Positions 1 through 64,000 of a DNA stretch of 64,000 bases are shown piece after piece (position 1 is the first letter of the stretch; the number at the start of each line of letters is the position of its first letter). The notes under the pieces were generated by a model. It searched no databases. It saw only the letters and a list, made by a program, of their open reading frames with translations, and had not been told where the DNA came from. The stretch spans positions 5,768,457-5,832,456 of the forward strand of contig NZ_CP095046.1 of assembly GCF_022919215.1 (NCBI RefSeq). The letters are read 5' to 3'. This stretch comes from Hymenobacter cellulosilyticus. Lineage in GTDB: Bacteria > Bacteroidota > Bacteroidia > Cytophagales > Hymenobacteraceae. The position numbers and the translations under genes are program-made.

Positions 1-1
1 C

Positions 2-184
2 GGGGAGCCGCTCGACGACGGCCTGCCCGACCTGGACCTGCCGCCGGGCATCTCCCGGCCCATCAACGACTGGGAGCCCGACTACGGCCGCCCCAGCGCA
101 CCAGTGCGCCCCTGGAAACAATTACCTTCTAAGGTTTCTTATACAAGCAAACAGCGGCCTTTTTGCCCAGCTGCTTCCGGTTAA
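2..184 (+). CDS. C-terminal end of an unidentified protein (cut by window edge)
   Basis: The window opens inside a gene. The frame from base 2 reads about 60 codons to a TAA at 182-184, and its first 40 codons have the G/C-rich third positions of neighbouring genes (GEPLDDGLPDLDL, then PINDWEPDYGRP). The tail is acidic and proline-rich with no motif I recognise, so no function is given. The last 11 codons and the stop lie inside a long hairpin that appears to end transcription. The final 15 or so residues look less coding-like, so the true stop could differ if a base is missing here, as happens in other genes of this window. Confidence 0.55.
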   Translation, partial: GEPLDDGLPDLDLPPGISRPINDWEPDYGRPSAPVRPWKQLPSKVSYTSKQRPFCPAASG

Positions 185-228
185 TCGTGGCCGATACCGG
201 AAGTAAGGCAGGCAAAAAGGCCGCTGTT
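150..228. terminator. Long two-part hairpin between convergent genes
   Basis: An 18-base perfect inverted repeat (150-167 with 211-228, containing AGCGGCCTTTTTGCC) encloses a second 8-base repeat (174-181 CTTCCGGT with 196-203 ACCGGAAG). It lies between a rightward gene end and a leftward gene end (247), with T/A runs inside the stem, so it probably terminates both. Confidence 0.65.
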
Positions 229-246
229 GTTGTGCCTACCCTGCAG

Positions 247-666
247 CTACAGCTGGAGGCTCATGCGCAGGTAAGGAATGTCGCCCTTGTAGAAAACCGG
301 CCCCTGCCCTACCATACCGAAGCGCTGGTAGAAAGCCGCCGCATCCTGCCGGGCATCGCACCACAGCTCCTGTGCCCCCTGCTGCCGGGCTTCCTCCATA
401 ATGCACTGCAACAGTCGGGAGCCGATGCCCTGCTTTTGCCACTCCGGGGCGGTGGCAAACTTGCGGAAGCGGGCATCCGGGCCAGTTACGAACAGAGAAA
501 TTACCGAAACCAGCTCCTCCTGCACAAAAGCTCCGAAGTGCTGCCCGGCCGCGTCGTTTTCCACTTTCACGTAGTCCAGGGGCTTGTCGGGCCACAGCAC
601 GGCGTGGCGCAGCGGGTAGGTTTGCGCGGGCGTAATGCGGCGGATTTCCAACTCGGGCACTGCCAT
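247..666 (-). CDS. GNAT family N-acetyltransferase
   Basis: This 139-residue protein has the size and layout of a single-domain GNAT acetyltransferase. The acetyl-CoA binding motif A is visible as QKQGIG followed by SRLL at residues 77-86, followed by the usual C-terminal AAAFYQRFGM stretch of motif B. GNAT enzymes move an acetyl group from acetyl-CoA to an amine; the substrate cannot be read from the sequence. It is the last gene of a leftward run (pnuC, NadR-like kinase, aldose-epimerase-like gene, this gene) with only 12 bases separating it from the previous gene, so it is probably co-transcribed. Its end faces the convergent hairpin at 150-228. Confidence 0.85.
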   Translation of the reverse strand: MAVPELEIRRITPAQTYPLRHAVLWPDKPLDYVKVENDAAGQHFGAFVQEELVSVISLFVTGPDARFRKFATAPEWQKQGIGSRLLQCIMEEARQQGAQELWCDARQDAAAFYQRFGMVGQGPVFYKGDIPYLRMSLQL

Positions 667-678
667 GAAAGACTGGGG

Positions 679-1566
679 CTAGGTTATGGCAATGGAATAC
701 TCAGCCGAGTAGGTTTGGCCGGGGGCCAGGGTCAGAATGCCTTCCTTGTCGGCCAGCTCCACGGGGCTGCCTACCGAGCCGGCAATGCCCTGCCAGGGCT
801 CCACGCACACAAACGGCGCATCTTTCCCCTTGGTCCAGAGGCCCAGGAAGGGAAACCCGTCGAAGCGCAGGCGCACGGCCCGGTCGGAGGCAAAGCTGCG
901 CAACGACACGTGGGTGAAGTCGAAATGCTTAAACACCAGGGCATCCTGGGCAAACAGCTCGTAGGTCAGCGGCATTTCGGTTTCCTCGTGCAGCACGGGT
1001 GCGGTTTGGCCGCTCAGCAGCCCGCCCTGCAGCAGGTGGCGGTCCAGGGTTACGGGGTGGTCGAAGTGAAAAAAGTAGTCCTCGAACTTCTCCTCCGGCA
1101 TGAGCGGGCAGCGGAAGGCGGGATGAGCCCCAATGCTGAAGAGCAGTTCCCGGGCCGAATCAGGATTTTGCACCTGCCAGCGCACCGTAAGCTGCAGGCC
1201 ACGCAACTGGTAGGTAATGCGCAGCACGAACTCGAAGGGGTACACGGCCCGGCTGGCTTCGTCGGCTTGTAGCTCGAAGGTCAGCTCCTCGGTAGTTTGC
1301 TCCACCAGGGTAAACTCCCGGTCCCGGGCAAAGCCGTGCTGGGGCAGCTTATATTCCTGGCCCTGGTGCCGGTAAGTATCCTCGGGCAGGCGGCCCACAA
1401 TCGGAAAGAGCACCGGGGCGTGGCGGCCCCACACGGCCGGGTCGGCCTGCCAGAGGTACTCCAGGTCGGCTATTTCGGGCAGGTCTTTGCGCACCAGGCT
1501 GCTCAGCTCGGCGCCGTAGCTGTTTACCGCGACGCGGCACTGGTCGTTTTCGAGTGAATAATTCAT
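679..1566 (-). CDS. Aldose 1-epimerase family protein (LacX-like)
   Basis: The 295-residue product belongs to the galactose mutarotase fold. Visible family marks are GRHAPVLFPIVGRL near residue 50, the LPQHGFARD motif carrying the first catalytic histidine, SIGAHPAFRCP in the middle and CVEPWQGIAG near the end with the catalytic glutamate. It most resembles the LacX/YeaD-type branch rather than classical GalM; such proteins interconvert sugar anomers or act on hexose phosphates, but the substrate is unknown. It has no signal peptide, so it should be cytoplasmic. It starts 22 bases after the NadR-like kinase and probably shares its transcript. Confidence 0.9.
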   Translation of the reverse strand: MNYSLENDQCRVAVNSYGAELSSLVRKDLPEIADLEYLWQADPAVWGRHAPVLFPIVGRLPEDTYRHQGQEYKLPQHGFARDREFTLVEQTTEELTFELQADEASRAVYPFEFVLRITYQLRGLQLTVRWQVQNPDSARELLFSIGAHPAFRCPLMPEEKFEDYFFHFDHPVTLDRHLLQGGLLSGQTAPVLHEETEMPLTYELFAQDALVFKHFDFTHVSLRSFASDRAVRLRFDGFPFLGLWTKGKDAPFVCVEPWQGIAGSVGSPVELADKEGILTLAPGQTYSAEYSIAIT

Positions 1567-1588
1567 GTCGGAGCTGATTAATCAGAGC

Positions 1589-2137
1589 TTATGACAACCC
1601 AGTACGGGCCGCCCCCGGTTTAGGGTCGGCCAGCAGGGCATCCACGAAGAAGCAGGCCTGCTCAAGGCGCTGCTCGGGCGTCCCGCTGATTTCGGCGTAG
1701 TTGGACATGCGGCTGTTGAGCTCGGCTTTATACAGGGAGTAGAAGTATTGCCGGTGGTGGGGGTGTTCCCGCAGCGGGTCGGCCTCCCAGGGAATATCCA
1801 CGCCCAGCAGCAGCACCAAGTCGTAGCACTGCTGCTCAATGCGCTGCTTCACCCACTCCGGACACTGCCCAAACGCGTGCTCCGACCACACCTTGATAAC
1901 CAGCAAATCCGTGTCGCAGAACACCACGCGGTGGGCCTGAGCTGCGGCCACATCCTCGGTGGCTACCTGCCCGCGGGCAATAATTTCCAGGTCCTCGAAG
2001 GTGTAGCTCGGTCCGTGTGTTTCCAGGTACTGCCGGGCGTATTCCGGGGCCCAGGTGGTGTGGTAGTAGTCGGCCAGCTGACGGCTGAGCGTGGTTTTGC
2101 CCGTCGATTCGGGGCCAGTGAGAGCAACGCGCAGCAT
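1589..2137 (-). CDS. NadR-like nicotinamide riboside kinase (AAA ATPase domain)
   Basis: The 182-residue protein is the kinase half of NadR without the nucleotidyltransferase or DNA-binding parts. It begins MLRVALTGPESTGKTT, with the P-loop at residues 8-15, and carries the YARQYLE and FCDTDLL motifs typical of ribosylnicotinamide kinases. The inferred reaction is phosphorylation of nicotinamide riboside to NMN, feeding NAD synthesis. I chose the ATG at 2137 because it overlaps the stop of pnuC by one base (TGATG) and is immediately followed by the P-loop; the reading frame remains open upstream but that part is the shadow of pnuC. Coupling to pnuC strongly supports the assignment. Confidence 0.9.
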   Translation of the reverse strand: MLRVALTGPESTGKTTLSRQLADYYHTTWAPEYARQYLETHGPSYTFEDLEIIARGQVATEDVAAAQAHRVVFCDTDLLVIKVWSEHAFGQCPEWVKQRIEQQCYDLVLLLGVDIPWEADPLREHPHHRQYFYSLYKAELNSRMSNYAEISGTPEQRLEQACFFVDALLADPKPGAARTGLS

Positions 2138-2763
2138 CAGCTTACGGGAGTTGGGGTGACGGCTGCCACGCGGGCAGCCCGGCGCCACTCCACGTAGCCA
2201 TAGGCAGCCAGAATAAGGTAGACGGCGTACAGGCCGCTGGTCGGGTGCAGGTCCTTGTACCACAGCAGCGGCACGTAAATCAGGTCGACCAGAATCCAGA
2301 TCAGCCAGTTTTCGAGCCGCTTGCGGGTAAGCAGGTACTGGGCGCCCAGGCTGCCGGCGGTGGTAAAACTGTCCCAGTATGGCAGCGCCGCGTCGGTGTG
2401 GTGCCGCAGGTAATAGCCAAAGCCCAGGGTAAATACGACTGTGCCCACTCCCACCACGGCCCATTCCCAGGGCCGGGTGCGGGTCACGACCAGGGCCGTG
2501 TTGCGGTTGCCGCCATACAGCCACTCGTACCAGCCGTAGATGCTCATCAGAATGAAAAAGCCCTGCAGCAGACTATCCGAGTACAGCTGGCTGCGGTAAT
2601 ACACTACGGCGAAAAGGATGCAGCTGAAAATAGCCACCGGGAAGTTCCAGAGCGACTCGCGGGCCGCCAGCCACACGCAGGCAAACCCGGTAATGACGGC
2701 CACCCACTCCAGCGGGGAGTTGCCCGCGGCGGAAGTCCAGAACTCGTAGAGGGAATGTAGCAA
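2137..2763 (-). CDS. pnuC: PnuC-type nicotinamide riboside transporter
   Basis: The protein (about 208 residues) has six to seven hydrophobic helices and PnuC family marks: FPVAIFSCILFAVVYY, then YGWYEWLYGG, and late in the protein RLENWLIWILVDLIYVPL. PnuC proteins carry nicotinamide riboside across the inner membrane by facilitated diffusion, trapped inside by phosphorylation, which the next gene would supply. The start is uncertain: I place it at a TTG (2763-2761) giving MLHSLYEFWT, since the open frame further upstream is the antisense of the rhodanese gene and its promoter region. A divergent rhodanese gene starts 121 bases away, so both promoters probably lie in 2764-2883. Confidence 0.88.
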   Translation of the reverse strand: MLHSLYEFWTSAAGNSPLEWVAVITGFACVWLAARESLWNFPVAIFSCILFAVVYYRSQLYSDSLLQGFFILMSIYGWYEWLYGGNRNTALVVTRTRPWEWAVVGVGTVVFTLGFGYYLRHHTDAALPYWDSFTTAGSLGAQYLLTRKRLENWLIWILVDLIYVPLLWYKDLHPTSGLYAVYLILAAYGYVEWRRAARVAAVTPTPVS

Positions 2764-2883
2764 AGGCAGCGTCGTTTGGCGGAAAATTCGGGGTAACCCG
2801 GACCCGCAAGTCCGGCGGAGGCCAAAGCTAACCAGTGACCCGCTAATTTTACGGGCTCCTCTCACTTTTGCCCCGCTTATTCT

Positions 2884-3207
2884 ATGCTCCCCGAAATTAC
2901 CCCCGAAGATCTGCACGCCCGCTTGCAGCAAGGCGAGGCCCTGCACCTGCTCGACGTCCGGGAGCCCATGGAATTCGAGTATTGCCAGATTACGGGCAGT
3001 GAACTGCTCCCGCTGGGCGAAATTGCCCGGCGCTGGGAAGAAGTGCCTTCCGACCGGCCCGTAGTGCTGATTTGCCACCACGGCGTCCGCTCGGCCCAGG
3101 CCTTGTCGTTCTTGCAGCACCGCCACGGCCTGACCAACCTGCTGAACCTGCGCGGTGGCATTCACGCCTGGTCTGTGCGTGTGGACCCCAGCGTGCCGGT
3201 GTATTAA
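2884..3207 (+). CDS. Rhodanese-like domain protein
   Basis: This is a 107-residue single rhodanese domain. The LLDVREPMEFEY motif (residues 22-33) and the active-site loop CHHGVRS with the catalytic cysteine at position 64 are intact, so it could carry a persulfide sulfur. No signal peptide is present. It resembles GlpE/PspE-type stand-alone rhodaneses. A long octamer-based inverted repeat follows five bases after the stop and separates it from hrpB. Confidence 0.9.
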   Translation: MLPEITPEDLHARLQQGEALHLLDVREPMEFEYCQITGSELLPLGEIARRWEEVPSDRPVVLICHHGVRSAQALSFLQHRHGLTNLLNLRGGIHAWSVRVDPSVPVY

Positions 3208-3211
3208 CTTT

Positions 3212-3298
3212 GGTGAGATAGTGAGATGGTGAAATGGTGAGGGCCGTCCACAATATCAGAACAACAAACTCGCCATTTCATCATCTCACTATCTCACC
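3212..3298. repeat. Octamer-based long inverted repeat, copy 1
   Basis: Arms of 26 bases (3212-3237 and 3273-3298) pair completely, with one G-U pair in RNA. The arms are tandem eight-base units of the form GGTGARRT (GGTGAGAT, AGTGAGAT, GGTGAAAT). The 35-base loop ends with AGAACAACAAACTCG. Related copies lie at 15610-15733 and 45993-46158. This copy fills the gap between the rhodanese stop and the hrpB start codon. Confidence 0.85.
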
Positions 3299-3300
3299 GC

Positions 3301-5833
3301 TTGCGCCTGCCCGACCTCCCGATATGCGCGGCTCTGCCCGAGCTGCTGACCACCCTGGCTGCCACCAACTGCGCCGTGCTGCAGGCGCCGCCCGGCGCCG
3401 GCAAAACCACTGTGGTACCGCTGGCCCTGCTCGAAGCTCCCTGGATGCCCCCCACCGGCCGCATCATCGTGCTGGAGCCGCGCCGCCTGGCGGCCCGTGC
3501 TGCCGCCGCCCGCATGGCCAGCATTCTGGGGGAGCCGGTAGGCCAAACCGTGGGCTACCGGGTGCGCCTGGAAAGCCGGGTATCGGCCCAGACGCGCATT
3601 GAAGTAGCCACGGAGGTCATTCTGATCCGCATGCTACAGGATGATCCGGCCTTGGAAGGCGTGGCGGCCGTGCTGTTCGATGAATTTCACGAGCGAAGCC
3701 TGCAGGCCGACCTGGGTTTGGCCCTGGCCCTCGACGCCCAGGCCGTGCTCCGCCCCGACCTACGTCTGCTCATCATGAGCGCCACGCTGGAAGCTGAGCG
3801 GCTGGGCAGCTGGCTTAAAGCGCCCGTAGTGCGAAGTGCCGGTTTGCAGCACCCGGTCAGTACCCACTATTTGTCGCCGGCCCGGGTGGCGGCAGCCGGC
3901 AGCCGCCCCACTGAGCGCCTAGCCGATTTGACTCCGGCGTTAGTTCGGGAAGCACTCAGCAAACATGCGGAAGGCGACGTGCTGGTGTTTCTGCCCGGCT
4001 TGGCCGACCAGCGTCGCACCGCCGATAAGCTCATAGGAGCCGTAGCTTCTACCACCGATATTCACGTGCTGCATGGCGAGCTGCCAGCCGAGCAGCAGGA
4101 TGCGGCCTTGCGCCCTGCCCCGCAAGGTCGGCGCAAAGTAGTGCTGGCTACCAGCATTGCCGAAACCAGCCTGACCATCGAGGGCGTGCAGATTGTGGTG
4201 GATGGCGGCTTTGCCCGCGTGCCGCAGTTTGAGCCCCGCACCGGCCTTACCACCCTGGCCACCGTACCCGTCAGCCAGGCCGCCGCCGACCAGCGCCGGG
4301 GCCGCGCCGGCCGCCTGGGCCCCGGCACCTGCTACCGCCTCTGGACCGAAGCCGAGCACACCCAGCGCCCGGCCCACCTGCCGCCCGAAATCCTTACCGC
4401 CGACCTCAGTGGCCTGGCTCTGGAACTGGCCTTGTGGGGGACCCAGGACCCGGCTACGTTGCGTTGGCTCGATGCGCCGCCCGCTGCCGCTCTGGCCCAG
4501 GCCCGCGACTTGCTCGTGCGCCTGGGAGCCCTCACCCGGGAAGGTCAGCCCACACCCCACGGCCGTACGCTAGCTGGTCTGGGCCTGATTCCGCGCCTGG
4601 GCCATCTGGTTATCCGGGCAAGGAAGTGGGCCACGGCGCTACCGCCTGCGCCCTAGCGGCCCTGCTCACCGAGCGCGACATCCTGCGCCTAGCGGATGGC
4701 ACGCCGGCCCCGCCCGATTTGCGCCTGCGCCTGGAAGCCCTCAGCACCGGCCGCGCCCCGTTGCCGGGCCTGGTACCCGATGCCGGAGCCGTGCGCCGGG
4801 TGCGCGAAGCCGCTGTCGTACTCCGCAACCGCGCCCACGTCCGCGACACGCCCCTGGATGCCGACGTGGCCGGCTTGCTGGCGGGCCTGGCTTACCCCGA
4901 CCGGCTGGCCCAGCGCGAAACGCCCGAGCGGGTGCGCCTCATTACCGGGCAGCGCGCCGCCTTGCCAGCCGAGCACTTCAGCCCAGGCACCACCTACTTC
5001 GGCGTGGCCCACCTGGATGGCCCGCCTCATGCTCCCCGGGCTGCCCTGGCCGCCCCTATCGAACGGGAAGAGCTGGAGCAGCATTTCTCCGACCTTATCG
5101 AAAGCCTAGAGGAAGTGCGCTGGGATGCTGCGGCCGGCCGGGTCGTGGCTCGCCGCATTCGGCGACTCGGAGCCATTACGTTGGCCGAAACCGCCCTGAC
5201 GCAACCCGCTCCCGAAGCCGTGGCCGCTGCCCTACTCGACGGGCTGCGTCAGGGTGGCATAGCTCGCCTGCCCTGGACCGATGAAGCCCAGCAAACCCGG
5301 GAGCGGCTGGCTTTTGCCCACCATCTTTTCCCGGCGGAGTGGCCCGACACGTCGGATGAAGCCTTGCTGGCGGCGCTGCCCAAGTGGCTGGGTCCGTATC
5401 TGGAAGGACTGCGTACCATGGCCGAGGTCAACCGGCTGCCGTTGGGGAAGCGCTGCTCAACTGGCTGCCCGGCGGCTGGGCCCAACAGCAGGAACTGAAC
5501 CGCCTGGCCCCAGCCCATTGCCCCGTTCCCAGTGGCTCGAATATCACGCTGGATTACTCCAATCCAGAAGCGCCGGTGCTAGCTGTGCGCCTGCAGGAAG
5601 TGTTTGGCCTGCTCAACACGCCCACCGTGGGCCTGGGCCGGGTCCCGCTGACCATGCACCTGTTGTCGCCGGCGCGGCGGCCGGTGCAGGTCACCCGGGA
5701 TTTGCGTAGCTTTTGGAACACAGGCTACTTCGAGGTGCGCAAAGACCTGCGTGGCCGCTACCCCAAGCACCACTGGCCCGACAACCCACTGGATGCCCCT
5801 GCGACCCGGGGCACAAAGAAGCGACCCGGCTAA
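3301..5833 (+). CDS. hrpB: ATP-dependent helicase HrpB (frame broken twice)
   Basis: Three consecutive frames together encode about 844 residues, the normal length of HrpB. The first part has Walker A APPGAGKTT (residues 29-37), the DEFHERS box at 127-133, SAT motif III (LIMSATLEAE) and QRRGRAGR motif VI; the later parts match the HrpB C-terminal region, ending YPKHHWPDNPL. The frame shifts by one base at the G run 4616-4618 (expected VIRGKEVGHG) and again at 5444-5447 (expected LPLGEALLNW); one extra G at each place restores it. The start is a TTG at 3301, immediately after the inverted repeat; an upstream start cannot be excluded. HrpB is a DEAH-like RNA helicase of unclear cellular role. 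I infer read errors rather than a true pseudogene. Confidence 0.9.
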
Positions 5834-6050
5834 AGTCCAACTGCTGTATCTGATTTAAGCTCGTCAGGGATTGGAGCGGCTAATGCTCAACAGCAACCTC
5901 TTCCTACTTAGCTAGCCGGAATAGCATTAACACTAGACAGTTATATCTTTTTCAGCCTCTTTCCGGAGCCCAATGTTATCATTTGCCTTTTGGCCGCAAA
6001 TACAATCGTAACAATTTGGTAATACGGATAACAATTGCGTAACATTGGTT

Positions 6051-6839
6051 ATGCTTGTTGCCCGCGCCCATATTCTGTTTTTCACTGCTCTGCTACTGTT
6101 GGCAGCCGTGAGTGGGCGTGCCCAAAGCTCCACGCTGGGAAAAAGTCGGCCCCTATCCAGCGCTGTTTGGCTAACCCTAACCAGCGACGCCCGCCTCACC
6201 GACCGTTGGGGCAGCCACCTCGAAGCGCAGTGGCGCCAGGCTAAAGGCGCTGGGTCCCCGCACCAAAACGTGCTGCGCCTTGGTATTACTTACCATGCCA
6301 CTGGGGAGCTTCAGCTCTCAACTGGCTACGCCCTGCTGCTGACTACCGACAACAACGATGCCCCAGCCGCTGCTCAGCGGCCCGAGCACCGGGCCTACCA
6401 GCAAGTGCTGCTCAATGATTTGCAGGACCGCCTGCAGTTGCAGCACCGTTACCGCTTGGAGCAGCGCTGGATACAACAAACCGAGGGAGCCGCGCCGGTA
6501 TACGTAAACCGAATCCGCTACCGGCTGCAGCTGGCTTACCCATTGTCGGGGCCCGTGCTCAAGACCGGCGGGGCCTACGTGGCAGCATCCAATGAGCTGT
6601 TTTTGGGCTTTGGCCGCAACGTGGAGCACGGTATTTTCGATCAGAACCGGGCTTATGCCGGGCTGGGCTACCAAGCTATGAAGTCTCTGGCGCTGGAAAT
6701 CGGCTATCAGAACCAACTCGCTTCCACTAACGTCGGCAGCTTTGGCAGCCCCCACTCGGTACAGGTTGGGTTGAAATTCAACCCGGATTTTCGGCCCGTG
6801 GCCCTACTGGCAGCTGTCAAAGAGGCCGGCGCAAAATAG
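6051..6839 (+). CDS. DUF2490 family outer-membrane-like protein
   Basis: The 262-residue protein begins with a signal peptide (MLVARAHILFFTALLLLAAV, cleaved near GRAQSS). Features of DUF2490 are present: a short tryptophan-containing start of the mature protein, EAQWRQAKG, the EHRAYQQ segment and LQHRYRLEQRW followed by RIRYRLQL, with alternating residues that suggest an outer-membrane beta barrel. Function of the family is unknown. I use the ATG at 6051 because it begins the signal peptide directly; an in-frame TTG lies two codons earlier. The upstream region carries repeated TAACAATT words (around 6009-6046). It stands alone between hrpB and guaB. Confidence 0.8.
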   Translation: MLVARAHILFFTALLLLAAVSGRAQSSTLGKSRPLSSAVWLTLTSDARLTDRWGSHLEAQWRQAKGAGSPHQNVLRLGITYHATGELQLSTGYALLLTTDNNDAPAAAQRPEHRAYQQVLLNDLQDRLQLQHRYRLEQRWIQQTEGAAPVYVNRIRYRLQLAYPLSGPVLKTGGAYVAASNELFLGFGRNVEHGIFDQNRAYAGLGYQAMKSLALEIGYQNQLASTNVGSFGSPHSVQVGLKFNPDFRPVALLAAVKEAGAK

Positions 6840-6851
6840 TTTTATCAGCCA

Positions 6852-6896
6852 AAAATCGGGTAGTGCAAAAGCTTAACACCGACTTACCCGAATTTT
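6852..6896 (+). terminator. Probable terminator of the DUF2490 gene
   Basis: AAAATCGGGTA (6852-6862) pairs with TACCCGAATTTT (6885-6896) with one bulge, followed by T-rich sequence, 13 bases after the stop codon. Confidence 0.5.
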
Positions 6897-6920
6897 CGTC
6901 GTAGTTTTACCCGGCAATAA

Positions 6921-8416
<1,496 letters not shown>

Positions 8417-8438
8417 CCTTTCTTGCGAAATATTGTAT

Positions 8439-8479
8439 AAGAGGCCAATTGCCACCCTGGGCAGTTGGCCTCTTTTTTT
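8439..8479 (+). terminator. Intrinsic terminator after guaB
   Basis: AAGAGGCCAA (8439-8448) pairs with TTGGCCTCTT (8465-8474) around a 16-base loop and is followed by a run of T. Confidence 0.9.
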
Positions 8480-8606
8480 GCAAATTCGTACGGGTAACCC
8501 GCCCGTAAGTCAGGCATTCCGGCAGATTTGCGAATCAGGCCGTATCTTGCGCGTATATTCCGGCGGGCCAATGCCTAGCACCGCCGTTAGTATTTTACTT
8601 ATTTTC

Positions 8607-10703
8607 ATGTCCTTTCGACAGAAGCTGAAAGCTATTGTATTGCCCTTCACCGTGCTGAGCTGGCTGATACTGCTTATCAGTACCCTGTTGCACGCCAGTC
8701 CGGAGGCGGCAGCCCGTTTCGGCTTACCCGCGCAGTGGGTTACGCTGCTGGCCCAGGCGGCTTTTGTGGCCGGCGTTTTTGTGTACCAGCGTAGCCGGCC
8801 CGACCCGTTGCGCGGCACCGACTTTGTGGGCCTGCTGCGACGCTTGGTGCTGGGCCCGGGCCTGCTGGCCACTGTTTGCGTGGTGTTGCACCTGCTGGAG
8901 CGGTTTATCCAGTATGAGCAGCCCAGCGCCGACCGGATTCTGTTTGCCAGCATTTATACCATCAACCTGGCCCTGTTCGTCGTTTTTCTGGCGTACACCA
9001 ATTACTCCTGGCGCTCCTTAGTCCTGTTCCGCTCCTCAGCCCGCTTGCGCCGCGCCTGGCTGTGGTTTGAACTGCTGCTGGGTGGCACGCTGCTGTTTCG
9101 TCTGTTTTCCTGGGCTCCGCCTATGCCGGTAGCCTACTTTATTATGGGCGGCTTGGCCGTGTATGGGGTTTACCTGAGCGGAAACCAGAAGTGGGTGGCT
9201 TACCTGAACCGTCGCCAGAAGTGGGAAGTAGTCTTTCTGCAGCTGGCGTTATTGCTGTGCCTGGGCATTTTCAGCATCTATTTCCTGCGCATTGCCCAGG
9301 ACCCCAAGCTGGTGGCGCCTGAGCCCCAGCATGCCTTCCTGCTACTGACTGTGTTTTTTGCCGGGTTCTACTCCCTGGCCGGTTTGCTGGTAACGTTCTT
9401 CAACCTGCCCACAGCCGGCGTATTCGAGCAAAAGCGCGACGAAATTCTGAGTCTGCAGCGCCTTACCCAGCTTATTCAGAAGGGGCAGACTGAAGAAGAA
9501 GTGTACCAGATGCTGTTTGAGGCTGCCATTCAGACCGTGGAAGCTGACGCGGCCTGGCTGGATGTGGAAACCGATGGGCAGCTGCACGTGGGCCAACGCT
9601 ACCAGGTTACTGAAGCCCACGTGGCCGCCATCCGCACCTTGCTTACCGATTACAACCTGGGTCAGATTGAGTACCTCAACAACGACCTGGCGAACAGCAG
9701 CGGCTTTCGTGGCCTGGAGCTGCCCTACGGCTCCCTGATTGTGATGCCCATGCGCTCGGCCAAGCGGCAATACGGAGCCCTTTACATGCTGAAAGAGCAG
9801 CGCCAAAGCTTCGACCGCGAAAACCTGGGCATCCTGCAGACCTTCACCAGCCAGACGGTGCTCAGCATTGAAAACCTGCAGCTGGTGGCGGCTTCCCTGC
9901 AGAACGAGCGGGTGAAGGAAGAGCTCAAAATTGCTTCTTCGGTGCAGGACAGCCTGATTCCCAAGGACCTGCCCATCGACAACTGGTTTGAAATTGGCTC
10001 CCATGCCTTGGCGGCTAAAGAGGTAGGCGGCGACTTCTACGACTTCCTGCACTTGCCCGGCAAGCGCCTAGCCATTCTCATTGGTGACGTATCGGGCAAG
10101 GGCATTACGGCCGCCTTCCACATGGCCCAGATGAAGGGTATTTTCCATGCGCTGATGCAGGAGAATCCGCTGGCCAAGGATGAGCGGGAGAAGTTTCCGG
10201 TGCCCAGCAAGTTTATGTCCATGGCTAACCGGGCCCTGACGCACTGCCTGGAAAAGTCGTCTTTCATAACGGCCGCCCTCTACATCGTGGACTATGAGCA
10301 CGGCGGCTTCGTCTTTGCCCGCGCCGGCCACTGCCATACGCTATACTACCACTCTATTAAGGAGGAGGTTTCTTATTTCCGCACGGCGGGCCTGGGCCTG
10401 GGTATTATCCGCAACGACTCCTACGAGAAGCACATTAAAAACCAGTTTTATGACTACAATCCCGGCGACGTGATGGTCATTTATACCGATGGTATCGTAG
10501 AAGCCAGGGGAGCCAACCAGGAAGAGTACGGTGAGGAACGGCTCAAACAGCAGCTCGAACACACGTATTATCTGGAGGCCGACGAAATCAAAGAGCATAT
10601 TCTAGCCGATCTGGCCGAGTTCAGCAAGGGTCAGCCCATGCACGATGACCAGACGTTGCTGGTTATCAAGTTCAAAGCAGCTCAACCAGAAGTAACAATT
10701 TAA
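8607..10703 (+). CDS. RsbU-like PP2C phosphatase with membrane and GAF domains
   Basis: The 698-residue product has about seven hydrophobic helices in its first 270 residues, a GAF-like segment at about 290-430 (from KRDEILSLQRLTQLI), and a C-terminal SpoIIE/PP2C phosphatase domain. Metal-binding phosphatase motifs are visible: KEVGGDFYDF, LIGDVSGKGITAAF, RAGHCHTLYY and VIYTDGIVEA. Such enzymes remove phosphate from a STAS-domain antagonist and so start partner switching. I place the start at ATG 8607 (MSFRQKLKA); an earlier ATG at 8571 is possible. The next two genes encode a STAS antagonist and an anti-sigma-type kinase, so the three form a signalling operon. Confidence 0.9.
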   Translation: MSFRQKLKAIVLPFTVLSWLILLISTLLHASPEAAARFGLPAQWVTLLAQAAFVAGVFVYQRSRPDPLRGTDFVGLLRRLVLGPGLLATVCVVLHLLERFIQYEQPSADRILFASIYTINLALFVVFLAYTNYSWRSLVLFRSSARLRRAWLWFELLLGGTLLFRLFSWAPPMPVAYFIMGGLAVYGVYLSGNQKWVAYLNRRQKWEVVFLQLALLLCLGIFSIYFLRIAQDPKLVAPEPQHAFLLLTVFFAGFYSLAGLLVTFFNLPTAGVFEQKRDEILSLQRLTQLIQKGQTEEEVYQMLFEAAIQTVEADAAWLDVETDGQLHVGQRYQVTEAHVAAIRTLLTDYNLGQIEYLNNDLANSSGFRGLELPYGSLIVMPMRSAKRQYGALYMLKEQRQSFDRENLGILQTFTSQTVLSIENLQLVAASLQNERVKEELKIASSVQDSLIPKDLPIDNWFEIGSHALAAKEVGGDFYDFLHLPGKRLAILIGDVSGKGITAAFHMAQMKGIFHALMQENPLAKDEREKFPVPSKFMSMANRALTHCLEKSSFITAALYIVDYEHGGFVFARAGHCHTLYYHSIKEEVSYFRTAGLGLGIIRNDSYEKHIKNQFYDYNPGDVMVIYTDGIVEARGANQEEYGEERLKQQLEHTYYLEADEIKEHILADLAEFSKGQPMHDDQTLLVIKFKAAQPEVTI

Positions 10704-10717
10704 CGTACAGTGGAGGC

Positions 10718-11047
10718 ATGAAAATTAATCAACAAACTACCGAAAATACCCTCACGCTCAGCCTCGACGGAGAACTGGACGCCAGCTCGTCCGTATTGCT
10801 GGACACGGAGCTGACTAAGCCTGAAGTACTCGACTACAAAAAGGTCCTGATTGACTGCCAGCGCCTCAACTATATTTCCTCGGCGGGCCTGGGTGTATTT
10901 ATTTCCCACCTGCAGCGTTTTCAGGATGCTAACGTGAAGCTGGTATTCTTCAACATGCAGGAGAAAGTGCATAACGTGTTCGAGATTCTGGGTCTGGATG
11001 CCTTGATGACTATTGTGCCTTCCGAGGCCGAAGCCACCGCTATTTAA
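10718..11047 (+). CDS. STAS-domain anti-sigma factor antagonist (RsbV-like)
   Basis: This 109-residue protein is a single STAS domain. The core LTLSLDGELDASSS and the phosphorylation loop NYISSAGLG are intact, with serines at 54 and 55 as candidate phosphorylation sites. It should be phosphorylated by the kinase of the next gene and dephosphorylated by the upstream PP2C protein. It begins 15 bases after the phosphatase and ends 22 bases before the kinase. Confidence 0.92.
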   Translation: MKINQQTTENTLTLSLDGELDASSSVLLDTELTKPEVLDYKKVLIDCQRLNYISSAGLGVFISHLQRFQDANVKLVFFNMQEKVHNVFEILGLDALMTIVPSEAEATAI

Positions 11048-11069
11048 GCTTCTAGGGGTACAGGAGGGA

Positions 11070-11483
11070 ATGAAAAACGCAATCCGCATCAGTTGTAGCC
11101 GCCACAACCTTAAAGTGGTGCGCGATTTTGTAAGCAGCTATCTGGCTGCTTACGGCCTGTCGGATTTGCAGCTTAATCAAATCATTCTGGCCGTTGATGA
11201 AGTAGTAGCCAACCTGATTATCCACGCCAACCACGAAGACGAATCCCAGTTCTTGGACCTTCGCCTGACGGTTGACGATCAGGTTTTCGAAATAGAAATC
11301 GAGGACGACAGCAAGTCTTCCTACCAACCTTCCCTCTACAAGGAGCCCGATCTGCAGGAGCACATTCGCATCGGCAAAAAAGGAGGCGTGGGCATGACGC
11401 TCGTCAACCGCATCATGGACCGTGTCGAGTTTACGACTACCGGTACCCACAACGTGTGCCGCCTGTACAAACGCATCGTGTAG
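11070..11483 (+). CDS. RsbW-like serine kinase / ATP-binding anti-sigma protein
   Basis: The 137-residue protein is a GHKL ATPase of the RsbW/SpoIIAB kind. The N box is LAVDEVVANLIIHAN and the G2-type motif is KKGGVGMTLVNRIMD. It would phosphorylate the STAS protein and hold a target in the inactive state. Its ATG at 11070 follows a strong Shine-Dalgarno sequence (CAGGAGGG), uncommon in this phylum. No sigma factor gene is adjacent, so the regulated partner is not visible. A terminator follows the stop by 16 bases. Confidence 0.92.
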   Translation: MKNAIRISCSRHNLKVVRDFVSSYLAAYGLSDLQLNQIILAVDEVVANLIIHANHEDESQFLDLRLTVDDQVFEIEIEDDSKSSYQPSLYKEPDLQEHIRIGKKGGVGMTLVNRIMDRVEFTTTGTHNVCRLYKRIV

Positions 11484-11499
11484 GCCCCAAACCTACTGG

Positions 11500-11531
11500 A
11501 AAAAGCCCTTCCCGACGGAAGGGCTTTTTTT
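11500..11531 (+). terminator. Intrinsic terminator of the partner-switching operon
   Basis: AAAAGCCCTTCC pairs with GGAAGGGCTTTT around a CGAC loop, followed by seven T. Confidence 0.95.
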
Positions 11532-11653
11532 ATGCCCAAAGCTGTTTTGGCCCGGCAGCGGCAGCCCGAAAAAAATGCGTAAAATTGCGTCAGTCAGCCT
11601 TCCGTCCTAACTCGTTTCGATGGCTGTACGCTTTGTAGTATCTTACTTATTGT

Positions 11654-13952
11654 ATGCACAAACGCATTTTGTACGCCGGCCCGCTGGCCGCTGCACTGCT
11701 GGCCGCTGGCTGCCAGACTACCAAATCAGTTACCACCGCCAAGCAACCCGTTATTGAAACGCTGGGCACCCACGAGGTGCCGGCCGGGGAGTTTGCTTAT
11801 GTGTATCGGAAGAATAACGGTACCGCCCCCGAGTTTGGCACCCGGCCCAGCGTGCAGGAGTATCTGGACCTCTACACCAACTTTAAGCTCAAAGTGCTGG
11901 AAGCCGAGCAGCGTGGCCTCGATACCACCCAGGCTTTCAAGCGGGAGTTGGAGGGCTACAAGCAGCAGCTGGCCCAGCCCTACCTCACCGAGAAGAGCGT
12001 AACCGACCAGCTGGTGCGCGAGGCTTACGACCGGATGAGCAAGGAGGTAAACGCCTCCCACATCCTGATCCGGATGGCTCCCGACGCGGCCCCGGCCGAT
12101 ACGCTGGCGGCTTACAACAAGATTATGGCCCTGCGCCAGCGCGTAACCGGCGGCGAGGACTTCAACAAAGTAGCCGCCGAAACTTCGGAAGACCCCTCAG
12201 CCCGCGACAATGGCGGCAAGCTGGGCTACTTCACGGCCATGCAGATGGTGTATCCGTTTGAGTCGGCCGCGTACCGCACCAAGGTGGGCGAAGTGTCGCA
12301 GCCGGTGCGCACCCGCTTTGGCTACCACATCATCAAGGTGAATGACGTGCGTCAGGCTCAGGGCGAAATCAAAGTGGCTCACCTCATGATCCGGGCCACG
12401 CCGGGCATGCCCAAAGCTGACTCGGTAACGGCCAAAAAGAAAATCGATGAGCTGTCCAGCCGCCTGCAGCGCAAAGAGCCCTGGGACAAGCTGGTGGCCC
12501 AGTTTTCGGAAGACGCCGGCTCGGCCGCCAACGGTGGTGAGCTGCCGCCCTTCGGCACCGGCCGCATGATTCCCTCCTTCGAGGAAGCCGCCTTCCGCCT
12601 GCAGAACCCCGGTGACCTGTCGGCTCCCGTGCAGACGCCTTACGGCTGGCACATCATCAAGCTGATTGAGAAGCAGCCCGTGCCCAAGTTTGAGGACATG
12701 GAGGCTTCGCTGAAAAGTAAAGTGTCGAAAGACTCCCGCTCGGAGCTCAACCGCGCCGCCTTCCTGAAGCGGATTCGCACCGAAAACCAATTTACCGAGA
12801 ACAAGGCCGGCAAAGACTTTGTGTTTGCCAAAGCCGACACATCCTTGGTAAACGGCCGCTTCAAGTATACCGCTCCGGCGGCCCCGGCCAAAGCCAGCAA
12901 GACCGTAGGCGACAATAGCCCGCTGTTTACCATCAAAGGCAAACCCTACCTGGTTAAAGATTTCCTGAGCTATGCCCAGCAAAACCAGCGGGCCAAAAAG
13001 GGCGCCGAGCCGCGCTTTGCCATGCAGCAGCTCTACGACCAGTACGTGGACCAGAGCCTGACTGATTTCGAGAAAGCCAACTTGGAAACCAAGTACGAAG
13101 ACTACCGCATGCTCGTAAAAGAGTACCGCGACGGAATTCTGCTGTTTCAGCTGATGGACGAGAAAGTGTGGTCCAAAGCCATTGAGGACTCCGTTGGACT
13201 GCAGAAGTTCTTTGCCGAAAACCAGAGCAAGTACCAGTGGGAGCCGCGGGTGCAGGGCACCGTCATCAGCGCCGCCACCCCCGATTTGCTGAAGCAGGCC
13301 CAAACCCAGCTGAAGGCTGGCCGCTACGAAGTAAAGCGCGTAGTGCCCGGACCGTGACTTTCATGCCCGGCAAAGCAACCGCTATGAAGGGGCCTGGGCT
13401 AGCCTGGACCGTCTGGCCAGCCGCTTGGCCTCCGACACGACCCTAACGCTAACCATTACCGGCCACCCTAAGCGCGGAGAAGCAGCCAACCTGGTAGGTC
13501 CCCGCGTGGCCGGCGTAAAATCATACTTGGTAGGCAAAGGTGCCGTTGCCCGCCGCATTACCACTAGCACCAGCAAAGCAGCTACTGCTGATGGGGCCGC
13601 CATATTGGCCCTGACCAGCGCCAGCCCTACGGCCCTGGAAGAAAGCCTCAACGAACAGAACCCGCTGGCCGTCCAGATTCAGCAGCGCAGCTTCCAGAAA
13701 GGCGACAACAAAGTAGTGGATGAGCTCCTCAGCAAAGGCCCTGGCACCTACACAGTGAATAAAGACGGCCGCTACTACGCCGTAACCATCGACAAAGTGC
13801 TGCCGGCCGGGCCCAAAACCCTGGCCGAAGCCCGCGGTCAGGCTACTTCTGACTACCAGAACTTCCTGGAAAAGCAGTGGATTTCGCAGCTGCGCGACCA
13901 GTACCCGGTGAAAGTCAACCAGCCCGAAGTCGATAAGCTGGTAACCAAATAA
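11654..13952 (+). CDS. Lipoprotein peptidyl-prolyl isomerase with PpiC repeats (frame broken twice)
   Basis: Joined across two frame breaks the protein is about 766 residues. It starts with a lipoprotein signal: MHKRILYAGPLAAALLAAGC, where Cys20 is the likely lipid-attached residue. Two parvulin (PpiC) domains follow, each ending with the RFGYHIIKV or PYGWHIIKL signature; the remaining C-terminal 400 residues resemble SurA/PrsA-type chaperone regions. It should fold proteins in the periplasm. Breaks: near 13346-13350 (expected VVPGTVTFMPG) and at the GGGG 13389-13392 (expected AMKGAWASLDRLA); both are repaired by one added base. It precedes a second, SurA-like isomerase. Confidence 0.9.
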
Positions 13953-13982
13953 ACGGTCCGGATTTTCCGGCGCTACTCTCTC

Positions 13983-14015
13983 AGAAGCCTCGGTTGTTGC
14001 CGGGGCTTCTTTTTT
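13983..14015 (+). terminator. Intrinsic terminator after the PPIase lipoprotein gene
   Basis: AGAAGCCTCGG (13983-13993) pairs with CCGGGGCTTCT (14000-14010), one G-U pair, then T6. Confidence 0.9.
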
Positions 14016-14219
14016 GCTGTGCGCCGCCATGCAACGCCCCGGGCTCCGGCCGACTCCTTAGGCTACTTCCCGGCCGGAGCTTACGGGCGTAAACCGTTGT
14101 TTTTGCCGGAGAAAGGATTTATGTTGAAATTTACGGGCGACTTTCTGCGTTTCAGAAGTCGGCTGGCTCCGGCAAGTGCAGCACGCACGGCTGCCGCGGG
14201 CATTACTCTTTTCGATTCC

Positions 14220-15607
14220 ATGACTCAATTCGTTCGTACGTCGGCCCGCGTGGCCCTGCTTGGCATGGGTTTGCTGGCTGGCACAGTTAGTACAAGTTTC
14301 GCCCAGCTCGGCATTGGGCGTCCCGCTGGTCGGCAGATTGCGGATGCTATTATTGTAAAAGTCGACAACCAGATTGTGCTGCGTTCCGACCTGGAAATTG
14401 CCTACGCCCAGCAGGTGCAGCAGGCCCAGGGCAAGCCGCTGCCGCCCGATTTGCGCTGCAAAATCCTGCAGAGCATCGTGCTCAACAAGCTGATGCTGGC
14501 CAAAGCCGAAACCGACTCGGTGGTGGTGGAAGACAGCCAGGTGAAAAATGAGCTGGACCGCCGCATGGCTTATTTCGTGCAGCAGATTGGCTCTGAGAAA
14601 AAGCTGGAGGAGTATTACAACAAGCCCCTTAAGCAGCTCAAGGACGACCTGCGCCCCCAGGTGAAGGAGCAGCTGATTCAGCAGAAAATGCAGGAAACCA
14701 TTGCCGGTAAGGTCACCGTGACCCCGCGCGAGGTACGCCAGTATTTCAACCGCATTCCCAAAGACAGCCTGCCCTACTATTCCACTGAGGTAGAAGTAGG
14801 CCAGATTGTAAAGCTGGCCCAGGTAAACCCCAAAGCCAAGCAGGAAACCATTGCTAAGCTCAACGACCTGCGGGCCCGCATCCAGGCCGGGGAAAGCTTC
14901 GAGACGCTGGCCAAGCAATTTTCTGAGGACCCCGGTTCCGGGGCGCAGGGTGGCTACCTGGGCTTCTTCAAGCGCCGGGAGCTGGTGCCTGAGTACGAAG
15001 CGGCAGCCCTGAAGCTGGAACCCGGTCAACTCTCGCCCATCGTAGAGTCCCAGTTTGGCTTCCACCTGATTCAGCTCATTGAGCGCAAAGGCGACAGCTA
15101 CAGCACCCGCCACATTCTGCTCAAGCCTGCCGCCGGTGGCAACGATGTAAACGAGGCTGGGGCACAGCTGACTAAGCTGCGCCGCCGCATCCTGGGTGAC
15201 AGTATCACGTTTGCCAAGGCAGCCAAGGATATGTCGGACGACAAGCAGACCAGCGGCAACGGCGGCTTGTTGGCTAACCGCCAGGACGGTGGCACTTATC
15301 TGCCCTCGACAAGCTCGACCCGGCCATCTTCTTCACCATCGACACGATGAAAGTGGGCCACATTACCCCGCCCCTGCCCTACCGCACCGACGATGGCAAA
15401 GACGCCATGCGCATCATCTGGCTGAAGTCGAACACGCCGCCCCACCAGGCCAACCTGAAGGACGACTACCAGAAGATTGCCCAGGCTGCCCTGAACGAAA
15501 AGAAAAACAAGGCGCTGGATGAGTGGTTCCTCAAAAACCGCGGCTCCGTATACCTCGAAGCCGACCCGCAGTACGCCGACTGCAAGCTGCTGGACGCGGT
15601 TTATTAA
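14220..15607 (+). CDS. SurA-like periplasmic peptidyl-prolyl isomerase (frame broken once)
   Basis: The 462-residue protein has a signal peptide (MTQFVRTSARVALLGMGLLA, cleaved near SFAQ) followed by a SurA N-terminal domain (ADAIIVKVDNQIVLRSDLE) and two parvulin domains, the first with the EDPGSGAQGGYLGFF and FGFHLIQL signatures. SurA escorts outer-membrane proteins. The frame breaks at CCC 15303-15305: one added C gives TYLPLDKLDPAIFF. I chose ATG 14220 at the signal peptide; ATG 14121 in the same frame is an alternative that would add 33 residues. It follows another isomerase gene, so this region is a periplasmic folding cluster. Confidence 0.9.
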
Positions 15608-15609
15608 GT

Positions 15610-15733
15610 GGTGAAATGGTGAAGTGGTGAAATAGCGAGTTTTTGTTCCGCAGGCACCAAGGTGCGCTAGTCGGACTCAAGCTTCTGTTTCACGGCTTCT
15701 CAACTCACAATTTCACCATCTCACAATTTCACC
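15610..15733. repeat. Octamer-based long inverted repeat, copy 2
   Basis: Arms of 32 bases (15610-15641 and 15702-15733) match at 27 positions. Units are GGTGAAAT, GGTGAAGT, GGTGAAAT. Next to the arm is GAGTTTTTGTTCCGCAG, the reverse complement of the AGAACAACAAACTC motif beside copy 1, so this copy is inverted relative to it. It fills the gap between surA and moxR. Confidence 0.85.
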
Positions 15734-15738
15734 TATTC

Positions 15739-16704
15739 ATGCGCACTTTCTCTTCTGATAAAGAAGCCGCCGATGCCCTGGCAGCCTCCTACCGTACGCT
15801 GCGCCAGGAAATCGGCAAGGTCATTATTGGCCAGGATGAGGTTGTCCGGCTCGTGCTGACGGCCGTTTTTTCCCAGGGCCACTGCCTGTTGGTGGGTGTA
15901 CCGGGTTTGGCCAAAACCCTGCTGATTCAAACCATTGCCGACTCGCTCGACCTCTCGTTTAACCGGATTCAGTTCACGCCCGACCTGATGCCCTCCGACA
16001 TCGTAGGCTCGGAAACGATGAACCAGCAGCGCGACTTTCAATTCGTGAAAGGACCCGTGTTTGCCAACATCGTGCTGGCCGATGAAATCAACCGGACGCC
16101 GCCCAAAACCCAGGCTGCTTTGCTGGAAAGCATGCAGGAGTACTCCGTAACGGTGGCTGGCAAACGCTACCCCCTGGAGCGCCCGTTCTTCGTGTTGGCT
16201 ACCCAGAACCCGATTGAGCAGGAAGGCACTTACCCGCTGCCCGAAGCCCAGCTCGACCGGTTTATGTTCAACATCGAACTGGGCTACCCCAGCTACGAGG
16301 CAGAGCTGCAGATTGTGAAAAATACGACGTCGGACAAGAAGCCGAGCGTCAACAAAATCCTGCATTCCGACGATATTCAGGCGTATCAGCAGCTGGTGCG
16401 CCGCGTGCCCGTGGCCGATAACGTAGTGGAGTACGCCGTAAGCCTAGTGCACAAAACCCGCCCCAACACCGACCGGGCGTCGGCCCGCGTAAATCAGTTG
16501 CTGGAATGGGGCGCCGGTCCGCGGGCCTCGCAGCACCTTATTGTGGGTGCCAAGTGCAATGCCTTGCTCAATGGCAAATACTCGCCCGATATTGAGGACG
16601 TGAAAGCCATTGCCGGACCTATTTTGCGTCACCGCCTGGTGCGCAACTTCAAGGCCGAAGCTGAAGGCATCAGCATCGACCAGATTGTCAAAGAATTACT
16701 TTAA
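15739..16704 (+). CDS. MoxR family AAA+ ATPase
   Basis: The 321-residue product is a MoxR-type AAA+ ATPase. It has Walker A GVPGLAKTLL, Walker B VLADEINRTPPKTQAALLE, the sensor region LATQNPIEQEGTYPLPEAQLD and the lid-domain motif RASARVNQLLEWGAGPRAS. MoxR ATPases act as chaperones for metal insertion or surface complexes, often beside VWA and DUF58 genes. Those partners are not next to it here, which is unusual. The ATG at 15739 follows the right arm of the octamer repeat by five bases. Confidence 0.93.
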   Translation: MRTFSSDKEAADALAASYRTLRQEIGKVIIGQDEVVRLVLTAVFSQGHCLLVGVPGLAKTLLIQTIADSLDLSFNRIQFTPDLMPSDIVGSETMNQQRDFQFVKGPVFANIVLADEINRTPPKTQAALLESMQEYSVTVAGKRYPLERPFFVLATQNPIEQEGTYPLPEAQLDRFMFNIELGYPSYEAELQIVKNTTSDKKPSVNKILHSDDIQAYQQLVRRVPVADNVVEYAVSLVHKTRPNTDRASARVNQLLEWGAGPRASQHLIVGAKCNALLNGKYSPDIEDVKAIAGPILRHRLVRNFKAEAEGISIDQIVKELL

Positions 16705-16778
16705 AACCCGCGGAAAGGCGCTGGGTGATAGTGAACTATCATCCCACTTTCAGCAATCAACACCTAACTCTCTCCAAC

Positions 16779-17225
16779 GTGGAAGTTCTCGGCTACTATC
16801 AGCAATTTGAGCGCAACATCGGCATCATCCTCGACGCGCTGCGGGCCGGCCTTGATTTGCGCACGACGCCCCTGGAAGTTTCGCTGCCCCTGGAAGTATA
16901 CGTGCTCTGCGAAGTCCTGAACACGGGCGGCGCTACCTACCGCCTCACCACCGAAGGCGTAGCCCGGCTGGCTGAGTTTGAGGAGCAGTACGTGCGGCAG
17001 GAGGCCGAAACCGAAGCCATTATGCGCCGCATTCTGGAAGACAAACGTTCTTTTATGCGCACGCCAGAAGGCCGCGTGCTGACCAAGGAAATGCTGATTC
17101 GTCGGCTGGAATACTTCAACGAAACAGCCCGCTTAGTTAACGTGATGCGGATTCAGCAGGCCCTGGGCAGCCCCGTGCAGTACCAGCACCCCCACCTGAG
17201 TACCGGCGTCGCGCTGAAAAAATAA
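16779..17225 (+). CDS. Conserved-looking hypothetical protein
   Basis: I do not recognise this protein of about 148 residues. It is soluble, rich in Glu, Arg and Leu, and probably helical (for example YVRQEAETEAIMRRILEDKR). I place the start at GTG 16779 (MEVLGYYQQFERN); a GTG at 16725 would add 18 residues that come partly from a small hairpin (16724-16745). It lies downstream of moxR with about 75 bases between them and ends before a terminator shared with the convergent SDR gene. Its base composition matches its neighbours. Confidence 0.65.
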   Translation: MEVLGYYQQFERNIGIILDALRAGLDLRTTPLEVSLPLEVYVLCEVLNTGGATYRLTTEGVARLAEFEEQYVRQEAETEAIMRRILEDKRSFMRTPEGRVLTKEMLIRRLEYFNETARLVNVMRIQQALGSPVQYQHPHLSTGVALKK

Positions 17226-17243
17226 GCTGGGTTTGAACTCCAC

Positions 17244-17276
17244 AAAAAAGCCACCTCAACCCGAGGTGGCTTTTTT
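17244..17276. terminator. Bidirectional terminator
   Basis: AAAAAAGCCACCTC pairs perfectly with GAGGTGGCTTTTTT around five bases, between convergent genes ending at 17225 and 17300. Confidence 0.95.
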
Positions 17277-17299
17277 GTTGGGACATTGTCCCTGCCTCT

Positions 17300-18187
17300 T
17301 TAGCTGCTCATGTGGCCGGTATCTTGGGGGCGGATTTCGGCGTGCCCATCCTGGGAGTGGGACAAAACCAGCTCGCCAGCCGGCTCCTTTTTCAGCTCGC
17401 TCGGCACTTCCTCACCCGACAAGCTCTTGGAGGAAGTCACGCCGCCATCCACGAAGTATGTGGCGCCGGTTACGTAGCTGGCTTCGTCGGAGGCCAGGAA
17501 CAGGTACACATTGGCCACTTCCTCGGGTGTGCCCCGACGGCCCATTGGCACGCCTTCCACCGTGTTTTTTTCCATCTTCTTATCCATCGGGCCGGTTTCC
17601 TTGTGCGTCCAGGCCGTATCAATCGGGCCTGGGCCCACGCAGTTGACGCGCACCCCGTATTTGGCTTGTTCCACAGCCAGGCCCTTGGAGAAAGTCATGA
17701 CCCAGGCTTTGGTGCCGCCGTAGGGCGTGATGTTGGGAGAACCCATCTGTCCGGCCTCCGAGCCCGCCGAAATGATGTTGCCTCGGGTTTTCTGCAAATA
17801 CGGCAGCGCGGCCCGGCTCATGTGAAACGCGGTGTAGATGTTGTTCTTAATCATATACTCGAAGGCCTCCACCGGGTACTTATCCAGCTCGTCGGTAGCC
17901 GGAAACACGCCGGCATTGTTTACCAGCACGTCGAGCTTACCAAACAGCTCCACGGCCTGTTGCACGCAGGCTTCGGCAGTAGCCTGGGTGGAGATGTCGC
18001 CGGTAAAAGCCGCAGCCCGCCCTCCGGCCGCCACAATTTCCTCTACTACTTCGCCCACCGGGTCTTCGGCCAGGCCCACGACGAGTACCGCGGCGCCTTC
18101 GCGGGCAAATTTCTTGCTGATGGCCTCGCCAATACCCGCGCCACCGCCGGTAACAATAGCTACTTTGCCTTCCAATCTTCTGGTCAT
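17300..18187 (-). CDS. SDR family oxidoreductase
   Basis: This is a 295-residue classical short-chain dehydrogenase. The nucleotide-binding TGGGAGIG motif (residues 13-20), the LVNNAG motif and the catalytic Tyr-Lys pair (YGGTK) after the SAGSEAG serine are present. About 45 residues past the usual end (VTGATYFVDGGVTS) form a polar tail of unknown role. The substrate is not evident. I take ATG 18187, which starts three residues before the family's normal LEGKVAIVTGG; earlier codons are not family-like. It stands alone and faces the hypothetical gene. Confidence 0.92.
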   Translation of the reverse strand: MTRRLEGKVAIVTGGGAGIGEAISKKFAREGAAVLVVGLAEDPVGEVVEEIVAAGGRAAAFTGDISTQATAEACVQQAVELFGKLDVLVNNAGVFPATDELDKYPVEAFEYMIKNNIYTAFHMSRAALPYLQKTRGNIISAGSEAGQMGSPNITPYGGTKAWVMTFSKGLAVEQAKYGVRVNCVGPGPIDTAWTHKETGPMDKKMEKNTVEGVPMGRRGTPEEVANVYLFLASDEASYVTGATYFVDGGVTSSKSLSGEEVPSELKKEPAGELVLSHSQDGHAEIRPQDTGHMSS

Positions 18188-18379
18188 GATGCTGTTGGTT
18201 GTGTCGTTAGATAGATTCGTAAAACTTCTGCCCACCGACCTGATTTAGCAGTCCGTAGCGCACGGAAGTCCCAAAAACTAACGGCATTCTCCGGTGGAGG
18301 TTATCCCCAACGCGCCCGAACGGGTGCCAACCTTCCGGCGGCGGCTACGTGTAGCCAAAGGTATTCTGGTTGTGTTCCT

Positions 18380-18957
18380 ATGAATATTGTTGAGCTGCCC
18401 CCAGCCCCTGCCCGTACGCCCATCCGCACGCCGCGCCTTACGCTCCGCCCCTACGTCGCCGCCGATGCGGAAGCCTTCTTCGCCGTTATCGACCAGGAGC
18501 GGGCCCGGCTGCAGCCCGCCTTTCCTTCCCGGGTGGCTGCCGTTCAGACCCTAGACGACGCCCGGCAGGTGCTGCAAGGCTACACCCAGGACTGGAGTTC
18601 GCGCCGCCTGCTGGTACTCGGCATCTGGCATACAGCGTCGGGCGCTTACCTGGGTGACATCAGCCTGAAGCCGGTCTGGAGCCGCGCCGTAACGGCCGAA
18701 ATCGGCTACTATCTGGCCGCCGACGCCGAAGGCCACGGCTACGCCCAGGAAGCCTTGGAAGCTGCCGTAGTCTTCGGGTTCAGGGCCCCGTTAGGTGCCA
18801 CTCGTCTCGATATTCGCTGCTACGCCACCAACCCGCGCAGCTGTGCCGTAGCCGAGCGGGCCGGCTTCCGGCGGTTGCCGGCCAAGCCCCGCCTGTGGCC
18901 CAGAAAAACCAGCCCGAAATCTATTATTACAGCCTTACGCCGACCTCTTCCGACTAG
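18380..18957 (+). CDS. GNAT family acetyltransferase, RimJ/RimL type (frame broken once)
   Basis: The protein, about 192 residues once repaired, has the RimJ-like pattern RTPRLTLRPY near the start, IGYYLAADAEGHGYAQEAL (motif A) and ATNPRSCAVAERAGF. The frame then fails at GG 18873-18874. One added G gives GFRRVAGQAPPVAQ, and the gene then ends naturally with EIYYYSLTPTSSD at 18957; without the repair it would run on antisense through the next gene. Substrate unknown. It converges on the outer-membrane protein gene ending at 18974. Confidence 0.82.
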
Positions 18958-18973
18958 CACGGGCCGAAATCAG

Positions 18974-20158
18974 CTACTTCTTTCGGCCCAGAGTAGTGAG
19001 CAGAAATTCCTGGTTGAAGTTCAGATACAGTGCAAAGGAAAAGTCAATAGACTTGTTGCCCAGATCATACAGCGGCTCAAAGCGCGTAGTCAGCACCAGC
19101 TGATCGGCCAGCTGATAGTCGCGCAGCACCCGCAGAATTAGCAGCTCCCGGTTGCGCTCAGTGTAACCCGGGTCACTGACGGTGGACGAAATAGACTGGT
19201 AGAGCCGGCCGCCCAGCGGGGAAAAATAGCGGCTGCCTTTCCAATAAGCCACCTGCAGGTTGGAAAGCTTGGTATCCAGGCCGGCGTTCAGGTAAAGCCC
19301 ATAGCCTTTGCTGAAGGCCAGTTCCTGGGTAAAGGAGTAGTCGATGAACTGCGTGACATACCCATCGAAGGAAACTGCGCGGAAAAGGTCCGAAGGCAGC
19401 TTTTTGCGCACCCGCAGTCCGGTGGCCAGGTTGAAGTAGGTTTGCAGGGGCTTATCCAAGGTGTCAATCTGCCCGCCCAAGTGCTTGCCGGTAAACTGGA
19501 ACGGGATGCCCACGCGCCAGCCCAAAGAGTCTTCCAGCACCGTAGCTTCCGCCGCCAGGCCACCGGCTACCTCCTCCTGAAAATTGCTGTTGGGGTACTG
19601 CTGCCGCTGCCAGTTTACCCAGGCGTCCAGGGTCAGGTGACGGGTGGTAAGCAGGTACTGCGTGCCTTCCTCCAGCGGCGTGGTCAGAATCCGCTCGAAA
19701 TCGAACATGGGCTCGATATAGCCGTGCTGCACATTGCCCTGTATGTTGCCCAGCAACAGCCGGTGCGGACCGTGCTGGTAAATGGCCGTGAACAGGGGCT
19801 GCACTATCCGGAGCCGGTCGGTTCCGTAGTTTTTTTGCAGAAAGACGCCGGCCTCCAGCCGAAACTTGGGGCTGGGAAAGTAAATCAGCCGCGGGGCTAG
19901 CTGGGCTCCGTAGTATGTGCGGCCGTCGTCAATCTTGTTGAAGTACTCATTGTCCTTATTAAACAGCAGGCTACTGACCTGCAACCGCAGCTGCTGGTCG
20001 TTCTCGGACCGCAGGTCAATGGGCCGGTAAAAAGCCCGGTTGTTGAGCTGAGCCCAACTTTTTGGTACGCTACTAAACAAAAAAAATAAGCTTAGAAAAG
20101 CCAACCCGAGTGGTTTTGCCTGGCAATCAGGCAGTACCTTTGACAAAAATTTTAGCAT
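18974..20158 (-). CDS. Putative outer-membrane protein of unknown family
   Basis: The 394-residue product has a likely signal peptide (GLAFLSLFFLFSSVPKSWAQ) and then alternating hydrophobic and polar stretches ending in aromatic residues, such as SIDFSFALYLNFNQEFLL, which suggest a beta barrel. I do not recognise the family and give no function. It is divergent from recA, with 189 bases between the two starts. Confidence 0.75.
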   Translation of the reverse strand: MLKFLSKVLPDCQAKPLGLAFLSLFFLFSSVPKSWAQLNNRAFYRPIDLRSENDQQLRLQVSSLLFNKDNEYFNKIDDGRTYYGAQLAPRLIYFPSPKFRLEAGVFLQKNYGTDRLRIVQPLFTAIYQHGPHRLLLGNIQGNVQHGYIEPMFDFERILTTPLEEGTQYLLTTRHLTLDAWVNWQRQQYPNSNFQEEVAGGLAAEATVLEDSLGWRVGIPFQFTGKHLGGQIDTLDKPLQTYFNLATGLRVRKKLPSDLFRAVSFDGYVTQFIDYSFTQELAFSKGYGLYLNAGLDTKLSNLQVAYWKGSRYFSPLGGRLYQSISSTVSDPGYTERNRELLILRVLRDYQLADQLVLTTRFEPLYDLGNKSIDFSFALYLNFNQEFLLTTLGRKK

Positions 20159-20282
20159 TGGTTTATACCCCGAAATTCAGCAAATTTTTTTAGCATTGTG
20201 GGGACAAAATATAGCCCGGTTGTGTTACCCATTGCCGACCAAGAACACCCCTCGTCAGATGTCGTAAAAGGGCCTGATCGGG

Positions 20283-20313
20283 TTGTTTTAGCGGCCTAAA
20301 ACGCCTACATTCA
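20283..20313 (+). promoter_or_regulatory. Possible recA promoter with palindrome in the spacer
   Basis: TTG (20283-20285) and TACATTCA (20306-20313) are 20 bases apart, a weak match to the Bacteroidota TTG / TAnnTTTG pattern. Between them lies TTTTAG-CGGC-CTAAAA (20286-20301), a 6-base-arm palindrome placed where a repressor could block transcription. Candidate only. Confidence 0.35.
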
Positions 20314-20347
20314 CCAAACCTAAGCATTTATCCCTAACCCCATTCCA

Positions 20348-21433
20348 ATGGCTGCACCCACCACTGATAAAGCTGTCAATCCGAACATCGAGAAGATGAA
20401 GGCGCTTCAGCTCACGATGGATAAGCTTGACAAAGCTTACGGTAAAGGCACCGTCATGAAGCTCAGCGACGAGCGCGTGGTCGATATTCCGGCCATCAGC
20501 ACCGGCTCGCTCGGTCTTGATATTGCGCTCGGCATCGGCGGCTTGCCCCGCGGCCGGGTCGTTGAAATCTACGGTCCTGAATCGAGCGGTAAAACGACGC
20601 TCACGATGCACTGCATCGCCGAGGCCCAGAAGAAAGGCGGTATCGCCGCGTTTATCGACGCCGAGCACGCCTTCGACAAAACCTACGCTGAAAAGCTGGG
20701 TATCGACACAACCAACCTGCTGATTGCTCAGCCCGACAACGGTGAGCAAGCACTGGAAATAGCCGACCACCTGATTTCCTCGGGTGCTATCGACATCATC
20801 GTAATTGACTCCGTAGCTGCTCTGGTGCCCAAAGGCGAACTGGAAGGCGACATGGGCGACTCCAAGATGGGCCTGCAGGCCCGCCTCATGAGCCAGGCCC
20901 TGCGGAAGCTGACCGGTACCATCAACAAGACCGGCTGCTGCTGCATCTTCATCAACCAGCTGCGTGAGAAAATCGGCGTGATGTTCGGCAACCCCGAAAC
21001 CACGACCGGTGGTAACGCCCTGAAATTCTACGCTTCGGTTCGTCTCGACATTCGTCGTATCGGCCAGATCAAGGAAGACAAGGACAACGTGACCGGTAAC
21101 CGCACCAAGGTGAAGGTGGTGAAGAACAAAGTAGCGCCACCGTTCAAAGTGGTTGAGTTCGACATCATCTACGGCGAAGGCATCAGCAAAGTCGGCGAGA
21201 TTCTCGACCTGGGCGTCGACATGGGCATCATTGCCAAGTCGGGCTCCTGGTTCTCTTACGACGGTAACCGCCTCGGTCAGGGCCGGGAGGGCGTCAAGCA
21301 GATTCTGCTCGACAACCCCGAGCTGGCCGACAAAATCGAGCAGCAGATTCGCGACATGGTGAAAGGTGAGCCCGCAGCAGCGCTGGCCGCCATTCCCACC
21401 GACGAGTCAATTGCTGAGGAAGACGACGAGTAA
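20348..21433 (+). CDS. recA: Recombinase RecA
   Basis: The 361-residue protein is a complete RecA. Walker [10 protein letters not shown] is at residues 76-84, Walker B is [12 protein letters not shown], and the ATP-sensing [22 protein letters not shown] stretch is present. The C-terminus is acidic (IAEEDDE), as is usual. RecA forms the filament that drives strand exchange and activates LexA self-cleavage. It is a single-gene unit with its own terminator. Its start follows a long AT-rich spacer that also serves the divergent outer-membrane gene. Confidence 0.98.
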
Positions 21434-21451
21434 GCTTCCCGGTTTATCGAG

Positions 21452-21486
21452 AAAGCCTCTCTACGAAAGTGGAGAGGCTTTTTTTG
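21452..21486 (+). terminator. Intrinsic terminator after recA
   Basis: AAAGCCTCTCTAC pairs with GTGGAGAGGCTTT across a GAAA tetraloop with one mismatch, followed by T. Confidence 0.95.
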
Positions 21487-21581
21487 TGCGTATCTTATTG
21501 GGCTGAAATTGGGTAAAAGAACCCCTGACGCGCATTTGCGTTCCTTTTGCCCAAGTACGATGTTGTTTCTACAGTTACTGG

Positions 21582-21589
21582 TATCTTTG
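21582..21589 (+). promoter_or_regulatory. -7 element of the DUF3108 gene
   Basis: TATCTTTG matches TAnnTTTG exactly, 51 bases before the ATG. A TTG lies at 21562-21564, closer than the usual 19-21 bases, so the upstream element is uncertain. Confidence 0.5.
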
Positions 21590-21639
21590 CTGGCATCTCG
21601 TTTGAATAAGCATCGGCCAAAACCATTTTGCCGTTTTCA

Positions 21640-22464
21640 ATGAACCGTCGCTGGCTTCTGTTTTCCCCGTTGCTTCTTGCTTTTTGTGCGTTTTTGTGGT
21701 CGTTTGACACAGCCAAGACTGAGCGCACTATTCCCAATCATAGCTTTACCAAAGGTGAGGTGCTGCGCTACAAGGTGCACTACGGCCTGATCAACGCGGC
21801 CGAAGCCACGGTGGAGCTCTCCGACGAGATTCATAAAGTCAACGACCGACCCTGCTATAAGGCCACCGTTACGGGAAAAACCATCGGCTCCTTCGACTTT
21901 TTCCTGCGCATCCGCGACACCTGGCGCTCCTACATCGATACGACCAGCATCCTGCCCCAGCGCTTTTTTCAGAATATCGAGGAAAACAGCTTCCGCAAAA
22001 AGGAGTACATGGAGTTCGACCACGATAAAAACGTGGTGCAGGTGGAAACCCACCGCAAGCAGGACCCGGCCAAGAAAGGCACCTTCAAAACGCCCGACAA
22101 CATTCAGGACATCGTCAGCGGCTTCTACTTCCTGCGGACCCTGAACTACGACAACCGCAAAATCGGGGAGGTCATCCGGGTGCAGGGCTTCTTCGACGAT
22201 GAAGTGTTCAACATGGACGTGACCTACAAGGGTAAGGAAACGGTAGAAACCAAAGCCGGCGTGATTCGCGCCATCCGCCTGGTTCCGAAGATGCCCGAAA
22301 ACAAGATTTTCAAAGGAGAAAACGCCGTGTCGGTATACCTCTCCGACGACCGGAATAAAATCCCGGTGCTGTTTCAGGCTGAAATGTTCGTTGGCTCCGT
22401 CAAAGTCGATATGTACAAGTACCAAGGCCTGCGAAACCGGTTGAACCTGGTGGCCAAAAATTGA
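21640..22464 (+). CDS. DUF3108 family protein with signal peptide
   Basis: The 274-residue protein begins with a hydrophobic export signal (WLLFSPLLLAFCAFLW) and then matches the DUF3108 pattern: FTKGEVLRYKVHYGLINAAEATVE at the front, DPAKKGTFKTPDNIQDIVSGFYFLR in the middle, and IPVLFQAEMFVGSVKVDMYKY at the end. Family members are periplasmic and of unknown function, probably a lipocalin-like barrel. The ATG at 21640 directly precedes the signal; a TTG four codons earlier is in frame. It has its own promoter and terminator. Confidence 0.88.
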   Translation: MNRRWLLFSPLLLAFCAFLWSFDTAKTERTIPNHSFTKGEVLRYKVHYGLINAAEATVELSDEIHKVNDRPCYKATVTGKTIGSFDFFLRIRDTWRSYIDTTSILPQRFFQNIEENSFRKKEYMEFDHDKNVVQVETHRKQDPAKKGTFKTPDNIQDIVSGFYFLRTLNYDNRKIGEVIRVQGFFDDEVFNMDVTYKGKETVETKAGVIRAIRLVPKMPENKIFKGENAVSVYLSDDRNKIPVLFQAEMFVGSVKVDMYKYQGLRNRLNLVAKN

Positions 22465-22474
22465 TTCCGTTTCT

Positions 22475-22504
22475 AAAAGCGACTCCGCCCGGGTCGCTTT
22501 TTTT
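22475..22504 (+). terminator. Intrinsic terminator after the DUF3108 gene
   Basis: AAAAGCGAC pairs with GTCGCTTTT around a nine-base loop, then T. Confidence 0.88.
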
Positions 22505-22738
22505 ATGCTCTTCCGCCCTTGTCTGAGTTCATTCTTTCCTCTTATCAACCAAGCTCCACGCTATGCCGCTAACGGAAACCTTGCCCAAAAAGAGCGCTAA
22601 GCCTCTTTTGCAGAGTCTCATCCCGAACCGGCATTGCCCACCGCCGGTGGTGCGGCCCGGGCAAAATCTGCGGCAGCCGCCGGCGCCGGCCAGTCCGGTT
22701 CACAAAAAGGTAACACGCGCTACCATCCGCCAGGAGGT

Positions 22739-22746
22739 ATTTTTGT
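22739..22746 (+). promoter_or_regulatory. Possible -7 element of the response regulator gene
   Basis: TATTTTTG fits TAnnTTTG, 38 bases before the GTG start. No clear TTG sits at the right distance upstream. The rest of 22505-22784 holds an open frame from ATG 22563 that does not resemble the regulator family and that I treat as leader sequence. Confidence 0.35.
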
Positions 22747-22784
22747 CCTCGCGCATTTTCTTTTACCCCCAAACCCCACGACCC

Positions 22785-23483
22785 GTGCACCCTACTCCTT
22801 CCTCCAACGCCTACAAGATTCTGGTAGTCGATGATGACCCGGACATCGTGGAACTGCTTGAGTACAACCTGCGCAAAGAAGGCTATATCGTGGCCAGCGC
22901 CCCCGACGGCCGCAAAGCCCTGGAAGTTGCGCCCCAATTCGGGCCCGACATCATTCTGCTCGACGTGATGATGCCCCACCTCGACGGCATCGACACCTGC
23001 CGGCAGCTGCGGGCCATGGCACGCTTCAAGGAAACGTACATTATCTTCCTGACGGCCCGGGCCGAGGAATTCTCGGAAGTAGCCGCCTTCGACGCCGGTG
23101 CCGACGACTTTATTGCTAAGCCCATTAAGCCCCGGGCCCTAATGAGCCGCCTTGCTGCCTACGTGCGCCGCGACCATGAAACCTCGGCCGTGTCGGAAAC
23201 CATTGAAATCAACGGGCTGACCATTGACCGCACCGGCTTTGCCGTGTTCCAGGAAGGCCGCAAGATTTCCCTGCCCAAGAAGGAGTTTGAGCTGCTGGCT
23301 TTTCTGGCCGCCTCCCCTCATAAGGTATTTGGCCGCGAGGAGCTGCTGCAGAACATCTGGGGCAACGACGTCTTCGTTCTGGCCCGCACCGTGGACGTGC
23401 ACGTGCGCAAAGTCCGGGAGAAAGTCGGGGACCACCACATCCAGACCATCAAGGGCGTCGGCTACAAGTTCAACGCTGATTAA
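22785..23483 (+). CDS. OmpR/PhoB-type response regulator
   Basis: The 232-residue protein has a receiver domain and a winged-helix DNA-binding domain. Asp60 in IILLDVMMP is the expected phosphorylation site, with acidic pocket residues in VVDDDPD and a conserved lysine in IAKPIKP. The C-terminal domain ends with RTVDVHVRKVREK and the typical TIKGVGYKF. I place the start at GTG 22785; an ATG at 22563 in the same frame would add 74 residues of unlikely sequence. The histidine kinase starts about 100 bases downstream across a strong hairpin, and the two form a pair of the PhoB/PhoR or PhoP/PhoR type, although no target is visible. Confidence 0.92.
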   Translation: MHPTPSSNAYKILVVDDDPDIVELLEYNLRKEGYIVASAPDGRKALEVAPQFGPDIILLDVMMPHLDGIDTCRQLRAMARFKETYIIFLTARAEEFSEVAAFDAGADDFIAKPIKPRALMSRLAAYVRRDHETSAVSETIEINGLTIDRTGFAVFQEGRKISLPKKEFELLAFLAASPHKVFGREELLQNIWGNDVFVLARTVDVHVRKVREKVGDHHIQTIKGVGYKFNAD

Positions 23484-23505
23484 GCTGCCGCTGGCTGCCG
23501 CCACT

Positions 23506-23564
23506 CGTCTGTCATCCGAAGTCTACTCACGGTAGGAGGCTTCGGATGACAGACGTATTTTTAT
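23506..23564 (+). terminator. Strong hairpin between response regulator and kinase genes
   Basis: A 16-base perfect stem (23506-23521 with 23540-23555, CGTCTGTCATCCGAAG on the left) is followed by TATTTTT. It would uncouple the kinase from the regulator or adjust their ratio. Confidence 0.85.
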
Positions 23565-23586
23565 GTCGTAATTTCTCTTTTGCCCG

Positions 23587-24666
23587 GTGAATATCTCGTC
23601 CCGCACTATTGCCATCCTGATTGCGCTGCTTGTGGCCTGCGTGCTGGTTACGTTTGCCTGGATAGCGCCTACGCTGCCGTTTCAGGAGGCTTCCCTGGCT
23701 ATGGGTATCACGGTGGCGGCCTGTTTTCTGCTGGTGTATCTATCGTTTGAGGCCCTGCTCTTCCGGGAAATCAACAACATCTACGCCGGCCTGGAGAATA
23801 TCAAGCGCAAGGAGTTTCGGCGGCTGTCCAACAAGTTTCTGTTTCGGCCCGAGCCACTGAAGCGCATGCGGGATGAAATCCTGGAAATGGCTGAGCGCAA
23901 GGAACGGGAGATTGACGAGCTCAAACGCCTGCAGGTGCTGCGCCGGGAGTTTCTGGCCGATGTGTCGCACGAGCTCAAAACACCCATTTTTGCCGCCCAG
24001 GGCTTTTTGCACACCGTGCTGGATGGCGACATGGACGACGACTTCCTGCGCCAGAAATTCCTGAATAAAGCCGCTACCAGCCTCGACACGCTCGACGCCT
24101 TGGTACAGGACTTGGTGACTATTTCCCAGCTGGAAAAAGGCGTGGTGCGCATGCGCAAGCAGAACTTCGACCTGGCAGCCTTGGTCCGGGAAATTTTCGA
24201 GCAGTTGGAGATGAAAGCCGCTCAGCGCAACGTGACGCTGGAGCTGTTCCCACCTAGCCTCGACACCGAACACCTGCCCGTGCTGGCCGACCGGAACCGC
24301 ATCCGGCAAGTGCTGGTCAACCTGATTGACAACGCCATCAAGTACGGCAAGGAAGCCGGCCACGTCACAGTGAGCCTCGTGGAAAGCAGCAAAACCGTAC
24401 GCGTGGCCGTGCGCGACGACGGAGCCGGTATTCCGAAGCAGCACCAGAACCGCATCTTTGAGCGGTTTTACCGCATCGACAAAAGCCGCTCCCGCGACTC
24501 CGGCGGCTCGGGTCTGGGCCTGGCCATCAGCAAGCACATTGTAGAGTCCCATAAGTCGGTGATTCGGGTGCGCAGCGAGGTAGGCGTGGGCACTACCCTG
24601 GAGTTTAAACTGCCCAAGCCCCGCCTGCCCAAAGCTCCGACAGAAGTTAGTGCGCCCGAAGCCTAA
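23587..24666 (+). CDS. Sensor histidine kinase, PhoR-like
   Basis: The 359-residue kinase has two transmembrane helices in its first 55 residues with almost no periplasmic loop, a coiled linker, then the HisKA domain with DVSHELKTP (phospho-acceptor His128) and a complete HATPase domain: N box LVNLIDNAIKYG, G1 DDGAGIP, F box FERFYRID and G2 GGSGLGLAI. It starts at GTG 23587. The lack of a sensor loop suggests sensing within the membrane or through a partner. The likely partner is the regulator encoded just upstream. Confidence 0.92.
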   Translation: MNISSRTIAILIALLVACVLVTFAWIAPTLPFQEASLAMGITVAACFLLVYLSFEALLFREINNIYAGLENIKRKEFRRLSNKFLFRPEPLKRMRDEILEMAERKEREIDELKRLQVLRREFLADVSHELKTPIFAAQGFLHTVLDGDMDDDFLRQKFLNKAATSLDTLDALVQDLVTISQLEKGVVRMRKQNFDLAALVREIFEQLEMKAAQRNVTLELFPPSLDTEHLPVLADRNRIRQVLVNLIDNAIKYGKEAGHVTVSLVESSKTVRVAVRDDGAGIPKQHQNRIFERFYRIDKSRSRDSGGSGLGLAISKHIVESHKSVIRVRSEVGVGTTLEFKLPKPRLPKAPTEVSAPEA

Positions 24667-24685
24667 GCTTCCCAAGACTTCGGCG

Positions 24686-24693
24686 TACCTTTG
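24686..24693 (+). promoter_or_regulatory. -7 element very close to the RluA-type gene start
   Basis: TACCTTTG matches TAnnTTTG exactly and ends nine bases before the ATG at 24703, so transcription would begin at or just before the start codon, giving a leaderless or nearly leaderless mRNA. No matching TTG is seen upstream. Confidence 0.4.
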
Positions 24694-24702
24694 CGGCCCG
24701 CT

Positions 24703-25419
24703 ATGAAGAAGCACTTAGATTTTAAAGACCTGATTCTGTTTGAGGACGACGACTTCGTGGTCATCAACAAACCGCCGTTCTTAGCCACGCTCGACGAGCG
24801 GGTAGGCGGCGCGCCCAACATCCTGCGCATGGCCCGGGAGTATTCCGACGACATGCAGGCCTGCCACCGCCTCGACAAGGAAACCTCGGGCGCCCTGGCC
24901 CTGGCTAAAAACCCGGAGGCCTACCGCCACCTCTCCATGCAGTTCGAGAACCGCGAGGTCAAGAAGCTTTACCACGCCGTGGCCTGGGGCGTACACCAGT
25001 TCGACAACAAGCTGGTGGACCGCAGCATTGAAACCACGACCAAGGGCAAGGCACGCCTGGCCTACAAAGGCAAGCCCGCCGAAACTTACTTCACCACCCT
25101 GGAGCCTTTTGCCCGCCACACTCTAGTGCAGTGTGTACCTATTACCGGCCGTATGCACCAGATCCGCCTGCACCTGATGTATCTGCAGGCCCCCATCGTG
25201 GGCGACGTAGTGTACGGCGGTGAAGACTTCTACCTCTCGACCCTAAAGAAGAAGTTTAACATGAAGGATGGGGAGGAAGAGCAGCCCTTCATCAAACGCT
25301 TTGCCCTGCACGCGGCCAAGCTGACGTTTGCCCTTCTTAATGGCGAGGAAGTAACCGTGGAAGCCCCTTACCCCAAGGATTTCCGGGTGCTGGTCGACAC
25401 CCTGCGGCAGTATAGCTAA
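24703..25419 (+). CDS. RluA family pseudouridine synthase
   Basis: The 238-residue enzyme has the RluA active-site motif HRLDKETSG with catalytic Asp58, and downstream RMHQIRLHLMYLQAPIVGD, a family hallmark. Such enzymes turn specific uridines in rRNA or tRNA into pseudouridine; the site is not predictable. There is no S4 domain in front, so it is of the short RluA/RluC-core kind. ATG 24703 is preferred over the in-frame TTG at 24691. The gene sits between the two-component system and the ribosomal protein genes. Confidence 0.93.
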   Translation: MKKHLDFKDLILFEDDDFVVINKPPFLATLDERVGGAPNILRMAREYSDDMQACHRLDKETSGALALAKNPEAYRHLSMQFENREVKKLYHAVAWGVHQFDNKLVDRSIETTTKGKARLAYKGKPAETYFTTLEPFARHTLVQCVPITGRMHQIRLHLMYLQAPIVGDVVYGGEDFYLSTLKKKFNMKDGEEEQPFIKRFALHAAKLTFALLNGEEVTVEAPYPKDFRVLVDTLRQYS

Positions 25420-25535
25420 GCTTTAATGCTCCCGTAGTAGCAAACACCACTGGTTTTGGGACGAATGGCGAATAGTCAAAAACCGTCAACGCGGGTAAGT
25501 GAATGGGTTTTAAGCGGATAATTCTGTCCAGCCCT

Positions 25536-25565
25536 TTGCTTCGTAAGTGAAAAAGGGTAACTTTG
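25536..25565 (+). promoter_or_regulatory. Promoter of the rplM ribosomal cluster
   Basis: TTG (25536-25538), exactly 19 bases, then TAACTTTG (25558-25565) is a full match to the Bacteroidota housekeeping promoter. It lies 64 bases before the rplM ATG. Confidence 0.85.
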
Positions 25566-25629
25566 TGTCCGTTTTTCCCGAACCCTAGCTGGGTTCTATC
25601 TCATTTTCAAACGCTTACTCAACTCCCCA

Positions 25630-26082
25630 ATGGATCATCTGAGCTTCAAGACGGTGTCCGTCAACAAAGCCAACGCCAACAAGGGCTGGGTCGTGATTGA
25701 TGCTGGTGACAACACCCTGGGCCGTCTGTCCAGTCAAGTTGCCAACATTCTCCGCGGCAAACACAAGCCTTCGTTCACGCCCAACTCTGATTGCGGCGAT
25801 TCGGTTATCGTTATCAACGCCGACAAACTGCGCGTGACGGGTAAAAAGATGACCGACAAAATTTACGTGTCGCACTCTGGTTACCCCGGTGGCCAGAAGC
25901 GCAAGTCGATGCGTGAGGTCATGGAGCGTTCCTCGACCCGCGTTATCGAGCACGCTGTACGCGGCATGCTGCCCGGCAACCGTCTGGGCCGTGAGCAATT
26001 CCGCAACCTGTTCGTGTACGAAGGTGCCGAGCATCCCCACCAAGCTCAGCAGCCGGTAGCTGTTGATCTGAAGAACCTGTAA
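25630..26082 (+). CDS. rplM: 50S ribosomal protein L13
   Basis: The 150-residue protein is a complete L13, with WVVIDAGDNTLGRLSSQVA near the start, the KIYVSHSGYPGG loop and the AVRGMLPGNRLGR motif. L13 is an early assembly protein of the large subunit. It leads the cluster rplM-rpsI-rpsB-tsf behind a consensus promoter. The gap to rpsI is 39 bases. Confidence 0.98.
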   Translation: MDHLSFKTVSVNKANANKGWVVIDAGDNTLGRLSSQVANILRGKHKPSFTPNSDCGDSVIVINADKLRVTGKKMTDKIYVSHSGYPGGQKRKSMREVMERSSTRVIEHAVRGMLPGNRLGREQFRNLFVYEGAEHPHQAQQPVAVDLKNL

Positions 26083-26121
26083 GCCTCACCAGCTTTCCTT
26101 TTTTTCTCTAATTTTTCATTA

Positions 26122-26508
26122 ATGGAAATCTCCAACACCTCTGGTAGAAGAAAAACCTCGGTGGCTCGCATCTACATGCAAGCCGGGCAAGGGAATATCA
26201 CTATCAACGGCCGGGAAATGAAAGCCTACTTTGGCAATGAACTCCTGGAAAACATCGTGAACCAGCCTTTGAACACGGTTGAGCAACTCAACCAGTATGA
26301 CATCAAGGTGAACGTGCGCGGTGGTGGCATCTCGGCTCAGGCTGAGGCTATCCGTTTGGCCATCTCGAAAGCCCTCGTGGGTGACAACGCCGAAGTGCGT
26401 CCCGCCCTGAAAAAAGAAGGCTTCCTGACCCGTGACCCCCGCATGGTGGAACGCAAAAAGTTCGGCAAGCGCAAGGCTCGTCGTTCGTTCCAGTTCTCGA
26501 AACGCTAA
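26122..26508 (+). CDS. rpsI: 30S ribosomal protein S9
   Basis: The 128-residue protein is S9. It starts with the SGRRKTSVARIY motif and ends in the basic tail with the universal C-terminal SKR, which reaches the ribosomal P-site tRNA. It follows rplM as in most bacteria. The next gene, rpsB, begins 18 bases downstream. Confidence 0.98.
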   Translation: MEISNTSGRRKTSVARIYMQAGQGNITINGREMKAYFGNELLENIVNQPLNTVEQLNQYDIKVNVRGGGISAQAEAIRLAISKALVGDNAEVRPALKKEGFLTRDPRMVERKKFGKRKARRSFQFSKR

Positions 26509-26526
26509 ACCCAGAGGAATTTTATC

Positions 26527-27294
26527 ATGGCTCAGTCCACCACGTATAAAGAACTGCTCGACGCAGGTGCCCACTTTGGTCACCTTACGCGCAAGTGGGA
26601 CCCGAAAATGGCGCCGTACATCTTCATGGAGAAGAACGGCATCCATATCATTGACCTGAACAAAACCCTGGTTTCGCTGGAGCAAGCTGCCACTGCTATC
26701 CGCAACATCGCCAAGAGCGGTCGGAAAGTAATGTTCGTTGCTACCAAGAAGCAGGCTCAGGAAATCGTTACCGAAGAGGCCAAGCGCCTGAAAATGCCAT
26801 TCGTTACCGACCGGTGGTTGGGTGGCATGCTCACCAACTTCGCCACGGTTCGCAAGTCGCTGAAGAAAATGAGCACCATCGACAAGATGGTGAAGGAAAA
26901 CACGGCCTACGCAGCACTTGCAAAGCGTGAGCGTCTGATGCTGTCGCGCGAGCGGGAGAAGCTGGAGCGTGTACTGGGCGGCATTGCCGACCTGAGCCGC
27001 CTGCCTGCTGCCCTGTTCGTAGTGGACGTAAAGCGTGAGCACATTGCCGTTAAAGAAGCCCAGAAACTCGGTATCCCCGTTTTCGCTATCTGCGATACGA
27101 ACTCGAACCCCGAGCTGGTAAACTTCCCCATCCCTGCTAACGACGACGCCTCGAAGTCAATTTCGCTGATCGTAGGTATCATCAGCAAGGCTATCGAAGA
27201 AGGCTTGTCGGAGCGCAAAGTCGACAAAGACGAAGCGGACAAGAAGCAGTCGGAAGACGAAGGCATCCAAGAGAAGCTGGCCGCCGACGAATAG
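26527..27294 (+). CDS. rpsB: 30S ribosomal protein S2
   Basis: The 255-residue protein is S2: [19 protein letters not shown] at the front, [14 protein letters not shown] in the middle, and the final [23 protein letters not shown]. The last 30 residues are an acidic and lysine-rich tail. It is followed by a 159-base gap with hairpins before tsf. Confidence 0.98.
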
Positions 27295-27316
27295 TCCGGC
27301 TACCTATTGAGAAGAG

Positions 27317-27357
27317 GGGAACATGCGAAGCACTCGGCTCCGGTGTTCCCTTTTTCT
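27317..27357 (+). terminator. Hairpin with T run between rpsB and tsf
   Basis: GGGAACA (27317-27323) pairs with TGTTCCC (27344-27350) and is followed by TTTTTC. A second pairing, AGAACC with GGTTCT, occurs in the gap around 27390-27415. These may lower transcription into tsf; I see no clear separate promoter for tsf. Confidence 0.5.
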
Positions 27358-27453
27358 TTAGGTACTCCTCCCCTCTTTCGCCTATTGAGAACCTGCTGGT
27401 ACGCTAGCGGTTCTATCCTCTCATAATATCCCCTCCTTTTAACTCTCACAAGA

Positions 27454-28290
27454 ATGGCCGCAATTACCGCCGCAGACGTGAACAAGCTCCGCACCATGAC
27501 CGGTGCAGGCATGATGGATTGCAAAAAAGCGCTGACCGAAGCCGATGGCGACTTCGAAGCTGCTCGTGACATTCTGCGCAAGCAGGGTCAGAAGATTGCT
27601 GACAAGCGTGCTGACAACGAAACGTCGGAAGGCTTTGTAGCCGTAGCTGTAAGCGAAGACGGCACCACCGGCAAGCTGGTGGCCTTGGCCTGCGAAACGG
27701 AATCGGTAGCCAAGGTTGCCAACTTCCGCGAGCTGGTACAGCGCATCCTCGATGCTGCCGTACGTACCAACGCTACGTCGCAGGAAGAGCTGCTGGCTAC
27801 CAAGGAAGAAGATGGCCTGACCATTCAGGAGCACATCACCGACCTGATGGGCAAAATCGGCGAGAAGCTGAACCTGACTTACGTTACCCTGACCGCTGAG
27901 AAAGTAGCTTCTTACATCCACTCGGACAGCAAGAAAGGCGTACTCGTAGGCCTGAAGAACGTAGGTGGTGCTGACATCGCTGCCGTAGGCCGCGACGTAG
28001 CTATGCAGATCGTAGCCATGAAGCCCGTAGCCGTTGACAAAGACGGTGTAGACGCTTCGATCACCGAGCGCGAAATTGAAATCGGCAAAGAGCAGGCGCG
28101 TGCCGAAGGCAAGCCCGAGGCTATGCTGGAGAAAATTGCTCAGGGCAAGCTGAACAAGTTCTACAAGGAAAACACCCTGTTGAACCAGGAGTTCGTGAAA
28201 GACAACTCGCTGACCATCGCTCAGCTGCTCGACAAAACGTCGAAAGGCATGACCGTAACCGACTTCAAGCGCGTGGCCATCGGTGCCTAA
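27454..28290 (+). CDS. tsf: Elongation factor Ts
   Basis: The 278-residue protein is EF-Ts, the nucleotide exchange factor for EF-Tu. The N-terminal UBA-like domain with TMTGAGMMDCKKALTEADGD and the core motif ASYIHSDSKKGVLVGL are present, as is the C-terminal part KFYKENTLLNQEFVKD. Gene order after rpsB is the standard one. A strong terminator follows. Confidence 0.98.
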   Translation: MAAITAADVNKLRTMTGAGMMDCKKALTEADGDFEAARDILRKQGQKIADKRADNETSEGFVAVAVSEDGTTGKLVALACETESVAKVANFRELVQRILDAAVRTNATSQEELLATKEEDGLTIQEHITDLMGKIGEKLNLTYVTLTAEKVASYIHSDSKKGVLVGLKNVGGADIAAVGRDVAMQIVAMKPVAVDKDGVDASITEREIEIGKEQARAEGKPEAMLEKIAQGKLNKFYKENTLLNQEFVKDNSLTIAQLLDKTSKGMTVTDFKRVAIGA

Positions 28291-28313
28291 GCTGTAAGAA
28301 GTTTAGTTTATTG

Positions 28314-28349
28314 AAAAGGCCCGCTGGTTTTCACCAGCGGGCCTTTTTT
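28314..28349 (+). terminator. Intrinsic terminator of the ribosomal/tsf cluster
   Basis: AAAAGGCCCGCTGGT pairs with ACCAGCGGGCCTTTT around a short loop, then T. Confidence 0.95.
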
Positions 28350-28370
28350 GTTTTGCTATATTTAGAAGTA

Positions 28371-28655
28371 ATGGAGACTCGTGAACCAACATGGCCCTGG
28401 TACAAATACCCTATGTTTCTAGGAGCGGTACTAGCATCTTTAGCTGCTAACGTAGTCGCGCTTGGGTACGCGTTTTATCTAGAGGAAAGCGGTAACCTAT
28501 TTATTGGTGTGCTTCTGCTGATGCTGCTCACAAACGGCTACATTACCATAGCACTGTACAGAAAGCAAAAGATTGACGCTGCTGCCGCACTGAGTATTGG
28601 GGCCTTCATACCCTGTCTGCTGGCAATTGGAGTGCTGATTATCTGTATGTTTTAG
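28371..28655 (+). CDS. Small three-helix membrane protein, unknown
   Basis: The 94-residue product begins METREPTWPWYKYPMFL and has three hydrophobic helices (AVLASLAANVVALGYAFYL, LFIGVLLLMLLTNGYITIAL and SIGAFIPCLLAIGVLIICMF). It resembles no family I can name. Its codon use is more AT-rich than its neighbours. I choose ATG 28371, which lies just outside the tsf terminator; the frame is open upstream only through that hairpin. It is a stand-alone gene. Confidence 0.6.
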   Translation: METREPTWPWYKYPMFLGAVLASLAANVVALGYAFYLEESGNLFIGVLLLMLLTNGYITIALYRKQKIDAAAALSIGAFIPCLLAIGVLIICMF

Positions 28656-28704
28656 TTTACTGAAGAATTTAGCTTCCCGGGGAGTACCCACAAAACGGTA
28701 TATC

Positions 28705-28836
28705 CTACCGCGGCTGACTAACGGGAGTGTTATGCTTCCGCCGGCTAGCACCACCGATTAAATTCTTAGCCAGCGCGGCCAGCAACAGCAAAAACAGCAG
28801 GCCGATCAGAACGCGGGGCCAATTGATATTCTTCAT
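28705..28836 (-). CDS. 43-residue single-helix membrane protein
   Basis: A short frame runs from ATG 28836 to TAG 28705. The product starts MKNINWPRVLIG, then has one hydrophobic helix (VLIGLLFLLLLAALA), then a basic, polar end (GGASRRKHNTPVS). The start is nine bases after the stop of the DUF3089 lipoprotein gene, so it may be translated from the same mRNA. No homologue is known to me; the helix plus spacing are the only evidence. Confidence 0.5.
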   Translation of the reverse strand: MKNINWPRVLIGLLFLLLLAALAKNLIGGASRRKHNTPVSQPR

Positions 28837-28845
28837 AAGGGAGCT

Positions 28846-29910
28846 TTACGGGCGTTGGGGCTGGGCGGTGTAGGCCTGCACTCGGGTAACTGCATTGCGG
28901 CGCAGGTTGAGGTAGAACAGGGCGTAGTCGGCAATGTGGAAAGAGTGGCGGAGCTGGGGCTGGCCGGGCAGCAGGAAGCGCGGGTAGCCGATGGGCTTGG
29001 GCACGTTGATCCAAAGCAGGCCGCGGTGCACCTGAGCACCTACTACGGCCGTATCAATCCGATTAAAGGCCAGCGGCACTCCTCCCCTATTCAACCGGGC
29101 CGGAACCACGGTAGTGTCAAGGGTCCAGGTGAGCGGATTCGTAGCCAAGCCGCCGGCAAAGGGCGGGTACTCATTGCCCGTCTCTACCGAGTTCCAGCCC
29201 ACGTAGCAGCCGGTTTGAGTAGAATCTTCGCAGGGGCGCATAGCCTGGTACTCATCGGTTTTTACCTTGAAGCCGATGAGGTAGGCCACTACGAGCTGTT
29301 TGCGCAGCTTGGCGTCGTTGTCGAAGAACTCGTGGAGCAGGCGGGTGGCGTGAAACGTGCCCTGGCTGTGGCCTGCTATAATGATGGGCCGGCCTTGGTT
29401 GTAGTGGGCCAGATAGTACTGGAAAGCGGCTTTTACATCGGAGTACGCCAGTTCGAGGGCATCCTTGCCATTGGTGGTCTTCTCGTCGAAGAACGAGTAA
29501 AGCGTGGCCTGGCGGTAGCGCGGAGCGTAGATACGGGCCGCCGCATTGTACACCGTGGCCTGCTTGCGAATTGTGCTGTTGTCAGTAAAGCGGTTCAAAC
29601 GCTCATCCGAAAGGTCAGCATTCCAGGACTCACTCCTGAGGAAGGTAGTGGGATGCACGTAGAACACGTCGGCCACGGCGTTTTTCTGGTTGTCGCGCAG
29701 CCCCGAGCCCAGCGGCACCACATCGGCCGAGTCGCGGCGGGTGGGCAGCGCGGCCCAGTTGTCGGGCTGGGCATAGTCGGGCATGGTGGCGGGCCGATAG
29801 GCGGTGAATTGCTTGCCGGGCTTAATTACCTTCAGGCAGGAGCTTAAGCTGCTCGTGGCCAGCAGCGCCACGCTCAGGCAAACCGACCGGAATAGAAGAG
29901 AAGTACGCAT
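28846..29910 (-). CDS. DUF3089 lipoprotein, putative alpha/beta hydrolase
   Basis: The 354-residue protein has a lipoprotein-type signal (VALLATSSLSSC, Cys near 25) and the DUF3089 pattern: DVFYVHPTTFL early on, YSDVKAAFQYYLAHYN and the nucleophile elbow IIAGHSQGTFH, whose serine would be catalytic. The C-terminal region HIADYALFYLNLRRN holds the expected histidine. The fold suggests an esterase or lipase anchored in the outer or inner membrane; the substrate is not known. It is followed directly by the 43-residue membrane protein. Confidence 0.88.
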   Translation of the reverse strand: MRTSLLFRSVCLSVALLATSSLSSCLKVIKPGKQFTAYRPATMPDYAQPDNWAALPTRRDSADVVPLGSGLRDNQKNAVADVFYVHPTTFLRSESWNADLSDERLNRFTDNSTIRKQATVYNAAARIYAPRYRQATLYSFFDEKTTNGKDALELAYSDVKAAFQYYLAHYNQGRPIIIAGHSQGTFHATRLLHEFFDNDAKLRKQLVVAYLIGFKVKTDEYQAMRPCEDSTQTGCYVGWNSVETGNEYPPFAGGLATNPLTWTLDTTVVPARLNRGGVPLAFNRIDTAVVGAQVHRGLLWINVPKPIGYPRFLLPGQPQLRHSFHIADYALFYLNLRRNAVTRVQAYTAQPQRP

Positions 29911-29932
29911 AGGAAACCAGGGCTGGAATACA

Positions 29933-29968
29933 AAAATAGCTCATGCACCGCGGTGCATGAGCTATTTT
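29933..29968. terminator. 36-base perfect palindrome, terminator
   Basis: AAAATAGCTCATGCACCG (29933-29950) is followed at once by its exact reverse complement. It lies 21 bases beyond the end of the leftward SHOCT gene, with T on either RNA strand. Confidence 0.85.
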
Positions 29969-29988
29969 CTTTGGTCATTCGGCCAAGC

Positions 29989-31215
29989 CTAGTCAGTGAA
30001 GGTGTTTTCCAGGAGGCGCTCCTGACGCAGGTACTTGATTTTGTAGTTCTTATCAAACCGGACCCGCACCTGGGCCCGGGTTTGCTGGTGCTTTTGCTGG
30101 GACTGGCGGAAGGCCTGACTTTTCTCCAGAAACGTAACCACGCGCGAACCATCATTGGCTACGTCGCTGATTTGCAGGCTACCGGGCTCAATTTCGGTGG
30201 AAGCCTCCAGGAACTCGGGAAAGTGGCTTTTGGTCAGCTCCTCGTTGATGGCGGCCGGCGTCGTATTCTGTAGGGTGTAGAAGCGCTCCACGGACGGGGA
30301 AAAGTACTGGCTGGCGCTGAAGGGCGCAGCTTTCATGTCTTCGTAGTAGGCCGAAAGCGTGCTCTCGATGCGGCTACGCACGGCGCTTTCGTCGACGGGC
30401 GGCGCGGCGGGCGTTGCCTCAGCGGCTGGAGCCGCCGTCGTAGTGGCGGTATCCTCAGCCGGAGCAGCAGTAGGCGGCACTACGGGGGCCACGCGCACGG
30501 TTTCGGGAGCGGCAGCGGGCGGCAGGTCAATCTGCTCGGCCTGGGGGCCTACTTCCGGCGTGGTGCTTAGGCTGTCCTGCTCGGTGCGGCTCTTGCTGCT
30601 TAGGTGCTCCGACTCGCGGTTGCCAAGCGTGAGGTAGGCAATCAAAGCCAGCAAAGCCAGAATGCCACCCACGATGAGCACGGTAGAAAGCGGGTTGCGG
30701 GCCGGGGCCACGTAAGGCGTTTCGTCGGGTTCGTCGGGCAGTTCGTTGGCCTCGAAGCTTTCAGTTGGTACGTTGGTATAAATCGGCTCGGCAGGCCGCT
30801 CCCGGGTGTAGCTATAGGTTTCCGTCGGGCTGCTAGGGTTTACGGGCACTACCGGCGGGGCCGTGGGTGTAACGGGCGGCAACGACGAAATTGGCGGCGT
30901 AACGGGCCGCTCGGGCTCCGACACCAGCGGCGCCATTACTACCGGGGGCGGTGTGGGCGTGTCGGTGAAGCCTCCGCCCGAGGGCGGAGTAACAGCACTC
31001 GGCGGCACCAGTGGCGGAACTGGTACCGGGCTGGCGGGCGTGATGGGCGCTACCGGTGGCACCGGGGAAGCTGGGGCGGGAGGCGTAGCCGCGTTTTGCT
31101 CACTGAACAGCAACTTGCGCTTCAGCGTGTCAAACTCGGCGGGCGTGATGGTGCCCGCGTCCAGCCATTCCTTGAGCTGGCGCAGGGTATCGAGAGGGGA
31201 CGGGTCTTTTTCCAT
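29989..31215 (-). CDS. SHOCT-domain membrane protein with long proline-rich linker
   Basis: The 408-residue protein begins with a SHOCT-like domain (LDTLRQLKEWLDAGTITPAEF then DTLKRKLL). About 130 residues of proline-rich linker follow, then one transmembrane helix (STVLIVGGILALLALIAYLTL) near residue 185, a second Pro/Ala-rich stretch and a C-terminal globular domain of about 120 residues (SRIESTLSAYYEDM to the end) that resembles NTF2-like or DUF4440-like folds. The role is unknown. It lies 33 bases after the coiled-coil secreted protein gene and may share its transcript. Confidence 0.75.
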   Translation of the reverse strand: MEKDPSPLDTLRQLKEWLDAGTITPAEFDTLKRKLLFSEQNAATPPAPASPVPPVAPITPASPVPVPPLVPPSAVTPPSGGGFTDTPTPPPVVMAPLVSEPERPVTPPISSLPPVTPTAPPVVPVNPSSPTETYSYTRERPAEPIYTNVPTESFEANELPDEPDETPYVAPARNPLSTVLIVGGILALLALIAYLTLGNRESEHLSSKSRTEQDSLSTTPEVGPQAEQIDLPPAAAPETVRVAPVVPPTAAPAEDTATTTAAPAAEATPAAPPVDESAVRSRIESTLSAYYEDMKAAPFSASQYFSPSVERFYTLQNTTPAAINEELTKSHFPEFLEASTEIEPGSLQISDVANDGSRVVTFLEKSQAFRQSQQKHQQTRAQVRVRFDKNYKIKYLRQERLLENTFTD

Positions 31216-31248
31216 ACTAGGCAGCGGTTGGGGCTAAAGAGCCGTGGG

Positions 31249-31977
31249 TTATTTACGGTCCAAAGCCGACAAACGGTCACGCCGCTTTTGCAGCTGAATT
31301 TTGCGCAGCTCCATTTGCTGGCCGGTGGTGACGAGCTTCACCGAGTCTTCGCGGGCCTTGAGGGCGTTGCTGGCGTTGGTTTGCTTCAGGGCCTCAATGC
31401 GGGCCAGGTTGCTGGTCGTGTTGGCCTCCAGGGTCGTAATTTCCTTCTGCAGCCGCTCCTTTTCCTTTTCCGACTCCTTAAGCTGCTTTTCGGCCTCGGC
31501 TATCTGCTCCTTATAGGCCTTCTGGCGGGCCGCAGTGGCAAAGCTCTGGGCCATGCTGCGCAGGGCGGCAAACTCGGTCGAAGTCTTGTCGGGGTCCAGG
31601 AAGGTATCGGGGCCGAAGCCGGCGAAGATGGACAGCTCCGAAGTCGTATCCGAGGGCGAGGTAATCATGGAGTAGAAGTCAATGAGCTTGCCCGATACGC
31701 TGGAAGCCGGGGTTTGCTTAGCCATCAGCACGTCTTTTTTGCCGACGCCGAACACGCCGTCGCCTTTAAGACGGATGTTATAGGTATCCTTAATCCAAGA
31801 CTGCCAGAAGTCGCGCGTCCAGGCGGCGGTGCCTTCCACCTGCACCTTTACGGCGGCACGCTCTTTTTTCTCGAAGTTGACGCTGCTCGTGCGGGCCTCG
31901 TAGAGCTGGGCACTGGCCCGCGGAGCTGCCAGGCCGACCACGCCGGCCAGCAGAATCGTTGCGAAGAAGAATTTCAT
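31249..31977 (-). CDS. Secreted coiled-coil protein, unknown
   Basis: The 242-residue protein has a signal peptide (MKFFFATILLAGVVGLAAPR, cleaved near ASAQ). The first half is globular; from about residue 150 it is a long charged coiled coil (EQIAEAEKQLKESEKEKERL and beyond). I do not know the family. It is upstream of the SHOCT membrane protein on the same strand, so the two may act together at the envelope. Confidence 0.75.
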   Translation of the reverse strand: MKFFFATILLAGVVGLAAPRASAQLYEARTSSVNFEKKERAAVKVQVEGTAAWTRDFWQSWIKDTYNIRLKGDGVFGVGKKDVLMAKQTPASSVSGKLIDFYSMITSPSDTTSELSIFAGFGPDTFLDPDKTSTEFAALRSMAQSFATAARQKAYKEQIAEAEKQLKESEKEKERLQKEITTLEANTTSNLARIEALKQTNASNALKAREDSVKLVTTGQQMELRKIQLQKRRDRLSALDRK

Positions 31978-32020
31978 AGGACAGTAAAATCAGGCAAAAA
32001 GGTGACGGCTGAGCCGCCGA

Positions 32021-32269
32021 CTAGTAAATATCGTGCCGTTCGAAGGCGGCCTGCAAATCCTGGCGCATTTGGGTGAAACGCAGCACGGCAGCGGCAATGA
32101 ACTCCTCGTCGAGCAGCTCGCGCACGTCGGCCTCGCTGGTCACATCCATTTCACTGACTTTGTAGGTTTGCTCGAAGGGGCCTTTTTCGAGTTTGATAAG
32201 GTACTTCCCGTTCCAGGAAAAGAGCGTGATTTTGGCTTCCGGATGCGGAATATCGGCGAGCTGGCGCAT
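32021..32269 (-). CDS. Small conserved hypothetical protein
   Basis: This protein of 82 residues begins MRQLADIPHPEAKITLFSWN, then GKYLIKLEKGPFEQTYKV. From memory, similar short proteins are common next to unrelated genes in Cytophagales, but none has an assigned function. I choose ATG 32269 because sequence further upstream in the frame does not look like protein. It lies 43 bases before the coiled-coil gene on the same strand. Confidence 0.7.
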   Translation of the reverse strand: MRQLADIPHPEAKITLFSWNGKYLIKLEKGPFEQTYKVSEMDVTSEADVRELLDEEFIAAAVLRFTQMRQDLQAAFERHDIY

Positions 32270-32415
32270 AGCAGCAGGAGTTGGCACTGAGTTGAGTGGG
32301 CGAAGATAGGCAGCTAGGCGCAACTCCCTGCCCGCAAGCTCGACATAACACCCTTGGGAGGCCCGCGTACAAAAACCCATACTGGTTATTGTCTCACCTA
32401 ACCCGCACTTGCATC

Positions 32416-32604
32416 ATGCCACAAGGAGATAAATCGGCCTATACCGACAAGCAAAAGCGGCAGGCCGAACACATTGAGGAAGGCTACGAAAAGCGCGGCT
32501 TGTCGGAAGACGAGGCCGAGCGCCGGGCCTGGGCCACCGTCAACAAGCAGGACGGCGGCGGTAAAAAGAGCGGTTCCGGCCGCAAGAAAGCCGACGATAA
32601 ATAA
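32416..32604 (+). CDS. Small charged protein often named plasmid stabilization protein
   Basis: The 62-residue protein (DKQKRQAEHIEEGYEKRG then DEAERRAWATVNKQ and a basic Gly/Ser/Lys tail) belongs to a widespread small family usually annotated as plasmid stabilization protein. That name is historical and no plasmid link is seen here. It may bind nucleic acid through its basic tail. ATG 32416 is clear. It is divergent from the small hypothetical gene and ends at a strong terminator. Confidence 0.82.
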   Translation: MPQGDKSAYTDKQKRQAEHIEEGYEKRGLSEDEAERRAWATVNKQDGGGKKSGSGRKKADDK

Positions 32605-32619
32605 AGCCCTTGGCTTTGA

Positions 32620-32675
32620 CTTCTAAAACCGAAAGGGCCGCTCCAGTATTGGGACGGCCCTTTCGGTTTTAGAAG
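32620..32675. terminator. Bidirectional terminator with 20-base arms
   Basis: The arms 32620-32639 and 32656-32675 (CTTCTAAAACCGAAAGGGCC and its complement) are perfect. It separates the convergent genes ending at 32604 and 32706. Confidence 0.93.
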
Positions 32676-32705
32676 TCGCACCTTCGAGGCGCGGCCTTGC
32701 GGCCT

Positions 32706-33734
32706 TTAGCTGACCGTGTGCAGAATGGCGTAGAGCGAAGTCACGGAAATCACCACCCACAGCAGCAAGGCCTGAACGAAGGGACGCACGCCCACCGAGC
32801 GCAGCACCTGAGCCGAGAGGCCGGCCCCAATCAGAAACAACGTTAGGGTAAGGCCGATTTTGGCCAGCTTCACAGCCACCGGCGCCAGGGGCTGGAGGGC
32901 GGGCACGTAGGTATTGAGCAGCATGGCCCCGATAAAGCCCAGAATAAAATAGGGCAGCTTGACTTTGGCCCCCGGGGTTTTGAAGAGAAACGCCGTGCCC
33001 AGGGCCACCGGGATAATCCATAGGGCCCGGGCCAGCTTTACGGTGGTGGCAATCTGCAGGGCCTGGTCGCCGTAGTGGCTGGCCGCGCCCACCACCGAGC
33101 TGGTATCGTGGATGGCAATGGCGCACCAGAGGCCAAACTGGTTCTGGCTCATGTGCAGTTCGTGACCCAGCATTGGAAACACGAACAAAGCAATGGAATT
33201 CAAGATGAACACCGCCCCGAGGGCCACTGACATTTGCGACTCATCGGCCCGCAGCACCGGGCCCACGGCCGCAATAGCGCTGCCACCACAAATAGCGGTG
33301 CCGCTGGCAATAAGGTGGGTGGTTTTGGGATTGAGCTTCAGCCAGCGGCCCACAAAGTAGCCCAGTACCAGCGTGGTGCTAATAGAGGCCACCGTGAAAA
33401 GCAGCCCTTCCCGCCCGGCCTGTACTGCGGCCTGTGCATTCATGCCAAAGCCCAGGCCAATAACCGACCACTGCAGCAGCTTGCTGGTAACCCGGCGGCT
33501 CAAGCTCAGAAACGGGTTGCCCACAACTAGGGCTACGACCAGCCCCAGCAGCAGCGCCAGCGGCGGGGACCCCAGCGGCGACACGCACACAAGTACGGCC
33601 AAACTAAAAATCAGCTGCTGGGGAGTAACGCTAAGGCCGAAGACCGGCAGAGGATGAACCAGGAAAGCCGCAAATGCGCTGCGGGCTTCCGCGGGGTGCG
33701 GCAATACGGGTGGGGCGGGGTGGGACGCTTTCAT
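32706..33734 (-). CDS. YeiH/UPF0324 family putative sulfate exporter
   Basis: The 342-residue protein has about ten membrane helices and YeiH family marks: LLQWSVIGLGFGMN, IASGTAICGGSAIAAVGPV and AIHDTSSVVGAA. The family is annotated as putative sulfate exporters on limited evidence. It is preceded on the same strand by a LysR regulator, as yeiE lies next to yeiH in enterobacteria, and an operator-like palindrome sits between them. Confidence 0.9.
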   Translation of the reverse strand: MKASHPAPPVLPHPAEARSAFAAFLVHPLPVFGLSVTPQQLIFSLAVLVCVSPLGSPPLALLLGLVVALVVGNPFLSLSRRVTSKLLQWSVIGLGFGMNAQAAVQAGREGLLFTVASISTTLVLGYFVGRWLKLNPKTTHLIASGTAICGGSAIAAVGPVLRADESQMSVALGAVFILNSIALFVFPMLGHELHMSQNQFGLWCAIAIHDTSSVVGAASHYGDQALQIATTVKLARALWIIPVALGTAFLFKTPGAKVKLPYFILGFIGAMLLNTYVPALQPLAPVAVKLAKIGLTLTLFLIGAGLSAQVLRSVGVRPFVQALLLWVVISVTSLYAILHTVS

Positions 33735-33787
33735 GGGTGGGGCAGCAGCAATAACTACCCCAAAACTACGCCCGCCCCTACCCTTTC

Positions 33788-33807
33788 GATAATCAAAAAT
33801 GATTATC
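33788..33807. promoter_or_regulatory. LysR-type operator candidate
   Basis: GATAATC (33788-33794), six A/T bases, then GATTATC (33801-33807) form a 7-base-arm palindrome in the 83-base gap between the LysR gene and yeiH, 54 bases before the yeiH start. Its size and T-to-A symmetry suit a LysR site. Confidence 0.55.
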
Positions 33808-33817
33808 AGTAATTACC

Positions 33818-34729
33818 TCAGGTTATAGTATCCTTGCTGAATTCTTGTTGCGCGTACAGCAGAAACCGCCGGGCGGGCACCGCCAAGGGTTGGCCCTGCA
33901 GCCACACGGCCTCAAACTGCCGGGGCAATTGCAGATCCTGCACCGGCACAATTTCTAGTCGTCCGGCTTCCAGTTCCTTATGCAGCGCCCGTTTCGAGAC
34001 GAACCCCAGACAGTTGGGCGCCGCCTCCAGATACGACTTAATGGCTTCGGTATTATCCAGGTATAAGGCTACCCGCAGATCGGAAAGCTTGGTTTTGTGG
34101 GCTTTCAGGGCAAACTCCAGCACTTCCAGCGTGCCCGAGCCCCGCTCCCGCAGCACCAGCGGGTGCTCCAGGGTCTTGCGCAACGACAGGGGCTCGGCCG
34201 GTACTCCCGCCGCGGTGGCTCGGCGTACGGCTACTAGCTCATCGTCGAGCAGGTGCTCGTAGTGCAGGTCCCGGTTTTTCACCTGGCCTTCCACAAAGCC
34301 CAGGTCGATGTGGCCGTGGAGCAGGGCTTCGGCAATCTGCTCGGAGTTGCCGTTGTGCAGAATCAGCTCGACGTGGGGGTAGCGGGCCTGAAAGCCGGGC
34401 AGCAGCGGGGGCAGCACGTACTGGGCCAGCGTGGTGCTGGCTCCCAGGCGCAGGCGGCCCGCTGCTTCGGCGTGCAGGCCGTGGAGCTGGTCGGTGAGCT
34501 GCTGGTGCAGGGTTTCTACGGCGTCGGCGTGGCTGAGCAGCAGGCGGCCGGCTTCGGTGAGGCTCACGCGGTTGCCGCGCCGCTCAAACAGGCGTTGCCC
34601 GTAGCTGCGCTCCAGCTCCCGGATATGCTTGGTAATGGCTGGCTGGGTAATAAAGAGTTCCTGGGCGGCCTTGGTGAAGCTCAGGTGCCGGGCCACCGAC
34701 TGAAAAACGCGAAGACGAAAATCGGGCAT
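33818..34729 (-). CDS. LysR family transcriptional regulator
   Basis: The 303-residue protein has the LysR helix-turn-helix at the N-terminus (LSFTKAAQELFITQPAITKH, then IRELE) and a substrate-binding domain starting near residue 90 (GRLRLGASTTLAQYVLPPLL). It resembles the CysB/YeiE group by context. It probably controls the yeiH gene downstream through the palindrome at 33788-33807, responding to an unknown small molecule. Confidence 0.93.
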   Translation of the reverse strand: MPDFRLRVFQSVARHLSFTKAAQELFITQPAITKHIRELERSYGQRLFERRGNRVSLTEAGRLLLSHADAVETLHQQLTDQLHGLHAEAAGRLRLGASTTLAQYVLPPLLPGFQARYPHVELILHNGNSEQIAEALLHGHIDLGFVEGQVKNRDLHYEHLLDDELVAVRRATAAGVPAEPLSLRKTLEHPLVLRERGSGTLEVLEFALKAHKTKLSDLRVALYLDNTEAIKSYLEAAPNCLGFVSKRALHKELEAGRLEIVPVQDLQLPRQFEAVWLQGQPLAVPARRFLLYAQQEFSKDTIT

Positions 34730-34787
34730 GGGCGCAAGGTAGTACGCCGGGCGGTTTCCGGGGTGCCGGGCGGGCTATGGTTCCGGG

Positions 34788-35561
34788 CTACTTGCGGGCT
34801 ACCAGCTTCACAAGGCGCACTTCACGCTTGCCAAAGTCGGCCGTGCCCAGGGGTTCCTCGTAGCGCACGATTTTCAGGCCAGCAGCGCTGTAAAGCGTTT
34901 TGAGCTCATTGGTGCTGTACACCACGCCGTCCCCGATTTTCATCGTCTGCGTGGCATCCTTGTGGAAGCCTTCCAGCACCACCAGGCCCCCGGGCTTCAG
35001 AGCCTGCATTACTTTTGGCGCGTATTCGCGGCCCCCGGCGTAGGACAGCACAATCAGGTCCCACTTGTTGGTGCCCCAGTCGAAGCGGTCCGCATCCTGC
35101 TGCACAGTGGTGATTTTGACCTTCATTGCCCGGGCTTTTTTCTGGGCGTAGGCCAGGGCCTCATCGGCAATATCGACGCCCGTTACCTGCCAGCCCAGCT
35201 GAGCCAGATACAAGGCGTTACGGCCCTCACCCATGCCCACGTCCAGCGCCGTGCCCACCGGATGATTTTTCACGGATTCCACCAGTAGCGTATTGGGGGC
35301 CTCGTTCAGCACTCGAACCCGGGCCGCCGAATCGGTTAGCACATAATTCCAGCGCCGCCGCTCGTAGTCGGCGGTCTGCCGCTGGTATTCTTCTTTCTGG
35401 GCCGCCGTAGCATTGGCCGGCAGCGTCGGGGGTGGCGGCAGCTTGGGCAAGGCCTTCGACGTGGCAGGCGCAGTAGCCGGCGCTGCCGTCTGGGACCAGC
35501 TGTAGCTGCCACTTAGCAGGAACAGCGCCAGCAGCATTGCTTTTGGGTGGCAGGTTTTCAT
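34788..35561 (-). CDS. SAM-dependent methyltransferase with an apparent export signal
   Basis: The 257-residue protein carries a class I methyltransferase domain: motif I is TALDVGMGEGRNALYLAQ, followed by VTGVDIADEALAYAQ and DLIVLSYAGGRE. Before it lies a typical signal peptide (AMLLALFLLSGSYSWSQ) and a Pro/Ala-rich spacer. Export is odd because S-adenosylmethionine is cytoplasmic, so the protein may use another ligand or stay anchored facing inward. The start at ATG 35561 gives the signal; a start after it would leave no good family beginning. It is divergent from the S9 peptidase gene. Confidence 0.82.
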   Translation of the reverse strand: MKTCHPKAMLLALFLLSGSYSWSQTAAPATAPATSKALPKLPPPPTLPANATAAQKEEYQRQTADYERRRWNYVLTDSAARVRVLNEAPNTLLVESVKNHPVGTALDVGMGEGRNALYLAQLGWQVTGVDIADEALAYAQKKARAMKVKITTVQQDADRFDWGTNKWDLIVLSYAGGREYAPKVMQALKPGGLVVLEGFHKDATQTMKIGDGVVYSTNELKTLYSAAGLKIVRYEEPLGTADFGKREVRLVKLVARK

Positions 35562-35573
35562 AGGGCAGAAGGA

Positions 35574-35625
35574 ATTGAAAGAGCGGCACCGACTAAATGT
35601 AGAAGCTATTTATTTCTCTTTCAAT
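35574..35625. promoter_or_regulatory. Inverted repeat in the divergent promoter region
   Basis: ATTGAAAGAG (35574-35583) and CTCTTTCAAT (35616-35625) are perfect 10-base arms 32 bases apart, between the divergent methyltransferase and S9 peptidase genes. It could be a regulator site or a leader hairpin; nothing else supports either. Confidence 0.35.
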
Positions 35626-35715
35626 CACATGATAGAGTGAGGCCGGGTAGATTACAGCGGCAGTAGAGCGAGTTTTTCTACCTTTCCTGAGCAATTCCCT
35701 TTTCCACCTTTCCCA

Positions 35716-37773
35716 ATGAGAAAACCATTCCTTGCCGCGCTGGCCCTCCTTCCCCTGGCGGCCGCGGCCCAACAATCGGTGCTGACGCCGGAGAAGCTCT
35801 GGCAGCTGGGCCGCCTGGGCGAAATGCAGGTGTCGCCGGACCAGAAAACGGTGGCCTTCACAGTGACGCGCTACAGCCTGGGCGACAACAAAGGCAGCGC
35901 CGACATTTACCTGGTGCCCGTGGCCGGCGGCGCGGTAAAGCAGCTGACCAACACCCCCGCCGTTTCCGAAAATACCCTCAACTGGCGCCCCGACGGCAAG
36001 TTGACCTTCCTCTCAAGCGAAGGCGGCACCGACCAGCTCTACGTCATCAGCGCCGATGGCTCGGGCAAGCAGCAGCTCAGCCAATTTCCGGAAGAAGGCC
36101 TGAGTAATCTGAAGTATGCGCCCAAGGGTAATTTTATTCTCTACACCCAGGACGTGAAAACGGGCAAGGAGGTAAAGGACTGGTACGCCGACCTGCCCAA
36201 GGCCGACGCCCGCATCATCGACGATTTGAACTACCGCCACTGGAACGTGTGGGACGATTACAAAGTCTCCCACGTGTTTTTCCAGCCCGTGGGCTCGGAT
36301 GGTAAGCCCACCGGCTACGGCAAGGATGCCATGGCCGGCGAGAAGTTTGACGCGCCCCTGCAGCCCTTGGCCGGCTCTGAGCAGCTGGCCTTTTCGCCCG
36401 ACGGCTACTCAGTGGCTTATACCTCGCGCAAGCTCACGGGCAAGGCCGAAGCCGAAAGCACCAACTCCGACATCTACCTCTACAGCATCCGGGAAGGCAA
36501 AACCGAAAACCTGAGCCTGGGCCTGGAAGGCTACGACACGGAGCCCGTATTTTCGCCCGACGGCTCGAAGGTGGCCTGGCTAAGCATGGCCACCCCGGGC
36601 TTTGAGTCGGACCGCAACGGCATCGTGGTGTACGACTTCAAAACCAAGCAGCGCACGGATATTACCAAGGGTTCGGAGCAGGCCGCGGCTAACATCCGCT
36701 GGAGCACCGACGGCAAAACCATCTACTTCGCCAGCGTTATTCAGGGCACCGACCAGATTTTCTCGGTTCCCAGCAAGGGCGGCAAGGTGAAGCAGCTCAC
36801 CAAGGGTGCCCAGAACTACAACTCGTTTGAGCTGGCCGGCAAAGACCAGGCAATTGCCAACAAAACTACCATCAGCAGCCCCGCCGACCTGGTGCGCGTG
36901 GATCTGAAAACCGGCAAGGAAACTCCGCTGACCACCATTAACAAGGACGAGCTGAGTGGCCTGAAGATGGGCAAGGTGGAAAGCCGGCAGGTAACCACCA
37001 CCGACGGCAAGCAGATGCTGGTCTACGTCATCTACCCGCCCGACTTCGACGCGAGCAAGAAATACCCGACCCTGCTGTATTGCCAGGGCGGCCCTCAGAG
37101 TCCGGTTACCCAGAGCTTTTCGTACCGCTGGAACTTCCAGCTGATGGCCGCCAACGGCTACATCGTAGTGGCGCCCAACCGCCGCGGCCTGCCGGGCTTC
37201 GGTACCGAATGGAACAACAGCATCAGCGGCGACTGGGGCGGGCAGCCCATCCGGGACTACCTCTCCGCCATTGACGACGTAAGCAAGGAAAGCTACGTGG
37301 ACAAGGACCGGCGCGGCTGCGTAGGGGCTTCCTACGGCGGCTATTCGGTGTACTACCTGGCAGGCCACCACCAGGGCCGCTTCAAGACCTTTATTGCCCA
37401 CGCCGGCCTGTTTAATCTGACCAGCTGGTACCCCAGCACCGAGGAAATGTTCTTTGCCAAGCACGACATTGGGGCCGCGCCCTGGGAAATGCCCCAGCAC
37501 AAGAGCTACACCGGGTTTAACCCCCAGCAGTTTGTGGGCCAGTGGGACACCCCGATTCTGGTGATTCACGGCGGCAAGGACTTCCGGGTGCCCGAGGGCC
37601 AAGGCATGGAAGCTTTTGGCTCGGCCCAGCTGCGCGGCATTCCCAGCCGCTTCCTATACTTCCCCAACGAAGGCCACTGGATTCAGAAGCCCCAGAACGC
37701 GGTGCTTTGGAACCGGGTGTTCTTCGAGTGGCTGGGCCGCACGCTCAAGCCCGAAGCCCAGGCGGCGAAGTAG
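35716..37773 (+). CDS. S9 family peptidase (DPP5-like)
   Basis: The 685-residue enzyme has a signal peptide (MRKPFLAALALLPLAAAAQQ), a beta-propeller built of WD-like SPDGSKVAWLS and WSTDGKTIYFAS repeats, and a C-terminal prolyl-oligopeptidase domain. The triad is Ser539 (GASYGG), Asp622 (HGGKDFRVP) and His654 (NEGHW). It resembles dipeptidyl-peptidase 5 of Porphyromonas, which frees dipeptides in the periplasm; that specificity is inferred. It is a single-gene unit with a strong terminator. Confidence 0.92.
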   Translation: MRKPFLAALALLPLAAAAQQSVLTPEKLWQLGRLGEMQVSPDQKTVAFTVTRYSLGDNKGSADIYLVPVAGGAVKQLTNTPAVSENTLNWRPDGKLTFLSSEGGTDQLYVISADGSGKQQLSQFPEEGLSNLKYAPKGNFILYTQDVKTGKEVKDWYADLPKADARIIDDLNYRHWNVWDDYKVSHVFFQPVGSDGKPTGYGKDAMAGEKFDAPLQPLAGSEQLAFSPDGYSVAYTSRKLTGKAEAESTNSDIYLYSIREGKTENLSLGLEGYDTEPVFSPDGSKVAWLSMATPGFESDRNGIVVYDFKTKQRTDITKGSEQAAANIRWSTDGKTIYFASVIQGTDQIFSVPSKGGKVKQLTKGAQNYNSFELAGKDQAIANKTTISSPADLVRVDLKTGKETPLTTINKDELSGLKMGKVESRQVTTTDGKQMLVYVIYPPDFDASKKYPTLLYCQGGPQSPVTQSFSYRWNFQLMAANGYIVVAPNRRGLPGFGTEWNNSISGDWGGQPIRDYLSAIDDVSKESYVDKDRRGCVGASYGGYSVYYLAGHHQGRFKTFIAHAGLFNLTSWYPSTEEMFFAKHDIGAAPWEMPQHKSYTGFNPQQFVGQWDTPILVIHGGKDFRVPEGQGMEAFGSAQLRGIPSRFLYFPNEGHWIQKPQNAVLWNRVFFEWLGRTLKPEAQAAK

Positions 37774-37794
37774 CCTGACCGAACCACTCACCCG

Positions 37795-37822
37795 CAGACC
37801 CTGCCGCTACCGGCAGGGTCTG
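37795..37822 (+). terminator. Intrinsic terminator after the S9 peptidase gene
   Basis: CAGACCCTGCCG pairs with CGGCAGGGTCTG around CTAC, then a T-rich stretch. Confidence 0.92.
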
Positions 37823-37829
37823 TTTGTTT

Positions 37830-37861
37830 TTGGGTTCCTGGTTTTGCCGCCCTATCTTTTG
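37830..37861 (+). promoter_or_regulatory. Candidate promoter of the secreted hypothetical gene
   Basis: TTG (37830-37832), 20 bases, then TATCTTTTG (37853-37861), one base longer than the consensus, 28 bases before the ATG. Confidence 0.4.
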
Positions 37862-37889
37862 GTCACTATCCTTATAAACCTATTGTCCT

Positions 37890-39032
37890 ATGCGCTTCGT
37901 CGTATTGAGCACCCTGCTGTTGCCCGGTCTGCTGGCAGCTTATTCGGGCCATGCGCAAGGAAGTGTGCTGTATCAGCCGCAACCGTATCAGCCGCAAACT
38001 CGCTACCAATTATCCTCGCCAAATCAGTACCGTGCCCCAAAGCCAATCATAATTGCTCCGACGATTCCCGTCGACGCTGACGGATCCATTAAACAGGAGC
38101 CTGATTCTGCCACCCGGCGCCAATATGCCCGCCACCGAGTGCGCACCGTGCTAAAAACTCGCCTCGATAAACAGGGCCAGGTGCAAGACACCGTTGAGTA
38201 CCTGGCCGTGGATGAGCAAGGTCGCTGGACGGAGGTGGGCCGGTGGCAAGGCCAGGTACATCGGCAGTGGAGCTATAATAGCAACGGCCAGTGCACGGCA
38301 TTGGTAGAACACCCTTATGCGGCCCGTCCTTATACCGTTATCAACACGTACAATCCGGCGCTGGGACGGGGCCACCAGGAAGTGCTCCAACGGAATGGAA
38401 CCCACACCGTGGTGCAGGAAAAGCAGCTCTACCAAAACGGCGACACACTGCTAACCGAAATCAAGGCCCACGGGCTACTGGTAGGCAATTATTACTACCC
38501 GGAGTATGTCCAGCGCAGCCTTCGCCTGGTACCCCACCCCGACACAATGCTGACCCTGACTTGCTTTTATGACAAGAACCAGCACCCCACCAGCTATCAG
38601 TTCGACTATTTGCTCTACCAGCGCGGCCGGCTGCTGGAAACAGGCAAGATAAATCCGCGCAAACTAGGCTCGGCAGCCAATGATACCAGTGCTCAAAAGA
38701 TGGGGCCGGCTCAGGCATTGGCAGCGCTACGCCGGGGTACCGGGTTACAGCCCCAGAACCGCCGTTTCTATGACTCACAGCACCGCCTTATTCGGCACGA
38801 ATTCACGAGAGCGAAGGATTTACGTTCTTCTCGGGCTGTCATCAATTACACCTATAATAACCTGGGGCAGCTAATCGGCCGGGAAAATTCCTCTGTAAGT
38901 GCCGGGGTTAGTATCCGCTCCACCTATACCGTATTTTCCTACTCCCCAACAGGGCTCCTGACGGGCGAAACCACGAATACCGGCAACGGCAGCCCCGTTT
39001 TTTACCGTTACCAGTATCAATACTACGATTAG
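37890..39032 (+). CDS. Secreted hypothetical protein
   Basis: The 380-residue protein has a signal peptide (MRFVVLSTLLLPGLLAAYSG) and a QPQPYQPQ stretch just after it. The rest has scattered YNSNGQ, FYDSQHR and NYTYNNLGQL pieces similar to the degenerate tyrosine repeats of RHS/YD-type extracellular proteins, ending FYRYQYQYYD. I know no family for the whole protein. Its codon use is somewhat less GC-rich than the flanking genes. It has its own promoter. Confidence 0.72.
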   Translation: MRFVVLSTLLLPGLLAAYSGHAQGSVLYQPQPYQPQTRYQLSSPNQYRAPKPIIIAPTIPVDADGSIKQEPDSATRRQYARHRVRTVLKTRLDKQGQVQDTVEYLAVDEQGRWTEVGRWQGQVHRQWSYNSNGQCTALVEHPYAARPYTVINTYNPALGRGHQEVLQRNGTHTVVQEKQLYQNGDTLLTEIKAHGLLVGNYYYPEYVQRSLRLVPHPDTMLTLTCFYDKNQHPTSYQFDYLLYQRGRLLETGKINPRKLGSAANDTSAQKMGPAQALAALRRGTGLQPQNRRFYDSQHRLIRHEFTRAKDLRSSRAVINYTYNNLGQLIGRENSSVSAGVSIRSTYTVFSYSPTGLLTGETTNTGNGSPVFYRYQYQYYD

Positions 39033-39165
39033 GACTGCCCCCGGCAAGAGCCGCTTCAGTAGTACTCGTCGTGGCTGAGCCGTGGTGCAAGTTGGTTTTG
39101 GGGTGGCTTCTGGCTGCTAGGACCTGTACATAAGCGGTAAGTAATTCGCCAGGCATGCAACGCAG

Positions 39166-39196
39166 TTGAGTTTAGGTAAGTACAGAGTATACTTTC
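39166..39196 (+). promoter_or_regulatory. Candidate promoter of the 7TMR-DISM kinase gene
   Basis: TTG (39166-39168) and TATACTTT (39188-39195) lie 19 bases apart, 35 bases before the GTG start. The -7 box deviates at its end. Confidence 0.4.
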
Positions 39197-39229
39197 CGTC
39201 CACGCCTGCCCCGCTGCTTCTCCTCCACT

Positions 39230-41157
39230 GTGCTCATCCGCCTGCTTTCTTTCTGCGTGCTCTTGCTTGGCTTTTTGGTACCCGGCCGGGCCCAGAGCAG
39301 CGCTGATGACCATACCGTACTCGACACGCTGTACCTGCAGGATGAAAACCATCGGCACGTGTCGGAGGTGTACCGCTACTGCACCGAGCCGTTTGCGGTG
39401 AAGCCCAGCCCCGAGAGGGCCGACAGCCTCTGGCAAGCCGGGGCTTTTCAAACCGGCCGTTGGCACAAGGCGCTTAGCCTGGGCTTTTTGCACCAGCGCG
39501 TATGGGTGCGTATTGCCGTGGCCAACACCTCAAGCCAACGCAGCCGCTACGTGTGGAGCATCTACAACTTTACCGACAGCGCCACGCTTTACTTCCGGCC
39601 CAACGGCTCCGAGCAGTTTCACCGGGTGCAGGCCAGCTCCTGGCAGCAAGCCGATCAACGCCCTTTCCCGGCCCGGTCGTTGAGCTTCCCCTTTGTCCTG
39701 GAGGCCGGTCAGCGGGCCGTGCTTTATCTGCGCGTCGACCATCGTGCGGGTGCCCTGTATCTGCCCACGTACATCGAGACGACCGAACAGTTTCTGGCCT
39801 CTGAGGTGGAGGCGCCCTTCGAGCGGCACTGGATTTGGCTGCTGGGCTTTTACGTAAGCAGTGCTCTGTTCAACCTGGTGCTCTACACCTTCCTGCGCGA
39901 CCGAATCCACATCTGGTACGTGGTGTATGTGGTGTGCATCACCTTGTTTCTGCTGATGGAAGACGGGTTCGACGCCTGGGTCCTGCCCGCCGCGCTGTAC
40001 CGCCTAGTATGGTCGGTGGGGCAGTTTAATTTCCTGCTGCTGGCCGCGGCCTGTGGCGTGCAGATCATGCAGTCCTTTCTGCGCCTGCGCTCCGGCTGGC
40101 CCCGGCTGTACCGCCTGGGCAACTGGCTTTCGGCCCTGGCAGCGGCGTTTGTATTGGCCTATGCGGTTCTGTTTCCCGTTGCGGTGCGCTCCGGCCTTCT
40201 CTACCCTACCCTGCTCAACGGGCTGCGCGAAGTACTGCTGGGGGCCCTGGCGCTCTACAGTTGGGTAACCTTGCTCAACGTGCTGTTGTCGCGCCGGCGT
40301 CGGCAGCTGGGCGCCTACTACGCCCTGACCTACTTCTTCTTTTTCGTAGGCTTTCTGCTGTTCTGGCTGAATCATTTGGGGCTGACCAACTTCAACCTGG
40401 TGCAGCCCAACGCCCTGGCCTGGGGCCTGGTGCTGGAGCTGCTGGTACTTAGCGGCCTGCTCACGGGCCGGTTTCGGCACACGCTGCGGCAGAATGAAAA
40501 GCTGCGAATCCGACAGCTGCGGCAGCGCAACGCCCAAAGTGCCCGTCTGATTGCGGCCCAGGAAGAAGAACGGGCCCAGCTGGCCCGGGAGCTGCACGAC
40601 GCGCTGGGGCCCAACCTGGCGGCGCTGCACATGGCCTGGCAGGGTCCGGCCATGCGCGAGGCCCTGGCTACTTCGCCCGCCGCCGCGGCCGTGGGCCAGC
40701 ACACCGAGCTGCTGCTGCGTCACCTGCGCGACGAAGTACGTACCTACAGCCACACGCTGCTACCCTCCGAGCCCGGCCTGGGTACGCTCAGCGAGTCGCT
40801 GGCTGCCCTCAGCAAGCTGCACAATCTGCACGGCAGCCCGGTCGTGCGGACCTACTGCGACGCGGCCGTGAATGAACTGCCGACCCACATTCAGCAGACC
40901 GCCTACCGCATTGCGGCCGAGTTGCTCAACAATGCCATTCGCCACTCCCGGGCCAATGAAGTATCGGTACAGATGCTGCGCCACTCCGAGGAGCTAGAAA
41001 TCATGGTGGAAGACAACGGCCGGGGCTTCGCAGAGCCTTCCCGCAACAGCGGTATTGGGTTGCGCGGGTGCGGGCCCGGGCCGACTATCTGCGCGGGCAG
41101 CTCTACATCGACAGCTCCCCGCAGGGCAGTAGTATTGTTGTCAGAATTCCTTGCTAA
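39230..41157 (+). CDS. 7TMR-DISM sensor histidine kinase, HisKA_3 type (frame broken once)
   Basis: The gene encodes about 642 residues: a signal peptide, a 7TMR-DISM extracellular domain (about 30-190), seven helices (about 200-420), a coiled coil and a NarL-type HisKA_3 domain with His456 in LARELHDALGPNLAALH, then a HATPase with ELLNNAIRHS and DNGRGF. The frame breaks at GGG 41066-41068; with one G added, GIGLRGVRARADYLRGQL leads to a normal end IVVRIPC. It starts at GTG 39230. The LuxR-type regulator follows after 37 bases and is its probable partner. Confidence 0.9.
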
Positions 41158-41194
41158 CTAGCCTCCCTCCTCTTTTTTCACGCCTTCCCGTAGC

Positions 41195-41844
41195 ATGCCT
41201 TCCAGTCCTTGCCGCCTGCTTATCGTCGACGACCACCTAATGCTCACGCAAAGCCTGGCGCTGCTTTTTGCCGGCCAGCCCGACCTGGTAGTGGTAGACC
41301 AATTAGCTTCGGGTACGGCCCTGCTGGAGTGGCTGGGCAAGGCCGTGGGAGCCGCAGTGCCCGCCGATGTGCTCCTGCTCGACTTGCACCTGCCCGGCCC
41401 CGATGGCCTGACCCTGCTGCCCACCCTGCAACAATATCCGCAGCTGCGGGTGCTGGTGTTTAGCACGGCGGCCTCCCCCGAGCTCATTGAGCGGGTGGCT
41501 GCGGCCGGCGCCCACGGCTTCGTGGCCAAGTCAGCCGATGCCGAACACCTGCTGGAATCTATCCGGCGCGTACACGCCGGGCAGCGGGTTTTTCCCCGAG
41601 CGCCCGCCGGGCCGCCCCCGAGAGCGGCGAAGCTACCGAGCCACTGCTGCGCCTGCACCGCCTTTCGAGCCGGGAGCGGGAAGTAGTGGGCCTGATCCGG
41701 GCCGGCCTCACCACCCGCGACATTGCCGAGCGACTCTCGTTGTCGGAGTTTACCGTGGGCACCCACCGCCGCAACATCATGCACAAGTTGGAATTGCCCA
41801 ATATGGCTGCCCTGCTGCAGTTCGCCTTCGACCACGGTTTGTAG
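41195..41844 (+). CDS. NarL/LuxR-type response regulator (frame broken once)
   Basis: The receiver domain has LLIVDDHLML and phospho-acceptor Asp63 (LLLDLHLPGPDG). The helix-turn-helix lies in the next frame: LSSREREVVGLIRAG, then TRDIAERLSLSEFTVGTHRR, ending ALLQFAFDHGL at 41844. A missing base near the C run 41615-41619 joins them (PPPESGEATEPLL), giving 216 residues. The exact point of the loss within 41590-41620 is uncertain. It would be activated by the adjacent kinase. Confidence 0.87.
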
Positions 41845-41893
41845 CCAACGGGGCAACAAGTCACCGGGAGCCGGAGTTACCCTTACCCCCAAG

Positions 41894-44031
41894 CTATTTC
41901 GTCAGAATGGCGTCGGTGGTTTTGCCGATGTCGCTGCTCACTTTCTGGATAAACTCCAGCTGTTCGCGGAGCAGGTTGTCTTCGGGCGTGAGCACCTGCT
42001 TGGGAAAGGCCTCGGGCTCCACGGCCAGAAAGTCGGTGGCGGGCTCCTGGGCTTCGTCGTCAAGCTTTTTCAGGCTCCGGGTCAGGCCCAGCAGCGCCTG
42101 CCGCAGGGGCTTACGGGTGGCCGGAGCCAGCGGCTGCCCAGGCGCCGTGGAGGTAATCGAGGCAATATTAGAAGCCAGAATGTGGTTCAGCACCACAAAC
42201 TCGTGGACTTCGGAGCTTTTGCGCTGGGTGCTTTTGGGCTCGGAAAGCATGCGCTGAAACGCGGCCGAAAGGTTGGCGGAGCTAACGTACACGTTTTTGC
42301 GCACCAGCTTGTAGTCGGTTTGGTGGTAGGACACGCCCGAAATATTCTCGGCCAGCTTGAGCAGGTAGTTCAGGTTGGCCCGCAGCACGTCGCGCATGAA
42401 CACCTGCAACTGGTCGGCCTCCCACTTCGGAAACAGCAGGTAGCCGGCTGAAAAGGCAATGGCGCAGCCGATAAACGTGTCGATAACCCGCTCCTCAATC
42501 AGGCCCAGGTAGCCCACGCCCAGCAGGCTGAACATAATCAGGATAAAGGGCGTCAGGCAGGTGACGGTGATGATGTAGTTGGTGCGCTGAAAGCTGTAGG
42601 AAATAACCATGAGCACTACCATCAGCACAAACTGCACGGTTTTGTCGGGAATCAGCCACAGAATCAGCACCCCGATGACGCCACCGGCCAGGGTGCCCAA
42701 GATCCGCTGGTAGTTGCGCTCCTTCGTCAGGCTGAAGCCGGGCTTGAGCATGTAGGTCGTCGTCATCAGAATCCAGTAGCTGTGGTAGCCCGGAAACAGC
42801 AACTTGGACGCAATAAAGCCCACCGAGCAGGCCAGCGTCATGCGGATGGCGTGCCGAAACACCGAGGAGTTGAACGTGAGGTTGTCGCCGATGGACTTGA
42901 GGTCAAACTCCTCGTGCGACACGAAGCGGGAAAACTCCAGCTCCCGCCCGTAGGTCTGCCCGGTCTTGGCCGAGTCGAAGTAATTCAGGATGTCGTTTAC
43001 GCGCTGGGTGAGGTTGCGCAGGTTTACCAGAATCTTCTTCAGCACCAGGTTGCTGCCCGAGCTGCCTTCCTCGCCGATGGCGTCGATGCGGGTTTTGAGG
43101 GTTTCGAGCTGAGTTTTGAGCGTGGCCCGGGTGGCGTAGGGCCGGTTGGCCTGAATGGCGGCCCCAATGTGGTCCAGCTCCACGGCCATGTGCCGGATCA
43201 GCTCGGCCACTTCCCCAGAATGCCGGTGTGGCCAAACTGGGCGCGCAGGGCCGCGTAGTCGTAATACGTGGCCGTGATATGCTCGTAGAGGTCCACCACG
43301 TCGATGAACGTGACGACCAGGCGCCGGCCGCGGCTGGTGGTTTCGTTTACAATCTGTCGGCTTTTGAACAGCACTTCCCGCACGGCATCCTGCTTTTCAC
43401 TGACCACCACCTGCTGGGCCACCAGCCGCCGGTAATCCTCGTCCAGGGTCGTGTTGAGGGTATAGAAATCAGCTTTAATGGTCAGAAACTGGGCAATGGC
43501 GTGAATGCACTCGGCCAGGGCCTGACGGGCGGCACGGTGGGGACGCACCTGGTGCAGCAACAGACTCAGCACGGTATACCACACGCCGCCGGCCAGCAGC
43601 AGCAGGCTGTGGGGCAGCACCTGGGCCGCCGTCAGCGGCTTGTCCATGTTGAGAATCATGACCAGCAACGCCGCCGAGCCTAGGGCCCCGGCCCGGGCGC
43701 CGTACACCAGAAACATGGTAAAGAAGAAGGTCAAGACAGCTACTTCCAGGCCCAGCAGCCAGTTGGAGTAGTTCAGGGCCCCGGTGAGCAGGCCCACCAG
43801 AAAGATGCACAGGTTGCCGTAGAGCATGCCGTTGCGCTTGTGCTCAATGGGCCCCGGCAAATCGGTGATGCTGATGCAGACGGCCCCGGTGGAAAGTGTG
43901 AGGCCGGTTTCAAACTGCCCGAGCCAGGAACACACCAGAGCCGGCAGCAAAATGGCGAAGGTGATGCGCAGTCCGTCGGAAAAATCCTGCCCGAAGAAGA
44001 AGTAGTGGATTTTCCGGGTTTGCTCGTTCAT
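41894..44031 (-). CDS. FUSC/YccS-like membrane protein (frame broken once)
   Basis: Two frames join to a protein of about 712 residues with two sets of membrane helices (ILLPALVCSWLGQFETG at the front; RNYQRILGTLAGGVIGVLIL in the second) separated by soluble linkers, the layout of YccS and aromatic-acid exporter (FUSC) proteins. The break is at CCCC 43213-43216; one added base gives HTGILGEVAELIRHM. Such proteins are proposed to export aromatic compounds, but this is inference. It is convergent with the response regulator gene. Confidence 0.88.
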
Positions 44032-44151
44032 TGCCGCGTGGTTGCCCCGGTTCGGGGCTGTTCAGGAGCCTTATACGGGCGGCAAGGTAAGGGCTGTTGG
44101 CAAAACCGCCCAGCTTCGGGCAGCATTACAAGCTAAGTACGCTGACCCTCA

Positions 44152-44188
44152 AACCAAAACAAGCCTTTCCCGGCGTGGGAAAGGCTTG
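44152..44188 (-). terminator. Terminator of the STAS gene
   Basis: CAAGCCTTTCCC (44160-44171) pairs with GGGAAAGGCTTG (44177-44188); the leftward RNA then reads TTTTGGTTT. Confidence 0.85.
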
Positions 44189-44211
44189 GTGAAGTGGGCG
44201 TACAGCAGGCT

Positions 44212-44595
44212 TCAGGCGGCGTCGGTCTGGGCGTCGCGCTGGCTGAGCTGATGGCGGCAATAGGTTTCGGCGTCGAGCAGGGTGGGCACAATCGGGATGT
44301 TCAGAGCCGGTGCCAGGGCGGCCAATTCCTGACGAATACCGTCGCTGAGGTGGCAGAGTACCAGGCTCATACCGTGCTTGCTGAGCTTGTGGTAATAATA
44401 GGTGAGCAGCTCGGCCGCATCCGAGGGTAGGTGGTGCAGGTGGCTGCAGTCGACCCAGACGCTGGACTTTCCGCTGCGGGCGGCCCGACTCAGCGCCCGG
44501 TCCAGGGCGTCGTCTTCGTGCTCGGGCGAAACGGGCACATCATCAGCCAGAATTAGCAGGTAGCTTTCTGGCAGAATCTCTCGGTAAACTTCCAT
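44212..44595 (-). CDS. STAS-domain protein
   Basis: The 127-residue protein resembles a STAS domain, with SSVWVDCSHLHHLPSDAAELL at the position of the phosphorylation loop and LVLCHLSDGIRQELAAL near the end. No kinase or sigma factor is adjacent, so any link to the partner-switching module 33 kb away is speculation. I start at ATG 44595 (MEVYREILPESYLL). Moderate certainty of family. Confidence 0.65.
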   Translation of the reverse strand: MEVYREILPESYLLILADDVPVSPEHEDDALDRALSRAARSGKSSVWVDCSHLHHLPSDAAELLTYYYHKLSKHGMSLVLCHLSDGIRQELAALAPALNIPIVPTLLDAETYCRHQLSQRDAQTDAA

Positions 44596-45011
44596 GCGCA
44601 ATAGTCAAGAATGGTTGGCGGGTTTGGCAAGACAGGGGGACTCAGGGCGGTATTCAGAGCAGAAAATCACGAGGACCAGGGCAGCTGCGAGGCTGCCCTT
44701 TTTTCAGTTGTCAAATACGATTTTGACAGCAAATAGTATACGGCCCGAATATATTATTTTCAGGCGTAAGACGCTCATTACTAAATTAATAGTTTCTACC
44801 TTTTATCAATAATTAGATTATTACAATTCAATGTTGCATCCTTTTTTACGGTAATACTCCCGGAAAGCGCCGAGCCCGAAATGCGCCTTATAACGCCTAA
44901 ACCCACAAAAAGCCCCGCTTTAAGCCCCGTCTCACGACCGGGCTAAAGCGGGGCTTTTGTGTAGCTAATCTCCTAATTACACCAAACCACTCGGTGGCGG
45001 GCGCACCAGGG
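44596..45011. other. 416-base gap with AT-rich core and several hairpins
   Basis: No gene is supported here. It holds a rightward hairpin with a T run (AGGGCAGC with GCTGCCCT, about 44680-44707), a palindrome GTCAAA-TACGAT-TTTGAC (44710-44727), and about 150 bases of AT-rich sequence (44700-44860), unlike the rest of the window, before the bestrophin terminator. The STAS promoter probably lies here, but I see no consensus match. Confidence 0.5.
44908..44958 (-). terminator. Terminator of the bestrophin gene
   Basis: AAAAGCCCCGCTTT pairs with AAAGCGGGGCTTTT, with an inner AGCCC/GGGCT pairing, 53 bases beyond the leftward stop. Confidence 0.88.
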
Positions 45012-45980
45012 CTAGTACAGAATGTCCTCGATGGGCTCCAAACGGGACGGCAAATCGGTTTCGCCCAGCATTTCGCGCAAGTCAATTTCGATGCTGCGGC
45101 ACAAGGCCGTCATGGGCACGTCGTTCATCAGGTTGTCGAAGGGATTCTCGCTGGTGTGGCCGACTACTTCAATCGTGTTGAACACCCACGATACCAGCAC
45201 CGAAAACGGCACCGTGAGCCACACGTGGGAAGGTCCCAGCTTGGAGAACTCGCCCAGCAGGCCCAGGGGCAGCAGGGAAATAAAGATCCACACAAACACG
45301 TAGCTAAAGAAGGCGTACTGCCGCGGAAACGGCGTATTCTTGATTCGCTCACAGCCGCCCTGCAAGTTGTAGAGCTGCTCCAGCGTCTCAATCATCGACA
45401 CATGCTGGAAGTCGTTGAGCAAGCCCCGCTCCTCGCGCAGGATGCGCAGCTCGGCCGCTTGCTGACGCACCAGATGGGCAGCCGGGTTCTGCTTGCCGCG
45501 CATAATTGCCGACTCTTCCGGGTCCAGAAAAGGCGCTACCTGCTCGTCCCACAGCTCGGGCTGGCGGCGCAGCTGAATGCGCAAGGCATTGCACCAGGCA
45601 ATGTGGCGGTACACGAGCTGGCGGTGGCGGTGGCTAAGCTCGGAGGCACTGGCGGCGGGGGCACTCACGTTGGGCGCATCCACCACGGACGTTACGAATT
45701 CCAGCGCCTTGATGGCCCAGGTGCGGCTGGCATTCACGATGCCGCCCCACAGCTGCCGGCCTTCCCAGAACCGGTCGTAGGAGCCGTTATTCTTGAAGCC
45801 GATGTAAAACGACACGGCAATACCGAGCGTGGCTACTGGCTGCCAGGGAATGGCAATAAAGCGCAGCCCGACTTTGGCGTACAGAAAGCACATGAACAGG
45901 GAATACAGCGTGAACAGCAGCACGCTGCGCCAGGCATATTTCCAGATGACGCGCCAACGAAGATTTTCCCGGATGTACAC
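45012..45980 (-). CDS. Bestrophin family ion channel protein
   Basis: The 322-residue protein belongs to the bacterial bestrophin family (Pfam Bestrophin, RFP-TM). Visible marks are VSFYIGFKNNGSYDRFWEGRQLW-type sequence near residue 60 (SYDRFWEGR) and the late WVFNTIEVVGHTSENPF. Four membrane helices are expected; the family forms pentameric anion or cation channels. It begins at a GTG (45980) nine or so bases from the octamer repeat, whose left arm starts at 45993. Confidence 0.92.
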   Translation of the reverse strand: MYIRENLRWRVIWKYAWRSVLLFTLYSLFMCFLYAKVGLRFIAIPWQPVATLGIAVSFYIGFKNNGSYDRFWEGRQLWGGIVNASRTWAIKALEFVTSVVDAPNVSAPAASASELSHRHRQLVYRHIAWCNALRIQLRRQPELWDEQVAPFLDPEESAIMRGKQNPAAHLVRQQAAELRILREERGLLNDFQHVSMIETLEQLYNLQGGCERIKNTPFPRQYAFFSYVFVWIFISLLPLGLLGEFSKLGPSHVWLTVPFSVLVSWVFNTIEVVGHTSENPFDNLMNDVPMTALCRSIEIDLREMLGETDLPSRLEPIEDILY

Positions 45981-45992
45981 TTATGCAGAGAT

Positions 45993-46158
45993 GGTGAAGT
46001 GGTGAGATGGTGAGTTGGTATAGTAGCCCAAACGGCTTCTCACATTATTGCGCACTACTTACGGTGCAGGTCATTAGTTACGGCAACTCAGACCGGGCGT
46101 TCAGTAGGAATAGTCGAGTATACGTCAGAACGTCAAACTCACCAATTCACCACTTCAC
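45993..46158. repeat. Octamer-based long inverted repeat, copy 3
   Basis: Arms 45994-46016 and 46136-46158 match at 21 of 23 positions, in units GGTGAAGT, GGTGAGAT, GGTGAGTT. The 119-base centre shares ACGGCTTCTCA with copy 2, and CAGAACGTCAAACTC beside the right arm matches the AGAACAACAAACTC beside copy 1. The right arm overlaps the stop codon of the mutS homologue. Confidence 0.82.
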
Positions 46159-47992
46159 AATTTCACTTCTATGCCCATGAGCTGCATCAGCTTGCTGGCA
46201 TTGAACTCGCGGCAGGGCCCGGGCGTGAGGCGGTAGTCGAAGCGAATTTCGTCGCCCTCGATGGTGCTGTTGAAGCTGTAGTTGGTCACGGCGCCGGGCA
46301 GTTCCTCGGCCATAGCCGACAGCTCCAAGTCGTGGGTGCTGATCAGGCCGCTGGCGGGCCGCTGGTGCAGCTGCCGGATCAGGGCCTGGGCCCGCGGTGG
46401 CGGTCCAGGGAGTTGGTACCCTTCAGGATTTCATCGAGCAGGTAAAATACCGGCTGGCCGGTAGCCGTCAGCTCCAGCAGCAGGCGCAGGCGCTTGAGCT
46501 CGGCGTAAAACGAGGACGTACTTTCGGCCAGGTTGTCCTGGGTGCGCATGGCCGTGTACACCCGGGCCGGCGCCAGCCGCAGCTGTTGCGCACAGACCAC
46601 CGCCCCGGCCTGGGCCAGTACCATATTCAGGCCCACCGTGCGCAGAAACGTGCTTTTTCCCGACATATTCGAGCCGGTAATAACGCCCGTATGACCCGCG
46701 CCCCGGGTGCTGAAGTCATTGCTGATGCGCTGCCGGGCAAAAATGAGCGGGTGACCCAGCCCAACGGCCGTGACTTCCAGCGGCGTGGCGCTTAGCTCGG
46801 GCACGGCATAGGTGGGATTAGCGGCCTGAAAGCCGGCCAAGCTGACCAGGGCCTCCAGCTCCGCTCCTACTTCCAGCATGGCGTCGAGCTGACCGCCGAG
46901 ACGCTTTTTCCAGCGTTCCAGCTGCCACATGCACCACAGGTCCCAGAGCAGCAGGTTGTTGAGGATAATGGCAATCAGCGGGCTTTCCCGGGCCGAAAAC
47001 AGACCAGTAATGCGGGAAAGCTGCCCGATCAGGACGGAGGCGGGCTGGTGTTCGGCGCTGGCGTGCAAAGTAGCGTGCAGCTGCCGCAAATGGGCTGAGG
47101 TCCAGGTTGGCGCTTCAAACCAGGCCAGCTGGTCGCGGTAGGCCCGCAGGGCGTCGCGCATGGAGCTGCTGTGGCTGAAGTACTCGGCCCGGGCCACCCG
47201 AAACACCGAGTTCAGAGCGCCCAGCACCAGCACCGCCCCCAGGGCCAGCAGTCCGGAATACCCCAGGAACCACAGCACCACGCAGCCCACGGCCACCGGC
47301 GGCAACACAACCATCAGCAGCGTGAGCCAGCCTTTACCCTGGAAAAAATCGGGCTGCCGGAGCCACTCCGTGAAGGTGCGCGGGTCGGCGTCCTGCTTGG
47401 GAAAATGCTTGGCCCGGGCCTGCCACTCCTGCTGCCAGGCTACGTCGGGCGCCAGCTCCGCCACGGCCTGTTGGCGCAGCTCGATTACGGCCGGCTCGGC
47501 CCCGGCCAGCAGCCAGCCGGCCAGCCAGTCGTGCCCCAGGCGGGAAGTGGCCCGGTTCAGCAATTGGTACAGGGAGTGCGGGCCGAACACGTCGAGGTCG
47601 GCACTGTAGGGGTGGGCCGGGTCGAGGTAGCGCAGGCCGGGGTCGAAGCCGTTGAGCTTACCTTCCAGGCGGGCCAGCTCTTCCTGGTTGAGCTGGGCCA
47701 GCAGGCGGTAATGCTCCCGCTGGTAGCCCACGGCATTGTGCCAGCGCACCAGCAGCAAAAACACCACGTAAGCCAGGGCCACTACGCCAAAGGCGGCCGG
47801 CAGCTGCCCACGCGAAAACAGCCACCACACGGCCGCAATGCTGACCCCGAAGGCGGCCAGCCGCACCCAGGCCACCACCCGGTGCCGGCCGGCGTAGTGC
47901 TGCTCCTGGGCAGTGTGGGCGGCCAGGTTTTCTGAGAACAGCTCGGCGGGAGCCACGGAGAGCGGGCGGAAGTCGGAAGAAGCTACGGGCAC
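46155..47992 (-). CDS. Membrane-associated MutS-family ATPase (frame broken once)
   Basis: About 612 residues. Unlike MutS, the N-terminal part has hydrophobic helices (VAWVRLAAFGVSIAAVWWLF with AAFGVVALAYVVFLLLV, and LTLLMVVLPPVAVGCVVLWF with LLALGAVLVLGAL), then a MutS-type ATPase with Walker A TGSNMSGKSTF, the VYTAMRTQDNLAESTSSF loop and YLLDEILKGTNS. The mismatch-recognition domain is missing. The frame breaks at CCC 46391-46393; one added base gives HRGAQALIRQL and leads to ISTHDLELSAMAEELP and a stop inside the octamer repeat. The role is unknown; mismatch repair is unlikely. Confidence 0.88.
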
Positions 47993-48060
47993 GGCACAAA
48001 AAAGGGTGAGAGCGTCAAAAGTAACACTCCCACCCTCGCTATGCGTGCTTCTTTTCCGAA

Positions 48061-50268
48061 CTACCGCTCAAAGCGCACGGTCAGGTAGAAATTGCGGCCC
48101 GCCGCGTTGATGCCCGAGGCAAAGGGCCGGTAGCTCTGGTCCAGGATGTTTTCCAGGCCCGACTGCACGCTCCAGCTGCGGGTAATCTGGTAAGTGGTGC
48201 GCAGGTTGAAGGTCTGCCAGCCCAGGGCGCCCACCGGCGTATTCTGAATCAGGTTGTCTTCCCCCGAGGGGCTGTGGTCGGCCACGCCCTTGCGGCCGTT
48301 GAACAGCATCGAGGCCTCGGCCGTGAGCTTGCGGCTCTGGTAGGTAATAGCTCCGCGGCCGTACACCGGCGGAATATGGTCCAGGGGCACGTCCAGGCTT
48401 AAGTCACGGCCTTTGGTATAAGTCACCGAAGCCTGGGCGCTCCAGTGCTTAATCAGTGCGGCATTGAAGCGGCCACTGAAGCCGTACACCCGGGCCTTGC
48501 CGGTGTTGGTATTGGCCACGGTAGTGAAAGTCTGCCCATTATAAACGGTCGTCGTGGAGCCGTCAGGGGCCGTGTAAGGCCGCACCACAATAGCGTCGGT
48601 CAGGGTGCTGTAGAAACCGGTCAGGGCCACTTGCAGTTTGCCTTCGATGGTATTCGACACCTCGGCTTCGCGGTAGAAAATCTGCTCGGGTTTCAGGTCC
48701 AGATTGGGAACGATGAGCGTGCCGTTGTTCTGCTCGAAGGTCTTGCTTACGTCGTCCAGGTTGGGGTTGCGGAAGCCCGTGGAAACCAGGCCGCTGACCC
48801 GGAACCCGGCCGGCAGCATCCAGACCAGGCCCAGGTTGCCGTTGAGCGACGAAGACGACTGGTCGGAGTTGAGCAAACTGGACTTGAAAAACTCGGGGTT
48901 GAAATTGGCTTTGAGCTTCACGGTGCTGAAGCGCAGCCCGTCGGACAAGATGAGCTTAGGCGTAATTTCCCAGCGGTGGGAGGCGTACACGCCCGTGGTG
49001 GCGTAGGTCGAACCGTTGGGGTAGCGCGTGGCAATGCCGGTAGTGGCCCCGCTCACAATGTTGACCCGGGTGCCGGTGCTTTCTACCTCGTTGCGGGTTA
49101 CCTCGGCCCCGTAGCGCAGCTCATGCTCCCCGAGCTGCTTAAACAAGTCCAGGTTGGCCGACAGCACCTGCACGTCTTCCACGTTTTCGTCGCGCAGGTC
49201 TTTGCCGAACTCCCGCACCAGGCGGCTTTCCTGCACTTTCTGCACGGCCGGCGTAAAGCGCAGCAAATCAAATAGCGCCGTCGGGCGGGAATACTGAAAC
49301 TGGTAGCTGGCCAAAAACCGCTTTTCCGGGCCGTAGTTCCACTCGGCCCAGCGCAAGGCGCCGTTGCGGTAGGTTTGGAGCCGGTCGTAGCGGGGCACGT
49401 TGGAAGTAGTTGAGTACTGCACGTTCAGCAGGTGCTGCTGGCTGGCACTAGGCCGGTAGAGCAGCTTTTGCAGCACCGAAAGCTGCCGGTAGCCCGACTG
49501 TCGCTGAATGTTCACGTTGTCGTTGGCCACCACCACGTCTTTGCCATCCTGCCGCTCCACGTAGCGCAGGTTTTCGCCGAAGCCGGGAAACGACTTATAG
49601 TCGCGGCGGCCCTTGCGCAGGTCGTCGAAGTCGGAGGCGGTGATGCTGGTAAGCAGGCCAAACTTCTGCCAGCCCAGGCTGATGTCGGTATGAGCCGTTT
49701 TTTCCCGGGCCGCCGTACCGTAGCGCAGCAGGTTGTTGGTACGCACCCGGGGCTGGCTGGCCGTGGTGCTGTCCGCGAGCTGCGGGTTGCGGGTCAGAAT
49801 GCTGATAACGCCGCCCAGCGCGTCGGTGCCATAGATAACTGAGCCCGCGCCGCTGAGCACCTCAATACGGTCCACGGCGTTGGCGTCGGTGCTGAGAATG
49901 TTCTGCAGGTGGCCGGCCCGATAAATGGCGTTGTTCATCCGCACCCCATCTACCACCAGCAGAATCTTGTTGGCCTCGAAGCCGCGCAACACCGGACTGC
50001 CACCGCCAAACTGCGACTTCTGCACAAACACCTGCCCGGTGTTGACCAGCGCGTCGGCCGTGTTCATCGGGTTCTGCAGCCGGATCTGGGCCGCGGGCAG
50101 CACGTCAATCTGCTGGGGAATGTCGGCCTTGCGCTCCTGCACCCGGTTAGCCGACACCACCACCTCACTCAGGCTGATAACCCGCAGCGTGTCGGGCGAG
50201 GTGGTTTGGGCCGAGGCCGTTTCGAATCCGAATAGCGTGGCAAATACGAAGGGTATTGTTTTTTTCAT
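48061..50268 (-). CDS. TonB-dependent receptor, hemoglobin/heme type
   Basis: The 735-residue protein has a signal peptide (KTIPFVFATLFGFETASA), a plug domain (VSANRVQERKADIPQQIDVL, then GGGSPVLRGFEANKILLVVD and GVRMNNAIYRAGHLQ) and a beta barrel ending FYLTVRFER. The plug sequence matches the hemoglobin/heme receptor branch (HmuR-like) rather than SusC; the ligand is inferred. It starts at ATG 50268; the frame continues 12 codons upstream through its promoter. RidA lies upstream but the pair is separated by a -7 element. Confidence 0.9.
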   Translation of the reverse strand: MKKTIPFVFATLFGFETASAQTTSPDTLRVISLSEVVVSANRVQERKADIPQQIDVLPAAQIRLQNPMNTADALVNTGQVFVQKSQFGGGSPVLRGFEANKILLVVDGVRMNNAIYRAGHLQNILSTDANAVDRIEVLSGAGSVIYGTDALGGVISILTRNPQLADSTTASQPRVRTNNLLRYGTAAREKTAHTDISLGWQKFGLLTSITASDFDDLRKGRRDYKSFPGFGENLRYVERQDGKDVVVANDNVNIQRQSGYRQLSVLQKLLYRPSASQQHLLNVQYSTTSNVPRYDRLQTYRNGALRWAEWNYGPEKRFLASYQFQYSRPTALFDLLRFTPAVQKVQESRLVREFGKDLRDENVEDVQVLSANLDLFKQLGEHELRYGAEVTRNEVESTGTRVNIVSGATTGIATRYPNGSTYATTGVYASHRWEITPKLILSDGLRFSTVKLKANFNPEFFKSSLLNSDQSSSSLNGNLGLVWMLPAGFRVSGLVSTGFRNPNLDDVSKTFEQNNGTLIVPNLDLKPEQIFYREAEVSNTIEGKLQVALTGFYSTLTDAIVVRPYTAPDGSTTTVYNGQTFTTVANTNTGKARVYGFSGRFNAALIKHWSAQASVTYTKGRDLSLDVPLDHIPPVYGRGAITYQSRKLTAEASMLFNGRKGVADHSPSGEDNLIQNTPVGALGWQTFNLRTTYQITRSWSVQSGLENILDQSYRPFASGINAAGRNFYLTVRFER

Positions 50269-50291
50269 TGACCGGATAATTGTAGTAACTC

Positions 50292-50299
50292 CAAAGATA
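50292..50299 (-). promoter_or_regulatory. -7 element of the TonB receptor gene
   Basis: Reading leftward, TATCTTTG matches TAnnTTTG exactly, 23 bases before the ATG. It lies in the 48-base gap after RidA. A good TTG is not seen upstream. Confidence 0.45.
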
Positions 50300-50316
50300 A
50301 GCATAACGGCCGGTGG

Positions 50317-50757
50317 TTAGCGGCCTTCATTTACCACCGCAATGCACTTAAGCTCAATGGCAATGGGCGTGGGCAGGCAGTTGATTTCTACCGTCGTGCG
50401 GCAGGGCTGATTGGTTTGAAAATACTCCGCGTACAGCTGGTTATAGGTCGCAAAGTCATCCTTCATGTTGGTCAGGAACACGGTCACGTCCACCAGGTCT
50501 TCCCAGCGGGAGCCGGCTTCTTCCAGAATGTAGCGCACGTTCTGAAACACGGCGTGGCACTGGCTGGCAAAGTCGTAGCGCAGTACCGTGTTATCGGCGG
50601 CCAGCTCTACGCCGGGAATGGCTTTTTGGCCGCGCTGCCGCGGCCCCACGCCCGAGAGAAACAGCAGATTGCCTACCCGGCGGGCGTGCGGATAAAGGCC
50701 TACGGGCTCGGGGGCCCGGGAAGAATTGTGCGCGGTAGAGGTTTCGTCAGGTTGCAT
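50317..50757 (-). CDS. RidA family protein, aminomuconate-deaminase-like
   Basis: The 146-residue protein is a YjgF/YER057c/RidA member: YPHARRVGNLLFLSGVGPR near the start, FQNVRYILEEAG in the middle, and the conserved arginine in CRTTVEINCLPTP, followed by IELKCIAV. From memory the YPHxRRVGxLLFxSG form is close to 2-aminomuconate deaminase of tryptophan breakdown, but no kynurenine genes are near. It could also be a general enamine/imine deaminase. Confidence 0.88.
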   Translation of the reverse strand: MQPDETSTAHNSSRAPEPVGLYPHARRVGNLLFLSGVGPRQRGQKAIPGVELAADNTVLRYDFASQCHAVFQNVRYILEEAGSRWEDLVDVTVFLTNMKDDFATYNQLYAEYFQTNQPCRTTVEINCLPTPIAIELKCIAVVNEGR

Positions 50758-50864
50758 ACCGTCAAAACTACCGAATTCGGACGCAATGCGTAGGAGAATA
50801 GTCCGTTTCTGAGCTGGTGCGGTTGTTGCCTCCCGGTTCAGCTGTTCGTTTAACCCCGACTTCT

Positions 50865-51671
50865 ATGCGCTCCACTGTCCGTCGCCTGACGCTGCTGCTT
50901 GCCCTAAGCACGGCTGCCCTCACCACCGCTCACGCCCAGCAGAAATTGAAGTACCCCAAGACCAAGGCCGACGAAATCTACGACGTGGCGGCCAAGCCCG
51001 CCGTGCCCACCACCGGCCTGCAGGGCTACGCCGACTACCTGGAAAAAAACCAGCAGTACCCCACGGCGGCCCTGCAAAACGGCAAGGAAGGCACCGTGGA
51101 AGTGACGTTTGTGGTGGAAAAGTCGGGCGGCATCTCCAACATTGCCGTGAAAAATGCCCTGGACCCGGCCCTCGATGCCGAAGCCATGCGCCTGATCAAG
51201 GGCGGACCCAAGTGGGTGCCGGCCGAAAACAAGGGCGAAAAAGTGCGGCAGCGCGTTACAGTGCCCATTTCCTTCCACATGCCCCTGGGTGCTGGGGGGC
51301 CCGCCCCGCAGGTATCCGATAATGAGGCAGGCGCCGACTCCAAGCCCGCTGACGGCCCCAAGGTGATAAAGCCCGAGCAGCCGGCCCGGCCCGTGGGCGG
51401 CATCGATGCCTTCTTCGAGTGGATTCAGAAAAACCAGAAATACCCGGCTCTGGCCCGCAAGAAGAACATTCAGGGCAAGGTCATGGTTGAATTCATGGTT
51501 CAACCCGACGGCTCCCTCACCGACGTCAAGCTCGTCAAGCGTCTCGGTGCCGGCCTCGACGAAGAAGCCCTGCGCCTGATTAAGGCCGCGCCCAAGTGGG
51601 AGCCGGCCATGTACCAGGGCAAGCCGGTAAAGCAAAAAATGGTCTTGCCGGTGCTGTTTCAGCTGCTCTAA
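50865..51671 (+). CDS. Periplasmic protein with two TonB C-terminal domains
   Basis: The 268-residue protein has a signal peptide (RRLTLLLALSTAALTTAHAQ) and two TonB_C-type domains, each with a GTVEVTFVVEKSGGISN-like or GKVMVEFMVQPDGSLTDVKL core and an EAxRLIKxxPKWxPA ending (about residues 45-145 and 185-268), joined by a Pro/Lys linker. It lacks the TonB N-terminal membrane anchor, so it may not act as an energy transducer; proteins with this domain alone are common in Bacteroidota. ATG 50865 begins the signal. Confidence 0.85.
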   Translation: MRSTVRRLTLLLALSTAALTTAHAQQKLKYPKTKADEIYDVAAKPAVPTTGLQGYADYLEKNQQYPTAALQNGKEGTVEVTFVVEKSGGISNIAVKNALDPALDAEAMRLIKGGPKWVPAENKGEKVRQRVTVPISFHMPLGAGGPAPQVSDNEAGADSKPADGPKVIKPEQPARPVGGIDAFFEWIQKNQKYPALARKKNIQGKVMVEFMVQPDGSLTDVKLVKRLGAGLDEEALRLIKAAPKWEPAMYQGKPVKQKMVLPVLFQLL

Positions 51672-51808
51672 AGTATTTTGCTTCCCGGGCCGTCTGCCTA
51701 CGGGTGGCCGGCCCGGCCCCTGCTTCCCGTACCCCGCTTGCTGCCGGCTGTAAGCCGGCCTTCCGCTCCTGCTGCGCTGCCCCTTCCTTTCACCTGCTTT
51801 CTATTCTT

Positions 51809-53362
51809 ATGTTGGCCCCGCTACCCCTTTTATCCGCTCCGCCGGTGGCTCCTATTCCCGCGCCGCCGGTTTCCGGTCCGCTTACTATCTGGCCCTACCA
51901 GGCCCGGTTCCAACAGGCGGCCCAGGCCATGGCTGAAGGCATCTTCAACGTCCTCGATGATGACCTGGCTCCCAAAGTCACCCTCATTGGAATTCCCGCC
52001 GACCAGGGTAATTCAACCGAAGTAGTGTGCCTGGAGCCCGCCGACTGTGGCCTCGACTTCGCGCACTTCAGCAATATTATGGCCCGGGGCAAGGAAATGC
52101 AGAGCTCCTACTTCTGGAGCTCGGCCGACCGGGAAAACCTCACCGAGGAAACCATCCGTAAGCGCTACCAGGGTGTGGGCCTAAAAATGGCCATGCAGGA
52201 GGCTCTAAACGCCTTGGGCAGCAAAAACCAGTTCTTCGCTGGCTTCCCCGTTCTGGTCGATAAGTTCTTTGTCGTGACGGTGCTGCAGCTCAACCAGAAG
52301 GTGCTCAAGAGCCACCAGTCGCTGCGGCCCGACCGCTACTACACCGACGGCAAACCCGTGGCGCCTTCCCTGGTGCTGTCGGCCGTGCAGCGCTTCCAGG
52401 AAGAGTGCCTAAAGGCTCTAAATGAGCCCGAGCCGGGCGCGGGCATGCTGGTGCGCCCCCGCGAAACCGACGAGTTGGTGCGGGCCGCCGGCAAGCTGCT
52501 GATGGACACCCCGGCCCAGGCCCTGGGCATCAACCCGTCGACAGCCAAGCTGTTTGCAACCTGCAACACGATTTCCTCCCTGCGCTACGAAGGGGCCGAA
52601 GGCATTGGCAAGCTGCTGCTGGCCCGCCGCCGCCACCCCAATCTGGAAGAGGTATTTGCCCTGACCTGCCCTACCCCGCTTACCGACTACCGGGCCGTGC
52701 GCAAGCTGCTGGAAATGACCACGCCCGACGTGAGTCTGCTGGCCGACGGCGAAAACGTGTACGCCCTGGGCCGCCTGGTAGGTACCTATGACGCCAGCCG
52801 CGAGGATCTGTTCATGATCAACTTCGTGACGCACTACGCCTGGGAGTTTCAGCACGACGGCAAGGTGCTCATGCGCAGCCACTACGGCCAGCCCAGCCTG
52901 CCCCGCCCCCGGCTCAACCGCTTGCAGTTCCGCAAGGACCTGCGCCGTATCTTCGATTTGACCGCACCCGAAAAAGTGGAGCGCCTTTGGGATGTTGTGG
53001 TGGAAGCCAGCCGCCAGAAGCACGGCACGCTCGTAGTGGTGACCACCGAGGCCCTGGCCGAAGCCGACCGCCTCAAGCTGCAATGCACCCTTATTGAGCC
53101 CGTGCCGCTTACCCCCCTCATTACCCGCCTGGTCACGGCCATCGATGGGGCCGTGCTTGTCGACCCGGACGCGTATTGCTACTCCATTGGGGTCATTCTG
53201 GACGGTAAAGCTTCGGGCCACGGTACCAGCACCCGTGGGGCCCGCTACAACTCGGCCATCCGTTACGTGGAAAGCAGCCCTTACCCCTGCATGGCCATTG
53301 TGGTCAGCGAAGATGGGCTGGTCGACGTCATCACCAAAGACAATCTGCTGGAGCGGGAGTAG
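51809..53362 (+). CDS. DisA_N (diadenylate cyclase-like) domain protein with variant motif
   Basis: The 517-residue protein ends with a domain resembling DisA_N, the catalytic domain of c-di-AMP synthases. It has a GTLVVVTTEAL strand, then LITRLVTAIDGAVLVDP with the DGA motif at 446-448, and IVVSEDGLVDVI. The usual RHR motif of GTRHRAA is replaced by GARYNSA (477-483). About 380 residues precede it, helical and soluble, with KFFVVTVLQLNQKVLKSHQS and a GGxLLARRRHPNLEEVF-like part; I recall such N-terminal parts being called DACNV-type sensor domains, a memory-based match. I choose ATG 51809; the frame is open further upstream only across the previous gene. Whether it makes c-di-AMP is not certain. 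Confidence 0.8.
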   Translation: MLAPLPLLSAPPVAPIPAPPVSGPLTIWPYQARFQQAAQAMAEGIFNVLDDDLAPKVTLIGIPADQGNSTEVVCLEPADCGLDFAHFSNIMARGKEMQSSYFWSSADRENLTEETIRKRYQGVGLKMAMQEALNALGSKNQFFAGFPVLVDKFFVVTVLQLNQKVLKSHQSLRPDRYYTDGKPVAPSLVLSAVQRFQEECLKALNEPEPGAGMLVRPRETDELVRAAGKLLMDTPAQALGINPSTAKLFATCNTISSLRYEGAEGIGKLLLARRRHPNLEEVFALTCPTPLTDYRAVRKLLEMTTPDVSLLADGENVYALGRLVGTYDASREDLFMINFVTHYAWEFQHDGKVLMRSHYGQPSLPRPRLNRLQFRKDLRRIFDLTAPEKVERLWDVVVEASRQKHGTLVVVTTEALAEADRLKLQCTLIEPVPLTPLITRLVTAIDGAVLVDPDAYCYSIGVILDGKASGHGTSTRGARYNSAIRYVESSPYPCMAIVVSEDGLVDVITKDNLLERE

Positions 53363-53392
53363 CAATTATATTGAGGTGCTAATACCCAACGG

Positions 53393-53551
53393 GTCATTGC
53401 GAGGAGGTACGACGAAGCAATCCGTCCTCTGCGAAGTACGACCCGATCTTTTACCAGAAAGCCCTTTATTCCAGCTGGAATAAAGGGCTTTTCAGTGAAG
53501 AGAGCTTTCTACATTTCAGAGGACGGATTACCGCGCTTAGCTCGCAATGAC
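53393..53551. repeat. Nested palindromic intergenic repeat
   Basis: Outer arms share GTCATTGCGAG (53393-53403 with 53541-53551) and AATCCGTCCTCTG (53419-53431 with 53517-53529), with differing bases between. The core is a 34-base perfect palindrome. The GTCATTGCGAG/GAAGCAATCC text resembles a repeat seen in many bacterial genomes (from memory). It fills the gap between the DisA_N gene and the convergent DUF4442 gene. Confidence 0.8.
53458..53491. terminator. 34-base perfect palindrome inside the repeat
   Basis: AAAGCCCTTTATTCCAG (53458-53474) is directly followed by its reverse complement, with T-rich ends on both strands. It could terminate the converging genes ending at 53362 and 53565. 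Confidence 0.75.
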
Positions 53552-53564
53552 AGGTAGTTGTACC

Positions 53565-54083
53565 CTACCCCTTCTTCGCCCGGAACGACCAGGTGATGCG
53601 GAACACCGCCACTGTGTCGCCGGCCTGGTCCTGGCCGGTGCTGGTGCACACCACAGTGCGGCCCTCGCCGGTAGCCCGGCTTTCGACAATGGCCTGGGCG
53701 ATACGCAGGCCGTCTTCGCTGGTAAAGGCAATCAGGCCCACGGCTTTCTTGGTAAACTCGGCCTCCATGCCCACTACCAGCATCGATACCGGGGAGCCGC
53801 TGGTTGTGTTCATCATCGACAGCACGCCGCTGGCCATTTCGGCCGCCATGCTCAGGCAGGCAAAGTAGATGCTGCGAAACGGATTTTTGGTCAGATACTT
53901 AAACGGCACCGTCACCGTGGCCCGAGCCGGCGTGATTTCGCGCACCCGCAGGCCGGCCAGGTAAGCCATGGGCAAACTGCGCAGCATAAACAGGCGCAGC
54001 TTCAGCGGGTTGGCAATGGTACGGCGAAAGGCGGCTGCCTGGGGCGTATCGGCGGGGGCAGGCACGGCGGCGGGCTGGGACAT
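53565..54083 (-). CDS. DUF4442 hotdog-fold protein
   Basis: The 172-residue product matches DUF4442, a thioesterase-like hotdog family: LFMLRSLPMAYLAGLRVREI, then KNPFRSIYFACLSMAAEMAS and FTKKAVGLIAFTSEDGLRI. It probably acts on acyl-CoA or acyl-ACP, but no substrate is known. ATG 54083 is preceded by an 18-base palindrome that may control it. Confidence 0.85.
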   Translation of the reverse strand: MSQPAAVPAPADTPQAAAFRRTIANPLKLRLFMLRSLPMAYLAGLRVREITPARATVTVPFKYLTKNPFRSIYFACLSMAAEMASGVLSMMNTTSGSPVSMLVVGMEAEFTKKAVGLIAFTSEDGLRIAQAIVESRATGEGRTVVCTSTGQDQAGDTVAVFRITWSFRAKKG

Positions 54084-54124
54084 GGCAAAACGGGCTGGGT
54101 GAGGATACTGCAAAGAACAAAAAA

Positions 54125-54142
54125 TATTCGGCATGCCGAATA
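54125..54142. promoter_or_regulatory. 18-base perfect palindrome upstream of the DUF4442 gene
   Basis: TATTCGGCATGCCGAATA lies 42 bases before the start, next to a leftward TATTTTTTG that could serve as -7 box. The position fits an operator. Confidence 0.45.
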
Positions 54143-54178
54143 GTACCCCTGGTTTTCTGCGCAGGCTTACCCAACTAA

Positions 54179-54210
54179 AACGCCCCACTTTCCGCAGAAA
54201 ATGGGGCGTT
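54179..54210 (-). terminator. Terminator of the MORN/DUF3857 operon
   Basis: AACGCCCCA pairs with TGGGGCGTT (54202-54210); the leftward RNA continues with TTTTAG. It is 28 bases after the last stop of the operon. Confidence 0.8.
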
Positions 54211-54237
54211 CCAGGCAGCCGGCAGACTCCTGTTGCT

Positions 54238-56226
54238 TTAGCCTTTCTTTTCCAGCACCAGCACCACCTTGTTGAAGTTGGCCGCCGCGTTTACTACTTC
54301 GCGGAAGGCTTCGAAGTCCTTTTTGGGCCAGCGAATCTGCTGGTAGTGTTCCTTGATGGTCACCGTCACCTTCTGGCCCTCCACGGCGTAGCTCGACTGA
54401 AACAGGAACAGTGGGGCCGCCGCGTCGGGGCCAGCTTTCACGTTGTAGCTCAAATCCTTCAGGTTACGGATGCTGTAGCCGGCCGGCAGCTCGAAAGTGA
54501 TGACGCGGTTGTAGCGGCGGTTAAACTCGTTTTCCACGTCGAACTGCCGGGCATCGGCCTGGTAGAGTTCCGACTGCGGCCCGAGCAGCTCGCCTACTTT
54601 GAACAAGTACTTCGGCCCGGCCCGGTTGAGCAGGGCCGCCGACTCCACCCCGGCCTCCACGATGAAGGGCTTGGCCAAGGGGCTCAGACCCCGCTCCCCG
54701 TTAACGACGTTCAGGCTTTTGAAGGTGGCGTCGGGCACGCAGCTTTTGATAAACTCCTGGGCTATTTCGGTGCGCTTGGCTTCCGGAATGAGGGAGTAGA
54801 ATGGCTGAATCACCTGGGCGTTGTAGCCGCCCAAAATGTAGCGGATATTGACGGTGGACTTATCCAGGGTTGGGGCAAACTGCACGTTGATGTCCAGGTC
54901 GCTCGGGTTCTGGTCGGCGGCCAGGGTCGGGATGTCCTTCACCTTTCCCACCGCCGACTCGGTAGAGCCTAGCTTCACGGTCCGGATAAACAGACCGGGG
55001 TTGGCCGTCCACTCCGAAGGCACCATGCCGTAGCGGTAGTCGGGCCGGGCGGGGGCCAGCATCTGCTTGGTGGCCGGGAAGTAGAAAATGTAGTTGTCCA
55101 GGTAATTCCAGGTGTCGAACGACTCGTCGAAGGGCGACACGCTCCGGTCGGACGTCACTACTACTTCGTGCTCAATGCCCAGCTTGCGCAGCACCCCGGC
55201 AAACAGGCGGGCAAAGCCCAGGTCGGAAGCATTGCGGGTATTAATAATGCCCGAAAGCTCTGCCTCGGCGTATTCCTCCGAAGGGTTGAAGTTGGTTTTG
55301 ATGTAGTTTTCCACGAACTGCACCTGCTCGGTTACGCCGCCGGCGGGCACTTTCATCAGCTTCAGCAGCTTGTCAAGGGCCTTTTGCTCATCCTTGGTGT
55401 AGGTGTAGAGCGAGCCGTGAATGTACTGGCTGGCTTCGGCCCAGGTAAAAAGCCGCTCCCGGCCCCGACTGGCATTATAGGCCAGCTTATACTCAATGCG
55501 CATCCGCTCGGCCTGGGAGTTGGCAAACGCCTCTTCCCGGGCAATGGCCACGTCCTTCAGGGCAATTCGCACCACGTGCTTGCCGCCAATTACGGTGTCG
55601 CGGCTGGCCTGGGGGCCGTGGTACACGCGAGTATCGAAGGTGAGCTGCTCGGGTGAAATCAACTCGAAGGTGACCGAACGGGCCGGCAAATCGGCTTGCA
55701 GGTACTCGCGGCCGAAGTAGTTGGGGCTGCGCTGCCGCATGTACACATATTCGATTTCACTGCCTTTCTCCACGCCTTCCACGGCAAAAATCTTGAAGCC
55801 CCGGGCCCCGTCCTGGTCTTTGAGCTCTTTGATGTTGCTTTGGTTGAGCTCTACCACCTCGCCCCGCGGACTAATCGTGCGGGCCTTGAGCCAGAGCAAG
55901 GCCCCATCCTGCACCGGCACGTAAATCTTGTTGAACCGCTCAATGGCATCGGTGCTGTTCACACGCACGATGCTGTGGTTGGTGGAGTACAGGCCCAGCT
56001 TCTGGGTTTTCTCGTCGTAGAAATACTCCTGGGCCGTGAAATCGAGCAGCAACAGAGCCGGCAGCTGGGTTTCGGCTTCGGTGAGGGGCAGGCGCTTGCG
56101 CTTGGCATCCCAGGTGTAGCTAGCGTGGGTCAGGCCAGCCGGAATAGCCTGGGCACATACGTCCAGCATAAGCAGCCAACCCAAGGCCAGGGTGAGGCCC
56201 AAAAGACGGAAAGAGGATTTTATCAT
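54238..56226 (-). CDS. DUF3857/transglutaminase-fold protein lacking the catalytic cysteine
   Basis: The 662-residue protein has a signal peptide (LLGLTLALGWLLMLDVCAQA), a DUF3857 domain (SIVRVNSTDAIERFNKIYVP, then GARGFKIFAVEGVEKGSEIEY) and a transglutaminase-like fold. Where active members have GDCKD, it reads TRNASDLGFARLFAGVL, and the usual histidine is replaced in WNYLDNYIFYF. It is therefore probably inactive and perhaps a binding or scaffold partner of the active paralogue encoded just upstream. It starts at ATG 56226, 82 bases after that gene's stop. Confidence 0.88.
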   Translation of the reverse strand: MIKSSFRLLGLTLALGWLLMLDVCAQAIPAGLTHASYTWDAKRKRLPLTEAETQLPALLLLDFTAQEYFYDEKTQKLGLYSTNHSIVRVNSTDAIERFNKIYVPVQDGALLWLKARTISPRGEVVELNQSNIKELKDQDGARGFKIFAVEGVEKGSEIEYVYMRQRSPNYFGREYLQADLPARSVTFELISPEQLTFDTRVYHGPQASRDTVIGGKHVVRIALKDVAIAREEAFANSQAERMRIEYKLAYNASRGRERLFTWAEASQYIHGSLYTYTKDEQKALDKLLKLMKVPAGGVTEQVQFVENYIKTNFNPSEEYAEAELSGIINTRNASDLGFARLFAGVLRKLGIEHEVVVTSDRSVSPFDESFDTWNYLDNYIFYFPATKQMLAPARPDYRYGMVPSEWTANPGLFIRTVKLGSTESAVGKVKDIPTLAADQNPSDLDINVQFAPTLDKSTVNIRYILGGYNAQVIQPFYSLIPEAKRTEIAQEFIKSCVPDATFKSLNVVNGERGLSPLAKPFIVEAGVESAALLNRAGPKYLFKVGELLGPQSELYQADARQFDVENEFNRRYNRVITFELPAGYSIRNLKDLSYNVKAGPDAAAPLFLFQSSYAVEGQKVTVTIKEHYQQIRWPKKDFEAFREVVNAAANFNKVVLVLEKKG

Positions 56227-56308
56227 AGGAGAAATTGACCACGGCCCGGGGCCGAGTCCTAGCAAAAACGCGTGACGCAATAGGGTAAGAGCGGAGAGTT
56301 AAGCAGAA

Positions 56309-58267
56309 TTACACTTTCTTCTTTTTCAGGATAATAACGTCGCGGTAGGCCGCGCCCAGCTTATCGACTACCGTGTTCCACTTAGCAAACTCGGTGGGCT
56401 GCAGCAGCAGGTAATTCACGTACAGGTCTTTTTCCTGCACGATTTTGTTGCCTTTGCGCTCGTAGCGGATACTGAAGCCCAGCACGTCTTCTTTGGTAGA
56501 AGCATTGGCCGGCAAATACTCGACCTCGTAGCCCGTCGGAATCTCAAACTCGGTGCGGGTCCGGTTGCTGTGGGCGTACTCGTTGTACATCGGCAGCTGC
56601 CGTTTACCGGCGTCTATCCGGTCGTTGCCGTAGGGCTGCTCCAGGTTCAGATTCAGGTAGATTTCGTCGTCGACCTGCTGCACGTAGTCCTGCAGGCGGT
56701 ACTCGTAGTCGATGGTGAGAGGCTGCTCCCGGGCGGCCACGTTGTGCACGGCGTAGCTGTCGACGAAGAACTTGTTGTTGCCGCGCTCCAGCACCCGCTT
56801 CACGTACTTGGACTCCTCGGTTTTGTCCATGCCATCGAGGGCGTAGGCCTGGGTGATTTTGGGGTAGCCCGACAAGGCCAGCTGCCCTTTGCCCTTGAGC
56901 GTGGTGCCGCTCAAGGCCACGGTGGAAATATCCACGGCGTTGCTTTTCTCCTTGCCCATCACCGGCACGCTCACCACTTTGCAGTTCTTACCGTCCAGCG
57001 CCAGCAGGGCTTCCTTGCCTTGAATCATGGACGTGGGCATGTTGAAAGGATTGTGCTTGCTGGTAGCGTCCAGAAACACGTACTGCCCGGGCTTGGGCTC
57101 CCAGGTGGCAATCATGTGGTTGTCGACGCCTGGCGTGGCCAGCTCGGAGTAGCGGTACGGCAGGGCCCGGGTACCAATCCAGGTCAGGTAGGACTTCACG
57201 CCGGCCATGCGCAGCATCTCGTGGGTTAGGTTGGCCATGTCCTTGCAGTCGCCGTAGCGGCGGGCGTACACCTGGCCGGCATCGGCGGGCACGAAGCCGC
57301 GCAGGCCGTTTTCGAAGGCTACGTAGCGCACGTGGTCCTGCACCCAGTAATACACGCGGCGCACCCGCTCCTCTTCCGAAGCGGCGCCCACGGCCAAGGA
57401 GTCGACTACGCGGCGCAGGGCCGGGCTTTCCTTTTTGTCGAGGCCAGCCACGAAGCCGGAGTACAGCGAAAACAGCTCGGGCACGCCCGAAAGCATCTTG
57501 CGGGGCTGCCCGGCGGCGGGTACTTCCTCCACGTAATACACCAGGTGGGGCGCGTAGTAGGCTATTTCCGGGCCGTCGTCGTCGCGCGAGGGGCTGGGCA
57601 GGTTGTCCACAGTCCAGCGGTAAATGACCGACGAGCCTTTCTCCTGCTTGGTGAAGGTGACGGGCGTGTTTTCGACGTGAAACAGCTTGTAGTTGATCTT
57701 CACCGACTTGGGCGCCGTGAGCGTGACTTCGGCGTGGCGCGTGGGCACGTGGTTGGCGAAGTAGAACGGCGACAAAAACCGGGCGTCGGGGTGGCGCACG
57801 GTGTAGTCCACGACGGTGCGCACGCCAGGTGCCACCGACGGGAACGTCCAGGTGGTGTAGCGGGTATCGTCGAAGAAAATCCCTTCCTGCACCTCAAACT
57901 TCTCTTTGAAGTCGGAGATGCGCAGTGCCTTGTAATCGTTGCCGGCCGGAATCAGGGTGCGGGCTTCGAGCTTCTGCAGGCGGTTGAAGTGGGAGCTGTA
58001 CACTTTGTCGCGGGCGTACATAGCCGACTGCGGCGCCAGATGCAGCATGTCGTAGTGGTGGCGGGCCAGCACCTGCACCGAGTCACCCTTAAGCTCGACT
58101 ACCACGTCTTCGCGGTAGTCAAGGTACACGGCCTTTTCGTCGGGGTACTGTTTTTGGGCGGCCAGCAGCGCCTGCAGGGGCTGCTGGGCTTGCGTCAGGC
58201 GGGGCTGCGTGAGCAGCAGGCTGCCCACAACCAGGCCCAGGTACCAGGATAGTTTATTTGCTGCCAT
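56309..58267 (-). CDS. DUF3857 transglutaminase-like protein with intact triad
   Basis: The 652-residue protein has a signal peptide (WYLGLVVGSLLLTQPRLTQA), a DUF3857 domain (DYREDVVVELKGDSVQVLAR) and a transglutaminase-like domain with Cys341 (RRYGDCKDMANL), His384 (DNHMIATW) and Asp400 (FLDATSKHNP). It may act as a periplasmic peptidase or cross-linker. Its start overlaps the stop of the MORN gene by 14 bases, which shows translational coupling. It forms an operon with the MORN protein and the inactive paralogue. Confidence 0.92.
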   Translation of the reverse strand: MAANKLSWYLGLVVGSLLLTQPRLTQAQQPLQALLAAQKQYPDEKAVYLDYREDVVVELKGDSVQVLARHHYDMLHLAPQSAMYARDKVYSSHFNRLQKLEARTLIPAGNDYKALRISDFKEKFEVQEGIFFDDTRYTTWTFPSVAPGVRTVVDYTVRHPDARFLSPFYFANHVPTRHAEVTLTAPKSVKINYKLFHVENTPVTFTKQEKGSSVIYRWTVDNLPSPSRDDDGPEIAYYAPHLVYYVEEVPAAGQPRKMLSGVPELFSLYSGFVAGLDKKESPALRRVVDSLAVGAASEEERVRRVYYWVQDHVRYVAFENGLRGFVPADAGQVYARRYGDCKDMANLTHEMLRMAGVKSYLTWIGTRALPYRYSELATPGVDNHMIATWEPKPGQYVFLDATSKHNPFNMPTSMIQGKEALLALDGKNCKVVSVPVMGKEKSNAVDISTVALSGTTLKGKGQLALSGYPKITQAYALDGMDKTEESKYVKRVLERGNNKFFVDSYAVHNVAAREQPLTIDYEYRLQDYVQQVDDEIYLNLNLEQPYGNDRIDAGKRQLPMYNEYAHSNRTRTEFEIPTGYEVEYLPANASTKEDVLGFSIRYERKGNKIVQEKDLYVNYLLLQPTEFAKWNTVVDKLGAAYRDVIILKKKKV

Positions 58268-61200
58268 ACACGAAGTTATTCCAGTAGTAATCTGTTTTGA
58301 CCGGTTTGCCCAGGGCGTCGTAGTACACGGTGGGGCCCGACCGTTCGCCGCTGCGGTAGGTTACTTCCCGCTCTAGCTTTCCGTTGGGCCGGTAATAACG
58401 GGCCCGGCCCTGCAGCTCATCGTGGGCGTAGTACTCTTCTTCCATCAGCTTGCCATCAGGATAGAAGGTTTCGAGCTTACCGGTCAGCACGCCATTGAGC
58501 ACCTGGGAGCGGCGGTACACCTGGCCGGTACTGTAGTACAAAGTCTGCGGGCCGTCAACATAGGCGCCCTTGTAGGTTTCGTCCACGGCGGGCTTACCGT
58601 TGGCAAACTGGATTTTGAGCGGGCCATTGCCGGTTTCGAACGGAATGACCTCACCCCGGGGCTGCCCATCGGCGCCACCGGCCCGGTAGCCAACCAGGTT
58701 GTCCTCGTCGTAGTGCTTTTCTACCAGCAGCTCGCCCAGCATGTTGTAGGTGCGCAGGGTGCCCTGCCGCTGCCCGTTCAGATACTGAGCTACCGAGCCC
58801 GTTTTGCCGTTCTCGAAGAAAGTTGTCCACTCCCCGTCCTGCTCGCCGTGGTAGTAGGAGCCGCGGCTCGACAAGGCCCCGGAAGGGTAATAGGTTTTCC
58901 ACTCGCCTTCGCGGCGGCCCTGCCGCAGCTGACCTTCCACCGCAGTTTTGCCCGTGTACGACACAGCCCGGTAGGCGCCTTCGCGCTGGCCTTGCTGCAT
59001 ACTCAGCGTGGCTTCGGGGCCGCCAGCCGGGGTAAGCCAGCCCCCACTGCCCTGCTCCTCAAAGCAAAGCATGGGCATCCGGTAACGGATTTTACCGCTC
59101 GGGTAGCGCAAGATGTATTCCTTGGTATCGGGCGTCAGCTGCTGCCGGCTTATTTCCTTGCCGGTCGAGTCGAGGGCCGTGACCAGCAGCAGGCGGCCGT
59201 CGAGGTACTGCCGCTCCCCGGAGAGCTTGCCGCCGGGTGTAAAGCTGCGGGCCGGGCCCTGCTGCTCATCGTTGCGGTAGTAGTACTCCTCACTCACCCG
59301 GCCATCCACGTAGTAGTCACGCCAGAGCCCCTGGCGCTGGTCGTGCTGCCAAAAGCCCGTCTGGCTTGGCTGCCCGTCTTCGTAAAAGCTTTCGAAGTAG
59401 CCGTCGGCTTCGTCGTTGGTGTAGCTCTGGCGCGTGCGGACCTGCCCGTTGGTATAATATTGCTCCACGAGGCCGTTGAGCTTGCCGCCATTGCTGTAGT
59501 GGCGCACCGTTTCGAGGGCCCCGGTGCCGTAGTACCAGCGCCACTCGCCGTCGGGGTGCCCATTCAGGTAGGTGCCGGTCGAACGGGGCTTGCCGTTGGC
59601 GCGCAGCACCTGCACCGGCGTTTTGCCCTTCTTCACCTCAACTTTTGCCAAGGTTTTACCGGCCTTATCCAGGGCCGTTACCCGGGTTACGCGGCCCTGC
59701 TCATACTCCAGCTCGGCCGTGGGGGCGCCAGTGGCATCGAAGTCGCGCAGAGTGCCGTGCAGTTCGCCGGCCGCGTTGAAATTCTGCTCAACGCTCAGCT
59801 TGCCCGAGCGGTAATACGTGCGCCACTGGCCCACGCTTTTGCCGTGGTCGTAGGTGCCGGTCTGGTACAACTTGCCGTTCGGGAAATGAGCGGTGTAGGG
59901 TCCGTGCAACTCATCCTTGTCGTAGGTGCCTTTGCGTTCCAGGGTTTTGTCGGCGTAATACACGGCGAAGGGTCCCTGCCGCTGGTCGGCCACGTAGGTG
60001 TACTCGGCCTCCAGCACCCCGTTGGGGTAATACGTTGTGGCCGGCCCTTCCTTTTTGCCGGCGCGGTAGGCAGTGCGGCCTTCCGTCTTGCCATCGGCTG
60101 CCAGGTACACGGTTTCGCCGTCAATTTCGCCTTTCTGGTAAGGGCGCGCCTCATACACCGACCCGCAGTAGCGATACAGCTTGGCCACGCCCTCGGGCTC
60201 CCCGTGCACGTAGTTGCCCTCAATGGATAGGGTGCCGTTGTCGTGGTACTCGAGGTAGGCGCCGTGCAGCTTGCCTTCCGCGTCGTAGTTTTTCACCAGC
60301 CGTACCTTGCCATCGGGAAAGAATGACTTCCAGGTACCATTACGCACCCCGGCCGCCGAGAAAACGCCCTCTTCTTCCGGGGTGCCTACGTCGTCCAGAA
60401 ACAGCCAGGGGCCACGAAAAGTCGCTTTTTTGGCATCCTCTTCCCCGTCACCAAGCCCTACCAGGTTTCCCTCGTCGTTGTACCAGCCCTTCACCGGGGT
60501 CAGCTTCCCGCCGCGCTGCACGAGTTGAGTGACGCGCAGCTCGTTGAGGGCCACGCCCACGACTTCCGCCATTTTGGTGACCCGGGCCTTGTTGCTTTTC
60601 ACCCACTGGGCGGCCTGCTTGTCGCCGGCCGACAGGAGCGTGAGGTAGGTAAAGGCCGTCAGGTTGTCTTCCTGCCGGAGCACCTTTATCAGCGGACTAT
60701 AGAGCCGCAGCCAGAAGTCGTTGGGGTCAGCATCGGCGGCCGGAAACTTCTCCACCAGCAGCTGTAGCTGCTTCACCACGTTGGCGTTGAACTTCACCTT
60801 GCTAGCGTAGTCCTTGCGCAGGGCCACCTTGGAGTTTATCAGCTCGTCCAGCTCCTGAAACGCACCGTTGGGCAGCGTAGCGGGCAGCCGCTCCTTGGCG
60901 TCCATTTCCACGGCGTTGGAAGCCAGCTGCTCGGCCATGACCAGCACCGAATTGCTACGCTCCCCGTCGGGCTGAATGGCCAGATAAGTGAGCATACCGA
61001 GCAGGGCGTGCGAGGTTTGTCCCTGGCGCTGGGCCAGGTAAGCCAAGGAATAATGGCTGTTGGCGTGCAGCGGGGCCAGTTCGAGGCTGCGCTGCAGGCT
61101 GGCCACCGCCCCCTTAATATCCCCGGCCGTGCTCTGGCTCACGCCCTGGTTGTACCACAGCGCCTGGTTATACGGATGCAGGCGCAGGGCTTCAGTATAC

Positions 61201-61562
61201 AGCTTGAGGGCGGCCGGCACGTTGTCCAGATTCTCATAAGCCGTAGCCATGATGTTGTACACCTGCGGGTCGCGCACGTGCAGGTCGAGGGCGCGCTGAC
61301 CGGCGGCTATGGCCTCCTGGTACTGCTTGTTATAGAGGTAAGACAAGGCCAGCTCGTGCTGTACCCGCACGTAGGCCGTGTCGCTGGCCGGCACGGCCAG
61401 ATACTGCGCAATGGCCCCGGCGTAGTTGCCCTGGTCGTGCAGCCCGACGGCTTCTTTCAGAATCAGGGTGGAGTTGGCCAGCGTGGGGCGCTGCTGGGCG
61501 CTTACCGTTACGCTCGTCAGGGAGCAAAGCGCCAGAAGCGCACCGCAAGTAGAAATTTGCAT
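58254..61562 (-). CDS. Secreted TPR and MORN_2/YwqK-repeat protein, 1102 residues
   Basis: The protein starts with a signal peptide (LLALCSLTSVTVSAQ). TPR units occupy about residues 35-220 (DPQVYNIMATAYENLDNVPA and others). From about 370 to the end there are roughly two dozen MORN_2-type units, each of the form G-x-W/P-x-x-Y-Y-x-x-G-x-L (for example GEWKTYYPSGALSSRGSYY). These repeats are annotated as YwqK family antitoxins, but no toxin is present. The role may be a binding surface at the cell envelope. It is the first gene of an operon with two DUF3857 genes. Confidence 0.9.
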   Translation of the reverse strand: MQISTCGALLALCSLTSVTVSAQQRPTLANSTLILKEAVGLHDQGNYAGAIAQYLAVPASDTAYVRVQHELALSYLYNKQYQEAIAAGQRALDLHVRDPQVYNIMATAYENLDNVPAALKLYTEALRLHPYNQALWYNQGVSQSTAGDIKGAVASLQRSLELAPLHANSHYSLAYLAQRQGQTSHALLGMLTYLAIQPDGERSNSVLVMAEQLASNAVEMDAKERLPATLPNGAFQELDELINSKVALRKDYASKVKFNANVVKQLQLLVEKFPAADADPNDFWLRLYSPLIKVLRQEDNLTAFTYLTLLSAGDKQAAQWVKSNKARVTKMAEVVGVALNELRVTQLVQRGGKLTPVKGWYNDEGNLVGLGDGEEDAKKATFRGPWLFLDDVGTPEEEGVFSAAGVRNGTWKSFFPDGKVRLVKNYDAEGKLHGAYLEYHDNGTLSIEGNYVHGEPEGVAKLYRYCGSVYEARPYQKGEIDGETVYLAADGKTEGRTAYRAGKKEGPATTYYPNGVLEAEYTYVADQRQGPFAVYYADKTLERKGTYDKDELHGPYTAHFPNGKLYQTGTYDHGKSVGQWRTYYRSGKLSVEQNFNAAGELHGTLRDFDATGAPTAELEYEQGRVTRVTALDKAGKTLAKVEVKKGKTPVQVLRANGKPRSTGTYLNGHPDGEWRWYYGTGALETVRHYSNGGKLNGLVEQYYTNGQVRTRQSYTNDEADGYFESFYEDGQPSQTGFWQHDQRQGLWRDYYVDGRVSEEYYYRNDEQQGPARSFTPGGKLSGERQYLDGRLLLVTALDSTGKEISRQQLTPDTKEYILRYPSGKIRYRMPMLCFEEQGSGGWLTPAGGPEATLSMQQGQREGAYRAVSYTGKTAVEGQLRQGRREGEWKTYYPSGALSSRGSYYHGEQDGEWTTFFENGKTGSVAQYLNGQRQGTLRTYNMLGELLVEKHYDEDNLVGYRAGGADGQPRGEVIPFETGNGPLKIQFANGKPAVDETYKGAYVDGPQTLYYSTGQVYRRSQVLNGVLTGKLETFYPDGKLMEEEYYAHDELQGRARYYRPNGKLEREVTYRSGERSGPTVYYDALGKPVKTDYYWNNFVYGSK

Positions 61563-61702
61563 TAAACTAAGGATAATAAAAAGGGCAATTCGGGCCGAAA
61601 ATCGGGGCTAACGGACCGGGTAATCTTACAATAATACTGATTCGGCGGCGCTCCGGAAAGTCCAGCTTCGCCCCCGAATGAAATAATGTTATTAGCTGCG
61701 AA

Positions 61703-62260
61703 TTATTGCTTGCCGGACGGCTTTTTGCCGCGCTCCGCCGCCGGCTTTTTTCGCCCGGCTTCCCGCGGGTATACCGCCAACTCCTGGTAGGTAGATACCG
61801 GGTCGGTTTCGCGGCGGAAGTCCAACTCGTCCAGCACGCCGATAACCAGCTCCGCCGTGGTGTAGACGAGGTTGCCATCGAGCAGATGACCACCAATAGT
61901 GCGGCCGGTAGAGTCGGATACGGCCAGGTGCAGGTGGCTGCCATTTACGGAGAGCGTACCCACCAACGACACGATTTCGAAGTGGCCATGGTACACGCTG
62001 GGCCCGCTCTGGTTGGCCAGCCGCAGCGTGGTAGTAGTCAGGCTGCCCACGCAGGTTACCACAGCCGCCGCCCGGATCTGGTGCTCCTGCACGAAGGCCG
62101 TCAGCTGCTGGCGCAGATCCTGGCCGGGGCGCAGGCGCAGCGCAAAGGTGCGCATGGGAGAAGACAGGGCCGGAACCGGGGCAGCAGGCATGGGTTGTTG
62201 GGCAAAGGCCGTTGCGGCGCTCAGCCACAGTAGGCCCAAAGAAAGAAGAATACGCGTCAT
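61703..62260 (-). CDS. PPC/DUF296-domain protein with a signal peptide
   Basis: The 185-residue protein has a PPC (DUF296) domain: FALRLRPGQDLRQQLTAFVQ, then AAAVVTCVGSLTTTTLRLA and a late GGHLLDGNLVYTTAELVI. In plants AT-hook proteins use this domain with DNA; bacterial versions are of unknown function. This one begins with a signal peptide (MTRILLSLGLLWLSAATAFA), so it should be periplasmic. It ends in a basic tail (GRKKPAAERGKKPSGKQ). It stands alone between the MORN operon and a terminator. Confidence 0.88.
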   Translation of the reverse strand: MTRILLSLGLLWLSAATAFAQQPMPAAPVPALSSPMRTFALRLRPGQDLRQQLTAFVQEHQIRAAAVVTCVGSLTTTTLRLANQSGPSVYHGHFEIVSLVGTLSVNGSHLHLAVSDSTGRTIGGHLLDGNLVYTTAELVIGVLDELDFRRETDPVSTYQELAVYPREAGRKKPAAERGKKPSGKQ

Positions 62261-62327
62261 ATCCGGCAAAAAAGCGCCGGCGGAAGTCGGGGCGCCGGGC
62301 TTAATCAGCGCCAAGATTACGCAATAA

Positions 62328-62355
62328 AAAAGAGCCGACGATGGTCGGCTCTTTT
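62328..62355 (-). terminator. Terminator of the DUF4097-like gene
   Basis: AAAAGAGCCGAC pairs with GTCGGCTCTTTT around four bases, 24 bases beyond the leftward stop at 62379; A and T runs make it usable in both directions. Confidence 0.88.
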
Positions 62356-62378
62356 CGGTAGGAAGCAGTACAACGGGC

Positions 62379-63639
62379 TTAGCGGTTGAAGCGCACGTCG
62401 CTGTAGCGGACTTTGATGTTCACGTTGGCCGGGTTGCGTACCGAAATAGCGCCGAACTGCCCCTGCATGTCGCTCGATGTAGTGCTGTTTTCCTCCGACT
62501 CCACCTTCACCAGGCGCTTATCGAGCAGGAGCTTGCCGTGCTGGGTGTTTACGTCGAAGTTGAAGCCGGCCCGTCGGGGAAGTTGAGCAGAATCGTGCTG
62601 TAGCCGCCGTCCACGTTGATTTGCCGGAAGTTGCGGCCGGTGTTGCGCACTTCAAAAGACGGGCAGAACTGCACGGTCATATCCAGCCGCTCACTGATTT
62701 TGTCGATGCTGAACTTGGAGTAGCCCGACGAACCGCGCAGGTTGCGCACCGTGCCCAGGGCCACGTCGCCGTACTTGCTGTGCACGGTCAGGTCCTGCAC
62801 GGTGCCCACGTCGATGTCGGAGTAGTTGTTGCGCAAATCCACCGTTACGCCCTCGTCGAGGCGCAGCTTGGAGTAAGACGCATCGATAGTAGCCTTGCGG
62901 GCATAGCTGATGGCGCCCTGCCCGTTGCCTACGCGCAGCAGGTTCTGGGGACCGTCGAGGCGGGCTACCCGGAGCGTGCCGTACTCCACGGCCAGGTCGG
63001 TAGAGCCGCTCAGGTCGTTGGTGATGCTGATGTCGCCGAAGGTATTATGCACCCGCAGCGGCGTATTTTTGGGCAGCCACACGGTGTAGTTTACCTCGTA
63101 GAGCTTGGTGCGGCTCCAGCATTCCCGGGCATGGCCCCAAACTTCGAGCGGAACACAATGCCGCCGGTGGTGGCGTCGGCGTCGGTCATCTGCACCTGAA
63201 TCATGTCCAGCAGCTGCTGGGCTTTTTCGTCGGTATCAGCCCGGGTGATAATCTCCACATCGGTGCGCACCTCGTTGCGGCTCCAGGTATTAATTTGTAC
63301 GCGGCCGTAGCGGGTATCGAGGCTGTAGGGCTTATTGGCGGCAGCATAGGTGCGGCTCAGCTTGCGGCTTTTCTCCGCGGCGGGCACCGCGTTGCTGGCT
63401 TCTTCCTGCTGGGGGCCCTGCTGCGGACCCTGAGCACCGTTCTGACCGGCTTGCTCGGGCTCGGCGGCTTCGTCGTAATGATGCAGGAAGGCTTCCGTTT
63501 CCGGGCTGGCCAAATAGCAGTACTGGGCGGCGGCTTCGCCTGGGTGCTGGGCCATGCTGCTCAGCGAAGTGGCCAGCAGACCCACGCCGGCCAGCAGATA
63601 CCGCCAGGCACGTACCGGGTTTCTCAGGCTGGTCTTCAT
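62379..63639 (-). CDS. Secreted DUF4097-like beta-helix protein (frame broken twice)
   Basis: Joined across two breaks the protein is about 420 residues. It has a signal peptide (LAGVGLLATSLSSMA), a Gln/Pro-rich linker and a repetitive region of short beta strands (VHNTFGDISITNDLSGS, TVHSKYGDVALGTVRNL) as in DUF4097/DUF2807-type adhesin-like proteins, ending VRYSDVRFNR. Breaks at CCC 63124-63126 (expected MPGECWSRTKLYEVNYT) and at 62570-62572 (expected FPDGAGFNFDVN) need one base each. Its ATG overlaps the stop of the upstream gene (ATGA). The pair is typical of an envelope-stress or ECF sigma locus. Confidence 0.85.
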
Positions 63640-64000
63640 GGCTTTAGCTCCTTTTCAACGGCCGGATTGGCCGCGTTATACTCCTTCATCCGCTCCTGCA
63701 GGCGCAGCTGCTGGTTGAGAATGTCGAGCCGGATCTGCATGTTGCGGTTCATGGCTTCCAGTACCACGTCGGGCTCGGGATTGCGGTAAAGCTCCACCTT
63801 CAGCTGGTTGTAGGTCGAGTCCAGCGTGGCCAGCTCCTGCCGCCAGTCGGCGGTAGCGGCCGGGCTTACCGGCGCGTGCAGCTCACTGATTTCGGCTTTC
63901 TTTTCCCCTATCTGAGTGGCATAGTAGTCTTCCATGCGCTGCACAGCCACGGCCAGGCGCTTCTGCGGACTAGCCGCCTCAATGCCCACGGCCGAAGCCC
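63636..64000 (-). CDS. C-terminal part of a probable anti-sigma factor (cut by window edge)
   Basis: At least 121 C-terminal residues are visible. They form a helical, charged tail (RMEDYYATQIGEKKAEISEL, then YNQLKVELYRNPEPDVVLEAM and LDILNQQLRLQERMKEYN). From memory this resembles the C-terminal periplasmic part of Bacteroidota anti-sigma proteins that precede DUF4097 genes. The membrane helix and zinc-binding N-terminus would lie beyond the window. Its stop overlaps the next start by four bases. Confidence 0.6.
   Translation of the reverse strand, partial: ASAVGIEAASPQKRLAVAVQRMEDYYATQIGEKKAEISELHAPVSPAATADWRQELATLDSTYNQLKVELYRNPEPDVVLEAMNRNMQIRLDILNQQLRLQERMKEYNAANPAVEKELKP

Follow-up and report, generated by a model that had tools for sequence, protein, structure and literature searches.

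The DNA analysed here (the window) is a 64,000-nucleotide stretch of the Hymenobacter cellulosilyticus chromosome. It codes for a DAC-domain protein that keeps the DGA motif of diadenylate cyclases and carries RYN at the place of their RHR motif. In published work, DGA and RHR are the motifs by which a DAC domain is recognised as a diadenylate cyclase (e.g. PMC3328451, PMC13022847). We found that this protein belongs to a branch of DAC domains whose named members come from five phyla. The motif His is absent from the branch throughout our sample, yet one member is needed for phage defence. The loss of a phosphate-binding His across the whole RYN branch is a real puzzle. Judged from its sequence, the window protein may be a soluble nucleotide second-messenger synthase. 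In the papers examined we found no description of the His-less signature or of the fixation of two copies in the genus, a statement that stops short of calling them unpublished. Literature searches with the DACN domain names returned one unrelated paper, those combining Hymenobacter with c-di-AMP returned none, and the passages of PMC11066881 examined say nothing on the RYN motif.

The gene and its landmarks are as follows.

51809..53362, + strand: DACNG-DACNH-DAC protein, 517 aa, with a RYN-type DAC domain (translation, Pfam)
51887..52504, + strand: DACNG domain, residues 27-232 (Pfam, 1.8e-62)
52547..52858, + strand: DACNH domain, residues 247-350 (Pfam PF21750, 6.2e-31)
53003..53341, + strand: DAC domain, residues 399-511 (Pfam PF02457, 3e-10; structure match over residues 372-513)
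53144..53152, + strand: DGA motif, residues 446-448 (translation)
53195..53206, + strand: ILDG, residues 463-466, where the CdaA of the same genome has ILPV
53237..53257, + strand: GARYNSA, residues 477-483, replacing GxRHRxA (translation, alignment)
53306..53314, + strand: SED, residues 500-502, counterpart of the SEE motif; D502 stands in the column of the metal-binding Glu of CdaA (alignment)

Translation confirms that DGA and GARYNSA stand where a sequence-only reading of this DNA had placed them. Translation probably begins at the ATG at 51809, although the open frame extends back to a GTG at 51596; P0002, a relative with 95% identity, has the same length of 517 aa. Pfam finds DACNG, DACNH and DAC in this order and no further domain, the DAC match scoring 40.2 bits against a cut-off of 27 (hmmscan). 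This three-domain architecture is already catalogued in Pfam. The DACN domain names are said to come from the DAC architecture classification of Galperin 2023, 'All DACs in a row'. That classification is cited in PMC13092281. In structure comparison, the C-terminal part gave fold matches to DisA and CdaA, so that by Pfam and by fold the last part of the protein lies inside DisA_N/DAC and not outside it. The fold of DACNG shows a weak likeness to IclR effector domains. In a simple hydropathy test, the highest 19-residue Kyte-Doolittle mean was 1.67, against 2.27 in the CdaA of the same genome, in agreement with the earlier statement that there is no membrane segment. A PDB sequence search with the window protein gave no match, and a nine-sequence profile gave five weak matches, none of them to a DAC. 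Because these searches returned no DAC, the DAC domain of the RYN branch must be regarded as divergent. Pfam detects it in seven of ten relatives scanned, the three missed including the DS-2 type Citrobacter protein, and a Pfam DAC search of the whole genome listed CdaA and a paralogue while missing the window protein; counts from such searches are lower bounds.

The motif was examined in an alignment of 278 proteins, comprising 269 protein ids from three protein searches (best 120 of 1244, best 120 of 1230 and best 120 of 1293 matches; window protein included) and nine from other records. The sample is Hymenobacter-weighted and recruited by similarity to RYN queries, and it shows constancy within the branch, not frequency among DACs. 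Among the matches listed, R479, D446, G447, I463-L464-D465-G466, R476-G477, S500 and D502 are each identical in 278/278, as are E261, G267, R298 and K299 of DACNH. In the same matches, N481 and S482 are each present in 277/278 (at 481 the exception is P0111, with T), position 480 is Y in 253, F in 24 and L in one, with His in 0/278, and position 478, the Thr column of GxRHRxA, is Ala in 253 and Ser in 25.

Other DACs look different at this site. Bacteroidota CdaA has GxRHRAA in 30/30 loci (22 GTRHRAA, 5 GLRHRAA, 3 GMRHRAA), these being the best-scoring 30 and hence the most canonical. RH followed by R, H or L occurs in 11/11 further sequences, namely the CdaA of the same genome and ten proteins from plasmid records, which include three close Picosynechococcus relatives and carry the annotations CdaA, CdaS, DacZ, diadenylate cyclase or DisA nucleotide-binding domain protein. 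One of the 11 (L138) has NGA in place of DGA. Among seven more DAC matches, five have RHT or RHA, one (L166) has RYN and one (L171) has no readable motif. Overall, the middle His is kept in 46/46 readable DACs outside the RYN branch, in a sample without DisA sequences. Since the third motif position varies among these DACs (R, H, L, T or A), the telling change is His to Tyr and not Arg to Asn. Measured against a canonical diadenylate cyclase, the window protein has DGA, and RYN where RHR or RH is expected. A chance or decayed motif is ruled out by near-invariance in the 278 relatives (among the matches listed) and by dN/dS values well below 1; a sequencing error is ruled out by independent relatives that share the residues.

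To read these positions, we relied on the CdaA contacts given in PMC7288161. In CdaA, the Leu of GALI and main-chain Leu88 touch adenine and the DGA Asp touches the ribose (PMC7288161). The phosphates are contacted by Thr-Arg-His of GxRHRxA, a Ser and others, the metal ligand is the second Glu of SEE, and the ATP site of Listeria CdaA also uses main-chain Leu, Gly and Glu (PMC7288161). The residues of the window protein aligned to this site are L408, D446, A478-R479-Y480, S500 and D502. Across the RYN branch, Leu, Met or Ile (rarely another residue), Asp, Arg, Ser and an acidic residue are kept at the corresponding positions, and the His is lost. The Thr position of GxRHRxA is not fixed in CdaA either (Thr, Leu or Met); what has truly been lost is the His. 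Directly behind the base-reading Leu, 278/278 RYN proteins (among the matches listed) have Asp, where the CdaA of this genome and that of Listeria have Pro; that Leu and the Arg stand 15 positions apart in the RYN proteins as in both CdaA proteins. The DGA Asp contacts ATP bound on the second DAC molecule (PMC6741144), and c-di-AMP forms only when two DAC domains pair head to head (PMC8573169).

Selection was estimated from six pairs with related species, some with dS above 1, which makes single ratios rough. The dN/dS values were 0.007-0.075 in DAC and 0-0.082 in DACNH; the short linker had 0.037-0.483 and DACNG 0.138-0.397. DACNH is under strong purifying selection, as constrained as DAC, and DACNG evolves faster than both. 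Because its constraint equals that of DAC, DACNH is ill-suited as a fast-changing sensor, a part that DACNG fits better.

A tree of 47 DAC domains was built from 26 RYN and 21 other domains (16 of 41 comparators and five of the seven further matches). In this tree, which holds no DisA, RYN DACs are split from CdaA-, CdaS- and DacZ-type domains by a 100/100 branch, and all those tested fall on one side of it, which supports the distinct branch that had been suggested from the letters alone. The RYN-side branch is 5.07 changes per column long, counted from the midpoint root. Since this branch is long, and long rows occur in both groups (L165, 5.1; L139, 2.11; Phycisphaera, 1.75), the deeper branching order is unsettled. 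The RYN sequence from another Bacteroidota genome (L166) falls within the RYN branch. A very divergent DAC from a further Bacteroidota genome (L165, the row of length 5.1) has GTRHTSA and VSMDG, versus the usual VSEE. Among the matches listed, named RYN members belong to Bacteroidota, Pseudomonadota, Planctomycetota, Bacillota and Cyanobacteria (Nostoc, Anabaena, Nodularia). Many members carry the database names 'diadenylate cyclase' or DisA (among the matches listed), and the parts of the literature examined report neither a product of the branch nor activity of any RYN DAC.

The nearest named relatives of the window protein (among the matches listed) are from Hymenobacter. DACNG is present in 61/61 genomes of the genus sample, with exactly two matches in 59; the remaining two have three matches, two of them neighbouring pieces, and the second copy looks broken or misread there. 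The family sample, which includes these 61 genomes, has DACNG matches in 130/204 genomes and none in 74. Matches occur in 120 genomes of the genus itself (two in 116, three in 3, one in 1), in eight genomes of a second genus with two matches each and in two of a third with one; no Hymenobacter genome is found among the 20 of the 74 non-matching genomes that were listed. At phylum level 4/395 genomes match, all from this genus. The DACNG search understates RYN proteins, because Dyadobacter and the L166 genome carry them elsewhere in Bacteroidota. The second RYN paralogue of the genome (G000:C1:4371375-4372850; L002, L143) is 485 aa long, 38% identical to the window protein and has GSRYNSA. Comparison of 20 loci from 11 genomes, to which the second genus contributed two genomes, yielded ten window-like loci (61.5-97.3% identical) and ten paralogue-like loci, with 36.1-39.6% identity between the types. 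Both types were present in nine of the 11 genomes and in the window's own; from the eleventh genome one locus was fetched. The two types form separate 100/100 clades, and the tree does not settle how they are related to each other. A search for CdaA elsewhere in the genome, advised by the sequence-only reading, located a canonical one at C1:592014-592367 (L001). The 7TMR-HDED domain of PgpH, which serves c-di-AMP removal, was not found in this genome, and DHHA1 gave three matches. Regarding a phage origin, the family had 0 matches in 50,697 phage records, exact patterns derived from one protein found nothing in viral contigs, and a structure comparison with BFVD found no matching fold at a cut-off of E 0.001.

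To compare the surroundings of the gene, we examined flanking DNA of at most 6 kb around 80 relatives of the window gene. The two immediate neighbours are as follows.

50817..51671, + strand: TonB_C protein, directly upstream; in the upstream flank of 79/80 loci, on the strand of the DAC gene
53565..54188, - strand: DUF4442 protein, downstream and convergent; in 73/80 loci, on the opposite strand and at varying distance

A RidA gene is found in 53/80 loci, and genes further out less often. The neighbours give no pathway, as had been noted before, but the neighbourhood itself is conserved. The paralogue has a conserved neighbourhood of its own, with a flavoprotein-like frame (by reading of the sequence) on the same strand in 8/9 loci. 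CD-NTase and patatin proteins of the DS-2, Priestia and own-genome types gave 0 tblastn matches at E 1e-3 in 80 + 20 loci, whereas five positive-control loci gave 24 matches; among the window neighbours scanned there was no phospholipase or nucleotidyltransferase of DS-2. The location looks like a stable core site, not a defence island. No promoter or terminator was found between the TonB_C gene and the DAC gene. One promoter-like site lies within the DAC gene, with 0.7 expected, and a Bacteroidota-type promoter pattern has its sole match at 25535. Elsewhere in the window, the frame of a MutS-like ATPase gene (46379-47992, - strand) ends early (NSLDRHRGPRP, then a stop), while a relative in L023 continues; since the remainder is readable in another frame, the gene carries a frameshift, real or due to a sequencing error. 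Two adjacent DUF3857/transglutaminase-like proteins are encoded in tandem at 54238-56280 and 56309-58267 (- strand).

The branch member tied to phage defence belongs to DS-2. This system protects E. coli, and altering either of two predicted catalytic residues of its DAC protein abolished defence (PMC13092281). The same article locates 15 of 30 DS-2 homologues with CBASS and names the DAC protein a diadenylate cyclase, with no enzyme assay in the parts examined (PMC13092281). We infer from the name and gene content that the DS2 of NCBI is this DS-2. The single NCBIfam match of the window protein is NF053872, DS2_3_antiphage (E 1.6e-138; 462.6 bits, below the cut-off of 630), covering positions 5-487 of 576 and leaving the last 89 unmatched; PADLOC gave no match for the window protein. 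In E. coli NZ_CM151382, a family relative follows a phospholipase and a nucleotidyltransferase, with type II CBASS, Cap15-type and mCpol genes nearby. The E. coli trio scores 506.5 (DS2_1), 464.9 (DS2_2) and 818.8 bits (DS2_3) against cut-offs of 400, 350 and 630, and its DAC has RGSRYNS, DGT, ILDG and SDD. NF053872 is also passed by the Citrobacter (803.8 bits) and Gluconobacter (712.2 bits) proteins, and these two have the DS-2 trio among the seven plasmid relatives. One Priestia plasmid relative lies about 0.7 kb from a SMODS-type CD-NTase encoded on the opposite strand, another sits among restriction-modification genes, and three of the seven have no recognised defence gene nearby. At L164:4069-13746 (E. 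coli), DS-2 lies close to a type II CBASS and to a Cap15-type/mCpol pair. On Picosynechococcus plasmids (L136, L137, L141), the gene after a stand-alone RHL-type DAC codes for an ATP-binding protein, and in two cases a CHAT-domain protein comes after that. In the window's own genome, at about 1.92 Mb of C1 (L175:7377-9928), a patatin phospholipase gene precedes a CD-NTase gene; since PADLOC E2 models match the C-terminal part of this CD-NTase (residues 343-477), it appears to be a CD-NTase-E2 fusion in a compact CBASS.

Altogether, the reading we favour, at about even odds, is that the window protein would be a soluble RYN-branch enzyme that makes a nucleotide second messenger under the control of a ligand. 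Two DAC domains would meet face to face, each with a nucleoside triphosphate lodged among the D446 loop, the R479 helix and, with the metal, S500/D502. DACNG would supply the variable input, DACNH would belong to the conserved core instead of being a mere sensor, and the product would be c-di-AMP or a close relative. An enzyme is favoured over a binder because the ribose Asp, the Ser and the acidic metal position are all fixed. By analogy, the DS-2 DAC, which is of the same RYN kind and lost defence on changes of predicted catalytic residues, also speaks for a synthase, and near-invariance in the 278 proteins (among the matches listed), low dN/dS and the 120 genus genomes that carry the family are consistent with it. 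On the other hand, replacing RHR by AAA in M. tuberculosis DacA abolished ATP binding and activity (PMC3328451), and M. bovis CdaM needs both DGA and RHR to be active (PMC13022847). Moreover, the genome already has CdaA, Pfam misses the DAC domain in 3/10 relatives and the second copy looks broken in 2/61 genomes. The main alternative is a nucleotide-binding sensor, whose DAC would bind a dinucleotide or nucleoside triphosphate, no longer cyclise it and pass its state to partners via DACNH or DACNG. A protein that only binds would fit the DS-2 defence loss as well and could show equal conservation, and the absence of the phosphate-binding His from 278/278 RYN proteins (among the matches listed), the canonical CdaA and the dependence of other DACs on RHR all agree with it; we nevertheless regard it as rather unlikely, as D446, S500 and the acidic metal position are kept in the same 278/278, more than seems required for binding alone. 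A functionless, inactive relic is very unlikely on sequence grounds.

Production of another nucleotide, such as one containing guanine or a mixture of bases, would follow if ILDG beside the base-reading Leu altered base choice. The Leu main chain in that loop of CdaA touches adenine (PMC7288161), and the invariant Asp in place of Pro at equal spacing and the long RYN branch are in line with such a shift, but the effect is a predicted one and the Asp may serve folding alone, which leaves this reading improbable. Slightly more doubtful again is a broader proposal, that RYN DACs would be a second, His-less class of nucleotide cyclases whose product is not, or not only, c-di-AMP, that DACNH would be a degenerate DAC-like domain pairing with DAC and lending R298/K299 or E261 to its nucleotide site, and that an enzyme elsewhere sporadic and in part tied to defence would have become, in Hymenobacter, a pair of core signalling genes. 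Defence at a distance, together with the genome's own CBASS as in DS-2, appears very improbable. Membership of the DS2_3 family and the patatin and CD-NTase pair on C1 would suit it, but the score stays below the DS2_3 cut-off with the profile end unmatched, the flanks of both paralogues lack those partners in the 80 and 20 loci searched, and near-universal presence in the genus is unlike a sporadic defence gene. The predicted role of the putative synthase in the genus would rather be core chromosomal signalling than a mobile defence cassette. Hymenobacter offers a stable chromosomal two-copy setting for asking what the RYN branch makes, a question of direct relevance to the way DS-2 operates with two different cyclases.

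Compared with known DAC proteins, the window protein shares with CdaA, both that of its own genome and that of Listeria, the DAC fold, DGA, the Ser and the acidic metal position, whereas CdaA has RHR and hydrophobic N-terminal segments, and the window protein has RYN and no membrane segments. In DisA the DAC domain is N-terminal (chain range 10-138) and the C-terminal part binds DNA (PMC7288161); in the window protein DAC is C-terminal. Priestia proteins likewise combine DACNH with a RYN or RFN DAC, but Pfam did not recognise DACNG in the three scanned. DS2_3 has the RYN motif, ILDG and an acidic motif in common with the window protein (SDD in DS2_3, SED here), and its close Citrobacter form also has DACNG and DACNH. 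Unlike the window protein, DS2_3 has a C-terminal extension and an adjoining phospholipase and CD-NTase, and its E. coli form occurs in 18/5426 E. coli genomes, whereas the window form is chromosomal and genus-wide.
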